DNA from: Verrucomicrobiota bacterium
GTDB lineage: Bacteria > Verrucomicrobiota > Verrucomicrobiia > Limisphaerales > PALSA-1396
DNA length: 54,661 bases
Direction: 5' to 3'
Assembly: GCA_016200005.1 (NCBI GenBank)
Contig: JACQFP010000018.1
Coordinates: 1-54,661, forward strand
Shown one piece after another: positions 1-54,661 of the stretch (position 1 is the first letter of the stretch; each line of letters opens with the position of its first letter). The position numbers and the translations under genes were made by a program. The notes under the pieces were generated by a model that saw only the letters and a list, made by a program, of their open reading frames with translations, had not been told where the DNA came from and did not search any database.

Positions 1-131
1 GCGCCGTTGCGCCCGAAGAAGCCGTAGCAGCGGCCCGGCTTCACGACCAGGCTGAGTCCGTTCACAGCGTCGAGTTTTCCGTAGCTTCGTGTGAGGTTCT
101 TGATTTCGATTACGGGTGATGTTGCGATCAT
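1..131 (-). CDS. ABC transporter ATP-binding protein (N-terminal fragment)
   Basis: Only the first 43 codons lie in the window. They read as the start of an ABC ATPase: a beta-strand ending in IEIKNLTRSYG, the conserved aromatic/AVNGLSL segment, and the beginning of Walker A (GRNGA) at the window edge, where GKT/S should follow. The ATG at 131 lies 9 bases after the stop of the upstream GntR-type regulator, so the two are almost certainly co-transcribed. In known YtrA-type operons a short GntR repressor controls an ABC exporter or antibiotic/cell-envelope transporter. The substrate cannot be judged from this fragment. The call as an ABC ATPase is strong, the role is inference. Confidence 0.85.
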   Translation of the reverse strand, partial: MIATSPVIEIKNLTRSYGKLDAVNGLSLVVKPGRCYGFFGRNG

Positions 132-140
132 AAAAAACCT

Positions 141-572
141 TCAGTTGGATTTTTGAGTGTCGTTGACTCGTTTCTTCTCTTCGAGCGCATCGAGGCGTTC
201 GCGGACCAGTTCGATAAACTCGCCGCGCGGCATTTGAAAGTGATGCGCTTGCACGACGGCCTGGTCGATCTCCTCGATCAAGAGCTTGCGGCGAACGTCC
301 TTCTTGAGCGGGGAATTGTTCGCTTTGAGAAAACAACCTTTGCCCGGCAACGTTTCGATGACGCCCTGGCTCTCCAGCTCCGTGTAGGCTTTGGCGATGG
401 TGTTCCGGTTCACGCGCAACTCTTCGGCGAGGGGACGGATGGCCGGCAGCGGCTCACCCGTTTGCAAGTGGCCGGAAGCCGCGGCCGCCCGAATCTGGTC
501 CACGACTTGGAGATACACTGGCTTGCCGGACTTATAATTGATCTGCAGCAGCATGTCGTGTGTTATTGTCAT
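141..572 (-). CDS. GntR-family (YtrA subfamily) transcriptional regulator
   Basis: 143 residues, the usual size for the short YtrA subfamily. Residues 10-80 form the GntR winged helix: GKPVYLQVVDQI, the turn GEPLPAIRPLAEEL, recognition helix region RVNRNTIAKAYTELESQGV, and the wing ETLPGKGCF. There is no long effector-binding domain, only a short helical tail for dimerisation. It precedes an ABC ATPase by 9 bases, matching the family's usual operon. An imperfect palindrome (567-586) overlaps its start codon, suggesting autoregulation. The ATG at 572 has no Shine-Dalgarno sequence; an internal ATG at 554 is an alternative start. Effector unknown. Confidence 0.9.
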   Translation of the reverse strand: MTITHDMLLQINYKSGKPVYLQVVDQIRAAAASGHLQTGEPLPAIRPLAEELRVNRNTIAKAYTELESQGVIETLPGKGCFLKANNSPLKKDVRRKLLIEEIDQAVVQAHHFQMPRGEFIELVRERLDALEEKKRVNDTQKSN

Positions 573-586
573 AGGACAATAGGACA
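567..586. promoter_or_regulatory. Candidate GntR operator
   Basis: A 20-bp imperfect palindrome of the form TGTCnTA-N6-TAnGACA that covers the first codons of the GntR gene and continues upstream. It also contains two direct copies of AGGACA. Spacing and position are typical of autoregulatory sites of short GntR repressors. No binding evidence is available; the call rests on symmetry and position. Confidence 0.4.
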
Positions 587-706
587 GTTGGAAAGTCGTG
601 TCAACTGGTTTTTTTCATGACGTGTTTATCACCGCAACCCTAGTCAATAAAGCCCGTGTGAATTTCCAATGTCCGCCCGGCTGTTGAACGTCGCCGCGAA
701 TCCTCA

Positions 707-787
707 AGCGCCGTAGGCGCGGCATATTTGTAGTCATTGTTTCGATGGGGACATGAAACGCTATAAATAGGTCGCGCCTACGGCGCT
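707..787. repeat. REP-like hairpin upstream of glucokinase
   Basis: Two 27-base arms (707-733 and 761-787), complementary over nearly their whole length, flank a 27-base loop. The arms begin with GCGCCGTAGGCGCG and end in an AT-rich segment. The arm core GCGCCGTAGGCGC is itself palindromic. The rest of the 573-947 spacer holds no gene I can support. The structure resembles short dispersed intergenic hairpins of Verrucomicrobia-type genomes rather than a terminator, because no T-tract follows either arm. Confidence 0.6.
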
Positions 788-947
788 ACAGTCCTTGCAC
801 AACGCTTCTAATTGGTTTGCATTCGCACCGGATGGCAAACAGCTTGTCGGTCGAAGCCCAACCTGCTTAGCTTTCCGCCATGATTCGCCATATTCTGTTT
901 GCGTTGCTGCTCCCACGCCGACTGCGGAAAGGCAATGGCAAATTCCC

Positions 948-1937
948 ATGATTTTAGCGGGTGACATCGGCGGCACGAAGGTGAATCTGGCCTTTTTTGA
1001 AGTCGCGGGGCAACAGGTCACGCAAACTGTCGCGGGCACGTACCCCAGCCGGCAACACGCCAGCCTCGAGGAAATTGTCCGCGAATTTCTTGCGACTCAC
1101 AATCTCAAGGTGGATTACGCCTGTTTCGGCATCGCCGGGCCGGTGAAAAAGGGTCGCGCGCAGTTGACCAACCTGCCGTGGGTGGTTGATGTCCGTGTGC
1201 TGACGCACGAGTTGAGGCTAAAGCACGCGTGGTTGGTCAATGATCTGGAGGCGAACGCTTACGGCATCGCCGGACTTTCGCCGAAGGATTTCGTCACGTT
1301 GAACCAAGGCGATCCGGAAGCGAAAGGCAACGCGGCCATCATTTCCGCTGGCACAGGACTGGGTGAGGCCGGACTGTTCTGGGACGGGCATCGTCATCTT
1401 CCGCTGGCTTGCGAAGGTGGCCACAGCGACTTCGCGCCGCGCACTGATCTGGACGTGGAACTGTTTCGTCATCTGCGCGCGCAGTTCGGTCGCGTCAGTT
1501 GGGAGCGTGTCCTTTCTGGGCCAGGCGCGTTCAACATTTATAAATTCCTGCGCGACACCGGACGCGGTGAAGAACCGGCGTGGTTGACGGCGGAGCTTAA
1601 GAATGGCGATTCACCGTCCGTCATTACTCACGCCGGCCTCGAGGGTAAATGCGAACTGTGCGTTCAGGTCTTGGACTTGTTCGTGACTTACTACGGCACG
1701 GAAGCCAGCAACCTCGCGCTTAAAATCATGTCCATCGGCGGCCTGTATGTCGGTGGCGGCATCGCGCCCAAGATCATCAACAAACTGATGGACGGAAATT
1801 TTATGAAGGCATTCTGTGCCGCCGGACGGATGAGAGAGTTGATGGAAGCCATGCCGGTGCGCGTCATTTTGAATGACAAGACGGCCCTGATCGGCGCTGC
1901 CCGACTCGCGGCGGCGCAGGCGGGGTGGATTCGGTGA
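948..1937 (+). CDS. glk: Glucokinase
   Basis: 329 residues if started at the ATG at 948, which puts the phosphate-1 motif ILAGDIGGTKVNLA at the N-terminus, as in the bacterial glucokinase family (PF02685, about 320 residues). The frame is open further upstream, but the extra 51 codons do not resemble the family. Visible landmarks: FGIAGPV (sugar-side glycine loop), NLPWVVD, LVNDLEANAYG with the catalytic-type Asp, ISAGTGLGEA (ATP phosphate loop), and EGGHSDFAP with the conserved Glu/Gly/His glucose contacts. It phosphorylates glucose to glucose 6-phosphate in the cytoplasm. It stands alone between a hairpin repeat and a convergent secreted protein gene. Confidence 0.92.
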   Translation: MILAGDIGGTKVNLAFFEVAGQQVTQTVAGTYPSRQHASLEEIVREFLATHNLKVDYACFGIAGPVKKGRAQLTNLPWVVDVRVLTHELRLKHAWLVNDLEANAYGIAGLSPKDFVTLNQGDPEAKGNAAIISAGTGLGEAGLFWDGHRHLPLACEGGHSDFAPRTDLDVELFRHLRAQFGRVSWERVLSGPGAFNIYKFLRDTGRGEEPAWLTAELKNGDSPSVITHAGLEGKCELCVQVLDLFVTYYGTEASNLALKIMSIGGLYVGGGIAPKIINKLMDGNFMKAFCAAGRMRELMEAMPVRVILNDKTALIGAARLAAAQAGWIR

Positions 1938-1984
1938 GATTGTTATGGAGCGTCGAACTACGATGTGGTGATCCGCCTCTGCGA

Positions 1985-3259
1985 TCAAGGTATCAAGTCG
2001 AAAGAGGTAAGCTTCCAAGCCTCGCGTAATCCTTCCCGCACGTATAGCTTGCCATCGGCGAAGGCGGGATGGCTCCAGGTTTTGCCGCATACGTGCGTTC
2101 GGCCCAGTTCGGTGTATTTGGCCGGATCGCCTGCAATCAAAATCAGTTCACCAAGATCCGTTAACACCAGCAGATTCTTGCCGAGCACAATAATCGAGGA
2201 ATAATTTTCACCGAAGCCACCGTGCAACCACAGGAGTTTTCCCGTAAGAGCGTCGGCACAGACGAAATCTTTTCGTGGGCCATGACTGTAAACGTAATTG
2301 CCGACGACCACCGGCGTGGCGATGTTGATCTTCAAATCTTCGTTCGCCCACTTCTCGACGGCCTTTATCTTGTCGCCTTCCTTGATGATTTTGAAACAGA
2401 GGAGTCCAAACGTGTGCGAATTGACCATGACCGTCTCGCCGAAGATGACAGGCGTGGCGACGTGGCGCTTGGCGTAAGTCTCCAAAGGCAATCGCCAGAG
2501 GAGTTTTCCGTTGTCGGCATTTACTCCGATGAGCGCCTCATCATCGAGCATGACGACGTGCTTCACCCCGGCAAGTGTCGCCACCATCAGTGAGGAAAAG
2601 GCGGCCTCGTCATTTTGGGATTTCCAAAGCATCGCCCCCGTTCGCTTGTTGTAACAAACAATCGTCGCCCCGTCGGTGCAGCCGACGGGAACATAAATCC
2701 GGTCGCCATCCACGACGCCCGAACCGTTGTTGCCGCGACGGCGGGCAGTGCCTTCCAACACTTTGCTGCCGACGAACACGATGCCGAAATCCTTCGTGAA
2801 ACTTGTACCCCATAAGACTTTTCCATCGGCCAGATTCAGACAGCGGAACTCGCCTCTGCACGACTGCACATAGACGCGGTCGCCGTCCATGATCGGCGTG
2901 CTGCGCGGCCCGACGCCCCATTCATCGCCATACATGTCGCTAAACGGAACGCGCCAGAATTCCTTGCCGGTTTTGGCATCGATCAAATGAGCGACCTCCT
3001 GTCCTTCTTGTGCGTCGAGATAAACCAGCTTGCCGCTTTGAATCACCGGTGAAGAAAAGCCGCCGCCGATGTTCAATCGCCACAAAACTTTCGGCTCGCT
3101 CGCGAGCGTTGTCGGGACAGGAGTGCCGGCGGGAATATGTCCGTCGCGTTCCGGTCCGCGCCATTGTGGCCAGTCACTCGCCCGCGACGAAATGGGACAA
3201 ACCAAAAGACACAACAGAAACGCGAGTGAAAAGCGACAAAAGAGATTCATGATTTGCAT
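1985..3259 (-). CDS. Secreted PQQ-like beta-propeller repeat protein (BamB-like)
   Basis: 424 residues. A signal peptide of about 25 residues (MNLFCRFSLAFLLCLLVC, cleavage near SSRA-SDWPQ) is followed by DWPQWRGPERDG, the signature opening of the large PVC-group family of secreted PQQ-like beta-propellers. Repeated blade motifs are visible: GKLVYLDAQEGQEV, AKTGKEFWRV, GDRVYVQS, DGKVLWG, TGKLLWLHG. No known catalytic residues are apparent. In this family such proteins are usually annotated only as outer-membrane-assembly-like or pyrrolo-quinoline-quinone-repeat proteins. An alternative start at 3250 gives a more ordinary signal peptide. Convergent with glk, 47 bases apart. Function unknown. 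Confidence 0.85.
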   Translation of the reverse strand: MQIMNLFCRFSLAFLLCLLVCPISSRASDWPQWRGPERDGHIPAGTPVPTTLASEPKVLWRLNIGGGFSSPVIQSGKLVYLDAQEGQEVAHLIDAKTGKEFWRVPFSDMYGDEWGVGPRSTPIMDGDRVYVQSCRGEFRCLNLADGKVLWGTSFTKDFGIVFVGSKVLEGTARRRGNNGSGVVDGDRIYVPVGCTDGATIVCYNKRTGAMLWKSQNDEAAFSSLMVATLAGVKHVVMLDDEALIGVNADNGKLLWRLPLETYAKRHVATPVIFGETVMVNSHTFGLLCFKIIKEGDKIKAVEKWANEDLKINIATPVVVGNYVYSHGPRKDFVCADALTGKLLWLHGGFGENYSSIIVLGKNLLVLTDLGELILIAGDPAKYTELGRTHVCGKTWSHPAFADGKLYVREGLREAWKLTSFDLIP

Positions 3260-3331
3260 GGTTAACTAGGCGAATCTCGATACCAGCGCAACTGCATTCT
3301 TCCGCCGTAGAGGATCAGGACCGCAGGGCAA

Positions 3332-3631
3332 CTATTTCCGACTCTGTTCCTGCTCCAAGGCGCGCACATAACTGACGATGCGCCGAATCAGACTGTTGTA
3401 ATGCGAGTGGGCTGCGTCGCCGAGTCGTTCCGCGAGACGCGCGTAGAGTTCGTGTTCGTAGGGCTGCGGAAGAGTTTGGTCCGGTATTTCAATTCCCAGC
3501 CGTTTCAGTCGCGGGGCGGCGATGAGAACCAGCAGCGAGTGATCGGTGATCCGACCCTGCAAAAGATCGGCGAGACCTTGTTCGACAAGCGCTTCGCCCG
3601 GCAATGACAGTTCATGATTCGCTCGGTTCAT
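3332..3631 (-). CDS. Small conserved-looking hypothetical protein
   Basis: 99 residues, acidic N-terminal half and basic C-terminal helix (RRIVSYVRALEQEQSRK). Contents look like a soluble, mostly helical protein: EALVEQGLADLLQGRITDHSLLVLIAAPRLKRLG and YEHELYARLAERLGDAAHSHYNSLIRRIVSYV. No signal peptide, membrane segment or motif is recognised. It lies between the secreted propeller gene and the broken leuA on the same strand, 92 bases from the remnant of leuA. The regular codon use and amphipathic pattern make it a probable real gene, but I cannot assign a function. Confidence 0.6.
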   Translation of the reverse strand: MNRANHELSLPGEALVEQGLADLLQGRITDHSLLVLIAAPRLKRLGIEIPDQTLPQPYEHELYARLAERLGDAAHSHYNSLIRRIVSYVRALEQEQSRK

Positions 3632-3723
3632 GTTTCTCAGCTTTGGTCAAAAAGTCTTCCAGCTTGTTCCTGAATTGTGACGCGTTTGTTGCCGGATAGC
3701 CCAAGAGTCCTGGTTCAATCTGC

Positions 3724-3951
3724 TCACGACCGGTTCAGCGCGCTGAGCACGGCGCGCACGGAGGCAAGCTCGATGTTGGTGTCCACGCCCGCGCCCCAGC
3801 GGGTGCGACCGTCGCCGTGCTTGACTTGAATGTAAGCGATGGCGCTGGCTTCTTCGCCCGCGCTCAACGCGTGCTCGCTGTAATTCGCGATTTCAAAACG
3901 CGGCACGCCGACGTTACCGAAGCCGTGCACGAGTGCGGCCAACGGCCCGGC
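3724..3951 (-). pseudogene. leuA: Out-of-frame 3' remnant of leuA (end of regulatory domain)
   Basis: About 75 codons in a different frame from the main leuA ORF. They read [47 protein letters not shown] and ASVRAVLSALNRS, which is the last part of the alpha-isopropylmalate synthase leucine-binding domain (LeuA_dimer), complete to a normal C-terminus. The sequence that normally lies between this and the catalytic region, of the order of 70 residues, is absent. It would be translated only by a frameshift near 3950, so it is listed as a remnant. Confidence 0.75.
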
Positions 3952-5165
3952 TGCATTTCCTTGGGCAGTTCGATGCCGAATTCACTTTCCAGCAAATACG
4001 CCACGCCTCCTTTTCCGGACTGGCTGTTGACGCGGATGACTTCGCGGTATTCGCGGCCAATGTCGTTTGGGTCAAGTGTGAGATAAGGCACGTCCCAGAA
4101 TTCGCGCGCGCCGCTTTTCCATTCGTTCAGACCTTTGCGGATGGCGTCCTGATGCGAGCCGCTGAACGCGGTGAAGACCAGTTCGCCGGCATAAGGTTGG
4201 CGTGGCGGAATCGTCATGCCGGTGCAACGTTCATAGACCTCGATGATCGAGCCGAGATCGGTGAAATCCAGCTTCGGATCAATGCCGTGCATGTGGAGAT
4301 TCAGCGCGACGGTGACGATGTCGAGGTTGCCGGTGCGTTCGCCGTTGCCAAAGAGCGTGCCCTCGACACGGTCCGCGCCGGCGAGCAAACCAAGCTCGGT
4401 CGCGGCGGTGCCGGTGCAACGGTCGTTGTGCGTGTGCAAACTGATGATGAGCGAATCGCGGTTCTTGATGTTACGGCAAATCCATTCGATCTGATCGGCA
4501 TACACATTAGGCATTGCTACCTCGACTGTGTCCGGCAGATTCAAAATCATTTTCCGTTGCGGTGTCGGCTGCCACACGTCCATGACGGCTTCGGAAATCT
4601 CCTTGGCGAACTCCACCTCCGTGGCGCTGAAACTTTCCGGCGAATATTGAAGCACGACCTCGGTGCCCTTGAGCCTCGGCAAACGCGCCTTGATCAACTC
4701 CGCGCCCCGTACCGCGACCTGGACAATTTCCTTTTTCGACATCCCGAACACGACGCGGCGTTGGGCGGGCGAAGTCGAATTGTAAAGATGGATGATGGTT
4801 TTCTTTGCGCCCACGAGCGATTCGAACGTGCGCTCGATCAACTCCTCGCGCGCCTGCACGAGCACTTGAAGCCACACGTCGTCCGGCGCGCGGTGTTCCT
4901 CGATAAGCCGGCGGTTGAACGTGAACTCGGTGTTCGACGCGGACGGGAAGCCGACCTCGATTTCCCTGAAGCCGCATTTTACGAGCGTGTTGAACAGTTC
5001 GAGCTTCTGCGAAACATTCATCGGCACGGCGAGGGCCTGGTTCCCGTCGCGCAGATCGACGCTGCACCAGATGGGCGCGCGGGTGAGAGTGCGGTTCGGC
5101 CACTGGCGGTCAGGCAACGCCACCGGTGGAAACGAGCGATATTTTTTCGTCGGGTCTCTTAACAT
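3864..5165 (-). CDS. leuA: 2-isopropylmalate synthase, truncated/frameshifted
   Basis: The intact frame encodes 433 residues of family-2 2-isopropylmalate synthase (acetyl-CoA + 2-oxoisovalerate to 2-isopropylmalate, first committed step of leucine synthesis). The TIM-barrel domain is complete: [11 protein letters not shown] (active-site Arg-Asp), [38 protein letters not shown] (metal-binding His-x-His), [13 protein letters not shown]. The frame runs to [20 protein letters not shown], then diverges into an unrelated tail of about 30 residues. The regulatory domain end is found in another frame just downstream. A deletion plus frameshift therefore removes the leucine-binding domain. Preceded by a leader peptide and attenuator (5289-5451). 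Either a real feedback-insensitive allele, a decaying gene, or an assembly error. Confidence 0.88.
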
Positions 5166-5178
5166 GGCTTTCTACTTT

Positions 5179-5278
5179 CTTCTTAATCTTACTCTTAATC
5201 TTTCCCTTGATTTTCATCTTGCTCTCAGTCCCGGCAACCGAGCGAGCAAGATTAAGAGGAAGATTAAGATTAAGTCCT
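5179..5278. repeat. TTAATCTT-type imperfect inverted/tandem repeat
   Basis: Between the leuA start and the attenuator. Left half carries repeats of CTTAATCTT and right half carries AAGATTAAG units, so the two halves can pair imperfectly around a GC-rich centre near 5230-5240. The composition differs sharply from the surrounding GC-rich sequence. It lies in the leuA leader transcript, downstream of the terminator hairpin, so it would be transcribed only on read-through. Looks like a dispersed repeat rather than a regulatory fold; this is inference. Confidence 0.5.
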
Positions 5279-5288
5279 GAAATACAAA

Positions 5289-5317
5289 AACCCCACTGCC
5301 GATTCGGCAGTGGGGTT
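5289..5317 (-). terminator. leu attenuator terminator
   Basis: On the minus strand, a 10-12 bp GC-rich stem (CCCCACTGCCGA paired with its complement) with a minimal loop is followed immediately by TTTTT. This is a classic intrinsic terminator. The T-tract exists only in the leuA direction. It lies 24 bases after the stop of a leucine-rich leader ORF and about 120 bases before leuA, the arrangement expected for ribosome-mediated attenuation. Confidence 0.85.
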
Positions 5318-5340
5318 CGGAAAATTCCTGTGAATGAAAA

Positions 5341-5415
5341 TCAGAACCCGACTGCCGCGCGGCCCAGCAGCAGCGCGTTAAGTAGCAGCAGTCGAATGTT
5401 CAAATTGCGATTCAC
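5341..5415 (-). CDS. leuL: leu operon leader peptide (attenuation)
   Basis: A 24-residue ORF read from GTG at 5415 (or 20 residues from TTG at 5403). It contains four consecutive leucine codons, Asn-Ala, then three more leucine codons (LLLLNALLLG). Five of the seven are CTG. It ends 24 bases before a strong intrinsic terminator placed ahead of leuA. In known amino-acid biosynthetic attenuation, ribosome stalling at such codons when charged tRNA-Leu is scarce prevents terminator formation. The -10 element ends 7 bases before the GTG, so the transcript probably begins at or next to the start codon, making it leaderless. No Shine-Dalgarno is present. Too short for ordinary gene calling. Confidence 0.8.
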   Translation of the reverse strand: MNRNLNIRLLLLNALLLGRAAVGF

Positions 5416-5422
5416 TGTGGCG

Positions 5423-5451
5423 AAAGTAGCAAGCAGGGCAGGGCGCGTCAA
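5423..5451 (-). promoter_or_regulatory. Sigma-70-type promoter of the leu leader
   Basis: Minus-strand TTGACG (5451-5446), exactly 17 bases, then TACTTT (5428-5423). The -35 matches consensus at five of six positions, the -10 more weakly. Predicted transcription start is around 5416-5415, coinciding with the GTG of the leader peptide. Confidence 0.65.
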
Positions 5452-5492
5452 CTGATTTTCTTTCTTCTTTTGGCTCGTGGGTTTTGCCTCAC

Positions 5493-6893
5493 TCACGCCG
5501 GATCGACTTGGTGTCCCAGTTCGCGGTAGCGCTGCAGCTTGTAGATAAGCGCGCGTCGGCTGATGCCAAGGGCTTTCGCCGTCTCCGTGCGGTTGAAATT
5601 GCATTTGCGCAGCGCCTGGAAGATGGCCTGCCGTTCGATTTCCTCCAGATGTTGAGCATCGGCCACGTCAACCGCTGTGCCCGGCTGCACCGTGGCCCGC
5701 ACTCGCGTGGGCAGGTGTTCGGGCAAAATGAGTTCGCCTCGGGAGAGCAGCGCGGCGCGCTCCATCGCGTTGCGCAATTCGCGCACGTTGCCCGGCCAGG
5801 CGTAGCGCGCCAGACAATCGGCCACCGCGGAGGAAAACCGCGCTTTGCCCTGGGTAAATTCCGCGATGAACGAATTCGCCAGCGGAACAATGTCTTCCGG
5901 CCGTTCGCGGAGCGCAGGCACGTTAAGCTCCACGACATTCAGCCGGTAGAAGAGGTCTTCGCGAAATCGGCCCGCCTTGACTTCCTCCTCCAGGTTGCGA
6001 TTCGTGGCGGCCAAGATGCGGGCGTTGGTCTGCGTCTCGTTGTTCGAGCCGACGCGCTGAAAGCGTCCGTCTTGTGTCACGCGGAGCAGTTTCGCCTGGA
6101 GCGGCGGGGACATGTCCGCAATCTCGTCCAGGAAAATGCTGCCGCCGTTGGCCTGTTCAAAGCGGCCGATTCGTTGGGCGATGGCACTGGTGAATGCGCC
6201 TTTCTCGTGCCCAAAGAGTTCGGTCTCCAACAAGTTTTCGGGAATGGCCGCGCAGTTGACCTTCACCAGCGGGCCGGCGGCACGCGGACTCCACGTGTGA
6301 ATGACATCCGCCAATACTTCCTTGCCCACGCCGCTCTCGCCAGTGATCAAGATGCGGCTCTCGGACGCGGCGACCAGCGACGCATCGCGAAACACCGCCT
6401 GCATCAGCGGACTTCGGGCGATCACATGAGCGGGCAATTGTTTGTCGGCAATGAATTTTAGCGGCGCAGATTCCGAGAGGCCGGTGGCCTGCTGAACCGA
6501 AGCCAGCAACTCATCGAGATCAATCGGTTTGGCCAGGTAATTGACCGCGCCATCGCGCATGGCGCCCACGGCTTCGCGGATGTCCGCATACGCCGTCACG
6601 AGCAGGACGGGCAGCACGGAATGCTCCTGCCGCGCGCGCCGCAATGTTTCCAATCCCGAAATGCCGGACATACGCACATCGGAAATCATCATGCTGATTT
6701 CTTCGGTGCGAAGAATCTCCAAGGCTTGTTCCCCGGAAGCAACGGGGACGGTCTCGAAGCCCTGGCCTCTCAGGAACGAATCGAGGAGACTGCGCTGACC
6801 CGCGTCGTCATCGACGATCAGGATTCGGGGCGATTTCGGACTGTTCTGGCGAGCATCGGACGGCATGACTGTGACCTTAGCATTTTTAGTCAA
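5493..6893 (-). CDS. Sigma-54-dependent response regulator (NtrC family)
   Basis: 466 residues, three domains. Receiver at about 22-140: ILIVDDDAGQ, phospho-acceptor Asp in MMISDVRMSG, Lys in YLAKPIDL. AAA+ sigma-54 interaction domain at about 160-395: Walker A GESGVGKEV, the sigma-54 contact loop reading GAFTSA instead of the usual GAFTGA, Walker B SIFLDEIADM, arginine finger region FREDLFYRLNV. C-terminal Fis-type HTH: FNRTETAKALGISRRALIYKLQRY. It activates transcription from -24/-12 promoters after phosphorylation. The likely partner is the histidine kinase at 7746-9245; the two are separated by an inserted toxin-antitoxin pair. Its position after the T2SS genes suggests it controls secretion or pilus-like functions. 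Alternative start at 6866. Confidence 0.93.
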   Translation of the reverse strand: MTKNAKVTVMPSDARQNSPKSPRILIVDDDAGQRSLLDSFLRGQGFETVPVASGEQALEILRTEEISMMISDVRMSGISGLETLRRARQEHSVLPVLLVTAYADIREAVGAMRDGAVNYLAKPIDLDELLASVQQATGLSESAPLKFIADKQLPAHVIARSPLMQAVFRDASLVAASESRILITGESGVGKEVLADVIHTWSPRAAGPLVKVNCAAIPENLLETELFGHEKGAFTSAIAQRIGRFEQANGGSIFLDEIADMSPPLQAKLLRVTQDGRFQRVGSNNETQTNARILAATNRNLEEEVKAGRFREDLFYRLNVVELNVPALRERPEDIVPLANSFIAEFTQGKARFSSAVADCLARYAWPGNVRELRNAMERAALLSRGELILPEHLPTRVRATVQPGTAVDVADAQHLEEIERQAIFQALRKCNFNRTETAKALGISRRALIYKLQRYRELGHQVDPA

Positions 6894-6928
6894 TGGGCTT
6901 CAAGTGAGTTGGCCCCGTGCGTTGAACC

Positions 6929-6963
6929 TTGACGTCGTCCACATTGTGTACGACAATGACACC
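6929..6963 (+). promoter_or_regulatory. Promoter and operator of the toxin-antitoxin pair
   Basis: TTGACG (6929-6934), 17-base spacer, GACAAT (6952-6957), then 6 bases to the ATG at 6964, so the message is probably leaderless. A palindrome CATTGT-N5-ACAATG (6942-6958) overlaps the -10 element, well placed as the operator for autorepression by the antitoxin. Confidence 0.6.
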
Positions 6964-7326
6964 ATGCCGACTACACTTCATTCGTGCCGGATCGAAAACG
7001 AGGTTGCGCCGTTGCTCGCACGCCAGGCCAAACGAAAAAAACTCAAGCTGGCCGCGTTGTCTTCTCTGTATCTCCGCGAAAAAGCTTTGGAGGAGGAGTT
7101 TCCGGGAATCGGCTTTCGGGACGGTATCGGAGGCCGAGAAGCCTGCGTGCTGGGTTCCCGGGTGGCGGTGTGGGAAGTGTCGGACGTTTATCGCGAGGCG
7201 AAGTCCGTCGCGAAAACCGCTGATCATTTTGGTTGGCCGGATTACCTCGTAAAGTGTGCCTTGGCTTTCGCGAAAGCTTATCCACATCACATCGCCGCGC
7301 AGCGGGAGGCGGAGGTGAGTGAGTGA
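6964..7326 (+). CDS. DUF433-type antitoxin
   Basis: 120 residues from the ATG at 6964; the frame is open upstream but a promoter ends 6 bases before this codon. The N-terminal half (EVAPLLARQAKRKKLKLAALSSLYLREKALEEEFPG) is basic and helical, and the second half carries the DUF433 fold: GIGFRDGIGGREACVLGSRVAVWEVSDVYREAKSV then a helical HTH-like WPDYLVKCALAFAKAYP. In this family the DUF433 domain acts as antitoxin and DNA-binding autorepressor. Its stop overlaps the GTG start of the next gene (GTGA), the usual coupled arrangement. The module is oriented against the flanking two-component genes. Confidence 0.8.
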   Translation: MPTTLHSCRIENEVAPLLARQAKRKKLKLAALSSLYLREKALEEEFPGIGFRDGIGGREACVLGSRVAVWEVSDVYREAKSVAKTADHFGWPDYLVKCALAFAKAYPHHIAAQREAEVSE

Positions 7327-7709
7327 TCCGCCTTGTGGTTGATGGCCACCTCTCCCGGCATTTTGTGGCGGCGTGCGTTCGCCTTCAGCCGCAGTTTCCC
7401 GTTATCCACATCGCGGACTGGTTGGGCGGCAAGCACCGTATGTCCAAAGATCCCGTTCTGTTGCCGGTGTTGCGCGAGCACAACCTCATACTGGTCGGCT
7501 TTGATCGGCGCACCATGGCGATGCACGCGGGGGACTTGACCAAGGAAGGCGCGGGCCATGCCGGCGTGATCCTTTTTCGCCGCAGCGTGTCGCAGATGGA
7601 TTACGGAAAGCAATCCCGCCTGCTGGTCGAGTTCTGGAACGAAGCCCAGCATTGGGATTGGAACGATTTAATCATTTACCTGCCAAGGAGTACAGAAGCG
7701 TCAAAGTAG
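7323..7709 (+). CDS. DUF5615 / PIN-like toxin
   Basis: 128 residues starting from a GTG that overlaps the antitoxin stop. Features of the PIN-like DUF5615 nuclease family: N-terminal acidic strand LVVDGHLSRHF, second acidic patch near MSKDPVLLPVLREHNLILVGFDRRTMAMHA (the conserved D-x-x-T), and GVILFRRSVS. In the family the acidic residues bind a metal for RNA cleavage. The first motif here reads VDGHLS rather than the more common LDENL. It would be neutralised by the upstream protein. Cellular target unknown. Confidence 0.78.
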   Translation: MIRLVVDGHLSRHFVAACVRLQPQFPVIHIADWLGGKHRMSKDPVLLPVLREHNLILVGFDRRTMAMHAGDLTKEGAGHAGVILFRRSVSQMDYGKQSRLLVEFWNEAQHWDWNDLIIYLPRSTEASK

Positions 7710-7745
7710 CCGGTCACTGTTGGCATGTCCTCAACTCTATCAGGT

Positions 7746-9245
7746 CTAAGCGGCGAGTTTCAAGTGAGTGATGCGGAAGATCGCGCCGCACGGCTCGTTG
7801 GGCAGACATTCGATCTCCCAACCGTGCGCGAGCACGATTTGCTGGACGACCGCCAGTCCCAGCCCCGTGCCTTTCTCGTTGGTGGTGAAGTAAGGTTTGA
7901 AGATTTCGCTGCGCCGGTCGGGGGGAACGCCTGGACCGTTGTCGCGAATTTCAAGGAGCGCGTCCGAGGCATTGTTCTTGCGGGCGACGATCTCGATTTC
8001 TCCATTCGTGGCGACGGCCTGAATGGCGTTGAGCAGCAGATTGAACAGCGCCTGCCGGAGCAGTTGTTCATCCGCTTCGATAGTGAATTGATCCACCTTG
8101 ACCTCCAACGAAATGTTTTTCTCATCGAAGTCGTGATTCAAGGTGCGGACCAATTCGCCGACAACTGAACTGAGCGTGAGAACGGAGCGGCGGACTTCGC
8201 GCGGTCGCGAGTAATTGATGAACTCATTCAACTGGGCCGTGACGCGATCAGTCTCGTCGATAATCTCGCGCGACTTGTTCCGAATCTCCGGCGAGACGTC
8301 GTCCTGCTTGGAAATCATTTGCGCAAGTCCACGGACGATGTTGAGCGGGTTGCGGGTTTCGTGGGCGAGGCCGGCCGCGGCGAGATTCAGTTCCTTGAGG
8401 TGGAGGTTCAATTCGCTGGCGCGCACAAGGCGGATTTGAAGGTCGGAGGACTTGCCCAGGTTGCGCCAGGCCAGGCCCGAGCCGACGACGGAGACCGTGG
8501 CGAGGACGGCGATGATCGAGCGCAGCCAGAGGTCCTGATGGAGGGTGGCGCGGACGGATTGCGTGGACATCACGATGAGGAAGCTATGGACGCCTTGTTT
8601 CTGGAGGACGGACTTGTATTCGTCTTCGCTCATCCAGAACGGACGGCCGAAGCGAGGTCGCCCATCGCCCGGCCCGCGCGATCTGGACCGGCCCGCTGTC
8701 GGCGGCGAATTAGAACCGGAAACCGGGGTGACTTCGCCAAGCTCATTGGTCCGCATCTCCGGTGGTGGCCGCGGCGGTCGATTGGTGGGAAAGTCCTGCC
8801 GGGACAAAATGATTGGAGGATTAGTGCCCTCGAGTTCGCGGGTCAAGTTCGTACCCAAGACTACTGGGTTCATCAGCGTCACGGTCTGATCTTCCCACAA
8901 CTCAGCCGGCCGGACGACGGCTTTCTGTTGGACCTCGACGGGCGCGCCGGCGGAGGCAACCTTCTCGCCCGCCTCGTTGAGCAGCGCAACGCCATTCAAT
9001 TCGCCGGGCCGGATCAATTCGGCGAGCGCGGATTCCAATCGCTCCTTGGAGATCACCCCGCCGAAGCGACGTTGGGAGCCTAGCACTATCTCAAGGGTCT
9101 TGGAGGTGTACATCGCGCTGTATCTCAACTTATCGCGTGCTGCCCTTTGCACGCGCGAGTGCTCGGCGACCTGCCAGCCCAGTACGAGAATCCAGGCGGC
9201 CAGCAACAATCCGTAAACCAGAAAACTTCGGCGGGTGATTTCCAT
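7746..9245 (-). CDS. Membrane-bound sensor histidine kinase (NtrB/ZraS/PilS-like)
   Basis: 499 residues. First transmembrane helix at about 7-27, periplasmic sensor region of about 210 residues with a Pro/Arg-rich low-complexity stretch (150-200), second transmembrane helix near 240-260. HisKA: LAAAGLAHETRNPLNIVRGLAQ with His295 as phosphorylation site. HATPase: N-box LRQALFNLLLNAIQA, G1 EIRDNGPGVPP, G2 KGTGLGLAVV. It starts 27 bases downstream of the secretin-barrel gene, in line with the T2SS operon, so it is probably co-transcribed with it. The cognate sigma-54 regulator lies beyond the inserted toxin-antitoxin genes. The signal sensed is unknown. Confidence 0.92.
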   Translation of the reverse strand: MEITRRSFLVYGLLLAAWILVLGWQVAEHSRVQRAARDKLRYSAMYTSKTLEIVLGSQRRFGGVISKERLESALAELIRPGELNGVALLNEAGEKVASAGAPVEVQQKAVVRPAELWEDQTVTLMNPVVLGTNLTRELEGTNPPIILSRQDFPTNRPPRPPPEMRTNELGEVTPVSGSNSPPTAGRSRSRGPGDGRPRFGRPFWMSEDEYKSVLQKQGVHSFLIVMSTQSVRATLHQDLWLRSIIAVLATVSVVGSGLAWRNLGKSSDLQIRLVRASELNLHLKELNLAAAGLAHETRNPLNIVRGLAQMISKQDDVSPEIRNKSREIIDETDRVTAQLNEFINYSRPREVRRSVLTLSSVVGELVRTLNHDFDEKNISLEVKVDQFTIEADEQLLRQALFNLLLNAIQAVATNGEIEIVARKNNASDALLEIRDNGPGVPPDRRSEIFKPYFTTNEKGTGLGLAVVQQIVLAHGWEIECLPNEPCGAIFRITHLKLAA

Positions 9246-9272
9246 GCTTGGGCGGCTTGGCGAATTCTCAGA

Positions 9273-10457
9273 TTATTTGGAATCGTCTTTGTCGGGCTTC
9301 TTCTCCGGCACCTTGTCGAGAAACCGATCCAGTTCCTGCTCGGAATACGATTTCGGCGTTAACATGTGGTTCTTTTCCTTGTCAGACAAGGCAGCCAGTT
9401 GGGACGGCGCCTGAATGACGTGCGGCGTCAAAAAAATGAGTAACTCGGTCTTTGACCCACTCCTGGTTTTTCGCTTGAACAGATTTCCCAGCCACGGAAT
9501 GTCGCCGAGAAAAGGAATCTTGCTCTCGCCGGAGGATTTTGATTTTTGCATCAGGCCGCCGATGACGACGGTCTGGCCGTCGGGGGTCAGCACGACTGTA
9601 TCCGCGGAGCGCGTGTCGATCACCGGGGCATTGACGCCCGTGGTAATCGGAATGGTAAGACTCGGATCGATTGACGAAGTAGAGGGCTGGACAATCATCT
9701 GCACCATGCCATCGCTGGTGATGTAAGGTGTCACTTTCAAAATGATCCCCACGTCCGTGTAAGTAACAGAGTTGACCTGATTGCCAAACGTGGTGAAATT
9801 GACGGCGCTAATCAAGGGGACCCGTTGGCCCACGAGAATGGTCGCCGGCTGATTGTTCCGGGCCAGCACCGACGGACGCGATAACAACTCCGCTTTGCCG
9901 GCCGTGGCAATAGCGCGCAACGTTGCTTGAAAGTCGGTGCCGAGGATTTGGTAGAGTCCCGCGCCGGGGGGCACCGGCGCAAAATTTCCAATTTGCTGAC
10001 CGAACGCGTTCAAGTTGGTTGTTGGAAAGGCGGTGCCCAGCGGCGAAGCGCCGAACCCATTAGCGGCTACGACGTTGAGCGGATTGTTCGTGCTGCCCAC
10101 CTGCTTCCCAAATGCGCCTTCAATCCCGATGTCCAATGAGTCGTTATGTGTGACTTCCATGAACACGACCTTGATGAGCACCTGCGGCTGGGGACGGTCA
10201 AGGTTGGTGACGACCTCCGAGATGTAGCGGGTGGTGTCCTCGTCGGCGATGATGGTGATGTTGTGTGTGTCCGGATCGTAGGAGATGGTGGCATTGCCCA
10301 CGGCGCCGCTGGGGTTGTATTGTTGTTGGATGGAGCTGGTGCTGGTGGCGGGGCGGCCGCCGAAGCCTTGCTGCGCCTGAAGTTCCGCCGCCGAGCACAA
10401 ACAGAATCCGAGAAGTAGCGCCGAGTATTGTTTCGACGTCAAAAGTTGAGTGTTCAT
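9273..10457 (-). CDS. gspD: Secretin barrel protein (C-terminal half of GspD/PulD)
   Basis: 394 residues with its own signal peptide (LLGFCLCSAAELQAQ). After a short N3-like domain (ISYDPDTHNITIIADEDTTRYISEVVTNLDRPQPQVLIKVVFMEVT) comes the full secretin domain: LSRPSVLARNNQPATILVGQRVPL, TDVGIILKVTPYI, VVIGGLMQKSKSSGESKIPFLGDIPWLGNLFKRK and KTELLIFLTPHVI, all hallmark motifs of the outer-membrane pore. The N0-N1-N2 domains normally found in the same polypeptide are in the separate preceding gene, 21 bases upstream. The charged tail KVPEKKPDKDDSK could be a pilotin-binding segment (inference). Confidence 0.9.
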   Translation of the reverse strand: MNTQLLTSKQYSALLLGFCLCSAAELQAQQGFGGRPATSTSSIQQQYNPSGAVGNATISYDPDTHNITIIADEDTTRYISEVVTNLDRPQPQVLIKVVFMEVTHNDSLDIGIEGAFGKQVGSTNNPLNVVAANGFGASPLGTAFPTTNLNAFGQQIGNFAPVPPGAGLYQILGTDFQATLRAIATAGKAELLSRPSVLARNNQPATILVGQRVPLISAVNFTTFGNQVNSVTYTDVGIILKVTPYITSDGMVQMIVQPSTSSIDPSLTIPITTGVNAPVIDTRSADTVVLTPDGQTVVIGGLMQKSKSSGESKIPFLGDIPWLGNLFKRKTRSGSKTELLIFLTPHVIQAPSQLAALSDKEKNHMLTPKSYSEQELDRFLDKVPEKKPDKDDSK

Positions 10458-10478
10458 GGTTGCCTTTTCGTTGGGGGT

Positions 10479-11777
10479 TTATCTGCCGCGCGTGTTATTG
10501 AATCCGGAGGTGCCGATCCCGGTGCCAGTGGCCGTGTTGTTTTGATTCTGCTGAATGCGAGTCTGGAAGGGACTGGTCTGGGTCGAGGAATTGCGATTGC
10601 GCGTCGTGGTGCTCTGGAACATGTCCTGCAAGACCTGCTGCACCTGTTGCGGATCGGCGTTGTCGAGATGGATGACGCTCACCTTCGACACCTTTGGAGA
10701 TTCGTGATCGAGTTGCTCAACCATCGTCTCGATCTGCCCCATCAAGTCTCTGGCGGCGGTGACCACGACGGATGACGTGCGCGCATCCGCTACTGCCACG
10801 ACGCGCTGCCGCTTCTTAAGCCGATCCGCCTGACCACCGGCACCCGCACCACCGCTGGCAGCCGCAATTCGCGCCAAGAATGCCCCGGGGCCACCGCCGC
10901 CAGGGCCGCCACCGCCCCGGCCTCCACCACCGCCGCCGAATCGGAATGGGCTTTGTGCGCCGCCAGTATTGCCTTGATCAGAAAACAGCCCGGTCAGGAG
11001 ATTGGCCATTTCCGTCGGGTCATGGTGTTTCAACGGAAAAACGCGCACCTGGGTCTCGTCCTCCGCGCTGGAGTCAATCGCTTTGATCACTTCCGCCACG
11101 CGGTGAATGTTCGCGCGCGTGTCGGTGATCACAATGGAATTACCGGACTCGTTGGCCGTCATCGTCGTCAGCGTGGAGACCAAAGGCTGCAGGTCTTTGA
11201 TCAATTGCGCGGCTTCGACATAGCGAACGGGGATGATCTGCGTGACGATCTCATCCGTCCTGGGAATGGTCTCCGGATCGCCGCCGCTCACCACGGGAAT
11301 GCCTTTCGTCTTCGCCTCGTCCTTGTTCACGATGGTGAGCGTCCGGTCGTTGCGAATGGCCGCGTAGCCGTTCTTGTTCAGGACCGAATTGAGCACGTTG
11401 ACCGCCTCGTCCTTGCTCAATGGTTGATTGCTCCAGACATCCACTTTTCCTTTCACTTGCGTGTCCAGCACGATGATGAAACCGGCCGCTTCGCTCAGAT
11501 AGTTCAAGACCGTCTCCAACGGCGCGCCGCGGAAGTTCAGCCTTAACCCGCCCTCTGCATTGGTGTCGTTCGACGGAGCAGTGGCCGCGGGCGCAGGTTC
11601 TGCCGTTTGTGTCGGCGGGGAAGTTGGCAGCGCGGGATTGGCCGCGTCTGGCACAGCAGTTGCCGCTGGCGCGGCGGATTTGTCTTTGGCGGTTGCGTCG
11701 GTCGCAGGTTCTGCCGCCATGATGGAGATGCCTGTGGAAAGACCCGCAAGCAAGATGAGTAATTGAATAGTTTTCAT
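10479..11777 (-). CDS. Secretin N-domain protein (N0-N1-N2 of GspD)
   Basis: 432 residues: signal peptide (LLILLAGLSTGISIMAA), Ala/Pro-rich linker (25-75), N0 domain (LRLNFRGAPLETVLNYLSEAAGFIIVLD, then VDVWSNQPLSKDEAVNVLNSVL), then N1 and N2 secretin_N repeats (IIPVRYVEAAQLIKDLQPLV, SIVITDTRANIHRVAEVI, VFPLKHHDPTEMANLLTGLF, VAVADARTSSVVVTAARDLMGQIETMVEQLD). A Gly-rich insert of roughly 60 residues (about 285-340) interrupts N2. It ends with a Gln/Asn/Thr-rich tail, with no barrel domain. The barrel is the next gene. Together they equal one GspD, so the periplasmic ring and the pore appear to be separate secreted subunits. Confidence 0.85.
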   Translation of the reverse strand: MKTIQLLILLAGLSTGISIMAAEPATDATAKDKSAAPAATAVPDAANPALPTSPPTQTAEPAPAATAPSNDTNAEGGLRLNFRGAPLETVLNYLSEAAGFIIVLDTQVKGKVDVWSNQPLSKDEAVNVLNSVLNKNGYAAIRNDRTLTIVNKDEAKTKGIPVVSGGDPETIPRTDEIVTQIIPVRYVEAAQLIKDLQPLVSTLTTMTANESGNSIVITDTRANIHRVAEVIKAIDSSAEDETQVRVFPLKHHDPTEMANLLTGLFSDQGNTGGAQSPFRFGGGGGGRGGGGPGGGGPGAFLARIAAASGGAGAGGQADRLKKRQRVVAVADARTSSVVVTAARDLMGQIETMVEQLDHESPKVSKVSVIHLDNADPQQVQQVLQDMFQSTTTRNRNSSTQTSPFQTRIQQNQNNTATGTGIGTSGFNNTRGR

Positions 11778-12511
11778 CGATTTAACTCCTGTTCGCGTCG
11801 CTGCCTCAATTTGGTTAGTATGTCGTCTTCACTGCCACCCGATGCGGTTTGAGGTTCTGCATTGGTGACAATGGTTTCGGATTGTCCATCAATTACTACT
11901 ATCGTTGGTTCCGCGGCGGTGGCAACCGCAGGCTGCCCTGCGCCGGCGGTGGCGGTTGGTAAAGCTGGACGCGCGACGTTTGTCTGGCTTGGAGCGGCTG
12001 CAGGTGTCTCAGTGCGGGCGCTGAGCAGCCACCCGCCTTCTTCCTCGCGGCGCATCTGCATGCCTACGGGCAGGTCGATCTCATTCGTCCCGGATGCGAG
12101 CCTGACGTGATTCGGCGTAATGTCCTCAACCTTGTAACCCGCGATGGTGTCGGCTCGTTTGAGGACCTTCCGGTATTCGGAGCTGGTGCCGTCGAAAAAA
12201 GCGAACAGACCTTTTTCATAACTCATGGTGCCGACCAGCGCGAAGGACTCCGCCCGGACTTCCGGTCGCGTTTCTCTCCTGACAATTCCCGGCGATCGTG
12301 AAGTGCGGTTCGGATTAAAAATATTCCGGTCAGTGATGAGCTTGAAAGATTCGTAGTTCAATCGCGCGGGCGCGTTCGTTTGCTGGGCGGTGGCGAGCGG
12401 ACCAGCAACCAGCAGGAGCGCGAGGAGCCACGCACGCTGGAGTTCACGCTTTAGCGTGCTTCCGAACAAGCTGAAGCTTGGACTCCAACCAAGTTTTCGC
12501 GTCACGTTCAT
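11774..12511 (-). CDS. GspC/PilP-like periplasmic T2SS protein
   Basis: 245 residues. The N-terminus carries a repeat-encoded segment (WSPSFSLFGSTLKREL, from the palindrome at 12438-12487) before a hydrophobic stretch (AWLLALLLVAGPLATAQQ). The core resembles the homology region of GspC/PilP: RNIFNPNR, SFALVGTMSYEKGLFAFFDGTSSEYRKVLKRADTIAGYKVEDITPNHVRLASGTNEIDLPVG. Such proteins link the inner-membrane platform to the secretin. The C-terminal third is Ala/Thr-rich and ends in a charged helix. It overlaps both neighbours by 4 bases and precedes the secretin genes, as expected for this role. Confidence 0.75.
   Translation of the reverse strand: MNVTRKLGWSPSFSLFGSTLKRELQRAWLLALLLVAGPLATAQQTNAPARLNYESFKLITDRNIFNPNRTSRSPGIVRRETRPEVRAESFALVGTMSYEKGLFAFFDGTSSEYRKVLKRADTIAGYKVEDITPNHVRLASGTNEIDLPVGMQMRREEEGGWLLSARTETPAAAPSQTNVARPALPTATAGAGQPAVATAAEPTIVVIDGQSETIVTNAEPQTASGGSEDDILTKLRQRREQELNR
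12438..12487. repeat. Palindromic repeat A, copy 1, inside a coding region
   Basis: 50-bp element: outer arms TGGAGT / ACTCCA enclosing two perfect small hairpins, CACGCTTTAGCGTG (12445-12458) and CAAGCTGAAGCTTG (12467-12480). It lies within codons 9-25 of the GspC-like gene and is translated. A second copy, about 88% identical by eye (6 differences in 50), sits at 15920-15969 in gspK in the same orientation and reading frame. Confidence 0.85.
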
Positions 12512-13050
12512 TGTTTTTGTTCCGGCGGGTTGAGGACCAGTCCGCTGATTTGGAGGCCTAGTGAGATCTGTTGACCGTCTTTGTCGCGCGCGGTGATTTC
12601 CACCGAGTCCAGCTTCAAGGCCATGGCATCCTTTTCGATGTCGTAAAGAAAGCGGCTCACTGTCGCGAGATTGCCGGACGCTTCCACGCGACAGTCGAGC
12701 GTCATGAAGTCATCGGCGTTGCGTTTCCACTGCGGCGAGATGGAAGTGACGCTGACACGGCTCTCCTGCGCCCAGGTGTCGAAGGCCTTGAGGACCTGTT
12801 GCTCGGCCAAGGAAGTGTTGTTCGGGAGCGTGTTGGTCCGCATCTGTTCCCAACGGCTGTGGAGACTGACGTCACGATTAAGGATTAATTTCCTTCCTTC
12901 CTCCACCTGTTTGCGCAGGGTCACAATCTGTTCGGCGCGCGCCTTCCAAAGGCGCGTCAGCGGCGCCCGGATCACTTTGTCGCCTGCGAAAAGCGCGACG
13001 GCGGCAATCGCAACGAGGGCGAGCATTTGCTCGCGGTTCTTAATTTGCAT
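12508..13050 (-). CDS. GspM/PilO-like T2SS inner-membrane protein
   Basis: 180 residues from the ATG at 13050; an upstream extension of the frame overlaps the previous gene's coding sequence and does not look like protein. Short cytoplasmic start (MQIKNREQ), one transmembrane helix at about 9-25 (LALVAIAAVALFAGDKV), a periplasmic coiled coil (about 30-60, LWKARAEQIVTLRKQVEEGRKL) and a ferredoxin-like domain ending ALKLDSVEITARDKDGQQISLGLQISGLVL. This is the GspM/PilO architecture. It starts inside the end of the GspL-like gene (11-base overlap) and overlaps the GspC-like gene by 4 bases. Confidence 0.8.
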   Translation of the reverse strand: MQIKNREQMLALVAIAAVALFAGDKVIRAPLTRLWKARAEQIVTLRKQVEEGRKLILNRDVSLHSRWEQMRTNTLPNNTSLAEQQVLKAFDTWAQESRVSVTSISPQWKRNADDFMTLDCRVEASGNLATVSRFLYDIEKDAMALKLDSVEITARDKDGQQISLGLQISGLVLNPPEQKQ

Positions 13051-14497
13051 GGCGTCCTCCCTCGACCCAGTGGAAATCGAAAGTGAATTGCACCGGCGCC
13101 CGGCCCTGGATCCGGTCCACCTTGAGATCGGCAACTTCGCCTGTGGCGCGTAGGTGTTCCAGCGTTTTGAGCAGCGCCTGGTTGTTGCCCGCAACGCCCG
13201 AGCAGGTGACGGTATTCGGGTCGCGGATTTCCACCGTCTTGGCAGACACGACGCCGTCTTCGGGAAACGCGGACGTGAGTTGTCTCAGAATCGTCATGCT
13301 GCGCAGCGACTCATCGAACCACGGACGGAACTTGTGGATTTGTTGTTGGATGGACTCCAGTTCGTGTACCTTGGCCTGCATCCTGGACCATTGCGACCGC
13401 AACCGCCAGAGTTGCACCTGTTGGAACGAAAACAAGCTCGCGATGATAAACAACACCGCGGCCGCCACCGCACCCACGGTGCGAAGTTTCCCGGAGGAAT
13501 AACGCGCGGTGACCTGCTGCCAGGCTGTGACCCTGGGCGGCAAAAATTCGAAGGGCGTCTTCCGACCGGCCAACCGCGCCGCGGCCAGACTGAACGCGGG
13601 TGAGACGGTTGCGTCCGGCGGCAGTTGAACGCCGAACTCGCGCGCGGCATAACTGGAAACCACCGCCACCTCCAGATCCATCGCCTCCAATCGCAGTTCA
13701 ATTTCGTCGGCCAGTTGCTGGGCCAGGTCGCGCGGGCCAAAGATGCGCACGCGGCGCACGGTGTCGCGCATTTCCGCCGGCAACTGTCCCAAGGTGATCC
13801 GCGCCTCGCGCGCAACGAGGTCCGCGTACAGGCGGCGTTGGCCGCCTTCGATTTCGAGAGCGCCTTCGAGTGCCCGCAGCGCCGCCACACCACCGCCACA
13901 GGTTACCTGCAAACCGACGTGGCTCTCACCGATCACGAGCGCCAAGATGCCGTTCGAGGCTTCAACTTCCGCCGGTTGCAAAGCTGTGAGGCCAAGGGAA
14001 AAGCTCACCGGCTTCAACTGCGCCGCCCGCAGTACCCGCTCGAGCAACGCGACGTGGTTTCGTGGGATTCCCACCAACGTTGCGTGTCGTTCGCCCGAAG
14101 CCGATTGGCAGTGCGAGGTGGCGAGTAGCAACGTCGCGACATCGCACGGAAATCCGCGTTCCGCTTCGATCTGCAAAAAGCTGGCGATGTCCGCTTCCGG
14201 CAATTCCGGCAGTTTGGTGTGCGCCGTGAGCGCCCACTTCAATGGCAGGCCCACAATACAATGGCGTTCGCGCACCTCTGCCGCGTCGAGGTGATTGCGA
14301 ATTTCGCGCCCGACCAGTTCCGGCTCGTTGGTCAGTGGATCGAGTGAGAGCGTCGTCGAAAACGACTGCTGCAGTTGCAATGAACCGTTGGTCCGGCGCA
14401 GCACAACGCCATCGAGCCGGCTGCCGTCGAGCCCAAGTCCCAACAGGCCGGAAGGATTCGGGCGTTTCAGCAAATTGAATTTAGTCAGATCAATCAT
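13040..14497 (-). CDS. gspL: GspL-like protein (PilM-PilN fusion)
   Basis: 485 residues. The N-terminal 330 form an actin-like PilM/GspL cytoplasmic domain: LLGLGLDGSRLDGVVLRR, CIVGLPLKWALTAHTKLPELPEADIASFLQIEAERGFP, LVGIPRNHVALLERVLRAAQLKPVS. One transmembrane helix follows at about 345-365 (VGAVAAAVLFIIASLFSFQQ), then a periplasmic PilN-like coiled coil and alpha/beta domain (LRSQWSRMQAKVHELESIQQQIHKFRPWFDE). It would recruit the GspE ATPase to the inner-membrane platform. The order L-M-C-D after the pseudopilins mirrors pilM-N-O-P-Q. ATGA overlap with gspK. Confidence 0.85.
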   Translation of the reverse strand: MIDLTKFNLLKRPNPSGLLGLGLDGSRLDGVVLRRTNGSLQLQQSFSTTLSLDPLTNEPELVGREIRNHLDAAEVRERHCIVGLPLKWALTAHTKLPELPEADIASFLQIEAERGFPCDVATLLLATSHCQSASGERHATLVGIPRNHVALLERVLRAAQLKPVSFSLGLTALQPAEVEASNGILALVIGESHVGLQVTCGGGVAALRALEGALEIEGGQRRLYADLVAREARITLGQLPAEMRDTVRRVRIFGPRDLAQQLADEIELRLEAMDLEVAVVSSYAAREFGVQLPPDATVSPAFSLAAARLAGRKTPFEFLPPRVTAWQQVTARYSSGKLRTVGAVAAAVLFIIASLFSFQQVQLWRLRSQWSRMQAKVHELESIQQQIHKFRPWFDESLRSMTILRQLTSAFPEDGVVSAKTVEIRDPNTVTCSGVAGNNQALLKTLEHLRATGEVADLKVDRIQGRAPVQFTFDFHWVEGGRHAN

Positions 14498-15999
14498 TGC
14501 GTTGCCTTGGCCAGCCAGGTCTGGCGGACCTCTTTGCCGAGCGCCCAGCCGAGATGGCTGAGGTCCTGGCGATAAATAATTTTCGGCGTGCCATCGCTTG
14601 TGTCGAACACGAAGCGCGTCCGACGATAACCGCGTCCGTACGGCCCGAGGGCCGCCACGTCGGCGGTGAATTGGTAGCTTTGTGTGGTGATGTAATCGCC
14701 GGCTTCAAGCGCCGTGAGAGTGGTGGCGTTGTTCTGGCCCAGTGCGTCCACGACCCAGGCGATCGAGGTCAGCTTGTCGGGGTTCACCTGGCGATAGGTC
14801 ACGAGTTGTTGCGCCAGGTCGAGGGTGAAACCCGGCAGGCAAGCGAGCACGGCGGCGCGCGCGGTGTTCACGTTGATCCGGCCTTCAATGTAGTTCGTCT
14901 CGGCGCTCACGGTGATGGCGTTGGCGACCAGCGCAAACTCTTCCGGCTTCATTCGGCTCATGCGATAGAACTGGAGAGGGCTGGTGAATGTCGCCCTTGG
15001 CACCTGCGGTGGACGGCCGCCGCCCTGACCACCGCCGGGTGGCGGCGGCGGACCGCCGCTGACGAGACCAAGTTGTGTGAGGATCTGGCTGGCCCGCCCG
15101 GCACCGAAGGTGGCTTGCAACAGCGAAGCCAGCGGCCCGGTGGTGCCGGTGACCACGCGGATGTCGATGCGCGGCACACCGTTGCTGTAGGTGGCCGGCT
15201 CCCGGCTGTAAACGGTGACGTAATCGAGCAGGCCGCAGTCCGGGAGGCCGTTGTGGTTGTCGTCGTTTTCGTTCGGGTCCAGGACCCCATTGCGGTTCAC
15301 GTCTTCGCCGACAAGCGTTGCCATGTCCGCGCCGAGCACCAGGCGCAACTCGTCCACGGTTTCAAAGGGAGAACTCTTGCATTGATAAGCCGGATGGAGC
15401 ATGGCGTAGTAAGTCTGGGACGGGCCGGTGCCGTTGGTGTCGCGCCAGTCAATGATCGCCGACGCCAGGTCGAGGTTGATCTGTGGCATGGCTTCGAGCG
15501 CGGTGATGAGCATGTTGCTGGTGACGGTGTTCAGGTTCAGCTTCGAGGCCTCATCCACCAAGCCGTAGAAAAGGTCGCCGGCGTTGACCGGATTATTGGT
15601 GTCACGCCCGATTAACCAGAAATGCGCGTCACCTACCGGCACCGCGGCATGCGCGTACAAGGTCACGTCCGGCACCAGGCCGTTGGTTCCCCAATTCGAC
15701 AGGACGTAACGCACGTAGCGGGCGGCGCCCGCGATGGCCTGGTCGGCCACTTCGCCCGACACGCGGTTGTCCGAAGCGCGCAGTTCAAGACTCATCGAAT
15801 TCGCAAAATAGAGCGTGATGGCGACCAAGCCGAAGGCAATCCAGAGAACGATGACGAGCACGGAACCGCGCTGGTGGTGCGGCGAGGCGCAATCGTAACT
15901 GTGCACTTCCGCGACGCGGTGGAGTTCACGCTTCAGCGTGCTGCGGGACAAGCTAAAGCTTGAACTCCAGCTACGGTTTATTGGCAGGTCAAGCTTCAT
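14494..15999 (-). CDS. gspK: Minor pseudopilin GspK
   Basis: 501 residues. The prepilin-like segment is QRGSVLVIVLWIAFGLVAITLYF at about 43-66, preceded by an unusually long leader of more than 40 residues that includes the translated repeat A copy 2 (WSSSFSLSRSTLKREL). The globular part matches GspK: LELRASDNRVSGEVADQAIAGAARYV, EASKLNLNTV, INVNTARAAVLACLPGF. An EF-hand-like calcium loop is visible (DVNRNGVLDPNENDDNHNGLPD), in keeping with calcium sites known in GspK. A Pro/Gly-rich insert (about 315-335) interrupts the second half. GspK caps the pseudopilus tip with I and J. Translationally coupled to gspJ and gspL by 4-base overlaps. Confidence 0.9.
   Translation of the reverse strand: MKLDLPINRSWSSSFSLSRSTLKRELHRVAEVHSYDCASPHHQRGSVLVIVLWIAFGLVAITLYFANSMSLELRASDNRVSGEVADQAIAGAARYVRYVLSNWGTNGLVPDVTLYAHAAVPVGDAHFWLIGRDTNNPVNAGDLFYGLVDEASKLNLNTVTSNMLITALEAMPQINLDLASAIIDWRDTNGTGPSQTYYAMLHPAYQCKSSPFETVDELRLVLGADMATLVGEDVNRNGVLDPNENDDNHNGLPDCGLLDYVTVYSREPATYSNGVPRIDIRVVTGTTGPLASLLQATFGAGRASQILTQLGLVSGGPPPPPGGGQGGGRPPQVPRATFTSPLQFYRMSRMKPEEFALVANAITVSAETNYIEGRINVNTARAAVLACLPGFTLDLAQQLVTYRQVNPDKLTSIAWVVDALGQNNATTLTALEAGDYITTQSYQFTADVAALGPYGRGYRRTRFVFDTSDGTPKIIYRQDLSHLGWALGKEVRQTWLAKATQ
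15920..15969. repeat. Palindromic repeat A, copy 2, inside gspK
   Basis: 50-bp copy of the element at 12438-12487: outer arms TGGAGT / ACTCCA, inner hairpins CACGCTTCAGCGTG (15927-15940) and CAAGCTAAAGCTTG (15949-15962). It encodes residues about 11-27 of GspK, just before the prepilin-like membrane segment. Same orientation and frame as copy 1. Confidence 0.85.
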
Positions 16000-16790
16000 T
16001 GCACAGCTCCGGTGGTTTGATTGGTGCGCGGTTGGGATTCGAGGGGCACGAGCATTTCAAGCGGTTGGCGGTTGCGGTTGTTGCCGGTGTTGTTGGCGGC
16101 CAGGAGAATGCGAACGCGAACGGCCTGCGGCAAACCGGAATCTCCCATGCTCGTGTCCCACGAATCGCGCCAGTCCGTACCGTTGTAGCAGGCAAACTCC
16201 AGGCTCTCCACGTCGCCCAACAGCCGCTGCTCGACGGGTTCCTCCATGGCGGTGGCCAGCAAATTGCGCGTGACGCCGCGAATCAAGTCTTTGCCCGGTG
16301 ACGCCGTCCGGTTCGCCGGGTCTCTCAATTGGTAAAAGACTCTTTGGACGTCACCCCAAGGCGCGTCGTCGTTGATGACTCCGGTGGCGGTATAGAATTC
16401 CAGTCCACCGTTCTGAGTCATGCCGAAACCATTGGCCGCATCGCCGCTCTTAAAATCGCCGATCAGGTCACCGTTGGTCCCCGGCGGCAGCGCGCCCTGC
16501 AGGTCCCGGCGCAAAAGCGTCAGCGCTTGCTCCAGGGGCAGGGAGGCATCGAGCGAGCGGGAGGTGGTCATGCGCAAGTGCAGCGCGCCGAAAAAGACGG
16601 TGTTGATTGCCGCAAGCACGACAGCAGAAATGGCTACCGCCAACAGAACTTCAATCAGTGTGAAAGCAGGGGAGACAATTGCCTTGTAACCGCCGACACG
16701 AGCAGGCGGACTCGAAGCTACACTTTCGCCGTCCGCCTCCTCACGTCGACGGCTACGCTGTCTGAGCAGTTTCAGGTTCAGTTTCATCAT
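15996..16790 (-). CDS. gspJ: Minor pseudopilin GspJ
   Basis: 264 residues from the ATG at 16790, which overlaps the gspI stop (ATGA). The class III leader is very long: about 40 residues before SPA-FTLIEVLLAVAISAVVLAAINTVFFGA. Alanine replaces the usual glycine at -1; Glu at +5 is present. The leader contains the translated palindromic repeat B (SRRREEADGES...PPARVGGYK). No in-frame ATG, GTG or TTG that I can find lies between the repeat and the leader cleavage site, so the repeat must be translated. The globular domain fits GspJ (QALTLLRRDLQGALPP, VQRVFYQLRDPANR, DVESLEFACYNG). Component of the pseudopilus tip. Confidence 0.87.
   Translation of the reverse strand: MMKLNLKLLRQRSRRREEADGESVASSPPARVGGYKAIVSPAFTLIEVLLAVAISAVVLAAINTVFFGALHLRMTTSRSLDASLPLEQALTLLRRDLQGALPPGTNGDLIGDFKSGDAANGFGMTQNGGLEFYTATGVINDDAPWGDVQRVFYQLRDPANRTASPGKDLIRGVTRNLLATAMEEPVEQRLLGDVESLEFACYNGTDWRDSWDTSMGDSGLPQAVRVRILLAANNTGNNRNRQPLEMLVPLESQPRTNQTTGAVQ
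16686..16756. repeat. Palindromic repeat B inside gspJ
   Basis: Two 26-base arms (16686-16711 and 16731-16756) complementary at 21 of 26 positions, loop of 19 bases. The arm core is GCCGACGTGAGGAGGCGGA-like on the minus strand. It encodes the extended leader of GspJ. One arm of the same element recurs at 17190-17214. Confidence 0.82.
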
Positions 16791-17167
16791 GGCGAACTCA
16801 CCAGTGTGCTCATGCGAACGGAACAGTCCTTGTCCTGGGCGGCAAAGGCCACTTCGATCGACAGCAGTTGCATCGTGTCCTGACTCCAAGGCTCGTTGCG
16901 CAACGTCCAGCGGAATTGACGACCGCCTTCTTCCACCGTGCCGGTTTGGACTGACGTGTTCCAATTTGTCGTCACGATGTTTTCGTTCAAGATGCGCTCG
17001 GCGATCCGCGCGGCGGCGCCTTTGCGCTCGGCGACTTCGCCGGCCAGGCTCGCGACCCGCAGCCCTTGAACGGCCACGGGAATGACAATGGCCATGAACA
17101 AAAGCGCTGCCAGCACCTCGGCGAGCGTGAACCCACTCGCAGCCACCGACGCGAGGAGGTGGTTCAT
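16787..17167 (-). CDS. gspI: Minor pseudopilin GspI
   Basis: 126 residues from the ATG at 17167, giving a compact class III leader (MNHLLASVAASG-FTLAEVLAALLFMAIVIPV) with Gly at -1 and Glu at +5. The frame is open to an ATG at 17272, which would add a basic segment containing half of repeat B (SRRREEAELRR) and overlap gspH by 29 bases; gspJ shows that such leaders do occur here, so the longer form cannot be excluded. The remainder (LAGEVAERKGAAARIAERILNENI, FRWTLRNEPWSQDTMQLLSIEVAF) fits GspI, which forms the tip complex with J and K. Confidence 0.85.
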   Translation of the reverse strand: MNHLLASVAASGFTLAEVLAALLFMAIVIPVAVQGLRVASLAGEVAERKGAAARIAERILNENIVTTNWNTSVQTGTVEEGGRQFRWTLRNEPWSQDTMQLLSIEVAFAAQDKDCSVRMSTLVSSP

Positions 17168-17189
17168 CGGCTTGAATTTGCGACGCAAC

Positions 17190-17214
17190 TCCGCCTCCTC
17201 ACGTCGGCGGCTAC
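17190..17214. repeat. Half-copy of palindromic repeat B
   Basis: 25 bases matching the right arm of the element in gspJ with one difference. The complementary arm is missing, so it cannot form the long hairpin alone. It lies between the end of gspH and the preferred gspI start. If gspI starts at 17272 it is translated in the same frame as in gspJ. Confidence 0.75.
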
Positions 17215-17243
17215 AAGGACTGATTAGGCGCTTGCCGCTTGTG

Positions 17244-17792
17244 CTACTGGTTGATCTGGTTGCGAATTTCATAGTTCAAGCCATTGGTGGATCGCGTCAG
17301 CCAAAGCGTCGTGCCGTCGCGGTCGAACAGGCCCACCGCCCGCAGGCTGTTCCCATCCACGAATCCGTCCGGCAGAAAATGAATGGCCGGCAGATTGCCG
17401 TGCTTCCCGCTGGACGCAGTGATGTCGGGAAGCGAGCGGCTTGTGTTCGCGGCGGTGATTTTGTTGGAGCTGTTGGTATTGAGGACCTCAATGCGCACAT
17501 CTCTGTCGAGTGTGAAATCCACGGCTTTGGTGTCTTCTTCTGTGTAGCTCGATTCCTCTTCGAGGCCATAGGTCCGTTGTGGCGCATCAATCCAGAGTGT
17601 CATCGGCACGCCTTCCGACACCGCGCGACTCTGGCCCTGCCGCGTGAGCGACAACAGCCGGCGCGCTTCGGAATCCAGCGAACGCCCGCGAAAGAAATTA
17701 CCAAGCGGCGGAACGGCGATGGCCACAACGATGATGAGCAGCGCCATGACCGCAATCAATTCGATGAGCGTGAACGCGTGTTGGCGTCGCAT
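17244..17792 (-). CDS. gspH: Pseudopilin GspH
   Basis: 182 residues from the ATG at 17792, which begins one base after the gspG stop and gives a short class III leader, MRRQHA-FTLIELIAVMALLIIVVAIAVP, with Ala at -1 and Glu at +5. Upstream in-frame ATGs (17831, 17846) would overlap gspG by about 38-53 bases and lengthen the leader. The body (FFRGRSLDSEARRLLSLTRQGQSRAVSEGVPMTLWID, IHFLPDGFVDGNSLRAVGLFDRDGTTLWLTRS) fits the GspH/FimT-like fold. Minor component of the pseudopilus. Confidence 0.88.
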   Translation of the reverse strand: MRRQHAFTLIELIAVMALLIIVVAIAVPPLGNFFRGRSLDSEARRLLSLTRQGQSRAVSEGVPMTLWIDAPQRTYGLEEESSYTEEDTKAVDFTLDRDVRIEVLNTNSSNKITAANTSRSLPDITASSGKHGNLPAIHFLPDGFVDGNSLRAVGLFDRDGTTLWLTRSTNGLNYEIRNQINQ

Positions 17793-17793
17793 C

Positions 17794-18243
17794 TCATCGC
17801 TTGGTTTCCCAGTTTGTAATGTCATCTTCATCTCCTGCCCGGCCATCCAATCCCACCGACATCACGTCGTAGGAACTGGGGTTGTGTTTGCCGGGACACT
17901 CGTAAAGGTAATCGCGGCCCCACGGGTCTGGCGGGATCTTGTCGAGATAGGGCCCGTGCCAGTTTTGCGCGTCTTGGGGCTTTTGCACCAGGTCCAGTAG
18001 CCCGTTCTTGCCCTTGGGGTAATAACCGTTGTCCACCTCGAACGCGTCAAGCGCCGTCTTGAACGCGGAGATTTGCGTCTGGGCTGCCGTGACGCGCGCC
18101 TGTTCACCACGACCCGCAATTTTGGGATAAACAATGGCCGCCAGCGTAGCGAGGATCACAAGCACTAGGAGCATTTCAACCAACGTAAACGCCCGCGACC
18201 GATGTCGAGTGGTTTTATTCTTGAGGTAGTGGTTGCATTTCAT
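17794..18243 (-). CDS. gspG: Major pseudopilin GspG
   Basis: 149 residues, typical length. Class III leader of 18 residues (NKTTRHRSRA-FTLVEMLLVLVILATLAAIVYPKI) with Ala at -1. The body is strongly diagnostic: QTQISAFKTALDAFEVDNGYYPKGKNGLLDLV, GPYLDKIPPDPWGRDYLYECPGKHNPSSYDVMSVGLDGRAGDEDDITNW, including the acidic calcium-binding loop near the C-terminus. It forms the shaft of the T2SS pseudopilus. Placed between gspF and gspH as usual. Confidence 0.95.
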   Translation of the reverse strand: MKCNHYLKNKTTRHRSRAFTLVEMLLVLVILATLAAIVYPKIAGRGEQARVTAAQTQISAFKTALDAFEVDNGYYPKGKNGLLDLVQKPQDAQNWHGPYLDKIPPDPWGRDYLYECPGKHNPSSYDVMSVGLDGRAGDEDDITNWETKR

Positions 18244-18263
18244 AGTTCGATCAGATGGTGGAT

Positions 18264-19511
18264 TTATTTAATGTGCTCTTGCATGGTGAAAATGGGGAGG
18301 ACCATGCCGATGAAAATCGTTCCGATAAAACCGGCGATGAAAAAGAGCATCAGCGGTTCGGCGAATGCGACGGCGGTTTTCAATTCACGGTCGAGATCGC
18401 CCTCCGTGACGTTTGCGATGCGGACCAATTCGGCGTCGAGCTTGCCGCTCTCTTCCGCGACGGAAATCATTTCCAGCACCGAGCCGGGGAACAGCCCGCG
18501 GCAGTCGGCGAGGCTCGCGCCGAGCTGGCCGCCTTCCTGCACGCGCTCGATGGATTGCGAAACCGCGTCCACCAGAATCTGGTTGCCGATGGATTTGCGC
18601 GCGACGTTCAGCGCTTGCACGAGGGGCACACCGGCACCAAGCAGGGTGCCGAGCATTCGGCAAAACCGGGCCATGGCAAAATGCGCGACCAGCGTCCCGA
18701 CGATGGGCGCGCGCAGAATCAACCCTTCCCACGTCCGCCGACCTTTTTCTGACATGAACCAGCTCCGGATGAGCAGGATCATGATGGCGATGCCTACCGC
18801 CACGAGCAGTCCATAAGACCGCACGGCGTGACTGACTTGGACGATCATCTGGGTCAGCAACGGCAACGCAGCGCCGAAGTTGGAGAAGATGCTCTGAAAT
18901 TTCGGAATGAAAAACGTGAGCAGGAACACCACGACGCCCAGCGCGAGCACCAGCAGGATGGTCGGGTAAAGCATCGCGGTCATGACTTTCGAGCGCAGTT
19001 CCTTCTCGCGCGATTGGAAGTCGGCGATCTGCGCGAGCACCAGATCGAGAAAACCACCCGTCTCGCCTGCCTGCACCATCGCCACATAAACGCGTGGAAA
19101 CGTATCCGGCGATTTGGCCATCGCGTCGGCGAGCGACATCCCATCGACGACCAGATCGTGAATTTCCTTCCACTTCGCTTTGGCGGCTGGAGTGGACGCT
19201 TCCTTGTAAAGAATCACGAGCGCGCGGCTTAACGGGACTCCCGCAGCCAGCAAACTGGAGAGCAAACGCGTGAAGTTCTCCAGCGCCCGCGCGGAAATTT
19301 TCTCCGACTTGAGACGAAACGAAAAAGAACCCAACGACGATGGCAAGCTGGAATTGTTTTCAGTGGCAGCGCTTGTTCTTTCCAAGAGATTGATGGGACG
19401 CAAGCCAAGCCCTTCCATCTGCCGGAAGGCTTCCTGCCGGCCCGCCGCTTCGAGCTGGCCTTCCGCGACCGCGCCGTCGAGTTGCAGCGCTTTATATTGA
19501 AAAAGAGGCAT
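18264..19511 (-). CDS. gspF: T2SS inner-membrane platform protein GspF
   Basis: 415 residues from the ATG at 19511, where MPLFQYKALQLDG matches the usual start; the preceding 17 codons of the open frame overlap the end of gspE. Two T2SSF repeats are visible: FTRLLSSLLAAGVPLSRALVIL with TFPRVYVAMVQAGETGGFLDLVL, and CRMLGTLLGAGVPLVQALNVARKSIGN with SVLEMISVAEESGKLDAELVRIA. Three transmembrane helices: about 180-205, 230-255 and near the C-terminus (PLMLFFIAGFIGTIFIGMVLPIF). Contacts GspE and GspL and supports pseudopilus assembly. Confidence 0.95.
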   Translation of the reverse strand: MPLFQYKALQLDGAVAEGQLEAAGRQEAFRQMEGLGLRPINLLERTSAATENNSSLPSSLGSFSFRLKSEKISARALENFTRLLSSLLAAGVPLSRALVILYKEASTPAAKAKWKEIHDLVVDGMSLADAMAKSPDTFPRVYVAMVQAGETGGFLDLVLAQIADFQSREKELRSKVMTAMLYPTILLVLALGVVVFLLTFFIPKFQSIFSNFGAALPLLTQMIVQVSHAVRSYGLLVAVGIAIMILLIRSWFMSEKGRRTWEGLILRAPIVGTLVAHFAMARFCRMLGTLLGAGVPLVQALNVARKSIGNQILVDAVSQSIERVQEGGQLGASLADCRGLFPGSVLEMISVAEESGKLDAELVRIANVTEGDLDRELKTAVAFAEPLMLFFIAGFIGTIFIGMVLPIFTMQEHIK

Positions 19512-21252
19512 GAGGATTCTTGGCGGGTCTGGCGCCGCTGGTTTCGGTTTCCGACTGCGCAAAGTTCAGCGCCTGATCTTTTGTCACGCGCAAAACTTCC
19601 TCGGGCGTCGTGATGCCGGCGCGGACGAGCCGCCAGCCGTCTTCACTCAAGGTGCGCAGTCCATTCCGGCGAGCGACATCGGCGATTTCGCCGGCGGAAC
19701 AATTCTTCAGCACCATCTGGCGAAGATCGTTGTCGATGTCCATCCATTCGAAGATCGCATGGCGACCGTGATAGCCGGTGTTCCGGCATTCGCGACAGCC
19801 GACTGCTCGGAAGATGGGTGTTTCGTCCGTGATGCCGATCTGCGCTTTGATCGCTTGCGTGGTCGGCGACATGTCCGGCTGCTTGCAATGCTTGCAGAGC
19901 ACGCGCACGAGGCGTTGGGCGAGCACCGCTTCGAGTGACGACGCGACGAGATATGGTTCGACGCCCATGTCCACGAGCCGTGTAACAGCGCCGGGTGCGT
20001 CGTTGGTGTGCAGCGTGGAAAAAACCAAGTGGCCGGTGAGTGACGCCTGCACGGCAATCTGCGCCGTCTCTTTGTCACGGATTTCGCCGACGAGAATCAC
20101 GTCCGGGTCATGACGCAAAATTGAGCGCAGACCGCGGGCAAAGGTCATCCCGGATTTTTCGGAAACCTGAATTTGATTGATCCCGCGCAGTTGATACTCA
20201 ATCGGGTCTTCGATGGTGATGATCTTGCGGATGGCGTCGTTGATTTCGTTCAACGCGGTGTAGAGCGTCGTGGTCTTGCCACTGCCGGTCGGGCCGGTGA
20301 CGAGGATGATGCCGTGCGGCAGACCCAGCACGCGGCGGAACGATTTCAATTCGCGTTGGTCGAGACCAAGTTCCTCCATGCCGAGCAACGTGGCGTTCTG
20401 TCGCAGCAAACGCAGCACGACGGCCTCGCCATGCAACATTGGAATCACGGAAACGCGAATGTCCACCTCGTTGGCATCGAGGCGAATCTTGATGCGGCCA
20501 TCTTGGGGCAGCCGTTTTTCGGCGATGTTGAGATGACTGAGAATCTTGATCCGTGAAACAATGGCGGGTTGAAAGCGTTTGATCTGGGCGGGAACGGGAA
20601 TTTCCTGCAACACACCGTCCACGCGATAACGGATTTGAAATTCATCCTCGAAGGGTTCGAGATGGATGTCGGAAGCGCGCAGGTCAATTGCGTCGCGGAG
20701 AACCTGATTCACGAACCGGATGATGGACGCATCTTCAGCGTCGGCGTCGATGTTGGTGTCTTCGCCCGCTGTGTCGTCAACAACTTGAAACGAGGTTTCC
20801 TCTCCGAGCGTGTCAATCGTGTCCGCGCCCACGCCGAGGCGCTTCTTCATCTCGCGTTGGATGGCTTCCCTGGAAGCAAGGATAGGCCGAAGGTGCAGAC
20901 CCGTCATCGTTTTGAGGGCATCCAATCCTTGCGTCGCGAAGAGTCGGCTGGTGGCGACTTCAACCGTCCCGTTGACTCGTTTCAGGGGAAGCAATTCTTC
21001 TTTCAGGAGAATCCGTGCCGGAAACAAGGAGAGGAGTTCGCGGTCCGGTTCGACATCCTCAAGTGTGGTGTAAGCGAGATCATATTCCTTGGCCAGCCAG
21101 CGAAGAACGTCCTCCTCGGTTTGAAAAGTTGTCGTCCCGGGCAGGTTTTGTCGGGCCAAAGCCTCCGCATCAATGGACGACAGTTGCTTGGTCGCGGTCA
21201 TGCGATCAAGCAACTGCTTCAACGTTGACTCGTGAGTCTTGGCCTCGCTCAT
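19492..21252 (-). CDS. gspE: T2SS assembly ATPase GspE
   Basis: 586 residues. N-terminal MshEN-like domain (about 10-160), linker, then the secretion ATPase core: Walker A GPTGSGKTTTLYTAL, Asp box ITIEDPIEYQL, Walker B RHDPDVILVGEIRDKETAQIAVQASLTGHLVFSTLHTNDA with the His box, and a zinc-binding pair LCKHC...GCRECRNTGYHGR. A low-complexity acidic segment (DTAGEDTNIDADAED) precedes IRFVNQVLRDAIDLRASDIHLEP. Hexameric motor powering pseudopilus assembly from the cytoplasm. First gsp gene of the operon, with a 20-base overlap into gspF. Confidence 0.95.
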   Translation of the reverse strand: MSEAKTHESTLKQLLDRMTATKQLSSIDAEALARQNLPGTTTFQTEEDVLRWLAKEYDLAYTTLEDVEPDRELLSLFPARILLKEELLPLKRVNGTVEVATSRLFATQGLDALKTMTGLHLRPILASREAIQREMKKRLGVGADTIDTLGEETSFQVVDDTAGEDTNIDADAEDASIIRFVNQVLRDAIDLRASDIHLEPFEDEFQIRYRVDGVLQEIPVPAQIKRFQPAIVSRIKILSHLNIAEKRLPQDGRIKIRLDANEVDIRVSVIPMLHGEAVVLRLLRQNATLLGMEELGLDQRELKSFRRVLGLPHGIILVTGPTGSGKTTTLYTALNEINDAIRKIITIEDPIEYQLRGINQIQVSEKSGMTFARGLRSILRHDPDVILVGEIRDKETAQIAVQASLTGHLVFSTLHTNDAPGAVTRLVDMGVEPYLVASSLEAVLAQRLVRVLCKHCKQPDMSPTTQAIKAQIGITDETPIFRAVGCRECRNTGYHGRHAIFEWMDIDNDLRQMVLKNCSAGEIADVARRNGLRTLSEDGWRLVRAGITTPEEVLRVTKDQALNFAQSETETSGARPAKNPHASFSI

Positions 21253-21298
21253 AGTCTGCCACGCCAGCTTCCCTTCCGGCGAACGCTGCGGTGGTGAA

Positions 21299-21829
21299 TT
21301 ACAACAACCCGTTGAGAGTCGCGATGGCTTCCTGGCGGGGGGTCAAAACTTTGCGAAGTTCGGCCTGCGCGCTTTCCAGTTCGGCCTGCTTCGCTTTCCG
21401 TGATGCGACGTATTTCGCGAGCGCGGCTTTCATTTCTGCACTGGAAGCTTTTCCATCGATGGCCTTTTGGAGCGCTTCGGCTTCAGGGCTGGGTTGTCCA
21501 AAACCACCAGGGCCGCCGGGACCACCACCGCGACCACCGCGACCACCGCGACCGCTAAAGGCTTGCATGCGGGCTTCCATGACTTTTTGAACGAGGGGCT
21601 GAATCGCCTTCCACTCGGCGTCGTCCGTAACTTCAAGCCGCTCCTTCAGGCGTTGCTCCATCTGGGCCGGGTCGAAGTTGCCTCCACGGCCTCCCGGTCC
21701 TCGGCCTTGACGACCTTGGTCGGGCGCGCCCGGCGGTGGATTATCCTGTGCCACGAGCTGGCCGGCGCCCATGCACAATAAAGAGGCGACACTTGCCGTC
21801 GCCAACAATCGGTTCAATTTCATATTCAT
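21299..21829 (-). CDS. Secreted Gly-rich helical protein of unknown function
   Basis: 176 residues from the ATG at 21829, which has a good Shine-Dalgarno (AGGAG) a few bases upstream; the longer ORF start at 21883 lacks one. Signal peptide MNMKLNRLLATASVASLLCMGAGQLVAQ. Two Gly/Arg/Pro-rich stretches (GRQGRGPGGRGG and GRGGRGGRGGGPGGPGG) flank helical segments: MEQRLKERLEVTDDAEWKAIQPLVQKVMEARM and AEMKAALAKYVASRKAKQAELESAQAELRKVLTPRQEAIA. The second part recalls periplasmic LTxxQ/Spy-like proteins, weakly. It lies 46 bases upstream of gspE on the same strand and may be the first gene of the T2SS operon. Confidence 0.8.
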   Translation of the reverse strand: MNMKLNRLLATASVASLLCMGAGQLVAQDNPPPGAPDQGRQGRGPGGRGGNFDPAQMEQRLKERLEVTDDAEWKAIQPLVQKVMEARMQAFSGRGGRGGRGGGPGGPGGFGQPSPEAEALQKAIDGKASSAEMKAALAKYVASRKAKQAELESAQAELRKVLTPRQEAIATLNGLL

Positions 21830-22053
21830 GATCTCCTGCGGTAGTTTTGTTTGCGTTGATTTGTTAATGCTTACGCTGCTCACAGAATCACCAACCGTCG
21901 CCTGTAAGTTGCGGTGTGAATCGTGTTGCAGTTACGATGCCAGAGCGAAAGCGCAGTGTTTTCAACTCTTTGGGTGGAGCGCAGCGTGCAAGAGCTGCTC
22001 AGTTGCGGCACTGACGCGCAGATTTTGCGCAGCGGCGGTGTGTGGCGTGAATG

Positions 22054-23484
22054 CTACTTGAGCTTCCGCTCCTCGTAGGTGCTTAACACATCTTTCACCA
22101 GCCCGCGCTTGATCAATTCGGTCTCTGGCACTGATCCCAAGTCATGCGTCTCCTCAATCCATTTGTCCAACGCGGCGCGCAATTCCATCAAGATCGCCTG
22201 ATGCCCCGGCGAACCGGCAAGATTGTGAATCTCATGCGGGTCGGCGTCACAGTCATAAAGTTCTTCCCTCGGTTTCGTCGGCGCGAAGAAAAGTTTCTGG
22301 GCGCTGGTTAATCTTCCTTCCGCGTTCAGCCGTCGCCAGACCTGCATCGTCGGCATTTCTTCCATGTAGGCGATGCGCTGGGCATAGGGCAACTGCGGCT
22401 CGAAGTTGCGAACGTATTGAAACTGTTTCGTCCGCACCGTGCGGATGCGATCATACGTTTCGTCCATGCGATCACGTGCTGCGAAGATGTAATCGCGTTC
22501 CTGCTTAAGCGGACCGAGGAAGACAGTACCTTGCATTGGTGAATAAATTTCGGAGGTCGGATGTTTAATGCCGGGAATTGTCAGCGGCTCCTTGCTTTGT
22601 ATGGGGACAGAAATCCCTGCGATCGCCAGCACCGTTGGCGCAAAATCAATGAAGCTCACCAGATCCTCGCGCACGCTGCCTGGCTTGATGCGACCCTGCC
22701 AGCGCACGATCAGCGGCACGTGAATGCCACTGTCGTAAACCCAACGTTTGCTGCGGGGCAAGCCGCGTCCATGATCGCCCGTGAGGAACACCACCGTGTT
22801 GCTCGTTACGCTTTGTGCATCGAGAAACTCCAGCACCTCGCCCACCTTGTGGTCCACGGCCGTGACGAGGTCGTAGTAATTCGCCAGGTCGCGGCGCACT
22901 TCAGGCGTGTCAGGGTGATACGGTGGCACGCGCATCTTTGCGGGATCGTGACGCTCCTCGGGTTTGAGGTTCGCAGTAAACTTCTTGAACTTGTCCATCA
23001 TGCGGATGCTGCTCTCGTGCGAATCCACAAAGTTGACGTAGGCGAAGAACGGTTGGGGCGGCAGTTTCCTCGTCCAATCCGCTGTTGAATCAAATGCGTC
23101 TGGCGGCACGTCGAAATTGAAATCTGTTTTGCCAGGCCACGCTACAAAGTATCCAGCCTTCCGCAACAACGACGTGAACATGGGTGGCGGAGAAATCAAT
23201 TTCGACCGCATGTGATGAGTGCCGATGCTGGTTGGGTACTGACCTGTGATCAGGCCCGATCGACTCGGCGCACACACCGGTGCGTGTGTGAAACAGTGTG
23301 TGAACCGTGCTCCGTCCAATGCCAATCTGTCCATGTTCGGCGTGATCGCCTGCGCATCGCTGTAGCAACCGAGTTCGGGTCCCATGTCCTCGCCGACGAT
23401 CCAAACAATGTTGGGGCGTTTGTCGGCGGCGTTCAACACCGCCACTCCCAACAAAATCTGGAAGAGCGTAATAAGTTTTTTCAT
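22054..23484 (-). CDS. Secreted sulfatase
   Basis: 476 residues from the ATG at 23484, placing a signal peptide (MKKLITLFQILLGVAVLNAA) ahead of RPNIVWIVGEDMGPELGCY, the type I sulfatase opening. The active-site motif HAPVCAPSRSGLITGQYP contains Cys-x-Pro-Ser-Arg, whose Cys is converted to formylglycine in this family. Metal site residues in VVFLTGDHGRGLPRSKRWVYDSGIHVPLIVRW. C-terminal subdomain with ELYDCDADPHEIHNLAG, typical of PVC heparan/mucin-type sulfatases. The substrate is not deducible. It stands divergent from the ACIII operon across a 383-base spacer (23485-23867) that contains a CRP-like palindrome and no other gene. Confidence 0.93.
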   Translation of the reverse strand: MKKLITLFQILLGVAVLNAADKRPNIVWIVGEDMGPELGCYSDAQAITPNMDRLALDGARFTHCFTHAPVCAPSRSGLITGQYPTSIGTHHMRSKLISPPPMFTSLLRKAGYFVAWPGKTDFNFDVPPDAFDSTADWTRKLPPQPFFAYVNFVDSHESSIRMMDKFKKFTANLKPEERHDPAKMRVPPYHPDTPEVRRDLANYYDLVTAVDHKVGEVLEFLDAQSVTSNTVVFLTGDHGRGLPRSKRWVYDSGIHVPLIVRWQGRIKPGSVREDLVSFIDFAPTVLAIAGISVPIQSKEPLTIPGIKHPTSEIYSPMQGTVFLGPLKQERDYIFAARDRMDETYDRIRTVRTKQFQYVRNFEPQLPYAQRIAYMEEMPTMQVWRRLNAEGRLTSAQKLFFAPTKPREELYDCDADPHEIHNLAGSPGHQAILMELRAALDKWIEETHDLGSVPETELIKRGLVKDVLSTYEERKLK

Positions 23485-23625
23485 GCGAGCCAACTCAACC
23501 GATGAGGATTTGTTTTTGCAGTACTTTCGCGACTTGGCCAAGGTGTTCGCCGTGCCGAGGAAAACATGTTTGGACTGGGCAGTTGAGCATTCCGTCTTAT
23601 GTGAACCATTAATCCGACCGAATTC

Positions 23626-23639
23626 GTGAAAAATTTCAC
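23626..23639. promoter_or_regulatory. CRP/FNR-like palindrome between sulfatase and ACIII operon
   Basis: GTGA-N6-TCAC with additional symmetry (GTGAAA / TTTCAC), the spacing of CRP/FNR-family operators. It lies in the divergent spacer, about 140 bases upstream of the sulfatase start and about 230 bases before actA. No strong promoter hexamers are evident nearby. A single short site, so the call is tentative. Confidence 0.35.
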
Positions 23640-23867
23640 AAACTTTTCTTGCGGTCTCAAATGACAAGATATACACATCTGTGGCGAGCGAACAGAGATT
23701 TCATTTTGGCGGTTTGGACTGCGTCGGTTGTCGGACATTTCAGGACGGGTGTGCGCAGAAAAAACGATTGACGCTTGACCGCCTTTCGCAACAATCACGG
23801 CTTTTGTTGGCGGGTTCAGCGATTCGATTCAGACCGGATCTTTTTGTCGAACAGAACAACTATTTAG

Positions 23868-24536
23868 ATGTCAGACATTTTCCCAAAGTGGACCAATCGG
23901 CTGCCATTGCACCTTGCGGTTGGCACGCTGCTGGTTGGCACGGCGGTGACGGCGGGTGTTTGGTATTATTTCACTCCTAAGTACACCCGGGTCGGGTATC
24001 AACCGATTCAGCCGGTCGCTTTTTCGCACGCTACTCACGCTGACCAACTCGGCATCGATTGTCGCTACTGCCACAACGCCGTCGAAAAAGCGTGGTATTC
24101 CAACGTGCCGGCGAGTGCGGTCTGCATGAATTGTCACAATCAAATCTTGAAGGACGACGCTCGGCTGGCGCTGGTACGAGACAGTTTTGCGACGGGGAAA
24201 CCGATTCCCTGGGTGCAGGTGCACAAAGTGCCGGACTATGTTTATTTCAACCATTCCGTGCACGTGAACCGCGGCGTCAGTTGTGTCGAGTGCCACGGCC
24301 AGATCAATAAAATGGATGAAGTCCAGCACGCCAAGCCGCTCAGCATGTCCTTCTGCCTCCAATGCCATCGTGATCCTGCCGCCCGGCTGCGGCCGCCGGA
24401 CAAAATCACCGATTTGAACTGGAAATGGAGTGATGATCCCAAGGTCGCCGCGGCGCGACAGAAAGAAATGGGCGAGAAATTCGTGCATGATTGGCGAGTC
24501 CAATCCTTGCAAACCTGTTCCACCTGTCACCGATGA
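23868..24536 (+). CDS. actA: Alternative complex III subunit A, pentaheme cytochrome c
   Basis: 222 residues. One N-terminal transmembrane anchor (about 13-34, LHLAVGTLLVGTAVTAGVWYYF), then five CxxCH heme-binding motifs: CRYCH, CMNCH, CVECH, CLQCH and CSTCH at the very C-terminus. His residues such as FSHATHADQLG and FNHSVHVNRG are likely distal ligands. Size, anchor and five hemes match ActA of known ACIII complexes. It carries electrons from the iron-sulfur subunit toward periplasmic acceptors. First gene of the operon; its stop overlaps the actB start (ATGA). Confidence 0.93.
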   Translation: MSDIFPKWTNRLPLHLAVGTLLVGTAVTAGVWYYFTPKYTRVGYQPIQPVAFSHATHADQLGIDCRYCHNAVEKAWYSNVPASAVCMNCHNQILKDDARLALVRDSFATGKPIPWVQVHKVPDYVYFNHSVHVNRGVSCVECHGQINKMDEVQHAKPLSMSFCLQCHRDPAARLRPPDKITDLNWKWSDDPKVAAARQKEMGEKFVHDWRVQSLQTCSTCHR

Positions 24537-27500
24537 AAACAATTCCACCACCCTGTCCTGAGCCGGAGAGCGGACCGAAATACTGGCGCAGCCTGGACCA
24601 ACTGGCTGACACGCCGGAGTTTCGTCAATGGGTGGAACGCGAATTCCCGGCGGGCGCCAGCGAGTTCACCGACCCTGTTTCGCGCCGGCATTTCGTCAAG
24701 ATCATGTCCGCGTCCTTCCTGCTGGCGGGACTCGGTTTGACCGGTTGCCGGCGGCCGGAGGAAAACATTTTGCCGTTCTCCAAGATGCCGGAGAATTACA
24801 CACATGGCGTACCCCAGTTTTTTGCGACCGCCATGCCCGTGCGCGGCAGTGCCATTCCGCTGCTGGCCAAATCCCACGAAGGTCGTCCGACGAAAATCGA
24901 AGGAAACCCACAGCATCCCGACGGCAATGGCAGCACCGACGCCTTCGCGCAAGCGTCCATCCTGAATCTTTACGATCCTGATCGCGCGACGCGCTTTGCA
25001 AAGAACGGCAACAACGTGTCGCGAGATGCGTCGCTCGATTTCTTGGCGGACTTGTCCAAGCAAGCGCAAGCCAACGGCGGTCAAGGCTTGAGCGTTTTGC
25101 TGGAACGAAGCAGTTCGCCGTCGCGCGCCCGTCTGCAAAAGTTAATTGGCGAAAAGTTGCCCAAGGCGGGTTGGCACGTTTATGAGCCGGTTGATTTCGA
25201 CATTCACCGCGAGGCCGCGACGCTGGTCACCGGCAAATCGGTCGCGCCTTATTTCAAACTCGACACCACGAAGGTGATCGTCTCGCTCGATTGCGATTTT
25301 ATCGGCACGGAAGAAAACGCGCACATCAACATCCGTCGGTTCGCCCAAGGACGCCGAATCGAAAAGCCGACTGATTCCATGAGCCGGCTGTACGCTGTGG
25401 AAGGACTCTTCACGTTGACCGGCGCCAACGCCGACCATCGTTTGCGAATCCCAACGAGCGCGGTGCTGTCCGTCGCCGCTCGACTGGCGCTGGAAATCCG
25501 CAAGGAAGCGGGTCAGCCGCAATTTCTCACGGCATTGTCGCCGCTGGCTGAAGCCGCTAAAGCGCATGAAAAATGGATTGCAGAATGCGCCAAAGACCTG
25601 CTGGCCAATCGTGGTCAATGCCTGGTGCTCGCCGGCCAGCGCCAGCCGCTCGCCGCGCATTTGATTGCCAACGCCATCAACGCCGCGTTGGAGAACCACG
25701 GCAAGACCGTCGTCTTCCACGACGCCCCGCAAACCAAAGAAGGCGGCATCGCCGAACTGGCGCAGTCGCTCAACGCCGGACAAGTGCAGACGTTGATCGT
25801 GCTCGGCGGCAATCCGGTTTACAACGCGCCGGCGGATTTGAAGTGGGGGGAAGCACAGTCGAAGGCAAAGACCGTCGTTCGCCTCGGTTATTACGAGGAT
25901 GAATCTTTTCCCGCCAATGGCTGGCATTTACCGCAGGCGCACTTTCTCGAATCCTGGGGCGACGCTCGCACGGCCGATGGCACAGTGGTTTCCATTCAGC
26001 CGCTCATCAAGCCGCTGTTCGATGGTTTGACTGAACTGGAAGTCCTCGCGCGCCTCGGCGGCCTGGACAGAACCAATCCCTACGACATCGTGCGGGAAAC
26101 GTTCAAAGGCATCGGCGGCGAGGGTGAAGATAATTGGAAGAAATTTTTGCACGACGGTTTTCTCGCGGGCAGCGCGGCGAAGCCCGTCACGGCAGAATTT
26201 AATTGGAGCGCAACCGCCAATGTGGTCACGGCCACGAAGCCAGTCGCGCTACCGTCCAAAGACTCCCTCGAAATTGTTTTTCATCGCGACGCGAAAGTGG
26301 ACGATGGGCGTTACAATAACAACGGCTGGTTGCAGGAATTGCCAGATCCCATCACCAAGATGACGTGGGAGAATGTGATTCTATTGAGCCTGAAAACCGC
26401 CGTTGAACTGGGCGTGATTGGCCAGAACGAGAAGAGCCTCGACCACGAAAACAATGACCTCAAGGTGCCGTGGGTGAAAATTCAAGTGGATGGTCGCGAA
26501 ATTGAAGGACCGGTTTGGATTCAACCTGGATTGGCTGACAACACGCTGGGCTTGGCGCTCGGTTATGGCCGCAAGCAAACCGGTCGCGTCGGTCGAGGGT
26601 CCGGTTACGATGCTTTTCAATTGCGCACGAGTGCCGCACCGCACGTGGCTTCGGGTGCAAAGTTGGTTTATACGTCGGGCGCAACGCATCCGCTCTCCAC
26701 GACGCAAAACCATTGGTCGATGGAAGGCCGCCCAGTTGTTCGTGAAGCGAATCTGACGCAGTATCGGGAGCATCCGGAGTTTGCGAAGAATATGAAGCTG
26801 GAGGAGCCGCCCAGCACGCAGCCGCTTTATCCCAACCCGCTCGACAGTGACAAAATCAAGGAGCGAGCGATTCACTGGTGGGGGATGTCGGTTGATCTGA
26901 ACGCCTGTGTCGGTTGCTCCGCCTGCATGATGGCGTGCCAGAGTGAGAACAACATTCCCATCGTTGGCAAGGAACAGGTCGGCAAGAACCGCGAGATGCA
27001 CTGGATTCGCATCGACCGTTATTACTCCGGTGAAGTGACCGATCCGCAAGCGGTCACGCAACCGATGCTCTGTCAGCACTGCGAGAGCGCGCCGTGCGAA
27101 AGTGTGTGTCCCGTCAACGCCACGGTTCACGATGAAGAAGGTTTGAACGTGATGGTCTATAACCGCTGCGTCGGCACACGTTATTGTTCCAACAACTGTC
27201 CGTACAAGGTCCGACGCTTCAATTATTTTGATTACAACAAGCGCCCGTTGGACCAGCTCTACAAGAGTCCGGTGTTCAACCGCATGGATGGCGAATGGGG
27301 CCTGTTGAAGTGGTGGAAGGATGTGGACAAGGGCACCAAGCGCGAGGACGAATGGGAGCTGATGAAGCTCGTGCGTAATCCGGACGTGACCGTGCGCATG
27401 CGCGGCGTCATGGAGAAATGCACGTTCTGCCTCCAGCGCATCGAGCAGGCCAAGATCGCGCAAAAGGTCAAGGCCGGGGCGTCGGGCGACGTGGAAGTGC

Positions 27501-27826
27501 CCGATGGCACCATCAAGACCGCGTGCCAGCAGGCATGTCCGGCTGAAGCGATCGTGTTTGGAAACATCAAAGACCCGAGCAGTCACGTGTCCAGACTCAA
27601 AGCCCAGGAGCGCGACTACAAAGTATTGGACTTTCTGGCAACCCGCCCGCGCACCACGTATCTGGCGCGCCTGCGCAATCCGAATCCTGCGATGCCCGAT
27701 TACCGCGACATGCCTTTGAGCCTGAAAGAATACACCGCAAAAAATGGAAGCCCATTTGAAACTCATGGCGGGGAACATGGCGCTGCTGCCGGACATGAAC
27801 ACACTTCTGAGAAAGGAGCGCACTGA
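24533..27826 (+). CDS. actB: Alternative complex III subunit B, molybdopterin-like/iron-sulfur fusion
   Basis: 1097 residues from the ATG at 24533 overlapping the actA stop. A Tat-type signal ([23 protein letters not shown]) suggests folded export and possibly lipid anchoring at the Cys. Residues about 80-720 are a molybdopterin-oxidoreductase-like domain ([33 protein letters not shown]) with no cofactor-ligand motif I can see, as in other ActB. The ferredoxin-like C-terminal part has four Cys clusters: [38 protein letters not shown] and CTFC with CQQACP. It takes electrons from ActC/quinol and passes them to ActA. The B1-B2 fusion is the common form. Confidence 0.93.
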
Positions 27827-29256
27827 TGTCTGACACTGTGATTTCTCCGACAGTCAAGATCCAGCCGCCGCCTGCGGAGCTGGAGCGTATTCCATTGGTT
27901 GCCAATCGGCGCGGGCCGGGATGGATTTCCGATCACATCGCCGGAGTGGTGGAAGGCAAGACGCCGCTCTGGTGGTGGTGCGCGTTCATTCCGAGCTTCC
28001 TTTGCATGATCATGTTGTTTTGTCTCATTGCCTATCTCATTGGTACGGGGGTGGGCGTCTGGGGGCCAGGCCACCCGGTTATGTGGGGCTGGGCCATCGT
28101 CAACTTCGTCTGGTGGATCGGTATCGGTCACGCCGGAACGCTCATTTCCGCGATTCTATTTCTGCTGCGCCAACGCTGGCGCACTTCGATCAACCGCGCC
28201 GCCGAAGCCATGACAATTTTCGCCGTCATGTGCGCCGGCATCTTCCCGGTCATTCACATCGGACGGGTCTGGTTTGGGTGGTGGCTGCTACCGTTGCCCA
28301 ATGCGAACGGGCCGATCTGGCCGCAGTTCCGTTCGCCGTTGATGTGGGACGTGTTTGCCGTCTCGACTTACTTCACCGTGTCCGTGTTGTTCTGGTATGT
28401 GGGTTTGATTCCCGATCTGGCCGTCATCCGCGATCGGGCAAAAACCAAAATCCGAAAATTCTGTTACGGTCTGTTCGCGCTCGGTTGGACCGGCTCAAAC
28501 CGGCACTGGAGCAATTACGAACGGGCTTATTTGATTCTGGCGGGTCTTTCCACACCGCTGGTGCTCTCGGTGCACAGTATCGTGTCGTTGGACTTCTCGG
28601 TGTCGCAACTGCCGGGCTGGCACACGACCATTTTCCCGCCGTACTTCGTGGCCGGTGCGATCTACTCCGGCTTCGGCATGGTGCTGACGCTGTTGGTGCC
28701 GTTGCGGAAGGTCTGCAAATTGGAAGAAGTCATCACCCTGCGACACGTGGATTTGATCTGCAAAGTGACGCTGGCGACCGGCTGCATTGTCAGTTACGCC
28801 TACGCAATGGAATATTTCATCGCCTGGTACAGCGGCAATCCCTACGAGCGTTTCGCGTTCTGGCAGCGGCTCTTCGGCAAGTACTGGTACGGCGGCTGGG
28901 CGATGCTCGCGTTCAATATGGTGACGCCGCAACTTTTCTGGTTCAAAAAAGTGCGTACGAATATGATTGCGGTGTTCGTCATTTCCATCCTGGTGAACAT
29001 TGGCATGTGGTTTGAGCGGTTTGTCATCGTGGTCGGTTCGCTCTATCGCGATTTCATCCCTGCCAACTGGGGTTACTTCAAGCCGACCTGGGTGGACGTG
29101 ATGACGTATGTCGGCACGTTCGGTTTGTTCTTCACGTTCTTCCTTTTGTTCATCCGTTTCCTGCCGTTGATCGCCATCGCGGAAGTCAAAGGCGTCACAC
29201 CGCAGGCCGACCCGCATCATCCGCTGGGCGGCGCCAAAGAGGGGGGGCATCACTGA
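27826..29256 (+). CDS. actC: Alternative complex III subunit C, NrfD-like quinol-binding membrane protein
   Basis: 476 residues with about ten transmembrane helices, NrfD/PsrC family. Landmarks: [125 protein letters not shown]. These match ActC, which holds the periplasmic-side quinol site next to the iron-sulfur subunit. Good Shine-Dalgarno (AAGGAG) 9 bases before the ATG, which overlaps the actB stop (TGATG). The C-terminus is His-rich. Confidence 0.93.
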
Positions 29257-29795
29257 TGGCTGAGACGACCAGCAACTATGCCTTGCTCGCCGAGTTTGAA
29301 ACGGCGGCGGACACTTTGCACGCGGCGGAAAAGGTGCGCGACGCTGGCTACACGCAATGGGACGTGTTCACGCCATTTCCCGTTCACGGCCTGGACCGGG
29401 CGATGGGAATGAAAAGTTCCAAGGTCGGATGGTTTTCCTTCCTCGGCGGCGTGACCGGCTACACGACGGGCATGTTGATGATCTGGTACATGAATGCTTA
29501 CGACTACCGGATACCCGTCGGTGGCAAACCGATGTTCAGCCCCTTCTCCGCATTTCCGCCGTCCTATGAATTGACGATTCTGCTCGGCTCATTCGGCGCG
29601 ATCTTAGGCATGTTGTTTCTGAATCGTCTGCCGCGCCTGCATCATCCGTTGCTGAAGCACCGGCGGTTTGGACTGGCGAGCCACGACCGGTTTTTCGTCG
29701 TGATTGAAACGGCTGACCCGAAATTTTCGGAAACCGAAACCCGCAAGTTGCTGGAAGCCGCCGGCAGCAAGCGCATCGAGGAAGTGAGGGATTGA
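29256..29795 (+). CDS. actD: Alternative complex III subunit D (DUF3341)
   Basis: 179 residues, DUF3341. Cytoplasmic N-terminal domain (LLAEFETAADTLHAAEKVRDAGYTQWDVFTPFPVHGLDRAMGMKSSKVG), two transmembrane helices (about 59-80 and 108-128), then a cytoplasmic tail with FGLASHDRFFVVIETADPKF. Matches ActD in length and topology. It has no cofactors in known structures and stabilises ActC and ActF. Start overlaps the actC stop (TGATG). Confidence 0.92.
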   Translation: MAETTSNYALLAEFETAADTLHAAEKVRDAGYTQWDVFTPFPVHGLDRAMGMKSSKVGWFSFLGGVTGYTTGMLMIWYMNAYDYRIPVGGKPMFSPFSAFPPSYELTILLGSFGAILGMLFLNRLPRLHHPLLKHRRFGLASHDRFFVVIETADPKFSETETRKLLEAAGSKRIEEVRD

Positions 29796-30409
29796 TGCGC
29801 TATTTCCTCCTCCTCCTCGGACTATCGACGGTGCTCGTGATGGTGGTCGCCGGCAAACGGGGCGACATGTCGCGTCGCCCGCCGATTGAAATTTTCCCCG
29901 ACATGGATCGCCAACCCAAGTTGCGTCCGCAAACACGCAACAACTTTTTTCCGGACCAACTCAGTTCGCAAATGCCGGTGCCCGGCACCATCGCGCGCGG
30001 CACGCCCTACGAAGACACGCCGGTCAACACGGGACGCATCACCGGCACGACGAATTTTGTGGAAACGATCCCCGTTCCCGTCACTGAACAGTTGATCACG
30101 CGCGGGCAGCAGCGTTTTCAGATCAACTGTTCGCCCTGTCACAGCGCGATGGGCGATGGCAACGGCATCACCAAGCGACTGGGGATGGCCGTGGTTGGCA
30201 ATTTGCATGACAAACGCATTGTTGAATTACCGGATGGCGATGTTTTCAACACCATCAGCAATGGCAAGAACCTGATGGGCGCTTATGGCGCGAACGTTTC
30301 CATTCAGGATCGTTGGGCGATTGTGGCCTACGTCCGGGCGCTGCAACGCAGCCGGCTGGCGGATCTGAATGATGTGCCGGAGGCGCAACGTGGCGCGTTG
30401 AAGAAATAG
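29795..30409 (+). CDS. actE: Alternative complex III subunit E, monoheme cytochrome c
   Basis: 204 residues from the ATG at 29795 overlapping the actD stop; a TTG one codon earlier is a less likely start. N-terminal hydrophobic segment (YFLLLLGLSTVLVMVVAG), family signature PIEIFPDMDRQPKLRPQTRNNFFPDQLSSQMPVPGTIARGT, single heme motif CSPCH with MGDGNGITKRLGM, and a probable Met axial ligand in KNLMGAYG. Matches ActE. It probably relays electrons to the downstream cytochromes or oxidase. Confidence 0.92.
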   Translation: MRYFLLLLGLSTVLVMVVAGKRGDMSRRPPIEIFPDMDRQPKLRPQTRNNFFPDQLSSQMPVPGTIARGTPYEDTPVNTGRITGTTNFVETIPVPVTEQLITRGQQRFQINCSPCHSAMGDGNGITKRLGMAVVGNLHDKRIVELPDGDVFNTISNGKNLMGAYGANVSIQDRWAIVAYVRALQRSRLADLNDVPEAQRGALKK

Positions 30410-30412
30410 ATT

Positions 30413-31681
30413 ATGAGCAGAAACCCTGAAACTGGCGCTCCGTTCAACTTGTCCAAATGGCGCAGTGTGCCCAACCGGATGATTCTCGTCGGCGGCGTGA
30501 TCGCGTTGCTCGGCTGGATCCTTGACGCCCGGCAATTTGGTTTTTCCTGGCTGCTGGCTTACATGTTCTGCCTAAGTTTTGGTTTGGGTGGTTTGTTTCT
30601 GGTGTTGGTCCATCATTTGTTCGATGCCAGTTGGTCGGTGCCCATCCGGCGCTTTTGCGAACATCTCGCGGGCTTGTTGTTCCCTTGGATGGCGATCTTG
30701 TTCATCCCGCTCGCGGTGCTGGCGCCCAAGATTTATCCGTGGATGCAACTGCTTGCCAGGCACACCCCTGATCACGCGCTGCGCTCGAAGGAAGCTTTTC
30801 TCAACCTGCCGATGTTCTATCTGGTGGTGGTGTTCTGCTTCGTTGTCTGGAAGGTGCTCACGTCTGGCCTGCTTAAATGGTCGCTAAAGCAGGACGAAAC
30901 CGGCTCGGCGGAATGCACCAACAAAATGCGGTTGTATTCGTATTGGGGGATTTTCGCGTTCGCGATCACCTTGACGCTGATGGCGATCATGCTGGTGAAG
31001 GCGCTCGAGCACGAATGGTTTTCCACGATGTATGGCGTCTATTATTTCGCCGACAGCGTTTGGGCGACGTTGGCGGTGGTTTATGTCATCACGGCGATTC
31101 TGCAGCGCAACGGTCAGCTCAGGGACGTCGTGCATGCGGACACTTTTTATTACATCGGCTCGCTGTTGTTTGCGTTCACGGTGTTTTATGCCTACATCCA
31201 CTTCGCGCAATACTTCATCATCTGGAACGCCAACATGCCGGAGGAAACTTTCCACTATGTCCTGCGCGAGGCGGGCATCTGGTGGTGGGTCGGCCAGATC
31301 ATCATCTTCGGTCATTTCTTTGTTCCGTTCCTGCTGTTGCTGCGCATCGACGTGAAACTGAAATTCTGGTTCATGATTCCCCTGGGCACGTGGGTGTTGT
31401 TGATGCGCTTCTTCGATCAATGGTTCAACACCGGCGCGGTCGTTCACCCGGAGGGCTTCCTCATCAATCATGCGGTTCAATGGTCTTCGCTCGCTTGGGA
31501 TTTGCTTCTGGACGCAGGTTGTATCGCATTCATCAGTGGGGTGTTGATCAAGGTGTTCCTGAATTCGTTCCACGCGCATCCGCCCTATCCGCTGCGCGAC
31601 CCGCGGATGGCCGAATCGCTCGGCGTCTATGTGCCGCCCGCCGCCGGGAGCCGCGCGGCTTCTCACGGAGGTGCCAAATGA
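30413..31681 (+). CDS. actF: Alternative complex III subunit F, NrfD-like membrane protein
   Basis: 422 residues, about ten transmembrane helices, the second NrfD-like ACIII subunit. Landmarks: FSWLLAYMFCLSFGLGGLFLVLVHHLFDASWSVPIRRFCEHLAG, YSYWGIFAFAITLTLMAIMLVKALEHEWFSTMYGVYYFADSVWATLAVVYVIT, FAQYFIIWNANMPEETFHYVLREAGIWWWVG, FHAHPPYPLRDPRMAESLGVYVPP near the C-terminus. ActF is proposed in the literature to form a proton path together with ActC. Three bases after actE; ATGA overlap with the next gene. Confidence 0.92.
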   Translation: MSRNPETGAPFNLSKWRSVPNRMILVGGVIALLGWILDARQFGFSWLLAYMFCLSFGLGGLFLVLVHHLFDASWSVPIRRFCEHLAGLLFPWMAILFIPLAVLAPKIYPWMQLLARHTPDHALRSKEAFLNLPMFYLVVVFCFVVWKVLTSGLLKWSLKQDETGSAECTNKMRLYSYWGIFAFAITLTLMAIMLVKALEHEWFSTMYGVYYFADSVWATLAVVYVITAILQRNGQLRDVVHADTFYYIGSLLFAFTVFYAYIHFAQYFIIWNANMPEETFHYVLREAGIWWWVGQIIIFGHFFVPFLLLLRIDVKLKFWFMIPLGTWVLLMRFFDQWFNTGAVVHPEGFLINHAVQWSSLAWDLLLDAGCIAFISGVLIKVFLNSFHAHPPYPLRDPRMAESLGVYVPPAAGSRAASHGGAK

Positions 31682-32055
31682 ACGCGGATCGTGGCGGGAA
31701 TCAATTGACGTGGGTGGCGTATATCGTCGCCGCGCTCGGCACGCTGTTCATCGTCGCCGGGTTGGTCGGGGTGATGATTCATTACACCCGGCCAGCGCCG
31801 CTGAATACGGCGCGCATCGCTGAGCGCCACGAGACCCTGAAGAAACTTCGGGCCGAAGAAGCGAAGACGCTGACCGAATACGACTGGCAGGATCAAGTCA
31901 AAGGCGTCGTGCGACTGCCGATCACGAACGCGATGGAACTCATCGTCCGCGAATATCAGAATCCTGCCGCGGCTCGCTCGAATTTGATCGCGCGCGTGGA
32001 AAAGGCGACGGCAGCTCCGCCCAAAGCGCCGGAGAAACCGAGTCCGTTTGAATAA
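31678..32055 (+). CDS. Small membrane protein of the ACIII/oxidase operon
   Basis: 125 residues beginning at an ATG that overlaps the actF stop (ATGA). One transmembrane helix at about 11-35 (WVAYIVAALGTLFIVAGLVGVMIHYT), then a periplasmic helical region (IAERHETLKKLRAEEAKTLTEYDWQDQVKGVVRLPITNAMELIVREYQN) and a Pro/Ala tail. The segment from YDWQD to the end of IVREYQN resembles small ACIII/oxidase-associated proteins of this phylum in my judgement. It could be the equivalent of the small ActG-type subunit or an assembly factor; no cofactor motifs. Tight coupling argues for membership in the complex. Confidence 0.75.
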   Translation: MNADRGGNQLTWVAYIVAALGTLFIVAGLVGVMIHYTRPAPLNTARIAERHETLKKLRAEEAKTLTEYDWQDQVKGVVRLPITNAMELIVREYQNPAAARSNLIARVEKATAAPPKAPEKPSPFE

Positions 32056-32073
32056 GTCTGTCGGTTTGTTTTG

Positions 32074-33543
32074 ATGAATGCGCCCGCTTCCCAATCGCAG
32101 TCCAGTCCCATTGAAGACGCCGGCGCTTTGGCGGCTTCGCCCGCGGAGAGCGACGCCTCGTGCCGGTATCCGGTACTGTATTTGATGGCCAAGGCAGCGG
32201 GTTGGCTGGTGCTCAGTTCGATTTTCTCGCTCCTCGACTCACTCAAGTTCCACTCGCCGAACATTCTTGCAGACTGTTCCTGGTTGACCTACGGCCGCGT
32301 GCAACCGGCGCAAGTCAACATGCTCATTTATGGCTTTGCGATCCAGGCCGGCGTTGGTGTTGCCCTGTGGTTGATCGCCCGGTTGGGCCGCACGACGCTG
32401 CTCCAGCCGGGATTCATCACCGTCAGCGCCGCAGTTTGGAACCTGGGCGTCGCCATTGGGGTCCTCGGCATTCTCGCGGGCGACAGCACGGGCTTTGAAT
32501 GGCTGGAGATGCCGCGCTACGCTTCGCCGATCTTACTGCTGGCGTATGCGCTGATGAGTATCTGGGCGTTGATGACTTTCCAACAACGACGGGAACACCG
32601 GCTCTACGTCTCGCAATGGTTTTTGCTCGCGGCGCTGTTCTGGTTTCCGTGGATTTATTCGACGGCGAATCTGCTGCTCGTCGTCGCGCCGGTGCGCGGC
32701 ACGCTGCAGGCCGCTATCAATTGGTGGTATGTCAACAACCTCAGCTCCATCTGGCTGGGCTTCGTCGGTTTGGCGGCCATCTTCTATTTCATTCCCAAGC
32801 TCATCAACCGTCCGTTGCACAGTAATTCTCAGGCCCGGTTCGCCTTCTGGCTGCTGGTCTTGTTCGGTGGTTGGGGCGGCTTTCCGGACGGCGCGCCGCT
32901 GCCGGCATGGATGCCGAGCCTTAGCACGGTTCTGGGCGCGATGACGATCCTGTCGTTGATTGCGCTGGCGATCAACTTGCACCTTACGCTGAAAGGCCAA
33001 TACTCAAAGGTGCAACAGAGCGCGCCGCTCAAATTCATCCTGTTCGGTTTGGCGGCGTTCATGCTGGGCAGTTTGTCCAACATCGCCAGTTCGCTGCACC
33101 CCATCAGCGAGATCATCCGCTTTACCTGGTTCACGGCAGCACAAAAGCAACTCGTGCTCTACGGCTTCTTCGCGATGACGATGTTCGGTGCTTTCTATTA
33201 CATCATTCCCCGTTTGATGCAAAGCGATCGGCTGTCGGCAAGGTTGATCAAGTGGCATTTCTGGTGCGCCGCGGCGGGGACAGTGCTTTACGTCCTGCCT
33301 TTGAGTGCGGGCGGCGTCGTGGAAGGATTTCGATTGAACGATGCAAACGTGGGATTTGCCGACGTCTTGAAATCGACGTTGATGTTTTTGCGGATTAGCA
33401 CCATAGGCGACGTTTCGATGTTGATTGGTAACTGCTGCCTGTTGGCGAACCTGAGCCTGCTGTTTTATCGCTGCTGCCGGTCCTGCTGCATTCCCGCGAT
33501 CAAATCCCTCACCAAGACTGAAGTCATGGAGGTGACGTCGTGA
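32074..33543 (+). CDS. CcoN-like (cbb3 oxidase subunit I) protein lacking all heme and copper ligands
   Basis: 489 residues, about 12 transmembrane helices, aligned end to end with CcoN by landmarks: LKFHSPNILAD, LTYGRVQPAQVNMLIYGFA, WWYVNNLSSIWLGFVGLAAIFYFIPKLINRPLHS, APLPAWMPSLSTVLGAM, FTWFTAAQKQLVLYGFFAMTMFGAFYYIIPRL. At each ligand position His is lost: the helix II heme His (RPLHT in CcoN) is Gln, the first copper His (WWYGHN) is Asn, the GPHH pair is absent, and HVH of helix X reads QKQ. The six His residues present all sit elsewhere. It cannot bind hemes b/b3 or CuB in the canonical way. ATG at 32074 chosen over TTG one codon before. Operon position suggests a structural or proton-handling partner of ACIII (inference). 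Confidence 0.88.
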   Translation: MNAPASQSQSSPIEDAGALAASPAESDASCRYPVLYLMAKAAGWLVLSSIFSLLDSLKFHSPNILADCSWLTYGRVQPAQVNMLIYGFAIQAGVGVALWLIARLGRTTLLQPGFITVSAAVWNLGVAIGVLGILAGDSTGFEWLEMPRYASPILLLAYALMSIWALMTFQQRREHRLYVSQWFLLAALFWFPWIYSTANLLLVVAPVRGTLQAAINWWYVNNLSSIWLGFVGLAAIFYFIPKLINRPLHSNSQARFAFWLLVLFGGWGGFPDGAPLPAWMPSLSTVLGAMTILSLIALAINLHLTLKGQYSKVQQSAPLKFILFGLAAFMLGSLSNIASSLHPISEIIRFTWFTAAQKQLVLYGFFAMTMFGAFYYIIPRLMQSDRLSARLIKWHFWCAAAGTVLYVLPLSAGGVVEGFRLNDANVGFADVLKSTLMFLRISTIGDVSMLIGNCCLLANLSLLFYRCCRSCCIPAIKSLTKTEVMEVTS

Positions 33544-34535
33544 ATCGTGGCGCGCTGATTTTTCTGGGCGTTTTTTTCGCACTGGCCGCGTCGTGGTTCG
33601 GACTGGTGCTCATGCCGCAGTTGGAGATCGGCGGCCAACAACCGGAAAAGGCCGACCTGCTGGCCAAACTTGAATCACGGGAGAATTGGAAATTACTGCA
33701 ACTCGGCCAGCCTGTGAAAGCGGAAGGCTATGGCGCCATCTATCCCTCCCTTCCCGCCGGGATGGCGCGACAAGGGGCGGAGGTTTATCGCGCCAACGGT
33801 TGCGCAACCTGCCACACGCGACAGTTGCGTCAGACGGGTGTGACGTTCGATGTGGTGCTCAATAAGCCCGGCACCAACCTGACTGAAGTCATCAACGCTG
33901 TGCGTAAGATCAAACCCGAACTCGGCGATGCGGATGCCAAGAAGCTGGTGGAAACAATTCCCCAGCCAATCCTTCAGGGAGTCGCGCAGAACGCAGCCGA
34001 CGCGGCGGCCAAAGCCCTGAACGAAGCGGGTGCCCAGGCCGAGGTCAAACTGGTTCCACTGGGGCCGGACATCGCGCGCAATTGGGGACCGCGCCGCACC
34101 GTCGCGCAGGATTATTTGTACGATTATCCGGTGCTGCTCGGCTCGCAACGCATCGGTCCGGACCTCATCAACGTCGGCCTGCGGCTGCCCTCGGAGGAGT
34201 GGCATCTGTCGCATCTTTACAACCCACGAATGCTCGTGCCCAACTCCACCATGCCGCCGTATCGTTTCCTGTTTGAGAAGCGCAAAATCGGTCGGCAAGC
34301 CTCACCGGAAGCGTTGAAGTTGTCCGGCAAGTTTGCGCCGCCGTCGGGGTACGAAGTTGTGCCGACCACAAAGGCGAAAACCTTGGTCGCCTTTCTGCTG
34401 AACCAGCGGATTGAAGCATCGCTGTTCGAAGCGCCGTTTCCGCAATCGGCGGCCAATCCCGTCGCCGACGCGTCAACGAACGCGCCCGCGACCAACGTGC
34501 CCGCCGGCGCCACGACGAATTCTCCTGCGAAATGA
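33540..34535 (+). CDS. CcoO-like monoheme cytochrome c
   Basis: 331 residues from a GTG overlapping the previous stop (GTGA). N-terminal transmembrane anchor (ALIFLGVFFALAASWFGLVLMPQ), then the CcoO pattern: YPSLPAGMARQGAEVYRANGCATCHTRQLRQTG with one heme motif, and the family's second half NWGPRRTVAQDYLYDYPVLLGSQRIGPDLINVGLR, WHLSHLYNPRMLVPNSTMPPYRFLF with the likely axial Met. Between the halves is an extra helical Ala/Lys-rich insert of about 70 residues (NLTEVINAVRKIKPELGDADAKKLVETI...). The C-terminal 30 residues are Ala/Thr/Asn-rich. Normal CcoO is about 200 residues. It pairs with the ligand-less CcoN-like subunit. Confidence 0.87.
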   Translation: MNRGALIFLGVFFALAASWFGLVLMPQLEIGGQQPEKADLLAKLESRENWKLLQLGQPVKAEGYGAIYPSLPAGMARQGAEVYRANGCATCHTRQLRQTGVTFDVVLNKPGTNLTEVINAVRKIKPELGDADAKKLVETIPQPILQGVAQNAADAAAKALNEAGAQAEVKLVPLGPDIARNWGPRRTVAQDYLYDYPVLLGSQRIGPDLINVGLRLPSEEWHLSHLYNPRMLVPNSTMPPYRFLFEKRKIGRQASPEALKLSGKFAPPSGYEVVPTTKAKTLVAFLLNQRIEASLFEAPFPQSAANPVADASTNAPATNVPAGATTNSPAK

Positions 34536-35149
34536 ATTCAGAAAAACCATTGCTTCAAGCTGCTGACGAAGCCGAGCCGACAGCCGGCACCGCCGCCACG
34601 CCGGTATTTCTTTTCGTGCTGCTGCTGCTCTTGACCTACTGGGGCATGTATTACCTTGACCAACACAGCGGCGGATTTCAGGCGCTCGCCTACGAGCCGT
34701 ATAGCGGTCTTGATGAACTTCGCGCTTTGGAGCCGAAACCAACCAGTGGATTTGATCCACGTTATGGCAAGGCTGTTTACGAAAGAACTTGCGGCGTGTG
34801 TCATCAGCCAACCGGCCTGGGGGCCGCGGGGCAGTTTCCGCCATTGGCCAGCTCCGAGTGGGTCAACGAACCCGATCCAGCCCGGCTGATTCGGATTGCG
34901 TTGGATGGCGCGCAAGGACCGATCACCGTCAATGGTCAGGAATGGAACCTGATCATGTCGGTCAACGGCAAGCAATTGGGCTTGTCGGACCAGGACCTGG
35001 CCGCCGTGCTGAGTTACGTCCGCCAGGCTTGGGGGAATAAGGCCCCGCCCGTGACGGCAGAACAAGTAAAGGCCATTCGACCACAAACCGAAGGCAGGTC
35101 TGTGCAGTGGACCGCAACCGAATTGCTGGCCGTTCCGGTGAAGAAGTAA
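34532..35149 (+). CDS. Membrane-anchored monoheme cytochrome c
   Basis: 205 residues; the ATG overlaps the previous stop (ATGA). Transmembrane helix at about 23-41 (TPVFLFVLLLLLTYWGMYYLD), then a class I cytochrome c domain: YGKAVYERTCGVCHQPTGLGAAGQFPPLASSEWV, ITVNGQEWNLIMSVNGKQLGLSDQDLAAVLSYVRQAWGNKAPPV with Met in the expected distal position. Only one heme, so it is shorter than the diheme CcoP it replaces in gene order. Last gene of the respiratory operon. Probably the exit point for electrons to a terminal oxidase encoded elsewhere (inference). Confidence 0.88.
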   Translation: MNSEKPLLQAADEAEPTAGTAATPVFLFVLLLLLTYWGMYYLDQHSGGFQALAYEPYSGLDELRALEPKPTSGFDPRYGKAVYERTCGVCHQPTGLGAAGQFPPLASSEWVNEPDPARLIRIALDGAQGPITVNGQEWNLIMSVNGKQLGLSDQDLAAVLSYVRQAWGNKAPPVTAEQVKAIRPQTEGRSVQWTATELLAVPVKK

Positions 35150-35896
35150 TTGCCCGGCTTGCTTTGGCATTTTGGAGGTGTTGCTGGTTATGAGTCCCAA
35201 GGACGGTGTGGTTGCGCAAGACCATGTGGAATTCAGTGGCGTCACGGACACCAGGCCCGGCGCGCTCCAATAGGTCAGAACTTGCGGCAAGGCTTGCTAT
35301 GAGGCAGGTTAAGAGCGGCTGGTGGTTGCGGACACTGCTGCAACAATGAGAATCGCATGGCTTCAACCGTGGTTTCACCGTCGGCAGGAGCGCAGAACGA
35401 CTACGCTAGCGGCGGCAATGAGCCGATGGCCCTTTACTCGACGGCATCGACCACGGGCGAGTTGCACGCTGCCTGCGCCGAACTCGGCCCGTCCTGATCA
35501 GCAGGACATTCCCATTCGGCGAAGGACATTTTCGCTGGGACATCATCTCGATGTGAGTCGGGCCACGCAGTACCTCCAGCACCAATTGGATTGCGATGGC
35601 TGGCATGTGGCTTGTCGTCATGACCATCAAGTGGTCGTTCAATTGACGCGCGGAGGAGTCGCCACCTACAGCGTTTCCTACGAGTGCTCTCCTGCGGTCG
35701 AGAAGGCGGTCTATCATGGCAGCCGAGCCTGGGCGCTGATCATCATTCCATTGCACGGGCAACACAATCTTCCGGCGCGCAAAGTAACGGAGATCAAGAC
35801 CGGACTGGCTGAACTGCACGGCTGACTTTAATCCGAAACCGCGTGACGTCGGACGCGATCCGAATCCCGCCTTTCGGCAACAACCTGCTGAAGCGT
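35150..35896. other. Degraded or poorly coding stretch
   Basis: No convincing complete gene. One plus-strand frame (35322-35825) is open, and its last 95 codons look protein-like (LDVSRATQYLQHQLDCDGWHVACRHDHQVVVQLTRGGVATYSVSYEC...), while its Arg-rich first 70 codons do not. A short piece at 35190-35273 (MSPKDGVVAQDHVEFSGVTD) resembles a fragment of a beta-sandwich/Ig-like segment. I read this as remnants of at least one lost gene or an unrecognised short gene. No repeats or terminators stand out. Confidence 0.4.
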
Positions 35897-35925
35897 TTGA
35901 CAGCCCTATGATTCCGGGGTCTAAT
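35897..35925 (+). promoter_or_regulatory. Near-consensus sigma-70 promoter of the GIY-YIG gene
   Basis: TTGACA (35897-35902), exactly 17 bases, TCTAAT (35920-35925). Eleven of twelve hexamer positions match consensus, the best promoter in the window. The predicted start (about 35932) falls within a few bases of the GTG at 35935, so the message should be leaderless. The ATG at 35908 lies inside this promoter and cannot be the start. Confidence 0.7.
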
Positions 35926-35934
35926 ATAAATAGC

Positions 35935-36315
35935 GTGAACTTTATAAAACACTTATTCAGTCACCACCCGCATCCGGATCAGGAAACACCCTCCAAGTCC
36001 AATTGGCCCGGGCAGTCCGGCAAGGAGTATGAATTCGAGATCTATCCGCTCGACACCACCTTCAAACCGTTGCCTGGCATTTACATTTATGCCGAACAGT
36101 TGGCGGACGGTGGTTGGGCGCCGATCTACATTTCTCAAACCCGGGGTCTGCATCAGCGGCTTGAGGGTCACGTGAGCCGGGAGGATGCCATTGCCAAGGG
36201 TGCGACGCATCTCCATGCCCATTATTGTACCGCGGGGCAAGGCGCTCGTTGCACGGAGGAACAGGATCTAATTCACCGCTGGCAGCCCGTGTGCAATGAT
36301 GTGTTCCAAAGCTGA
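35935..36315 (+). CDS. GIY-YIG nuclease-like protein
   Basis: 126 residues from GTG at 35935. After a His/Pro-rich start (FSHHPHPDQETPSKSNW) comes a compact GIY-YIG module: PGIYIYAEQLADGGWAPIYISQTRGLHQRLEGH (GIY and YIS strands, helix with Arg), then ATHLHAHYCTAGQGARCTEEQDLIHRWQPVCNDVF with the Glu expected for metal binding in TEEQDLI. It is the only domain; no DNA-binding extension is seen. In known members the fold cuts DNA or RNA; several stand-alone forms have unknown targets. A structured tRNA-like element begins 2 bases after its stop. Confidence 0.75.
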   Translation: MNFIKHLFSHHPHPDQETPSKSNWPGQSGKEYEFEIYPLDTTFKPLPGIYIYAEQLADGGWAPIYISQTRGLHQRLEGHVSREDAIAKGATHLHAHYCTAGQGARCTEEQDLIHRWQPVCNDVFQS

Positions 36316-36316
36316 C

Positions 36317-36412
36317 TTGGCGCTGGTTCTGCGACTCAGATCCCGACCTCCTCGGTGAGCGAGGCCAATAGCCTTGCTCGGGATGGCAGTTCGACTCGGC
36401 GGTCGCCAACCA
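36317..36412 (+). ncRNA. tRNA-like structured element next to the GIY-YIG gene
   Basis: A fold can be drawn from the sequence: outer stem TTGGCG (36317-36322) with CGCCAA (36404-36409), followed directly by CCA (36410-36412); inner 7-bp perfect stem ATCCCGA (36340-36346) with TCGGGAT (36378-36384); hairpin CCTCG-GTGAG-CGAGG (36350-36364); and a T-loop-like GTTCGACTC (36389-36397) at the spacing of a T arm, although that arm pairs at only 3 of 5 positions. It is not a canonical tRNA. Could be a mobile-element end, a nuclease target, or a small RNA. Confidence 0.5.
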
Positions 36413-36606
36413 GTTCCTCGGATGGGCCGCACTCGCCGCCTTCTTCACGTTCCCCGTTTCAAGTGTTGCGTCGGCAACTGTTTGAAATACTCTGCCCTGC
36501 AAGGCAGACGTTCGACAAGAAGCTAACGCACTACAAAAAACGAATCGACACCTCACTCGCAAAGTTTGTCTTCATCCCCACCACCCTCACCCGGATGAAC
36601 TCTCGC

Positions 36607-36636
36607 TTGACGCCGGGTGTGCCGGGCGGCTTAATA
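36607..36636 (+). promoter_or_regulatory. Promoter of the DUF1080 gene
   Basis: TTGACG (36607-36612), 18-base spacer, TTAATA (36631-36636). The predicted start lies about 5 bases before the ATG at 36648, giving a very short leader. The remainder of the 36413-36606 spacer holds no gene I can support. Confidence 0.5.
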
Positions 36637-36647
36637 TCCCAATCATT

Positions 36648-37403
36648 ATGAAGACCTGCCTGCTCATAATCCTCTGTATCGCGGTGGAGTTCTCAGCTTC
36701 CGCGCAGACCAACGAAACGGGTTTTGTGTCGATCTTCGACGGCAAGTCGCTCACCGGCTGGCATGTCAGCGCGAAGACGGGGCACAGTCGCGCGAGCAAG
36801 AACCTATCGGGCGGCAGGTGGGTGGTCGAGGACGGCGCCATCGTCGGCTCGCAGGATATTCCGGCCAACGGCGGCCTCGTCATCACGGACAAGAAGTATT
36901 CGGACTTCGAGGTGAAGCTGGAGATGAAGAATGACTTCGGGCCGGACAGCGGTTTGTTTCTGCGCAGCACCGAGGATGGCAAGGCGTGGCAGGCGATGAT
37001 CGATTACCATGCGGGCGGCAACCTGATGGGCATCTACGGTGAAGGGCTCGGCGGCAAACCGCATTTGCGCAATTACAGTTTCACTGACAAGGTCACAGTG
37101 ATTGACCCGAAGCGGACCGGGGAGCCGCCCACGCCGCTCCCGGTGCTGCCCGAGGCCTGGCCATACTTTTGGCGGCACGGACAATGGAACGAACTTCGCG
37201 CCCGCATCGTCGGCAATCCCCCGCACATCACGACCTGGATCAACGGCGTGAAGTTCATGGAATGGCAGGAGACCGTAGTCCGACATCCCAATGAAGGAGG
37301 GATCGCCCTGCAAGTGCACGGCGGCGGGGACTACACCAAGCAGTTCGTACGTTACCGCAACATTCAGGTGAAGGAATTGAAGAGCGGCGAGAAGCAGCAA
37401 TGA
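36648..37403 (+). CDS. Secreted DUF1080 (3-keto-disaccharide hydrolase-like) protein
   Basis: 251 residues. Signal peptide MKTCLLIILCIAVEFSASAQ, then the DUF1080 concanavalin-like fold: GFVSIFDGKSLTGWHV, WVVEDGAIVGSQDIPANGGLVITDKKYSDFEVKLEMKNDFGPDSGLFLRS, GIYGEGLGG, QWNELRARIVGNPPHITTWINGVKFMEWQE, GGIALQVHGGGDYTKQFVRYRNIQVKEL. Some family members hydrolyse 3-keto-glycosides or bind oligosaccharides. The convergent neighbour is a Gfo/Idh oxidoreductase, a frequent genomic partner consistent with oxidation-dependent sugar cleavage. Specific activity not shown. Confidence 0.9.
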   Translation: MKTCLLIILCIAVEFSASAQTNETGFVSIFDGKSLTGWHVSAKTGHSRASKNLSGGRWVVEDGAIVGSQDIPANGGLVITDKKYSDFEVKLEMKNDFGPDSGLFLRSTEDGKAWQAMIDYHAGGNLMGIYGEGLGGKPHLRNYSFTDKVTVIDPKRTGEPPTPLPVLPEAWPYFWRHGQWNELRARIVGNPPHITTWINGVKFMEWQETVVRHPNEGGIALQVHGGGDYTKQFVRYRNIQVKELKSGEKQQ

Positions 37404-37404
37404 G

Positions 37405-37422
37405 AAGGCGCGCCCGCGCGCG
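37405..37422. terminator. GC hairpin between convergent genes
   Basis: GGCGCGC paired with GCGCGCC around a short loop, in the 22-base gap between the stops of the DUF1080 and Gfo/Idh genes. No T-tract follows in either direction, so it may be only a weak or Rho-assisted bidirectional terminator. Confidence 0.4.
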
Positions 37423-37425
37423 CCG

Positions 37426-38736
37426 TCAGACTTTCGGCAGTTGCCAGGGGTCGCGGCGCTTCCGGTCGAGCATCACGTTCGCCGTCTCGTCGCCGATGAA
37501 CTGCTCCTTCACCGGATCCCACTTCAGTTTGCGTCCGACCTTGAGGGCGATGTTGGCGAGGTGACAGACCGTGGACACGCGGTGGCCAATCTCGACCGGG
37601 AAATAGGGATCTTTGCGGCTCCTGACGCATTGCAGGAAGTCGTCGTGCTCGCCTTTCGGATTGGTGTAAAGGTGGAGTTCGTTCGGGCCGATCTTCGATT
37701 CGAGGATCGCCTTGGAACTGGCCTGGACCGGCCCGCGCCAGCCGGTGTTGCCGACCCAACCTTCGGTGCCAATGAACTTGATGCTGGGGTTGCCAGGTTT
37801 GCAGGTCATCACGACGCCATTGGCGTAACGATAGGTGACATCGTAGTCCTTGACGGTGTTGTAGAGGCCGCCTTCCCAATGCGTGCCGGTGCCTTCGACC
37901 TCCACCGGCCCGCTGTGCTCAGTGTCGTTGGCCCATTGCGCGGTGTCGAACAGGTGCGCGCCCCAGTCGCAAATGATTCCCCCGGAATAATCCCAGATCC
38001 AGCGGAAGTTGAAGTGGACGCGGTCGCGCGTGTAGGGGGCAAACGGCGCCGGGCCGAGCCACATTTCATAATCCAGTCTGGCCGGCACCGGCTGGGGCGT
38101 CGCGTCGCCCGGCACGGTGGGCTGTTTGGGCAGGATCACCTCGATGCGCTGGAGCTTGCCGATGCGACCGTTGCGGACCAGTTCGGCCAGGCGATGATAT
38201 TCCACGACGGACCGATCCTCGGTGCTGGTTTGGAACACCTTCTTGTGTTTGCGGACTGCCTCCGCGAGCACCCGGCCCTCATGAATCGTCAGCGTGGGTT
38301 TCTCGCATTGCACATCCTTGCCCGCCTGGATGGCGAACAGGCTGATGAGCGTGTGCCAATGGTCCGGCGTGGAGATCATGACCGCATCAATGTCCTTGCG
38401 GGCGAGCACTTCGCGAAAATCCTTCGTCGCGAAACAATCCTCGTTCTGGTAATGCTCGTTCACGGTCTCCCGGGCGCTCATCAGATGGCCATGGTCCACA
38501 TCACATACCGCGACCACCTGGGCGTCTTTGTGCTGGAGGTAGGGCTTGAGGTTCCAACCCATGCCGTGGCCGCCGGTGCCGATGAAGCCGACCGTGATGC
38601 GGTTGCTGGGCGCAGTCTGGCCATCGGCGCCCAGGACCGAGGAGGGCACTATCTGCGGGGCGACGGCGGCAAGGCAGGCCGTGGTGGCCGTGCGCCGGAT
38701 GAAAGTGCGGCGGGAGAAACGACGAGTGTTTTTCAT
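37426..38736 (-). CDS. Gfo/Idh/MocA-family oxidoreductase with Tat signal
   Basis: 436 residues from the ATG at 38736, where the Tat signal begins (NTRRFSRRTFIRRTATTACLAAVAP). N-terminal Rossmann fold: ITVGFIGTGGHGMGWNLKPYL, VVAVCDVD, MISTPDHWHTLISLFAIQAGKDVQCEKPTLT with the catalytic Lys-Pro. C-terminal beta-sheet domain: FNFRWIWDYSGGIICDWGAHLFDTAQW, in which the His is at the family catalytic position. NAD(P)-dependent dehydrogenation of a sugar or cyclitol in the periplasm. Convergent with the DUF1080 gene. Substrate unknown. Confidence 0.92.
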   Translation of the reverse strand: MKNTRRFSRRTFIRRTATTACLAAVAPQIVPSSVLGADGQTAPSNRITVGFIGTGGHGMGWNLKPYLQHKDAQVVAVCDVDHGHLMSARETVNEHYQNEDCFATKDFREVLARKDIDAVMISTPDHWHTLISLFAIQAGKDVQCEKPTLTIHEGRVLAEAVRKHKKVFQTSTEDRSVVEYHRLAELVRNGRIGKLQRIEVILPKQPTVPGDATPQPVPARLDYEMWLGPAPFAPYTRDRVHFNFRWIWDYSGGIICDWGAHLFDTAQWANDTEHSGPVEVEGTGTHWEGGLYNTVKDYDVTYRYANGVVMTCKPGNPSIKFIGTEGWVGNTGWRGPVQASSKAILESKIGPNELHLYTNPKGEHDDFLQCVRSRKDPYFPVEIGHRVSTVCHLANIALKVGRKLKWDPVKEQFIGDETANVMLDRKRRDPWQLPKV

Positions 38737-38844
38737 ACTTGGTGGAGTGGTGGTTTGCGATTTGTCCGCGGCTTCATTGCATGGTGTGTTGATGCTCGGC
38801 CAGCCTTGCATTATCGGCGGCCGGATTCACGCATAATTTTGCCG

Positions 38845-39915
38845 TCATCGGCTTCCAGCTTGAGGGGATGCGGCAACTCTTCCGTGAATTTGTTCGATGG
38901 CCCACTGCGCGTGTTCGGCGATCAATGGTTCGGCGTCGTTGCCGGCGCGAGTCAGCGCGGGCAGGGTGTCGGTGTCGCCGACGTTGCCCAAGGCCACACA
39001 GACGTTGCGCAAGAAACCTCGGCGTTTGGTGCGCAGTATCGGCGTGCCGGCGAAGCGTCGCTTGAATTTGGCGTCGTCGAGCGCGAGCAGTTCCACCAGG
39101 TCGGGAGTGGCGAGATCAGGCCGCGCGTGCTGCTGCATGAGTTTCCCTTCCCGGGCAAACCGATTCCACGGACAGACGGCGAGGCAATCGTCGCAGCCGT
39201 AAATGCGGTTGCCAATGGCGGCGCGAAACTCGATCGGGATCGGGCCTTTCAACTCAATCGTGAGATAGGAAATGCAACGACGAGCGTCGAGTTGGAATGG
39301 CGCGGTGATGGCTTGTGTGGGACACGCGGCGATGCACCGCGCGCAGTTGCCGCAACGATTTTTCTCCGGCGCGTCCGGTTCCAGTTCGAGCGTCGTGATG
39401 ATCTCGGCGAGAAAAATCCAGTTGCCGAGCTGACGGCTAATAAGATTCGTGTGCTTGCCGATGAAGCCGAGACCGGCCCGCTCGGCCAGGTCGCGTTCCA
39501 GCAATGGGCCCGTATCCACATACCACAACGAACGCGTGCCTTTGCCGCCGAGTTGATTCACAAAGGCGGACAATTGTTTCAACCGTTCACCGAGCACTTC
39601 ATGGTAATCGGTGAAGCGAGCGTAACGGGCGATGAGGCCGGCTGGTTGAGAGTTGAGAGTTGAAGGTTGAAAGTTGGCCGTATCGTTGTTGTTATCATAA
39701 CTCACAGCGAGTGTGATGATGCTCTTGGCGTTCGCCAGGACGCGTTGAGGGTCGATTCGTTTGTGGGCGTTGCGTTGGAGGTAGGCCATTTCACCGTGAT
39801 GCTGCGCGGCCAGCCATTGTTTGAACTTCGGCGCGTTAGGTGGCGGAGTCGCGGTGGTGAAACGGCAGGCGTCGAACTCCAGTTCGCGGGCGCGTTGTTG
39901 AATGACGGATTTCAC
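38845..39915 (-). CDS. queG: Epoxyqueuosine reductase
   Basis: 356 residues, QueG. N-terminal cobalamin-binding region (ELEFDACRFTTATPPPNAPKFKQWLAAQHHGEMAYLQRN, ARYARFTDYHEVLGERLKQL, WYVDTGPLLERDLAERAGLGFIGKHTNLI) and two 4Fe-4S motifs, CGNCARCIAACPTQAI and CDDCLAVCPWNRFA, then a HEAT-like tail (LRNVCVALGNVGDTDTLPALTRAGND). Reduces epoxyqueuosine to queuosine in tRNA wobble position 34. A heptanucleotide tandem repeat (39644-39677) adds about 11 residues (NFQPSTLNSQP) between the NNNDTA segment and AGLIARYAR. Overlaps aroK by 4 bases. Confidence 0.93.
   Translation of the reverse strand: MKSVIQQRARELEFDACRFTTATPPPNAPKFKQWLAAQHHGEMAYLQRNAHKRIDPQRVLANAKSIITLAVSYDNNNDTANFQPSTLNSQPAGLIARYARFTDYHEVLGERLKQLSAFVNQLGGKGTRSLWYVDTGPLLERDLAERAGLGFIGKHTNLISRQLGNWIFLAEIITTLELEPDAPEKNRCGNCARCIAACPTQAITAPFQLDARRCISYLTIELKGPIPIEFRAAIGNRIYGCDDCLAVCPWNRFAREGKLMQQHARPDLATPDLVELLALDDAKFKRRFAGTPILRTKRRGFLRNVCVALGNVGDTDTLPALTRAGNDAEPLIAEHAQWAIEQIHGRVAASPQAGSR
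39644..39677. repeat. Heptanucleotide tandem repeat inside queG
   Basis: Four full and one partial copies of the 7-base unit RGTTGAR (minus strand TCAACYT-like). Since 7 is not a multiple of 3, each unit is read in a different frame, giving the non-repetitive peptide NFQPSTLNSQP. The tract length preserves the reading frame of queG. Confidence 0.75.
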
Positions 39916-40451
39916 CGCGAGTCGGAACGTGCGAGGTTGAACTGGTGGATGACTTGATGCGCGACTTCGTTGAGCGAGCGCGTCGCGGTGTTCAATAACA
40001 CGTCGGCCTGGCGATAATACGGCTGGCGGTCGAGCAACAGTTGGCGGATTTCTGCGAGCGGATCAGGCTTGTTCAGCAACGGTCGATGAGTCTGGTGGCG
40101 CACGCGCTCCCAGATTTTTTCCGGCGTCGCCCAGAGACAGACGACCAGCGCGTGGCTTTTAAGACTGGCCAGATTCTCGTCGCTGGCCACGAGCCCACCG
40201 CCGGTGGCGATGACGGTGTTTTTGCGAACGGCCAGTTCCTCGGTCACGCGTCGCTCCAGGGCGCGAAATGCCGCCTCGCCATCCTGTGCAAAAATATTGC
40301 GGATGGATTTGCCGGCGCGCGCTTCGATGACCTCATCGGTATCGAGGAACGTAAAACGCAACTGATCGGCGACGAGCCGGCCGACCGAGGATTTGCCCGT
40401 GCCCATGAAACCGACGAGGGCGAGGTTGCGTATTTGACGAGCGGCGTTCAC
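39912..40451 (-). CDS. aroK: Shikimate kinase
   Basis: 179 residues from GTG at 40451, the normal family length. Walker A LALVGFMGTGKSSVGRLVAD, FLDTDEVIEARAGKSIRNIFAQDGEAAFRALERRV with the shikimate-binding Asp, Arg and Glu, GGGLVA glycine motif, and the lid region RVRHQTHRPLL. Phosphorylates shikimate to shikimate 3-phosphate for aromatic amino-acid synthesis. The frame is open to ATGs at 40580 and 40589, adding about 45 basic residues of no recognised fold, but those codons fall in a 38-bp palindrome. The short form is preferred; the long form is possible. Overlaps queG by 4 bases. Confidence 0.88.
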   Translation of the reverse strand: MNAARQIRNLALVGFMGTGKSSVGRLVADQLRFTFLDTDEVIEARAGKSIRNIFAQDGEAAFRALERRVTEELAVRKNTVIATGGGLVASDENLASLKSHALVVCLWATPEKIWERVRHQTHRPLLNKPDPLAEIRQLLLDRQPYYRQADVLLNTATRSLNEVAHQVIHQFNLARSDSR

Positions 40452-40561
40452 GGCTTTGAAGTAACGGATAATCGCCCTGTTGGCACGCAGTTTCTCAATG
40501 ATCGGCGGTATCGTGCGGATTTTACGGTTGAACAGCAGGCGTCGAAATTCGGAAGCGCTTT

Positions 40562-40599
40562 GTACAACCTTTTGTCTCATATGAGACAAAAGGTTGTAC
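40562..40599. promoter_or_regulatory. 38-bp perfect palindrome at the aroK/sulfatase divergence
   Basis: Two 19-base halves that are exact reverse complements with no spacer, centred on CAT|ATG between 40580 and 40581. The inner part is TTTGTCTCATATGAGACAAA. It lies between divergently oriented genes (aroK and a sulfatase) and covers the upstream ATGs of the aroK frame. No T-tract adjoins either side, so it is not an obvious terminator. Candidate operator of a dimeric repressor, or a miniature mobile element. Confidence 0.6.
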
Positions 40600-40732
40600 G
40601 GCCGTCAAGCGATGTGGAAAGACGCTCGACTCCCATTCTGCGGGCCGGCTTGCGCGCATCCATTCCGGAGTGGTTGAATCATTTTGTTGCTTGGAAAGAT
40701 TCTGGCGGCAGGTATCCTCATCACTACGCAAC

Positions 40733-42076
40733 TTGAAGTGTCCCTTGCCAAAGCGTTCGTGCGGAATTGTGCTGGCGGCTGGCTGGCTGTCGCTGACCGC
40801 CGCCGTTTCAATTTCGGCGACTGCAGCAATGCCCGGTCGGCGACCGCCCAACATCATTGTCATCCTCGCCGACGATCTGGGCGCGGAGTGTCTTTCGTGT
40901 TACGGCAGCACTTCCTACAAAACGCCGAATCTCGACGCGCTGGCCAGCGGCGGCATCCGGTTTCTGAACTGCTACGCGACGCCGCTGTGTTCGCCGTCGC
41001 GTGTTGAACTCATGACCGGTCGTTATGGATTCCGCACCGGCTGGACGAACATGATTGAGCGCGGCGAGGGCGCGGTGAATGAGTTCTTTGATCCCAGCCA
41101 GGAACGCACTTTTGGTCACGTGTTAAAAGCTGCCGGTTACACAACGGCCCTGGCGGGCAAATGGCAGCTCGCCCAGTTTCAGAAACACCCCCGGCACGTC
41201 AACGAGAGCGGCTTCGACGAGTATTGTTGCTGGACCTGGCTTTACGACGGCAAACGCACAGACCGATACTGGAAGCCGTCAGTCTGGCAGGATGGGAAAT
41301 TGCGCGACGACGTGAGTGACAAGTATGGGGAAGACATCTTCTGCGATTTCCTCATTGACTTCATTGAGCGCAATCAGACGAAGCCATTTTTCGCTTATTA
41401 CCCGATGGTGCTGGTGCACGAACCGTTTCAACCGACACCTGACGAAAAGAAAAACGGCGTCAATCAAACTGAAAAAAAGAGATCCGACGTTTCACACTTT
41501 CCCGCGATGGTGGCCTACATGGACAAAACCGTCGGGCGACTCCTGGCCACGTTGGATCGACTTGGCTTGCGTGAGAACACGCTTATCCTGTTCACGGGTG
41601 ACAATGGCACGCCGCCGCCTGTCACTTCACGGATCGGTGCGACGATCATCCGCGGCGGGAAAGGGACGGTGACGCATCTTGGTGCGCATGTGCCGTTGAT
41701 CGCGAGTTGGAAGGGAACGATTCCGGCCGGGCGCGTTGTGGAAGACCTGATTGATTTCAGCGACGTCCTGCCAACATTGGCCGAAGTTGCCGGCGCTCAG
41801 TTGCCGCGCGACGTGAGGATTGATGGCCATAGTTTCGCGGCGCGATTACGCGGGAAGCGCGCCCGGCCTCGTGAATGGGTTTACGTGCAACTGGGCGGCA
41901 AGAGTTTTGTGCGGGATCAACGCTGGCTGCTGCACAATGATGGGCGCTTTTACGACATCCAGAACGATCCATTCGAACAAGTTGATCTCGGCCTGCAACC
42001 CAAGAACAGAAAGGCAGTCGCGCGGCTGAAACAAATCAGCGACTCCGTGGCTCAGCCGGCCAATCCCTTCAAATAA
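40733..42076 (+). CDS. Secreted sulfatase
   Basis: 447 residues from TTG at 40733, which gives a normal signal peptide (CPLPKRSCGIVLAAGWLSLTAAVSISATAA); a GTG at 40670 is the other candidate. Type I sulfatase core: RPPNIIVILADDLGAECLSCYG, active-site ATPLCSPSRVELMTGRYGFRTGW with Cys-x-Pro-Ser-Arg for formylglycine, LILFTGDNGTPPPVTS, HLGAHVPLIASWKGTIPAGRVVEDLIDFSDVLPTLAEVAG. Arylsulfatase/choline-sulfatase-like; the substrate is not deducible. The end overlaps the 3' end of the next, convergent gene by 25 bases. Confidence 0.92.
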   Translation: MKCPLPKRSCGIVLAAGWLSLTAAVSISATAAMPGRRPPNIIVILADDLGAECLSCYGSTSYKTPNLDALASGGIRFLNCYATPLCSPSRVELMTGRYGFRTGWTNMIERGEGAVNEFFDPSQERTFGHVLKAAGYTTALAGKWQLAQFQKHPRHVNESGFDEYCCWTWLYDGKRTDRYWKPSVWQDGKLRDDVSDKYGEDIFCDFLIDFIERNQTKPFFAYYPMVLVHEPFQPTPDEKKNGVNQTEKKRSDVSHFPAMVAYMDKTVGRLLATLDRLGLRENTLILFTGDNGTPPPVTSRIGATIIRGGKGTVTHLGAHVPLIASWKGTIPAGRVVEDLIDFSDVLPTLAEVAGAQLPRDVRIDGHSFAARLRGKRARPREWVYVQLGGKSFVRDQRWLLHNDGRFYDIQNDPFEQVDLGLQPKNRKAVARLKQISDSVAQPANPFK

Positions 42077-42918
42077 GCGAAGATCAGTTCCGGCAATTCA
42101 TCACTGTAACCGCCTTCCAAAACACTGAAGGCCGGCATGCCGAGCTTGCGAATGGATTCGCCAAGCCAGAAGTAATCCTCCGCTTCCAGTGTCTCCTGGG
42201 CGATGGGGTCGTTGCGATATGCATCGAACCCGGCGGACACGGCGACGAGATCGGGTTTGAATTTCTTCAGTTCTTCGAGGGCTTGTGACAACGACTTGCG
42301 GTATTGTTCGCGCGGCGTGTTGGGCGCGACGGGATAATTAAAACAATTCTTTCCAACTTTCTTCGTCCCCGTGCCCGGATAACACGGATGTTGATGAATT
42401 GAAAAGAATGCGGCCCCGGGTTGATCGAGCAGGATGGCTTCCGTGCCGTTGCCGTGATGAACGTCGAAATCGTAGACGGCCGCTTTCTTCGTGCCGGTGG
42501 CAAGCGCCTCAAGAACAGAAATGGCGACGGAGTTCAGATAACAAAAACCCATGGCGCGGTCGCGCGTGGCGTGATGACCCGGCGGACGCAACAAACTGAG
42601 GACGGTTTCGCCCTTGCGCGCCGCTTTGAGCGCCTCCAGCGCACCTCCCACGGCCAACCGCGCGTAATCCGCAATGTTGGGAAGGAACGGAGTGTCGGTA
42701 TCGAAATCCTGTGGCTGCTTGAGTCGGGCGATGAATTGCGGAGAATGAGCGCGCTGGATGGCGGCTTCATCCACCAGCGCAGGCTTGTCCCAAGTAAGTT
42801 TCAATTCGGTTTGGGTGCGCAGCTTTTCCAAAGTCCGCGTGATGCGCGCCGGGCGTTCGGGATGGCCGGGTGAAAAATAACCCGTGCAATGTTCATCGGT
42901 GATGATCTTCATGGACAT
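42052..42918 (-). CDS. Histone-deacetylase-family amidohydrolase (AcuC/HdaH-like)
   Basis: 288 residues. Arginase/deacetylase fold with all zinc-site motifs: SPGHPERPARI, LLRPPGHHATRDRAMGFCYLNSVAI (catalytic His pair), VYDFDVHHGNGTEAIL (zinc Asp and His), FSIHQHPCYPGTG, VAVSAGFDAYRNDPIAQETL (zinc Asp), LEGGYS. Bacterial members deacetylate acetyl-lysine, acetylpolyamines or similar amides. No signal peptide, so cytoplasmic. Its last codons are antisense to the end of the sulfatase gene. The spacer upstream (42919-43001) contains nothing I can assign. Confidence 0.92.
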   Translation of the reverse strand: MSMKIITDEHCTGYFSPGHPERPARITRTLEKLRTQTELKLTWDKPALVDEAAIQRAHSPQFIARLKQPQDFDTDTPFLPNIADYARLAVGGALEALKAARKGETVLSLLRPPGHHATRDRAMGFCYLNSVAISVLEALATGTKKAAVYDFDVHHGNGTEAILLDQPGAAFFSIHQHPCYPGTGTKKVGKNCFNYPVAPNTPREQYRKSLSQALEELKKFKPDLVAVSAGFDAYRNDPIAQETLEAEDYFWLGESIRKLGMPAFSVLEGGYSDELPELIFAYLKGLAG

Positions 42919-43001
42919 GATTTACCACGAAGCGACATGGATGGACACGAAGAAACACGCCCGTTCTCATCGCGCCTGGCTTTAGCAGTGGAAATTGGCT
43001 T

Positions 43002-43029
43002 TTGCCTTTTGAATTCGCCGCCCTAAAAT
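43002..43029 (+). promoter_or_regulatory. Promoter of the S1/P1 nuclease gene
   Basis: TTGCCT (43002-43007), 16-base spacer, TAAAAT (43024-43029). The predicted start is about 20 bases before the ATG at 43056. The -10 is strong, the -35 moderate. Confidence 0.45.
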
Positions 43030-43055
43030 GGAGTCAACCTAACGGCGTTCAAATT

Positions 43056-44111
43056 ATGAAACGAATCTTCGTGCGCGTCCTTTCGCTGGTTGCCTACCTG
43101 TACATTGCCGGTCTCGCCTTCGCCTGGGATTACGAAGGTCATCGGATGGTGAATGAATTGGCGCTGGCCTCGTTGCCGGGAGACTTTCCCGCGTTTGTGA
43201 AGACGGAGGTGGCACAGGAACGCATTGCCTTTCTATCGGGCGAACCAGACCGGTGGCGCAACACAACCGATCTGCCGTTGAAACATTTCAATGGGCCGGA
43301 CCACTTTCTCGACCTCGAAGAACTGGCGGACTACAAACTGGAACCGGGTTCGCTGAGTCATTTCAGGTACGAATTCGCGGCACAACTGGCCGTGGCGCGC
43401 GCGCTTCATCCGACGAACTTTCCGCCGATTGATCCGGCCAGGAACGAGGATCACACGCGCGAACTGATTGGTTTTCTGCCGTGGACGATCACAGAGTATT
43501 ACGCGAAATTGAAGTCGGCATTCTCGTATCTCAAGACCTTCGAGGAACTGGGCACGCCGGAGGAAATCATCAACGCCCAGCAGAACATCATCTACCTCAT
43601 GGGCGTGATGGGTCACTTCGTGGGGGACGGGTCGCAGCCTTTGCACACGACGAAAAATTACAACGGTTGGGTGGAAGCAAATCCCCACGGTTTCACAACC
43701 AGCAAGTCATTTCACGCCTGGATTGACGGCGGCTTCATTCAAAAGGCCGGTTTGGATATGCGGAGGATGAATGCGCAGTTGCGTCCGGCGCGAATGCTTT
43801 GGCCTGGTGACCCTAAGGCCAAACACGACGATGTGTTTCCGCTTGTGATGACCTATCTGCTGGCTCAATACAAACTCGTGGAGCCGCTGTATCAACTTGA
43901 AAAGGAGGGGAAACTTTCCGGCGAAGGCGAGGCCGGACAAGGCGGGCGTGAATTCATTTCCCGGCAAATCGTTGTCGGCGGGCAGATGTTGGGCGACCTG
44001 TGGTATTCAGCATGGGAACAGGCGATGCCCGATGGGTATCTCAAGACGCAGTTAAATAAGCGCAAACTGGCCAATGAAGCAAAACCGCCATCGGGAAAAG
44101 AGAAGAATTGA
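43056..44111 (+). CDS. Secreted S1/P1-like nuclease (zinc-dependent)
   Basis: 351 residues from the ATG at 43056. Signal peptide MKRIFVRVLSLVAYLYIAGLAFA cleaved before Trp, so the mature protein would begin WDYEGHRMVNELAL; an N-terminal Trp is a zinc ligand in the S1/P1 family. Further ligand regions: LKHFNGPDHFLDLEEL, MGVMGHFVGDGSQPLHTTKNYNG, FHAWIDGGF. These match the zinc phospholipase C/P1 nuclease fold. Likely degrades single-stranded nucleic acids extracellularly; phospholipase activity is the alternative. Basic C-terminal tail (NKRKLANEAKPPSGKEKN). Confidence 0.85.
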   Translation: MKRIFVRVLSLVAYLYIAGLAFAWDYEGHRMVNELALASLPGDFPAFVKTEVAQERIAFLSGEPDRWRNTTDLPLKHFNGPDHFLDLEELADYKLEPGSLSHFRYEFAAQLAVARALHPTNFPPIDPARNEDHTRELIGFLPWTITEYYAKLKSAFSYLKTFEELGTPEEIINAQQNIIYLMGVMGHFVGDGSQPLHTTKNYNGWVEANPHGFTTSKSFHAWIDGGFIQKAGLDMRRMNAQLRPARMLWPGDPKAKHDDVFPLVMTYLLAQYKLVEPLYQLEKEGKLSGEGEAGQGGREFISRQIVVGGQMLGDLWYSAWEQAMPDGYLKTQLNKRKLANEAKPPSGKEKN

Positions 44112-44129
44112 AGGTGGCGGGTTGAAGGT

Positions 44130-47100
44130 TCATTTTGTTGACGGAATTGCGGCTGCACCAGAACCGAACGCGACATGATTCGAACTGCCGTCGGATATCA
44201 CATAAGCCAGCAAGTCGAGAATTTGAGTTTCCTGGAGCGTATTCAGAATCCCGGCGGGCATGTTCGAAACCTTCGACAACTCACGTCGGCGAATATCGGT
44301 TTTGCGGATCGTGATGGCATCCTCGCCCTGTGGAGTAGCCGGGCGGCCAACCCCAGGCGTGGTGCTGGCTGATACTCCACGGGGCAAGGTCGCCGTCTGG
44401 GGAAGAACCACCACCACCTGGTCGTCCTCGCGCACGATTCGACCGTTGCTGATCTCGCCGGATTTCGTTTCGATCTCAGTCGCCGCATATCCTTCCACAA
44501 TGACCTTTGAGGGGAGCACAATTGATTCAAGCAGGTCATGCAATGACAGTCGTTGGCCTGCACCGGTCAAGTCAGGCCCGACGCTGCCAACATCGCCGGC
44601 GAACCGATGGCACTGGCCGCAACCCGCCAGCTTGAAGGCAGCTTTGCCCGAGTCGAAGGAGCGTCCCTGTTTGGCCTGCTCAAGCTTTGGCAGGAGGTCG
44701 TCCATCGTCCAATCGCGCACAAATTGTTGCGCGGACTTCATGGCACGAATCCATTCGCGAAACAGCGCGACGGCCTGCTCGTCCACTGTCGCGATGACGA
44801 CTGGTGGCATCTGGCCACGTCCACGCCGCGACAGCCGCTGCAACAGAATGGAACGATCTGGATCGCCGGGCGCAACCAGCATCGCGTTGTTGATGCCGAA
44901 GGTGTCGTGTTGCGGTCGCGCGCCAATCACATTCATGTCGTCCGCTTTGGTGCTAAAACTAAGAATCATTTTCGAGTTGCCGCCCCCGGTTCCGACATGA
45001 CACACCGAACAGTTCGCGTGGAGATATGAGCGGGCGCGGGCTTCGAGGGATTGGGTTACGTCGTAAGGATTGACCAATTCCAAGTGGGCCTCTCCCCCTT
45101 CCGTGCCACCCTCCTCTCCCCTTACCTTTGCGGAGAGGGAGGAGTCGGAGGGGGGAGAGGGCGAATAAGCTACCGTCAGTCCAGTCAGGGACTTGGGAAG
45201 CGAATTGGTGAACAGGCCGAGGTGGCGCAAGGTGCGCAACTGATTGTCTTTGACGCCGCCGTAATCATGCACTCTGTTCATCTGCTGTTCCGTCAGACCG
45301 AGGACGAAGTTGGCCGCGCGACTGTGGCAGGCGCTGCATTCCGCACGACCCGGATAATGCCAGACTTGTCGGCGGACACCGCCCGGTGCGCGAGGGTCCT
45401 GGATCACGAATTCTTTCTGCCCGCCGGTTTTCTGAACCAGCGTCGCGTCGGATTGCGCGTCGTCCCAGCGATAAGAGTAACCAACCCACTGACCGGATTG
45501 ACGGGTGAGCAGCCGCGTCTCGAGGCGCTGGCGGGACGCCGCGTGGCCAGCCTCGCGCTCCAGCGAAAGTGTTTGCACGAGCACCGCGCCGTTGGTCAGA
45601 TTCCAACTGCCGGTGGAGCTGTAATCCAGACGAGTGTCGTCGGGCAACGCGATGAATCGTTCAGCCGAGGCACCATCCGCCCACGCCGGCGCATTCACCG
45701 AGTACGGAATCACCCCGGGCTGCACCTGGTGGGCGCGAGTGGAAGCGAACAAACCGGTTTCGCTCAGGCGCGTCGGGAATGTGGGCATCGCGCTTTGTTT
45801 GGGCGATCGAACCAGACGACAAATGTTGCCTGCGTGGTCGGCGATCAACAGTTGGCCGCGTTGATCGACGACGAAAGCCGTGATTTGCAGTTCGGTGTCC
45901 GCCAACTCATGGTGCCAGGTCACGCGTTTCCCGTCGTGGCGCATGCCCCAGATTTTGCCGGTCGAGTAATCACCGTAAACGTAAACGCCGTCGAGGTCTG
46001 GAAACTCGGCGCCGCGGTAGACGACGCCCCCCGTCAGCGAGCGCGCTTCCGAATGGCTGTGCTCGATGGTGGGCAGAACGACCGGCGTCGGACCGAGCCT
46101 GCGGTTAAGGTAGAAAGGATGACTGCCTTCATAGACGCTCCATCCATAATTCTCACCGCGACCCACCAGATGGGCCGTTTCCCAAAGGTCCTGCCCGTTG
46201 TTGCCCACCCAGATTTGACCGGACTTGGGATCGACGGTCAGTCGCCAGGGATTGCGCAGACCGTAGGCCCATTTTTCTGGTCGGGCGTCTTTACGTCCAA
46301 CGAAGGGATTGTCCTTCGGCACGGCGTAAGGCTGCGTGGCGTCCGCGCGATCGACATCGATGCGCAAAATACCGCCGTTAAGCCCGCTGAGGTCCTGGCC
46401 GGTCACCCAATCATCCGAATCACTGGAGCCGTCGCCGCTGGAAATGTAAAGCAACCCATCGTTCCCAAACACAAGGCCACCGCCGTCGTGGCCCTGGGAA
46501 TGCCACTCGATGATGGGATGCGCTGATTCGGGATCACAGCGAAATGGGGGATGACGCGCTACGAAGTAGCGCGAAATGCGGTTCGTGCGTTGCTGCTCGG
46601 ACGTGGTGCCATTGCTAAACACAAAGATGTAGCCGTTGGTGTGATAGCCCGGATGAAACGCCAAGCTGTAAACGAGGCGGTTACTTAGCGCCAGGAACGT
46701 TTCCACCTGCGCCGTGTTTGGGTCATCATGCAGCTGGAGGATTCGCGACGGTTTGTTCGTCTCCCCGCCTTGCAAGATGACGAACAACCGGTCCGTTCCC
46801 GGTTCCGCAGTGATGAAAATTGGCAGCTTCCATTCGAGGTTCGTGAAAGTCCTTTCGACGGTGTACCGCAACGGTGGATCAGGTGAGCCGACCAAACGGG
46901 AGGTGGTCCAGGGAATCCGGCGTTCGATGCCGAAAGGGGGTTCATCGGCTGCGTGGAGGACATTGAGGGTCACGATTGCCAAGGTCGCGACGAAGCAGAC
47001 CATCATCAGGCTCGCCCTTCGCGTGCGCCGACGCCTGGCCGGTCCCAAGAGAGGAACGATCCGCCGTTCTTTGCTCCACTTTTGGGAGGGGTAGGGGATG

Positions 47101-47174
47101 GGTCGGTCGAGCGCGGGTTCATGGCTTGGGCGGCCGCGCAAGATTCCTTTTCTGGCTTTCCAATTCGTTTTCAT
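44130..47174 (-). CDS. PQQ-type sugar dehydrogenase (GSDH) fused to triheme cytochrome c
   Basis: 1014 residues. A basic leader (about 1-56, Arg-rich, possibly repeat-derived) precedes a hydrophobic segment MMVCFVATLAIVTLNVLHAA; starting at 47006 would remove it. Residues about 110-450 are a glucose/sorbosone dehydrogenase propeller: SLAFHPGYHTNGYIFVFS, GHDGGGLVFGNDGLLYISSGDGS, AYGLRNPWRLTVDPKSGQIWVGNNGQD, GRGENYGWSVYEGSHPFY, YRGAEFPDLDGVYVYGDYSTGKIWG. Three heme motifs follow: CSACH, CSVCH, CGQCH, the last in a PVC-type cytochrome domain with GPDLTGAG. Would oxidise a sugar in the periplasm and pass electrons along its own hemes. A C-rich palindrome (45089-45160) is inserted before the second heme. 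ATGA overlap with the upstream gene. Confidence 0.87.
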   Translation of the reverse strand: MKTNWKARKGILRGRPSHEPALDRPIPYPSQKWSKERRIVPLLGPARRRRTRRASLMMVCFVATLAIVTLNVLHAADEPPFGIERRIPWTTSRLVGSPDPPLRYTVERTFTNLEWKLPIFITAEPGTDRLFVILQGGETNKPSRILQLHDDPNTAQVETFLALSNRLVYSLAFHPGYHTNGYIFVFSNGTTSEQQRTNRISRYFVARHPPFRCDPESAHPIIEWHSQGHDGGGLVFGNDGLLYISSGDGSSDSDDWVTGQDLSGLNGGILRIDVDRADATQPYAVPKDNPFVGRKDARPEKWAYGLRNPWRLTVDPKSGQIWVGNNGQDLWETAHLVGRGENYGWSVYEGSHPFYLNRRLGPTPVVLPTIEHSHSEARSLTGGVVYRGAEFPDLDGVYVYGDYSTGKIWGMRHDGKRVTWHHELADTELQITAFVVDQRGQLLIADHAGNICRLVRSPKQSAMPTFPTRLSETGLFASTRAHQVQPGVIPYSVNAPAWADGASAERFIALPDDTRLDYSSTGSWNLTNGAVLVQTLSLEREAGHAASRQRLETRLLTRQSGQWVGYSYRWDDAQSDATLVQKTGGQKEFVIQDPRAPGGVRRQVWHYPGRAECSACHSRAANFVLGLTEQQMNRVHDYGGVKDNQLRTLRHLGLFTNSLPKSLTGLTVAYSPSPPSDSSLSAKVRGEEGGTEGGEAHLELVNPYDVTQSLEARARSYLHANCSVCHVGTGGGNSKMILSFSTKADDMNVIGARPQHDTFGINNAMLVAPGDPDRSILLQRLSRRGRGQMPPVVIATVDEQAVALFREWIRAMKSAQQFVRDWTMDDLLPKLEQAKQGRSFDSGKAAFKLAGCGQCHRFAGDVGSVGPDLTGAGQRLSLHDLLESIVLPSKVIVEGYAATEIETKSGEISNGRIVREDDQVVVVLPQTATLPRGVSASTTPGVGRPATPQGEDAITIRKTDIRRRELSKVSNMPAGILNTLQETQILDLLAYVISDGSSNHVAFGSGAAAIPSTK
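45089..45160. repeat. C/G-asymmetric palindromic repeat inside the dehydrogenase gene
   Basis: 72-bp element: perfect 10-bp outer stem CCTCTCCCCC (45089-45098) with GGGGGAGAGG (45151-45160) and an inner hairpin CCTCTCC (45113-45119) with GGAGAGG (45132-45138). It encodes a low-complexity segment (SPSPPSDSSLSAKV, RGEEGGTEGGEA) between VAY and HLELVNPYDV of the fusion protein, with no stop codon. Confidence 0.8.
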
Positions 47175-48472
47175 TGTTCAGACCAGGGTCGCATCGGCGG
47201 TGGCGGCGGCGGTGCTGACCAGCGCCAGATGGGTTGATATTTCAGCATCAGATATGGAGTTTCAATGCGCCGCTGGTTTTCTTTGAGCGAAACCAGCAGG
47301 GCGTCCAAGGTGCCGCTGGTCAAAAGAGTTCGTTCGATGTTCCACGTCGGTTTGCCCGTCAACATCATCTGTTCGATGCCGTGCAGCAGCAAGGCGAAGT
47401 GCATCGCCGGCCGGCCTTCCTGCGTCCAGAACTGCGAGGACTCGAGGCGATCCTCGTCAGCGTAGCGCCATGCGGCAGTCCATCCGGTCGCGGCACCGCT
47501 CAACTCCAAGAGATGTGCGCGCAAGCCGTCCGCGTATTCCACGCGAAACAATTTCGGTTCGCGGACGACTTCGCGGAGCGGACGGGCGTGGTTTTCCGGT
47601 TGTGACTGTCGCCGCCACGCGGCCTCGAACAATTGAACGTCGAACGCCTTTTCGTCAAACGCGCGCCACACCGCTTCCCCGGAAAAACTCTGCACGGCTT
47701 GAATGCCGGTCTCGCCCCCTTGACGTTGCTCTGCCAGGGCCTGAACGAATTCCAGAGTGTGAAAGCCGTAGGCATCCGTCGTGGGCAGGCTGATGGCGAC
47801 GATCTCGCGGATGCGCGCGCTGCGTTTGACGTCAGCGGGCGGATGCCGCCACGTGCCGGGCAATGACGACCCCGCCATCAGGGGAACGTTCAACTCCTGC
47901 GCCGTGTCGTAAATGTATCTGGCGTCCGCCCAATTGTCGGAAAGATGCTTGTCGATAAAGACCGGCACGACGCGGCCACTGGCTCGAAAGACTTTCAACA
48001 CTTCCTCCCAGAACCGCCGTTTGGGATATTGCGTATTGCCGGTGGGCGATTTGGGATAATCCCCGTGTTCGGCGATGAGCAACACACCGTCCACGGCCAG
48101 CCGACCGGTGCCAAGGGTGAGCGCATCTTCAATCGTCTGGCTGAGCCGAAACCGATGGGATGCGGCGAGCAATCGGCTGATGTCGTCGGCCGGTCGCTGG
48201 TCTGTGTAAAGCGAAACGAGCTTGAGCGGAGAGTCCTTGCCCTTGCCGTCGAGCGTGTCGGTCTGAAGCAGGCGGCTGACGATCACGTCAGCGTGCGCGT
48301 TATGCCGATAAACGGTAACGATGGCGGCGACGTTTTTGGTGGGAGCTGGGTTGATCGGCCCGCCCGCGCGCGCGCGGACAGTCGCGTTTACACACGTGCA
48401 AACGAGAACGAGCCGGGGCAGCCGGATCGACCAACGCCAGCAGAGCCGCAGTAGCCGTTGGTCAGTTATCAT
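47171..48472 (-). CDS. Secreted protein of unknown function, partner of the sugar dehydrogenase
   Basis: 433 residues; N-terminal basic/hydrophobic segment (LLRLCWRWSIRLPRLVLVCTCVNATVRA) looks like a signal sequence. The core has an alpha/beta pattern with VAAIVTVYRHNAHADVIVSRLLQ, LKLVSLYTDQRPADDISRLLAASHRFRLSQTIEDALTLGTGRLAVDGVLLIAEHGDYPKSPTGNTQYPKRRFWEEVLKVFRASGRVVPVFIDKHLSDNWADARYIYDTA. The series of strands and the AEHGDYP and DKHL motifs are reminiscent of a Rossmann-type dehydrogenase without an obvious cofactor loop. Ends in a Pro-rich tail. Its stop overlaps the following start, so it is co-translated with the dehydrogenase. Function not recognised. Confidence 0.75.
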   Translation of the reverse strand: MITDQRLLRLCWRWSIRLPRLVLVCTCVNATVRARAGGPINPAPTKNVAAIVTVYRHNAHADVIVSRLLQTDTLDGKGKDSPLKLVSLYTDQRPADDISRLLAASHRFRLSQTIEDALTLGTGRLAVDGVLLIAEHGDYPKSPTGNTQYPKRRFWEEVLKVFRASGRVVPVFIDKHLSDNWADARYIYDTAQELNVPLMAGSSLPGTWRHPPADVKRSARIREIVAISLPTTDAYGFHTLEFVQALAEQRQGGETGIQAVQSFSGEAVWRAFDEKAFDVQLFEAAWRRQSQPENHARPLREVVREPKLFRVEYADGLRAHLLELSGAATGWTAAWRYADEDRLESSQFWTQEGRPAMHFALLLHGIEQMMLTGKPTWNIERTLLTSGTLDALLVSLKENQRRIETPYLMLKYQPIWRWSAPPPPPPMRPWSEQ

Positions 48473-48594
48473 CTTCGGTTGAATTTACATTCGATAACCG
48501 AACTCGAACCGCTGAGTAAATAAAAATTGCGGAACGCGAAAGCGGACTGCCTGCCAACCGGCGGGCATCCCGATGCCGTGCTGACTCTCACCTC

Positions 48595-48759
48595 TCAGTG
48601 AAATCGCGTGATCCGATGGCGCTCCTTGCGCTTTTTCCGATGGAGATAAGTGTCAATGACCAGGAGGACAAAAATGAAAACACCAGCAAGACAGAGCACG
48701 ATAATGACAGGCTTGTCGTGCCACACTTCGCTCACAAACTTGAAGAAGTCCAAATTCAT
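48595..48759 (-). CDS. 54-residue single-pass membrane protein
   Basis: A short ORF: a polar start MNLDFFKFVSEVWHDKP, one hydrophobic helix of about 19 residues (VIIVLCLAGVFIFVLLVID), and a strongly basic C-terminus (LHRKKRKERHRITRFH). The positive tail predicts an N-out, C-in orientation. The layout is typical of genuine small membrane proteins. No close Shine-Dalgarno is seen. It lies 122 bases upstream of the dehydrogenase-partner gene on the same strand. No family recognised. Confidence 0.6.
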   Translation of the reverse strand: MNLDFFKFVSEVWHDKPVIIVLCLAGVFIFVLLVIDTYLHRKKRKERHRITRFH

Positions 48760-49131
48760 GGTTTCTCAACTTACACCATTTCATCCGAAACCAAAATCGC
48801 CGTCGCGCTCGAGTTATATTGGGGTTTGGGGAGGCTCCCGCGTTTGGGATACTTCTACAAATCGATTTCAGGCGCCACCGCAATTCTCGTCCGGTGCCAT
48901 CTCGACGGCAGCCTGCGGATCAACTCCACCCGTTCGATCGAATCTGGCGATGGCTGTCGCGCCGGGATCATCTTGTTTTTGAACTTGTACTCCCCTGCGG
49001 CCGATGCGTCGAGGCCACTGCGCCCGCCTGCGGCTGCGAAGCGCGACCACGGAGTCGGCCTGGTCGCTGATCAACAGACCCAGAGGCGGGACAGACTCGA
49101 CTCCGTGAAGCCCACTCGTCAGAGCGACCAG
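48760..49131. other. Non-coding spacer
   Basis: No gene, repeat or terminator I can support. Several open frames exist but all have Arg/Ser-rich shadow-like composition. It presumably holds the promoter of the 54-residue membrane protein; an AATATAACT segment near 48811-48820 (minus strand) is the only AT-rich stretch. Confidence 0.5.
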
Positions 49132-49335
49132 TTAATGAGCCCGTGAAATACCGCTGCCCGCCCCGAAGCTGAACGGGTTGTCGGAAAACGCCGAAGCGTT
49201 TGAACCTCGGCCGGACATCGTTTGACTCTCATTTCCCATTCCACCCGCCGCGCGGTGGTCGGGAGTTGCACAACCAACCAGCAAAGTCGCGGCTCCGATC
49301 AAAGCCAATAGTTCTTTTACGATTTGGATTTTCAT
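49132..49335 (-). CDS. Small lipoprotein
   Basis: 67 residues. N-terminus MKIQIVKELLALIGAATLLVGC is a clear lipoprotein signal with lipobox LVGC; the mature part of about 46 residues is Gly/Ser/Asn-rich (GGMGNESQTMSGRGSNASAFSDNPFSFGAGSG) and probably disordered. A Shine-Dalgarno-like AAGGA precedes the ATG. Unlinked to neighbours by function. No family recognised. Confidence 0.72.
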   Translation of the reverse strand: MKIQIVKELLALIGAATLLVGCATPDHRAAGGMGNESQTMSGRGSNASAFSDNPFSFGAGSGISRAH

Positions 49336-49857
49336 TCAGTTCCTTTTGCTAAACGATTTGGTCCCGTCGGTTTCATTGCAACCCTCTTCGTTGGCTTCCC
49401 CAGCCTATCTTGGAGGCTGCGCTATCCCGGAAAGTTTGCACGCTGTCACCAATTCCCAGGTTTGGTCGGTTGCGCTTCGTGTAGAAAAGCGGCGCTGGAA
49501 GAACACCGGCCGAGATGGAAGCGCTGGGAACGGAACCCGAAATCCGAAGTTCGACTTCCGGGATGCCAAAGAAATCCGAAGCCCGAACGCTCCTGATCCA
49601 GCGGTTGGCTTTGGAGCCATTGCTCCGCCCTGCTGCACGAGCGTATTTGGGCCATCGGATATCGGCCTGCTTCGGTGTTTCGAGAATTCGAAATCAAGCT
49701 CATTGCACCGTCGCCTGCCCGCTTGCGAACCGCCGCAATCGGAGTAATGGTATCCAGCTAAACCGGGACGACCGTCGTTCCGGGTCGAATGCCTGTCGAA
49801 CTCCTAACTGACGCCGGCCAGTGCGCGCCGGCGTGCTACCCGCAACGCGTGGGCGCC
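49336..49857. other. Spacer with degenerate CCGAA-type direct repeats
   Basis: No convincing gene. From about 49535 to 49595 there are scattered copies of GAAATCCGAAG-like words (for example near 49548 and 49571), resembling low-complexity direct repeats. The ATG at 49789 is in frame with the GH13 gene, but codons 49789-49857 do not look like a signal peptide; the preferred start of that gene is 49858. Promoters for the lipoprotein and GH13 genes must lie here but are not clear. Confidence 0.45.
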
Positions 49858-51957
49858 ATGGCCACGCAGCGCGCGGCGCCGCCCGTTCGTAAATTCTCGC
49901 GACACCAGTTCTGGTTGATCCGGTTGGCGCTCATCGGTTTGTTCGCATGGGATCCGGCGTTGGGCCTCGCGCAGTCCAGCAGACCGGGTATGGGTTCAAT
50001 TCCCTACGCTGATGCGGCGGGGACTGGCGTCACGTTTCGGGTCTGGGCACCACACGCCGCATCCGTAAACGTGCCGGGCACTTTTAATGGCTGGAGCACG
50101 ACTGCGAATCCGCTGGTGCAAGAAGGCTTGTCAGGGCTCTGGTCCGCGGACATTCCCGCCGCGAGAGCCGGTCACGAATACAAATACTTCATCAATGGAA
50201 GCTATTGGTGGAAGGATCCGCGTAGCCGCAAGGTGACTTACAGCGGCTACGATTCCCCCGGCGCCAACTCGATCATCTACGATCCTGGTGCGTTCGATTG
50301 GATGGGCGATGCGCGTCTCGCCGTCAACGCGCCCAATTTGGTCATCTACGAGATGCATGTCGGGACATTCCATGATCCGACCCCTGCCTCCGGCGGGCCG
50401 GGCAAGTTTATGGATGCGATTGCGAAACTCGATCACTTGTCAGCGCTCGGTGTGAATGCGGTCGAGTTGCTGCCGATTGCGGAATTTCCCGGCGACAACA
50501 GTTGGGGATACAATCCGGCGGACCTCTATGCCGTTGAAAATAGCGGCTACGGCGGGCCGGACGGGTTGAAGTCATTCGTGCGCGCCGCGCACGGGCGCGG
50601 CATTCGCGTTCTGTTGGATGTGGTCCACAACCATTGGGGCCCGACGGATTTCGAGCTGTTTGGTTTCGACACGGGATCAGCGAACCGCTTCTACGTTTAT
50701 ACCAACTCAGGCATCTGCTGCACAGCGTGGGGCAACCGTCCCAATTATGCCAACGAAGGAGTTCGGTCGTTCATCATTGATAACATCCGCATGTGGCAGG
50801 ACGAGTATCACGTGGATGGCTTCCGCTGGGATGCGGTGGGCGCGATGCGACATTACGATCCGGGTTATGTGTCCATTCCCGAAGCGGACACGCTGATCCA
50901 ATACATCAACTCGGCCGTCATTGACAGCAACTCCATCAGCATTGCCGAAGACGACTCGTCTGGCATGGATTTTGACGCGCAGTGGAACACAGGTTTCGGG
51001 GACACGTTGATCGCTCAAGTGACCAAAACGAGCGACGCGGACAGGGACATGAATGTGTTGTCGGCCGTGATGAGCGGGGCTGGTTTTGCGCGGGTGCTCT
51101 ATTCTGAGAGTCACGATTTGGTCGGCGACCTCAACGGTCCGGCGAATCAGCGTTTGCCCAAGCGAATCGATCCAGCGACACCCGACAGCTATTGGGCGCG
51201 CAAACGTTCCATGCTGGCGGCGGCAACGGTGCTGACGACACCTGGTATTCCCATGTTGTTCATGGGGCAGGAATTGTTGGAGGTGAACCAATTTGGAACC
51301 GGGAACCCGCTCCAATGGTCGCGCACCAACACGTATGCGGGAGTGCTGGAATTTTATCGCGACCTGATTCAACTTCGGCGCAACCTGGACGGCGTCAGCC
51401 TTGGCCTGACCGGGCCGAACCTGACCTGGCACGTGGTCCGCGATGACACAACATACAAACTGCTCGCCTTCCATCGCTGGGGCGCCGGCCCGAATGACCA
51501 GGTGATGGTCGTGCTCAACTTTGCCAACACCGTAATCCCGAGTTATTGGATTTCCGGCTGGCCGGCCGACGGGGTGTGGTACGCCAATCTCAATTCTGAT
51601 TCGACCCGGTACGGTTCTGACTTTGGCAACCTGGGCAGCGCCCGCGTCACGGTGTCCGGTGGCAGCGGTGAAATCGCCATCGGCCCGTACAGCGTCTTGA
51701 TCCTGTCACGACAGGACCTGGCCGCCGCGGTGAACTCACAACTCGAGTTCACCAGCGTGCACAATGAAAATGGAAACCTGGTTCTGAACTGGACCGGTCC
51801 GACCCGCCTTTGGCAGATTATCCAACGCGCGGCGAGCCTTGCGGGACCGTGGAATGATATTTACACCAATGCACCGCCGACGCCGATCACCAACGTGTTC
51901 GTCGTGCCCGGTCCGATAGCCTCACCGGCTTACTTCAGAGTCAACGCGCGTCCGTGA
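49858..51957 (+). CDS. Secreted GH13 alpha-glucan enzyme (branching-enzyme-like) with CBM48
   Basis: 699 residues from the ATG at 49858. Signal peptide RKFSRHQFWLIRLALIGLFAWDPALGLAQ. CBM48-type N-terminal domain (VTFRVWAPHAASVNVPGTFNGWS). GH13 barrel: GVNAVELLPIAEFPGDNSWGYNP, region I DVVHNHWG, nucleophile region DGFRWDAVGAM, acid/base region SISIAEDDSSG, third acid YSESHDLVG. Similar to GH13_9-like branching enzymes but exported, so starch or glycogen debranching/transglycosylation outside the cytoplasm is likely. The C-terminal 65 residues (GNLVLNWTGPTRLWQIIQRAASLAGPWNDIYTN) are a small beta domain common on secreted proteins of this group. No gene in the following 244 bases. Confidence 0.9.
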   Translation: MATQRAAPPVRKFSRHQFWLIRLALIGLFAWDPALGLAQSSRPGMGSIPYADAAGTGVTFRVWAPHAASVNVPGTFNGWSTTANPLVQEGLSGLWSADIPAARAGHEYKYFINGSYWWKDPRSRKVTYSGYDSPGANSIIYDPGAFDWMGDARLAVNAPNLVIYEMHVGTFHDPTPASGGPGKFMDAIAKLDHLSALGVNAVELLPIAEFPGDNSWGYNPADLYAVENSGYGGPDGLKSFVRAAHGRGIRVLLDVVHNHWGPTDFELFGFDTGSANRFYVYTNSGICCTAWGNRPNYANEGVRSFIIDNIRMWQDEYHVDGFRWDAVGAMRHYDPGYVSIPEADTLIQYINSAVIDSNSISIAEDDSSGMDFDAQWNTGFGDTLIAQVTKTSDADRDMNVLSAVMSGAGFARVLYSESHDLVGDLNGPANQRLPKRIDPATPDSYWARKRSMLAAATVLTTPGIPMLFMGQELLEVNQFGTGNPLQWSRTNTYAGVLEFYRDLIQLRRNLDGVSLGLTGPNLTWHVVRDDTTYKLLAFHRWGAGPNDQVMVVLNFANTVIPSYWISGWPADGVWYANLNSDSTRYGSDFGNLGSARVTVSGGSGEIAIGPYSVLILSRQDLAAAVNSQLEFTSVHNENGNLVLNWTGPTRLWQIIQRAASLAGPWNDIYTNAPPTPITNVFVVPGPIASPAYFRVNARP

Positions 51958-52201
51958 CGCTACGGTGGCTATCAGGTTTCAGGTCAAAAGCCGCTTACCA
52001 AAGCAACGGCACCCAACATGGTTTCTGCTTCTCTCATTTTGGTGTTCGCTTTGTTCGTGGTGTCCTCCAACGCCGCAACGAACCGAGCTGGCTTCCAACT
52101 TGCGTCGCGCGGAGGTTTGAGGTTAGATGACCGGCGTCCAGTGTGGGCAAGGCTGTGCGCGGCCCCAGTGGCACGTCGGACGGCAAACGGATCGGTGAGA
52201 C

Positions 52202-52888
52202 ATGGCGCATACGAAACAGACCGGGCCTAAGGACAGCAGGAAACGCATCCTGTTGGTGGACGACCACGCCGTCGTGCGTTTCGGCATCGCGCAATTGATC
52301 AACCGCCAGGGCGACCTTGTCGTTTGTGGCGAAGAGGAAGACGCCTCGAAAGCATTGAGCGCCATTGAACGGTTGAAGCCCGACCTAGTCATCGCTGACA
52401 TTGCGCTCAAGGACAGCAGCGGCCTGGAATTGATGCGCAACATCAAGGCACAACATCCCGGTCTGCCGGTGCTCGTCGTCAGCGTTCACGATGAAGCCAT
52501 CTACGCAGAAATCGCTTTCCGCGCCGGCGCCTTGGGTTATCTGATGAAAGAGGCGGTGCTGGAAAAAATACCCACCGCCATCCGCCGGGTATTGAGTGGA
52601 AACATTTACGTGAGTGACGCGCTCGGCGCCAAGATGCTGCAGCAACAGGTCCGCGGGCAGACCGACATTCACCAATCCCCGGTCAAGAGTCTGAGCGACC
52701 GCGAACTGGAAGTCTTCCAGTTGATCGGGCGATGGAAGAAGACCAAAGACATCGCCGCCGAACTCCATCTGAGCGTCAAGACCGTCGAGTATTACCGCGA
52801 GCAGATCAAACGCAAACTCGCCTTGAAGGATGCGGGTGCACTGACGCAATACGCCACGTCCTGGGTGCAGCGCGGCATTCCCTCCTGA
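52202..52888 (+). CDS. NarL/FixJ-family response regulator
   Basis: 228 residues. Receiver at about 15-135: ILLVDDHAVVRFGI, phospho-Asp in LVIADIALKDSSGLEL, Thr/Ser position VVSVHDE, Lys in GYLMKEA. LuxR-type HTH at about 160-220: SLSDRELEVFQLIGRWKKTKDIAAELHLSVKTVEYYREQIKRKL. No kinase gene is adjacent. It precedes the large surface protein by 195 bases on the same strand and might regulate it (inference). Confidence 0.93.
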   Translation: MAHTKQTGPKDSRKRILLVDDHAVVRFGIAQLINRQGDLVVCGEEEDASKALSAIERLKPDLVIADIALKDSSGLELMRNIKAQHPGLPVLVVSVHDEAIYAEIAFRAGALGYLMKEAVLEKIPTAIRRVLSGNIYVSDALGAKMLQQQVRGQTDIHQSPVKSLSDRELEVFQLIGRWKKTKDIAAELHLSVKTVEYYREQIKRKLALKDAGALTQYATSWVQRGIPS

Positions 52889-53083
52889 CCACGTCGGTCG
52901 CGACCCTGACCTCCCGCTCCATCGCCTGATCTTCCATGCTTCCCGGATACCCCAGGGGATTCCCTTGGACTGCATTCCGTTAGTTTTCCGGGGCATCATC
53001 GGTGCTATTCCCCGATTGTGAGGTGGGCCGGTGCGACTTACGGTGCATCAGTTGGAAGAAAACATGAGGACATTCTACCCATT

Positions 53084-54661
53084 ATGAACGACAAGATTTG
53101 TTTGCACCGGAAAGCCAATTGTGCAGCGACGGTGTTGGCGTTACTCGCCTTGCTCTTTGTCAGCGGCGCAAGCCGCGGCTCAACACTCGTGTTGGAAGGT
53201 CAAAACAAAGGTAACGCCAGCAGTTGGTTCGCCGGCAACCTTCAGAACTGGCTGGAACTGGATTACATTCCGTGCCGCGTGCGCATCACGGGCGGCCCCG
53301 TCAACAGTCAAATGCTCACCATCTCGTTTCCTCACATTACCGGCACCACGCCCGGCTTCCAAAACCTCTACAACTTCACTGCCTCGCCCAACGTCGTTTT
53401 TGTCACGCCGCCGAAGCTCACTGCGCCTTTGGTTGGTGATTGGAGCTACAGCTTCACAGTCAGCGTCACGGATAACAAAACCGCCACGATCCAGTTTCTC
53501 GCACGGCTGGCAGCAGGCGCGCACCTCAACACCGGCAGTTCGCTGATGCTCCGGGGCGATCCGGAGTCCATGGGCAACCTCCAAATTCACAAGCCAGGCC
53601 CCGGACCGGGTCAGCCCGACCTCGCGATCGTTAAGACGGGACCCGCCACAGCTCCGCAAGGGGGAACTATCACTTACTCACTCGCCTACACCAATCAGGC
53701 GGCCACCAACTCCGCCGTCGGAACGCAGATCAGCGACATCCTGCCACCCGAAATCACCGTGGACGCCAACAGTCTCTCCGCCAATGCTCTGCTCATCGGC
53801 AACACCATCTTCTGGGACCTCACCAATGTCCTCGCTCACGCCAGCGGACAAGTAACCTTTCAAGCTGTCATCAATATCAACACCCCCGTCGGCCGTGTCG
53901 TCACTAATTATTCCCAGATTCTCAGTTCGGAAGACGACGCAAACTATGCCGATAACACTTCCACATGGCTCACAACGGTGACCCCTGGTTGTTCGGCGCC
54001 GGTGTTGACTTGCGCGAGCGACAAATCAATCGAGTGTGGCACCCCTTGGACGTTTGATGTTCCCGCGGCCAGCGATGCCGCCGCCTCCAACTCGCTGAGC
54101 GTCGTGAGCACCACAACTAACGCTCTTTGTGGTCAGACCTTCAGTGCGACCCGGACGTGGCAGGCGACGGATGCCTGCGGCAACACTGCCCAATGCAGTC
54201 AGACGGTGACCATTGTGGATACGACTCCGCCGACGTTTACATGTTCGACCAACAAAACTGTGCAGGCTGGTGCCACATGGACATTTGACGAGCCTGCAGC
54301 AATTCACGGTTGCGGCAGCAACGTGATCAGCATCGTCAGCACGGTGACCAACACCAGCGGTCATTGCGGCACGACCTTTGACGCGACCCGGACATGGCAG
54401 GCCACGGACGCCTGCGGCAACAATTCACAATGCAGCCAGAAGGTGACGATTGTCGATACGACGGCGCCGGTGATCGATTGCAGCGCCAGCCCCAACAAGA
54501 CTGTGCAACAGGGGACGGCCTGGACCTTTGATCCGCCGACGGCGACCGACAACAGCGGCGGCAACGTGATCACGATCGTCAGCACGGTGACCAACACCAG
54601 CGGTCATTGCGGCACAACCTTTGACGCGACCCGGACATGGCAGGCGACGGATGCCTGCGGC
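53084..54661 (+). CDS. Large repetitive cell-surface protein (5' part)
   Basis: At least 526 residues, open to the window edge. Signal peptide CAATVLALLALLFVSGASRG; a beta-rich region (LQNWLELDYIPCRVRITGGPVNSQMLTISFPHITG...); a DUF11-like repeat at about 180-300 (LAIVKTGPATAPQGGTITYSLAYTNQAATNSAVGTQISDILPPEITVD); then tandem Cys-rich Ig/HYR-like repeats of about 76-81 residues with the recurring block GTTFDATRTWQATDACGNNSQC and VTIVDTTAPVIDC. Four or more Cys per repeat suggest disulfide-stabilised domains. Likely an adhesin or matrix protein. The C-terminal anchor is outside the window. Confidence 0.85.
   Translation, partial: MNDKICLHRKANCAATVLALLALLFVSGASRGSTLVLEGQNKGNASSWFAGNLQNWLELDYIPCRVRITGGPVNSQMLTISFPHITGTTPGFQNLYNFTASPNVVFVTPPKLTAPLVGDWSYSFTVSVTDNKTATIQFLARLAAGAHLNTGSSLMLRGDPESMGNLQIHKPGPGPGQPDLAIVKTGPATAPQGGTITYSLAYTNQAATNSAVGTQISDILPPEITVDANSLSANALLIGNTIFWDLTNVLAHASGQVTFQAVININTPVGRVVTNYSQILSSEDDANYADNTSTWLTTVTPGCSAPVLTCASDKSIECGTPWTFDVPAASDAAASNSLSVVSTTTNALCGQTFSATRTWQATDACGNTAQCSQTVTIVDTTPPTFTCSTNKTVQAGATWTFDEPAAIHGCGSNVISIVSTVTNTSGHCGTTFDATRTWQATDACGNNSQCSQKVTIVDTTAPVIDCSASPNKTVQQGTAWTFDPPTATDNSGGNVITIVSTVTNTSGHCGTTFDATRTWQATDACG
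54095..54661 (+). repeat. Tandem repeats in the surface-protein gene
   Basis: Three successive copies of a Cys-rich domain. Corresponding positions fall at 54095, 54323 and 54566, so the spacing is 228 bases then 243 bases. Copies two and three are nearly identical over the roughly 95 bases visible at the window edge (only a few differences), whereas copy one is more diverged, suggesting recent duplication or gene conversion of the later copies. Confidence 0.8.

Follow-up and report, generated by a model that had tools for sequence, protein, structure and literature searches.

Why should a bacterium keep an oxidase subunit that has lost every residue for binding heme and copper? The metal ligands of heme-copper oxidase (HCO) subunit I are commonly taken to be invariant, and a gene with an HCO fold is easily counted as an oxidase when genomes are surveyed. 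The gene considered here lies at 32074-33543 of a 54,661-nucleotide stretch from a Verrucomicrobiota bacterium (contig JACQFP010000018.1, order Limisphaerales; the whole stretch is called the window below). It encodes a relative of CcoN and stands directly behind a cluster for alternative complex III (ACIII). We asked what the protein has lost, how often relatives have lost the same, and what selection still keeps.

The CcoN-like gene and its neighbours

The ccoN-like ORF runs from an ATG at 32074 to a TGA at 33541-33543 and encodes 489 aa. It lies in an ordered series of mostly overlapping ORFs, in which Pfam hits to ActD, NrfD-like and cytochrome c families agree with an actA-F order. The features are as follows.

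23868..24536, plus strand: ActA-like multiheme cytochrome c of ACIII (ORF with several CxxCH; position)
24530..27826, plus strand: ActB-like molybdoenzyme/iron-sulfur fusion of ACIII (ORF, also listed from a TTG at 24491)
27826..29256, plus strand: ActC, NrfD-like membrane subunit of ACIII (PF03916, E 1.1e-22)
29256..29795, plus strand: ActD of ACIII (PF11821 ActD, E 3.7e-64)
29792..30409, plus strand: ActE-like cytochrome c of ACIII (PF13442, E 1.5e-11)
30413..31681, plus strand: ActF-like membrane subunit of ACIII (position; no Pfam hit at E 1e-3)
31678..32055, plus strand: small protein of 125 aa, hydrophobic near its N-terminus and possibly ActG-like (overlap with the actF end; no family in a Pfam search)
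32074..33543, plus strand: ligand-less CcoN, an HCO subunit I pseudoenzyme (profile, alignment, predicted fold)
33540..34535, plus strand: CcoO/FixO-like membrane cytochrome c with CxxCH and a Met motif (PF02433, E 6.7e-22)
33846..34049, plus strand: ribosomal L7/L12 C-terminal domain inside the CcoO-like protein (PF00542, E 5.8e-15)
34532..35149, plus strand: membrane-anchored monoheme cytochrome c in the place of CcoP (PF00034, E 1.4e-11)

The Act names other than ActC and ActD follow gene order.

Residues 57-471 of the CcoN-like protein align with 3mk7_A, the CcoN chain of a cbb3-type (C-type) oxidase (phmmer, E 4.6e-33), and the motifs GRVQP, WWYVNN, YFIPKLINRP and FYYIIPR are present. The protein scores 170.1 bits against Pfam COX1 (PF00115, cut-off 34.8) and so belongs to the HCO subunit I profile despite its missing ligands. 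Its 148.1 bits against the NCBIfam ccoN equivalog (TIGR00780, cut-off 583.15) leave it outside that family. An AlphaFold2 single-chain model (pLDDT 94.8, pTM 0.93) has 3mk7_A as its best solved match in Foldseek (TM 0.86/0.90, rmsd 2.0, 22% identity in that alignment). The original prediction, made from the sequence alone, had claimed likeness to CcoN along the whole length and an intact frame coupled to a cytochrome gene. The alignment, the COX1 profile, the fold and the four motifs agree with the first claim. The second holds as well, as the ORF is complete and its stop overlaps the GTG start of the CcoO-like gene at 33540.

Loss of the heme and copper ligands

Ligand sites are given in 3mk7 chain numbering, followed by the window residue (M=1). 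The His of helix II for the low-spin heme is Gln (H60 to Q80), and the pair of His on helices II and X is lacking. H207 is N221, and the active-site Tyr is also gone (Y251 to G265). H257 and H258 are P271 and D272, with a 2-residue gap directly after D272. In helix X, HVH reads QKQ (H345 to Q357, H347 to Q359; the published numbering of this pair is 347/349). Thus none of the six metal-binding His remains, nor does the active-site Tyr, and the high-spin heme His, the three CuB His and the cross-linked Tyr are all lacking.

These are the substitutions that had been predicted, namely Gln for the helix II heme His, Asn for the copper His of WWYGHN (here WWYVNN), loss of the His-His pair and QKQ for HVH. 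The structural comparison that had been set as a possible refutation places no His at the metal sites. The known HCO ligands all sit in helices II, VI, VII and X. The window CcoN has only six His (residues 60, 175, 249, 303, 342 and 395), and its predicted helices II, VI, VII and X contain none of these. Misalignment is unlikely because the predicted fold matches 3mk7_A, and the four helices are free of His. Judged from its residues, it is hard to see how the protein could bind hemes b and b3 and CuB as known HCOs do, and the real protein would lack these cofactors; it is near certain that it is non-catalytic.

Ligand-less relatives in the class

Relatives were first sought in the genome of the window itself, in another of its genus and in 95 others of its order; of these 97 genomes 84 had one, some of the hits being canonical CcoN only. 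With a liganded member as query, 122 of 387 genomes of the phylum matched at E 1e-35 or better, canonical CcoN included, and viral contigs searched with a liganded member gave no match. After near-copies and ORF matches under 350 aa were dropped, 175 of 203 matches were kept and aligned with 3mk7_A; 167 are ACIII-linked and 8 canonical. The 167 proteins are a collected sample, not a census, and many of the sampled genomes are draft assemblies. Alignment A1 left out L036, L039, L083, L086 and five canonical rows.

Among the 167 proteins, the number of ligand residues kept was 0 in 63, 1 in 61, 2 in 8, 3 in 4 and 7 in 31. The distribution is two-peaked: 31 proteins keep 7/7 (liganded), 136 keep 3 or fewer (ligand-less), and none keeps 4-6. 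The window's order accounts for 80 proteins (77 ligand-less, 3 liganded) and other orders for 87 (59 ligand-less, 28 liganded). Within the class (presumably Verrucomicrobiia), the ligand-less state is widespread. In the window's order, the three liganded members (L020, L023, L024) share 43-48% identity with the window protein, and the canonical CcoN hits mostly 22-28%.

Two cases were observed beside these counts. Genome G039 (about 86-89% complete, 580 contigs) apparently has both the liganded L020 and the ligand-less L050. The ligand-less pair L123 and L124 (family f67) has HNSQRYH at the seven sites and 50-51% identity to L024; still close to liganded proteins, the pair is useful for the early steps of loss.

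History of the ligand-less state

For a careful tree, we selected 51 of 176 rows ourselves, removed the seven ligand columns and used a site-mixture model. This tree has five changes of state (bootstrap range 4-5), and a single origin appeared in 0 of 200 bootstrap trees; its starred (well-supported) branches alone force only two changes. One common origin of the ligand-less forms was rejected when two trees were compared by the AU test (p-AU 0.0001), and forcing all ligand-less proteins together costs 134 log-likelihood units. A quick tree of all 176 rows has 4 changes, of which starred branches force only 3. In it most ligand-less rows lie outside the liganded cluster, with only L123, L124 and L125 inside. 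We read the changes as losses because regaining seven residues is implausible. The sequences point to several losses, with about five as the better-modelled estimate of a number that depends on the model.

Selection on the ligand-less proteins

In 31 ligand-less pairs (72-98.5% protein identity), dN/dS was 0.048-0.285 with a median of 0.157; the median of 22 liganded pairs was 0.121, and the window gene gave 0.162 with its nearest relative. Since some sequences occur in more than one pair, the pairs are not independent, and some have a dS above 1. The rows of G081 and G024 contain one stop each, and among the other family rows listed in the two genome searches none contains any. Decay was rejected, since dN/dS is far below 1 in 31/31 pairs and stops are confined to two of the listed rows. 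The dN/dS check proposed earlier thus indicates purifying selection, and together with the intact frames it upholds the claim of a conserved non-catalytic role rather than decay.

The gene might nevertheless be a relaxed relic that is being lost and is held only by its place in an essential operon. In favour of this, the ligand-less proteins are more diverged than the liganded ones (mean commonest-residue fraction 0.46 in 136 ligand-less, 0.70 in 31 liganded) and sit on longer branches in both trees; the two stops point the same way. However, the low dN/dS holds in every pair, the other listed rows have no stop, and the ligand-less state recurs and persists across whole families. We consider the relic explanation very improbable.

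The commonest residues at the seven sites of the 136 ligand-less proteins are A (38%), N (23%), G (63%), P (22%) and, at H258, H345 and H347, H (15%), Q (25%) and Q (33%). In six of these seven columns the variability exceeds that of the median column (entropy percentiles 54th, 71st, 18th, 79th, 95th, 74th and 83rd of all columns), and different lineages fill the old pocket differently. Because the old ligand columns are under no special constraint, the sites look abandoned, not re-used. The view that the Gln and Asn substitutions are structured and conserved had to be given up: when their conservation in relatives was checked as proposed, the commonest Asn stood at 23% and the two commonest Gln at 25% and 33%. 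Lack of Gln conservation had been named as a refutation together with random decay by stop codons; the first was found, and the second is absent.

Could the pocket have been put to another use, such as another mode of heme binding, or for a lipid, a quinone, an ion or a proton path? Part of the family has Gln at the two former ligand sites of helix X, which would suit this. The variability of six ligand columns and the different fillings among lineages do not, nor does the fate of T215, S240, Y251 and Y317, the K-channel columns. These are invariant in the 31 liganded proteins and kept in 16, 15, 0 and 32% of the ligand-less ones. A re-purposed pocket is accordingly improbable, though less so than a relic, and a proton channel, which the original prediction had considered, is an unlikely role to judge from these columns.

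What has been kept instead was scored on the columns at least 90% conserved in liganded proteins. The ligand-less proteins still keep 14/23 of them in periplasmic loops, 42/131 in membrane helices and 1/12 in cytoplasmic loops, the sides of the membrane being assigned from the known HCO topology. The periplasmic loops are kept best (Fisher p 0.010 against helices and 0.004 against cytoplasmic loops, in statistics that count related sequences as separate).

Partners of the CcoN-like protein

In 135/136 ligand-less and 29/31 liganded loci, the CcoN gene is preceded on its own strand, at no more than 1.5 kb, by an actF gene. As for the exceptions, L036 and L122 reach the end of their stretch and L020 has 1.2 kb left upstream. 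In most loci a homologue of the 125-aa protein separates actF from the CcoN gene, ActB-like homologous ORFs precede actC in related loci, and an ActA-like homologue lies upstream in the two loci with enough flank (L078 and L079). The predicted link to ACIII is thus confirmed in gene order, and the scaffold half of the earlier claim of a membrane scaffold bound to ACIII survives. The CcoN module may also be physically assembled with ACIII.

Downstream, the PF02433 hit and the CxxCH agree with a CcoO bearing one heme c, as in the cbb3 complex. A CcoO-like partner was found in 133/136 ligand-less loci (CxxCH in 132) and 31/31 liganded loci with the wider position limit; the narrower limit gave 122/136 for the ligand-less. 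In alignment A2, made of 42 of the 164 CcoO partners found, C88, C91 and H92 are invariant and M238 is present in at least 90%. The column of the axial Met holds Met in 31/31 liganded partners and in 101/133 ligand-less ones, the remainder having Cys (19), a gap (4) or other residues (9). The c heme of CcoO may therefore be changed in about a quarter of the ligand-less loci.

The second cytochrome has one CxxCH (CGVCH) in 205 aa and is not a diheme CcoP, scoring 18.8 against the ccoP profile TIGR00782 (cut-off 179.95). Homologues of this monoheme cytochrome lie up to 4 kb downstream of the CcoN gene in 130/136 ligand-less loci, with CxxCH in 128. The redox parts remaining in the module are c hemes at the periplasmic surface.

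The CcoO-like protein of the window also carries an L7/L12 domain, which sits between the heme motif and the remainder of the cytochrome and matches E. coli 1ctf in Foldseek (TM 0.93 by target, rmsd 1.1, 48% identity). The domain occurs in 12/42 scanned CcoO-like relatives, and a separate L7/L12-type gene is present on contig C16 of the window's genome. A motif search puts the length from CxxCH to GPDL at 45 residues in 31/31 liganded loci and at 84-235 residues in 31 ligand-less loci of the window's order. The longer stretches of this order (for example in L028, L056 and L060) are some of them L12 domains and others different inserts.

Other oxidases and the adjacent coxA

If the module passes electrons on, another oxidase would receive them. 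An aa3-type coxA follows on the same strand, 1.4-2.3 kb on, in 23/93 ligand-less loci with at least 4 kb downstream; two loci that were read have the order actF-orf-CcoN-CcoO-cytC-coxA-coxC. On the tree, these 23 cases occupy three positions, with 19 in families f64 and f69 and two pairs elsewhere. None of the stretches examined from the window's order with 4 kb or more downstream has a coxA beside the cluster. That coxA adjacency marks the ligand-less state was rejected, as the difference from the liganded loci with room (1/18) is not significant (p 0.11).

A scan of named genomes was seeded with f64 and f69 proteins, and the best 80 of 171 loci were read, from Haloferula, Luteolibacter, Roseibacillus, Rubritalea, Persicirhabdus and Prosthecobacter among others. 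Each of the 80 is ligand-less, keeping at most 3 of the 7 residues, and coxA comes next in 65 of the 70 with enough room. The scan was drawn from the lineage that shows the coxA pattern, partly from the same genomes, and is not an independent estimate.

Another PF00115 protein above 300 bits is encoded in 44 of the 48 ligand-less genomes of the window's order that are at least 90% complete (out of 77 proteins), and in 40/40 ligand-less genomes examined elsewhere in the class (of 59 proteins), both tallied by eye. In the window's genome these other oxidases are on other contigs. Four ligand-less draft assemblies of the order (G015, G016, G040 and G068) show no other full HCO. A second oxidase does not discriminate the ligand-less state, as 26/28 liganded genomes have one too, and for the same reason the other oxidases permit an electron bridge but do not prove it. 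G097, G242 and G035, all liganded, show only the ACIII-linked oxidase.

One neighbour of another kind was seen in L088. At 4594-5979 (G000, contig C86), a 461-aa protein with weak PF00115 similarity and a HAHAHLG motif adjoins a small same-strand ORF; several relatives have similar weak hits.

A proposed platform for cytochromes

We suggest that, within an assembly of ACIII and an oxidase, the dead cbb3 core acts as a membrane platform that carries c-type cytochromes, a reading to which we give a probability of about 0.58. A structural role is favoured because catalysis has been lost while the fold, the periplasmic face, the c-heme partners and the linkage to ACIII were all kept. The ancestors of the class probably had an ACIII-linked cbb3-type oxidase made of ActA-F, CcoN, CcoO and a monoheme cytochrome c. 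In several lineages CcoN would then have lost the ligands for heme b, heme b3 and CuB, the active-site Tyr and the K-channel, and the gene stayed. What would remain is the body of 12 helices, and its periplasmic face most of all; this face may still dock CcoO and the cytochrome c and hold both next to ACIII. Electrons would run from menaquinol to ActB, on to ActA/ActE and to the c hemes on the dead CcoN platform, and in the last step to a different, intact oxidase of the aa3 type or canonical cbb3. The most economical account is that of an ACIII-cbb3 supercomplex that gave up its own reaction with oxygen and turned into a platform whose cytochromes supply another oxidase.

The more specific proposal, that the core was stripped about five times in parallel and kept as an electron bridge from ACIII to a live aa3 oxidase, falls slightly short of even odds. 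Electrons may pass through the CcoN-held cytochromes. The platform reading is slightly weakened by the axial Met of CcoO, which is retained in only 101/133 ligand-less loci. Against the platform also stand the lack of an adjacent coxA in the window's order, the p of 0.11, the second oxidase in liganded genomes too and the four draft genomes without another full HCO.

Dead CcoN might instead only anchor or chaperone ACIII and the cytochromes, taking no part in transfer to a particular oxidase, with a soluble carrier removing the electrons. This would explain why linkage to actF is near universal (135/136) and linkage to coxA is not (23/93), why the other oxidases of the window's genome are on other contigs, and why the Met ligand of CcoO is not always kept. 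A pure anchor would need no c hemes, however, and CxxCH is kept in 132/133 CcoO partners and 128/130 cytochromes; the two loci running from actF through to coxC, and coxA next in 65/70 loci of the seeded scan (best 80 of 171), also speak against it. We regard the anchor as unlikely, although the least so of the alternatives to the cytochrome platform.

If the platform exists as proposed, an HCO pseudoenzyme would be a permanent structural part of a respiratory supercomplex. The loss of the ligands in many genomes offers a natural experiment on how ACIII passes electrons to oxidases and an example of pseudoenzymes that arose in parallel in energy metabolism, and calls of an ACIII-linked 'cbb3 oxidase' in Verrucomicrobiota may often be wrong.

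Comparison with known systems

Full-text searches of an open-licence library, most subscription papers being outside it, listed no paper on a ligand-less CcoN. A 2026 paper on Verrucomicrobiota genomes (PMC13274419) gives the label of caa3 oxidase to the genes after actA-F. Supercomplexes in which ACIII passes electrons directly to caa3 or aa3 are known (PMC5928083, PMC8552683). Like the window locus, those of Flavobacterium johnsoniae and Rhodothermus marinus have an ACIII gene cluster and couple quinol oxidation to an oxidase. They differ in making direct contact, with an extra cytochrome c domain carried by ActA or by subunit II of the oxidase, and the excerpts of both papers name no CcoN-type subunit in between. 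In F. johnsoniae, ACIII reduces aa3 even without ActE, and the excerpted text does not mention a CcoN-type module (PMC8552683); this transfer counts against the proposed platform.

In verrucomicrobial methanotrophs and Opitutaceae, C-type oxidase genes directly adjoin those of ACIII, as the CcoN module does here (PMC8498564, PMC6688271). The excerpts of these papers do not mention ligand-less forms. The methanotroph and Opitutaceae oxidases are presumably the liganded sister form of this family, whose 31 proteins keep 7/7 ligand residues, unlike the window protein. Compared with the cbb3 complex itself, the window module has a monoheme cytochrome c where CcoP would be expected. Its CcoN shares with 3mk7_A the predicted fold, a CcoO operon partner with CxxCH and the surface and loop motifs, and differs in having no ligands for heme b, heme b3 or CuB and no active-site Tyr.
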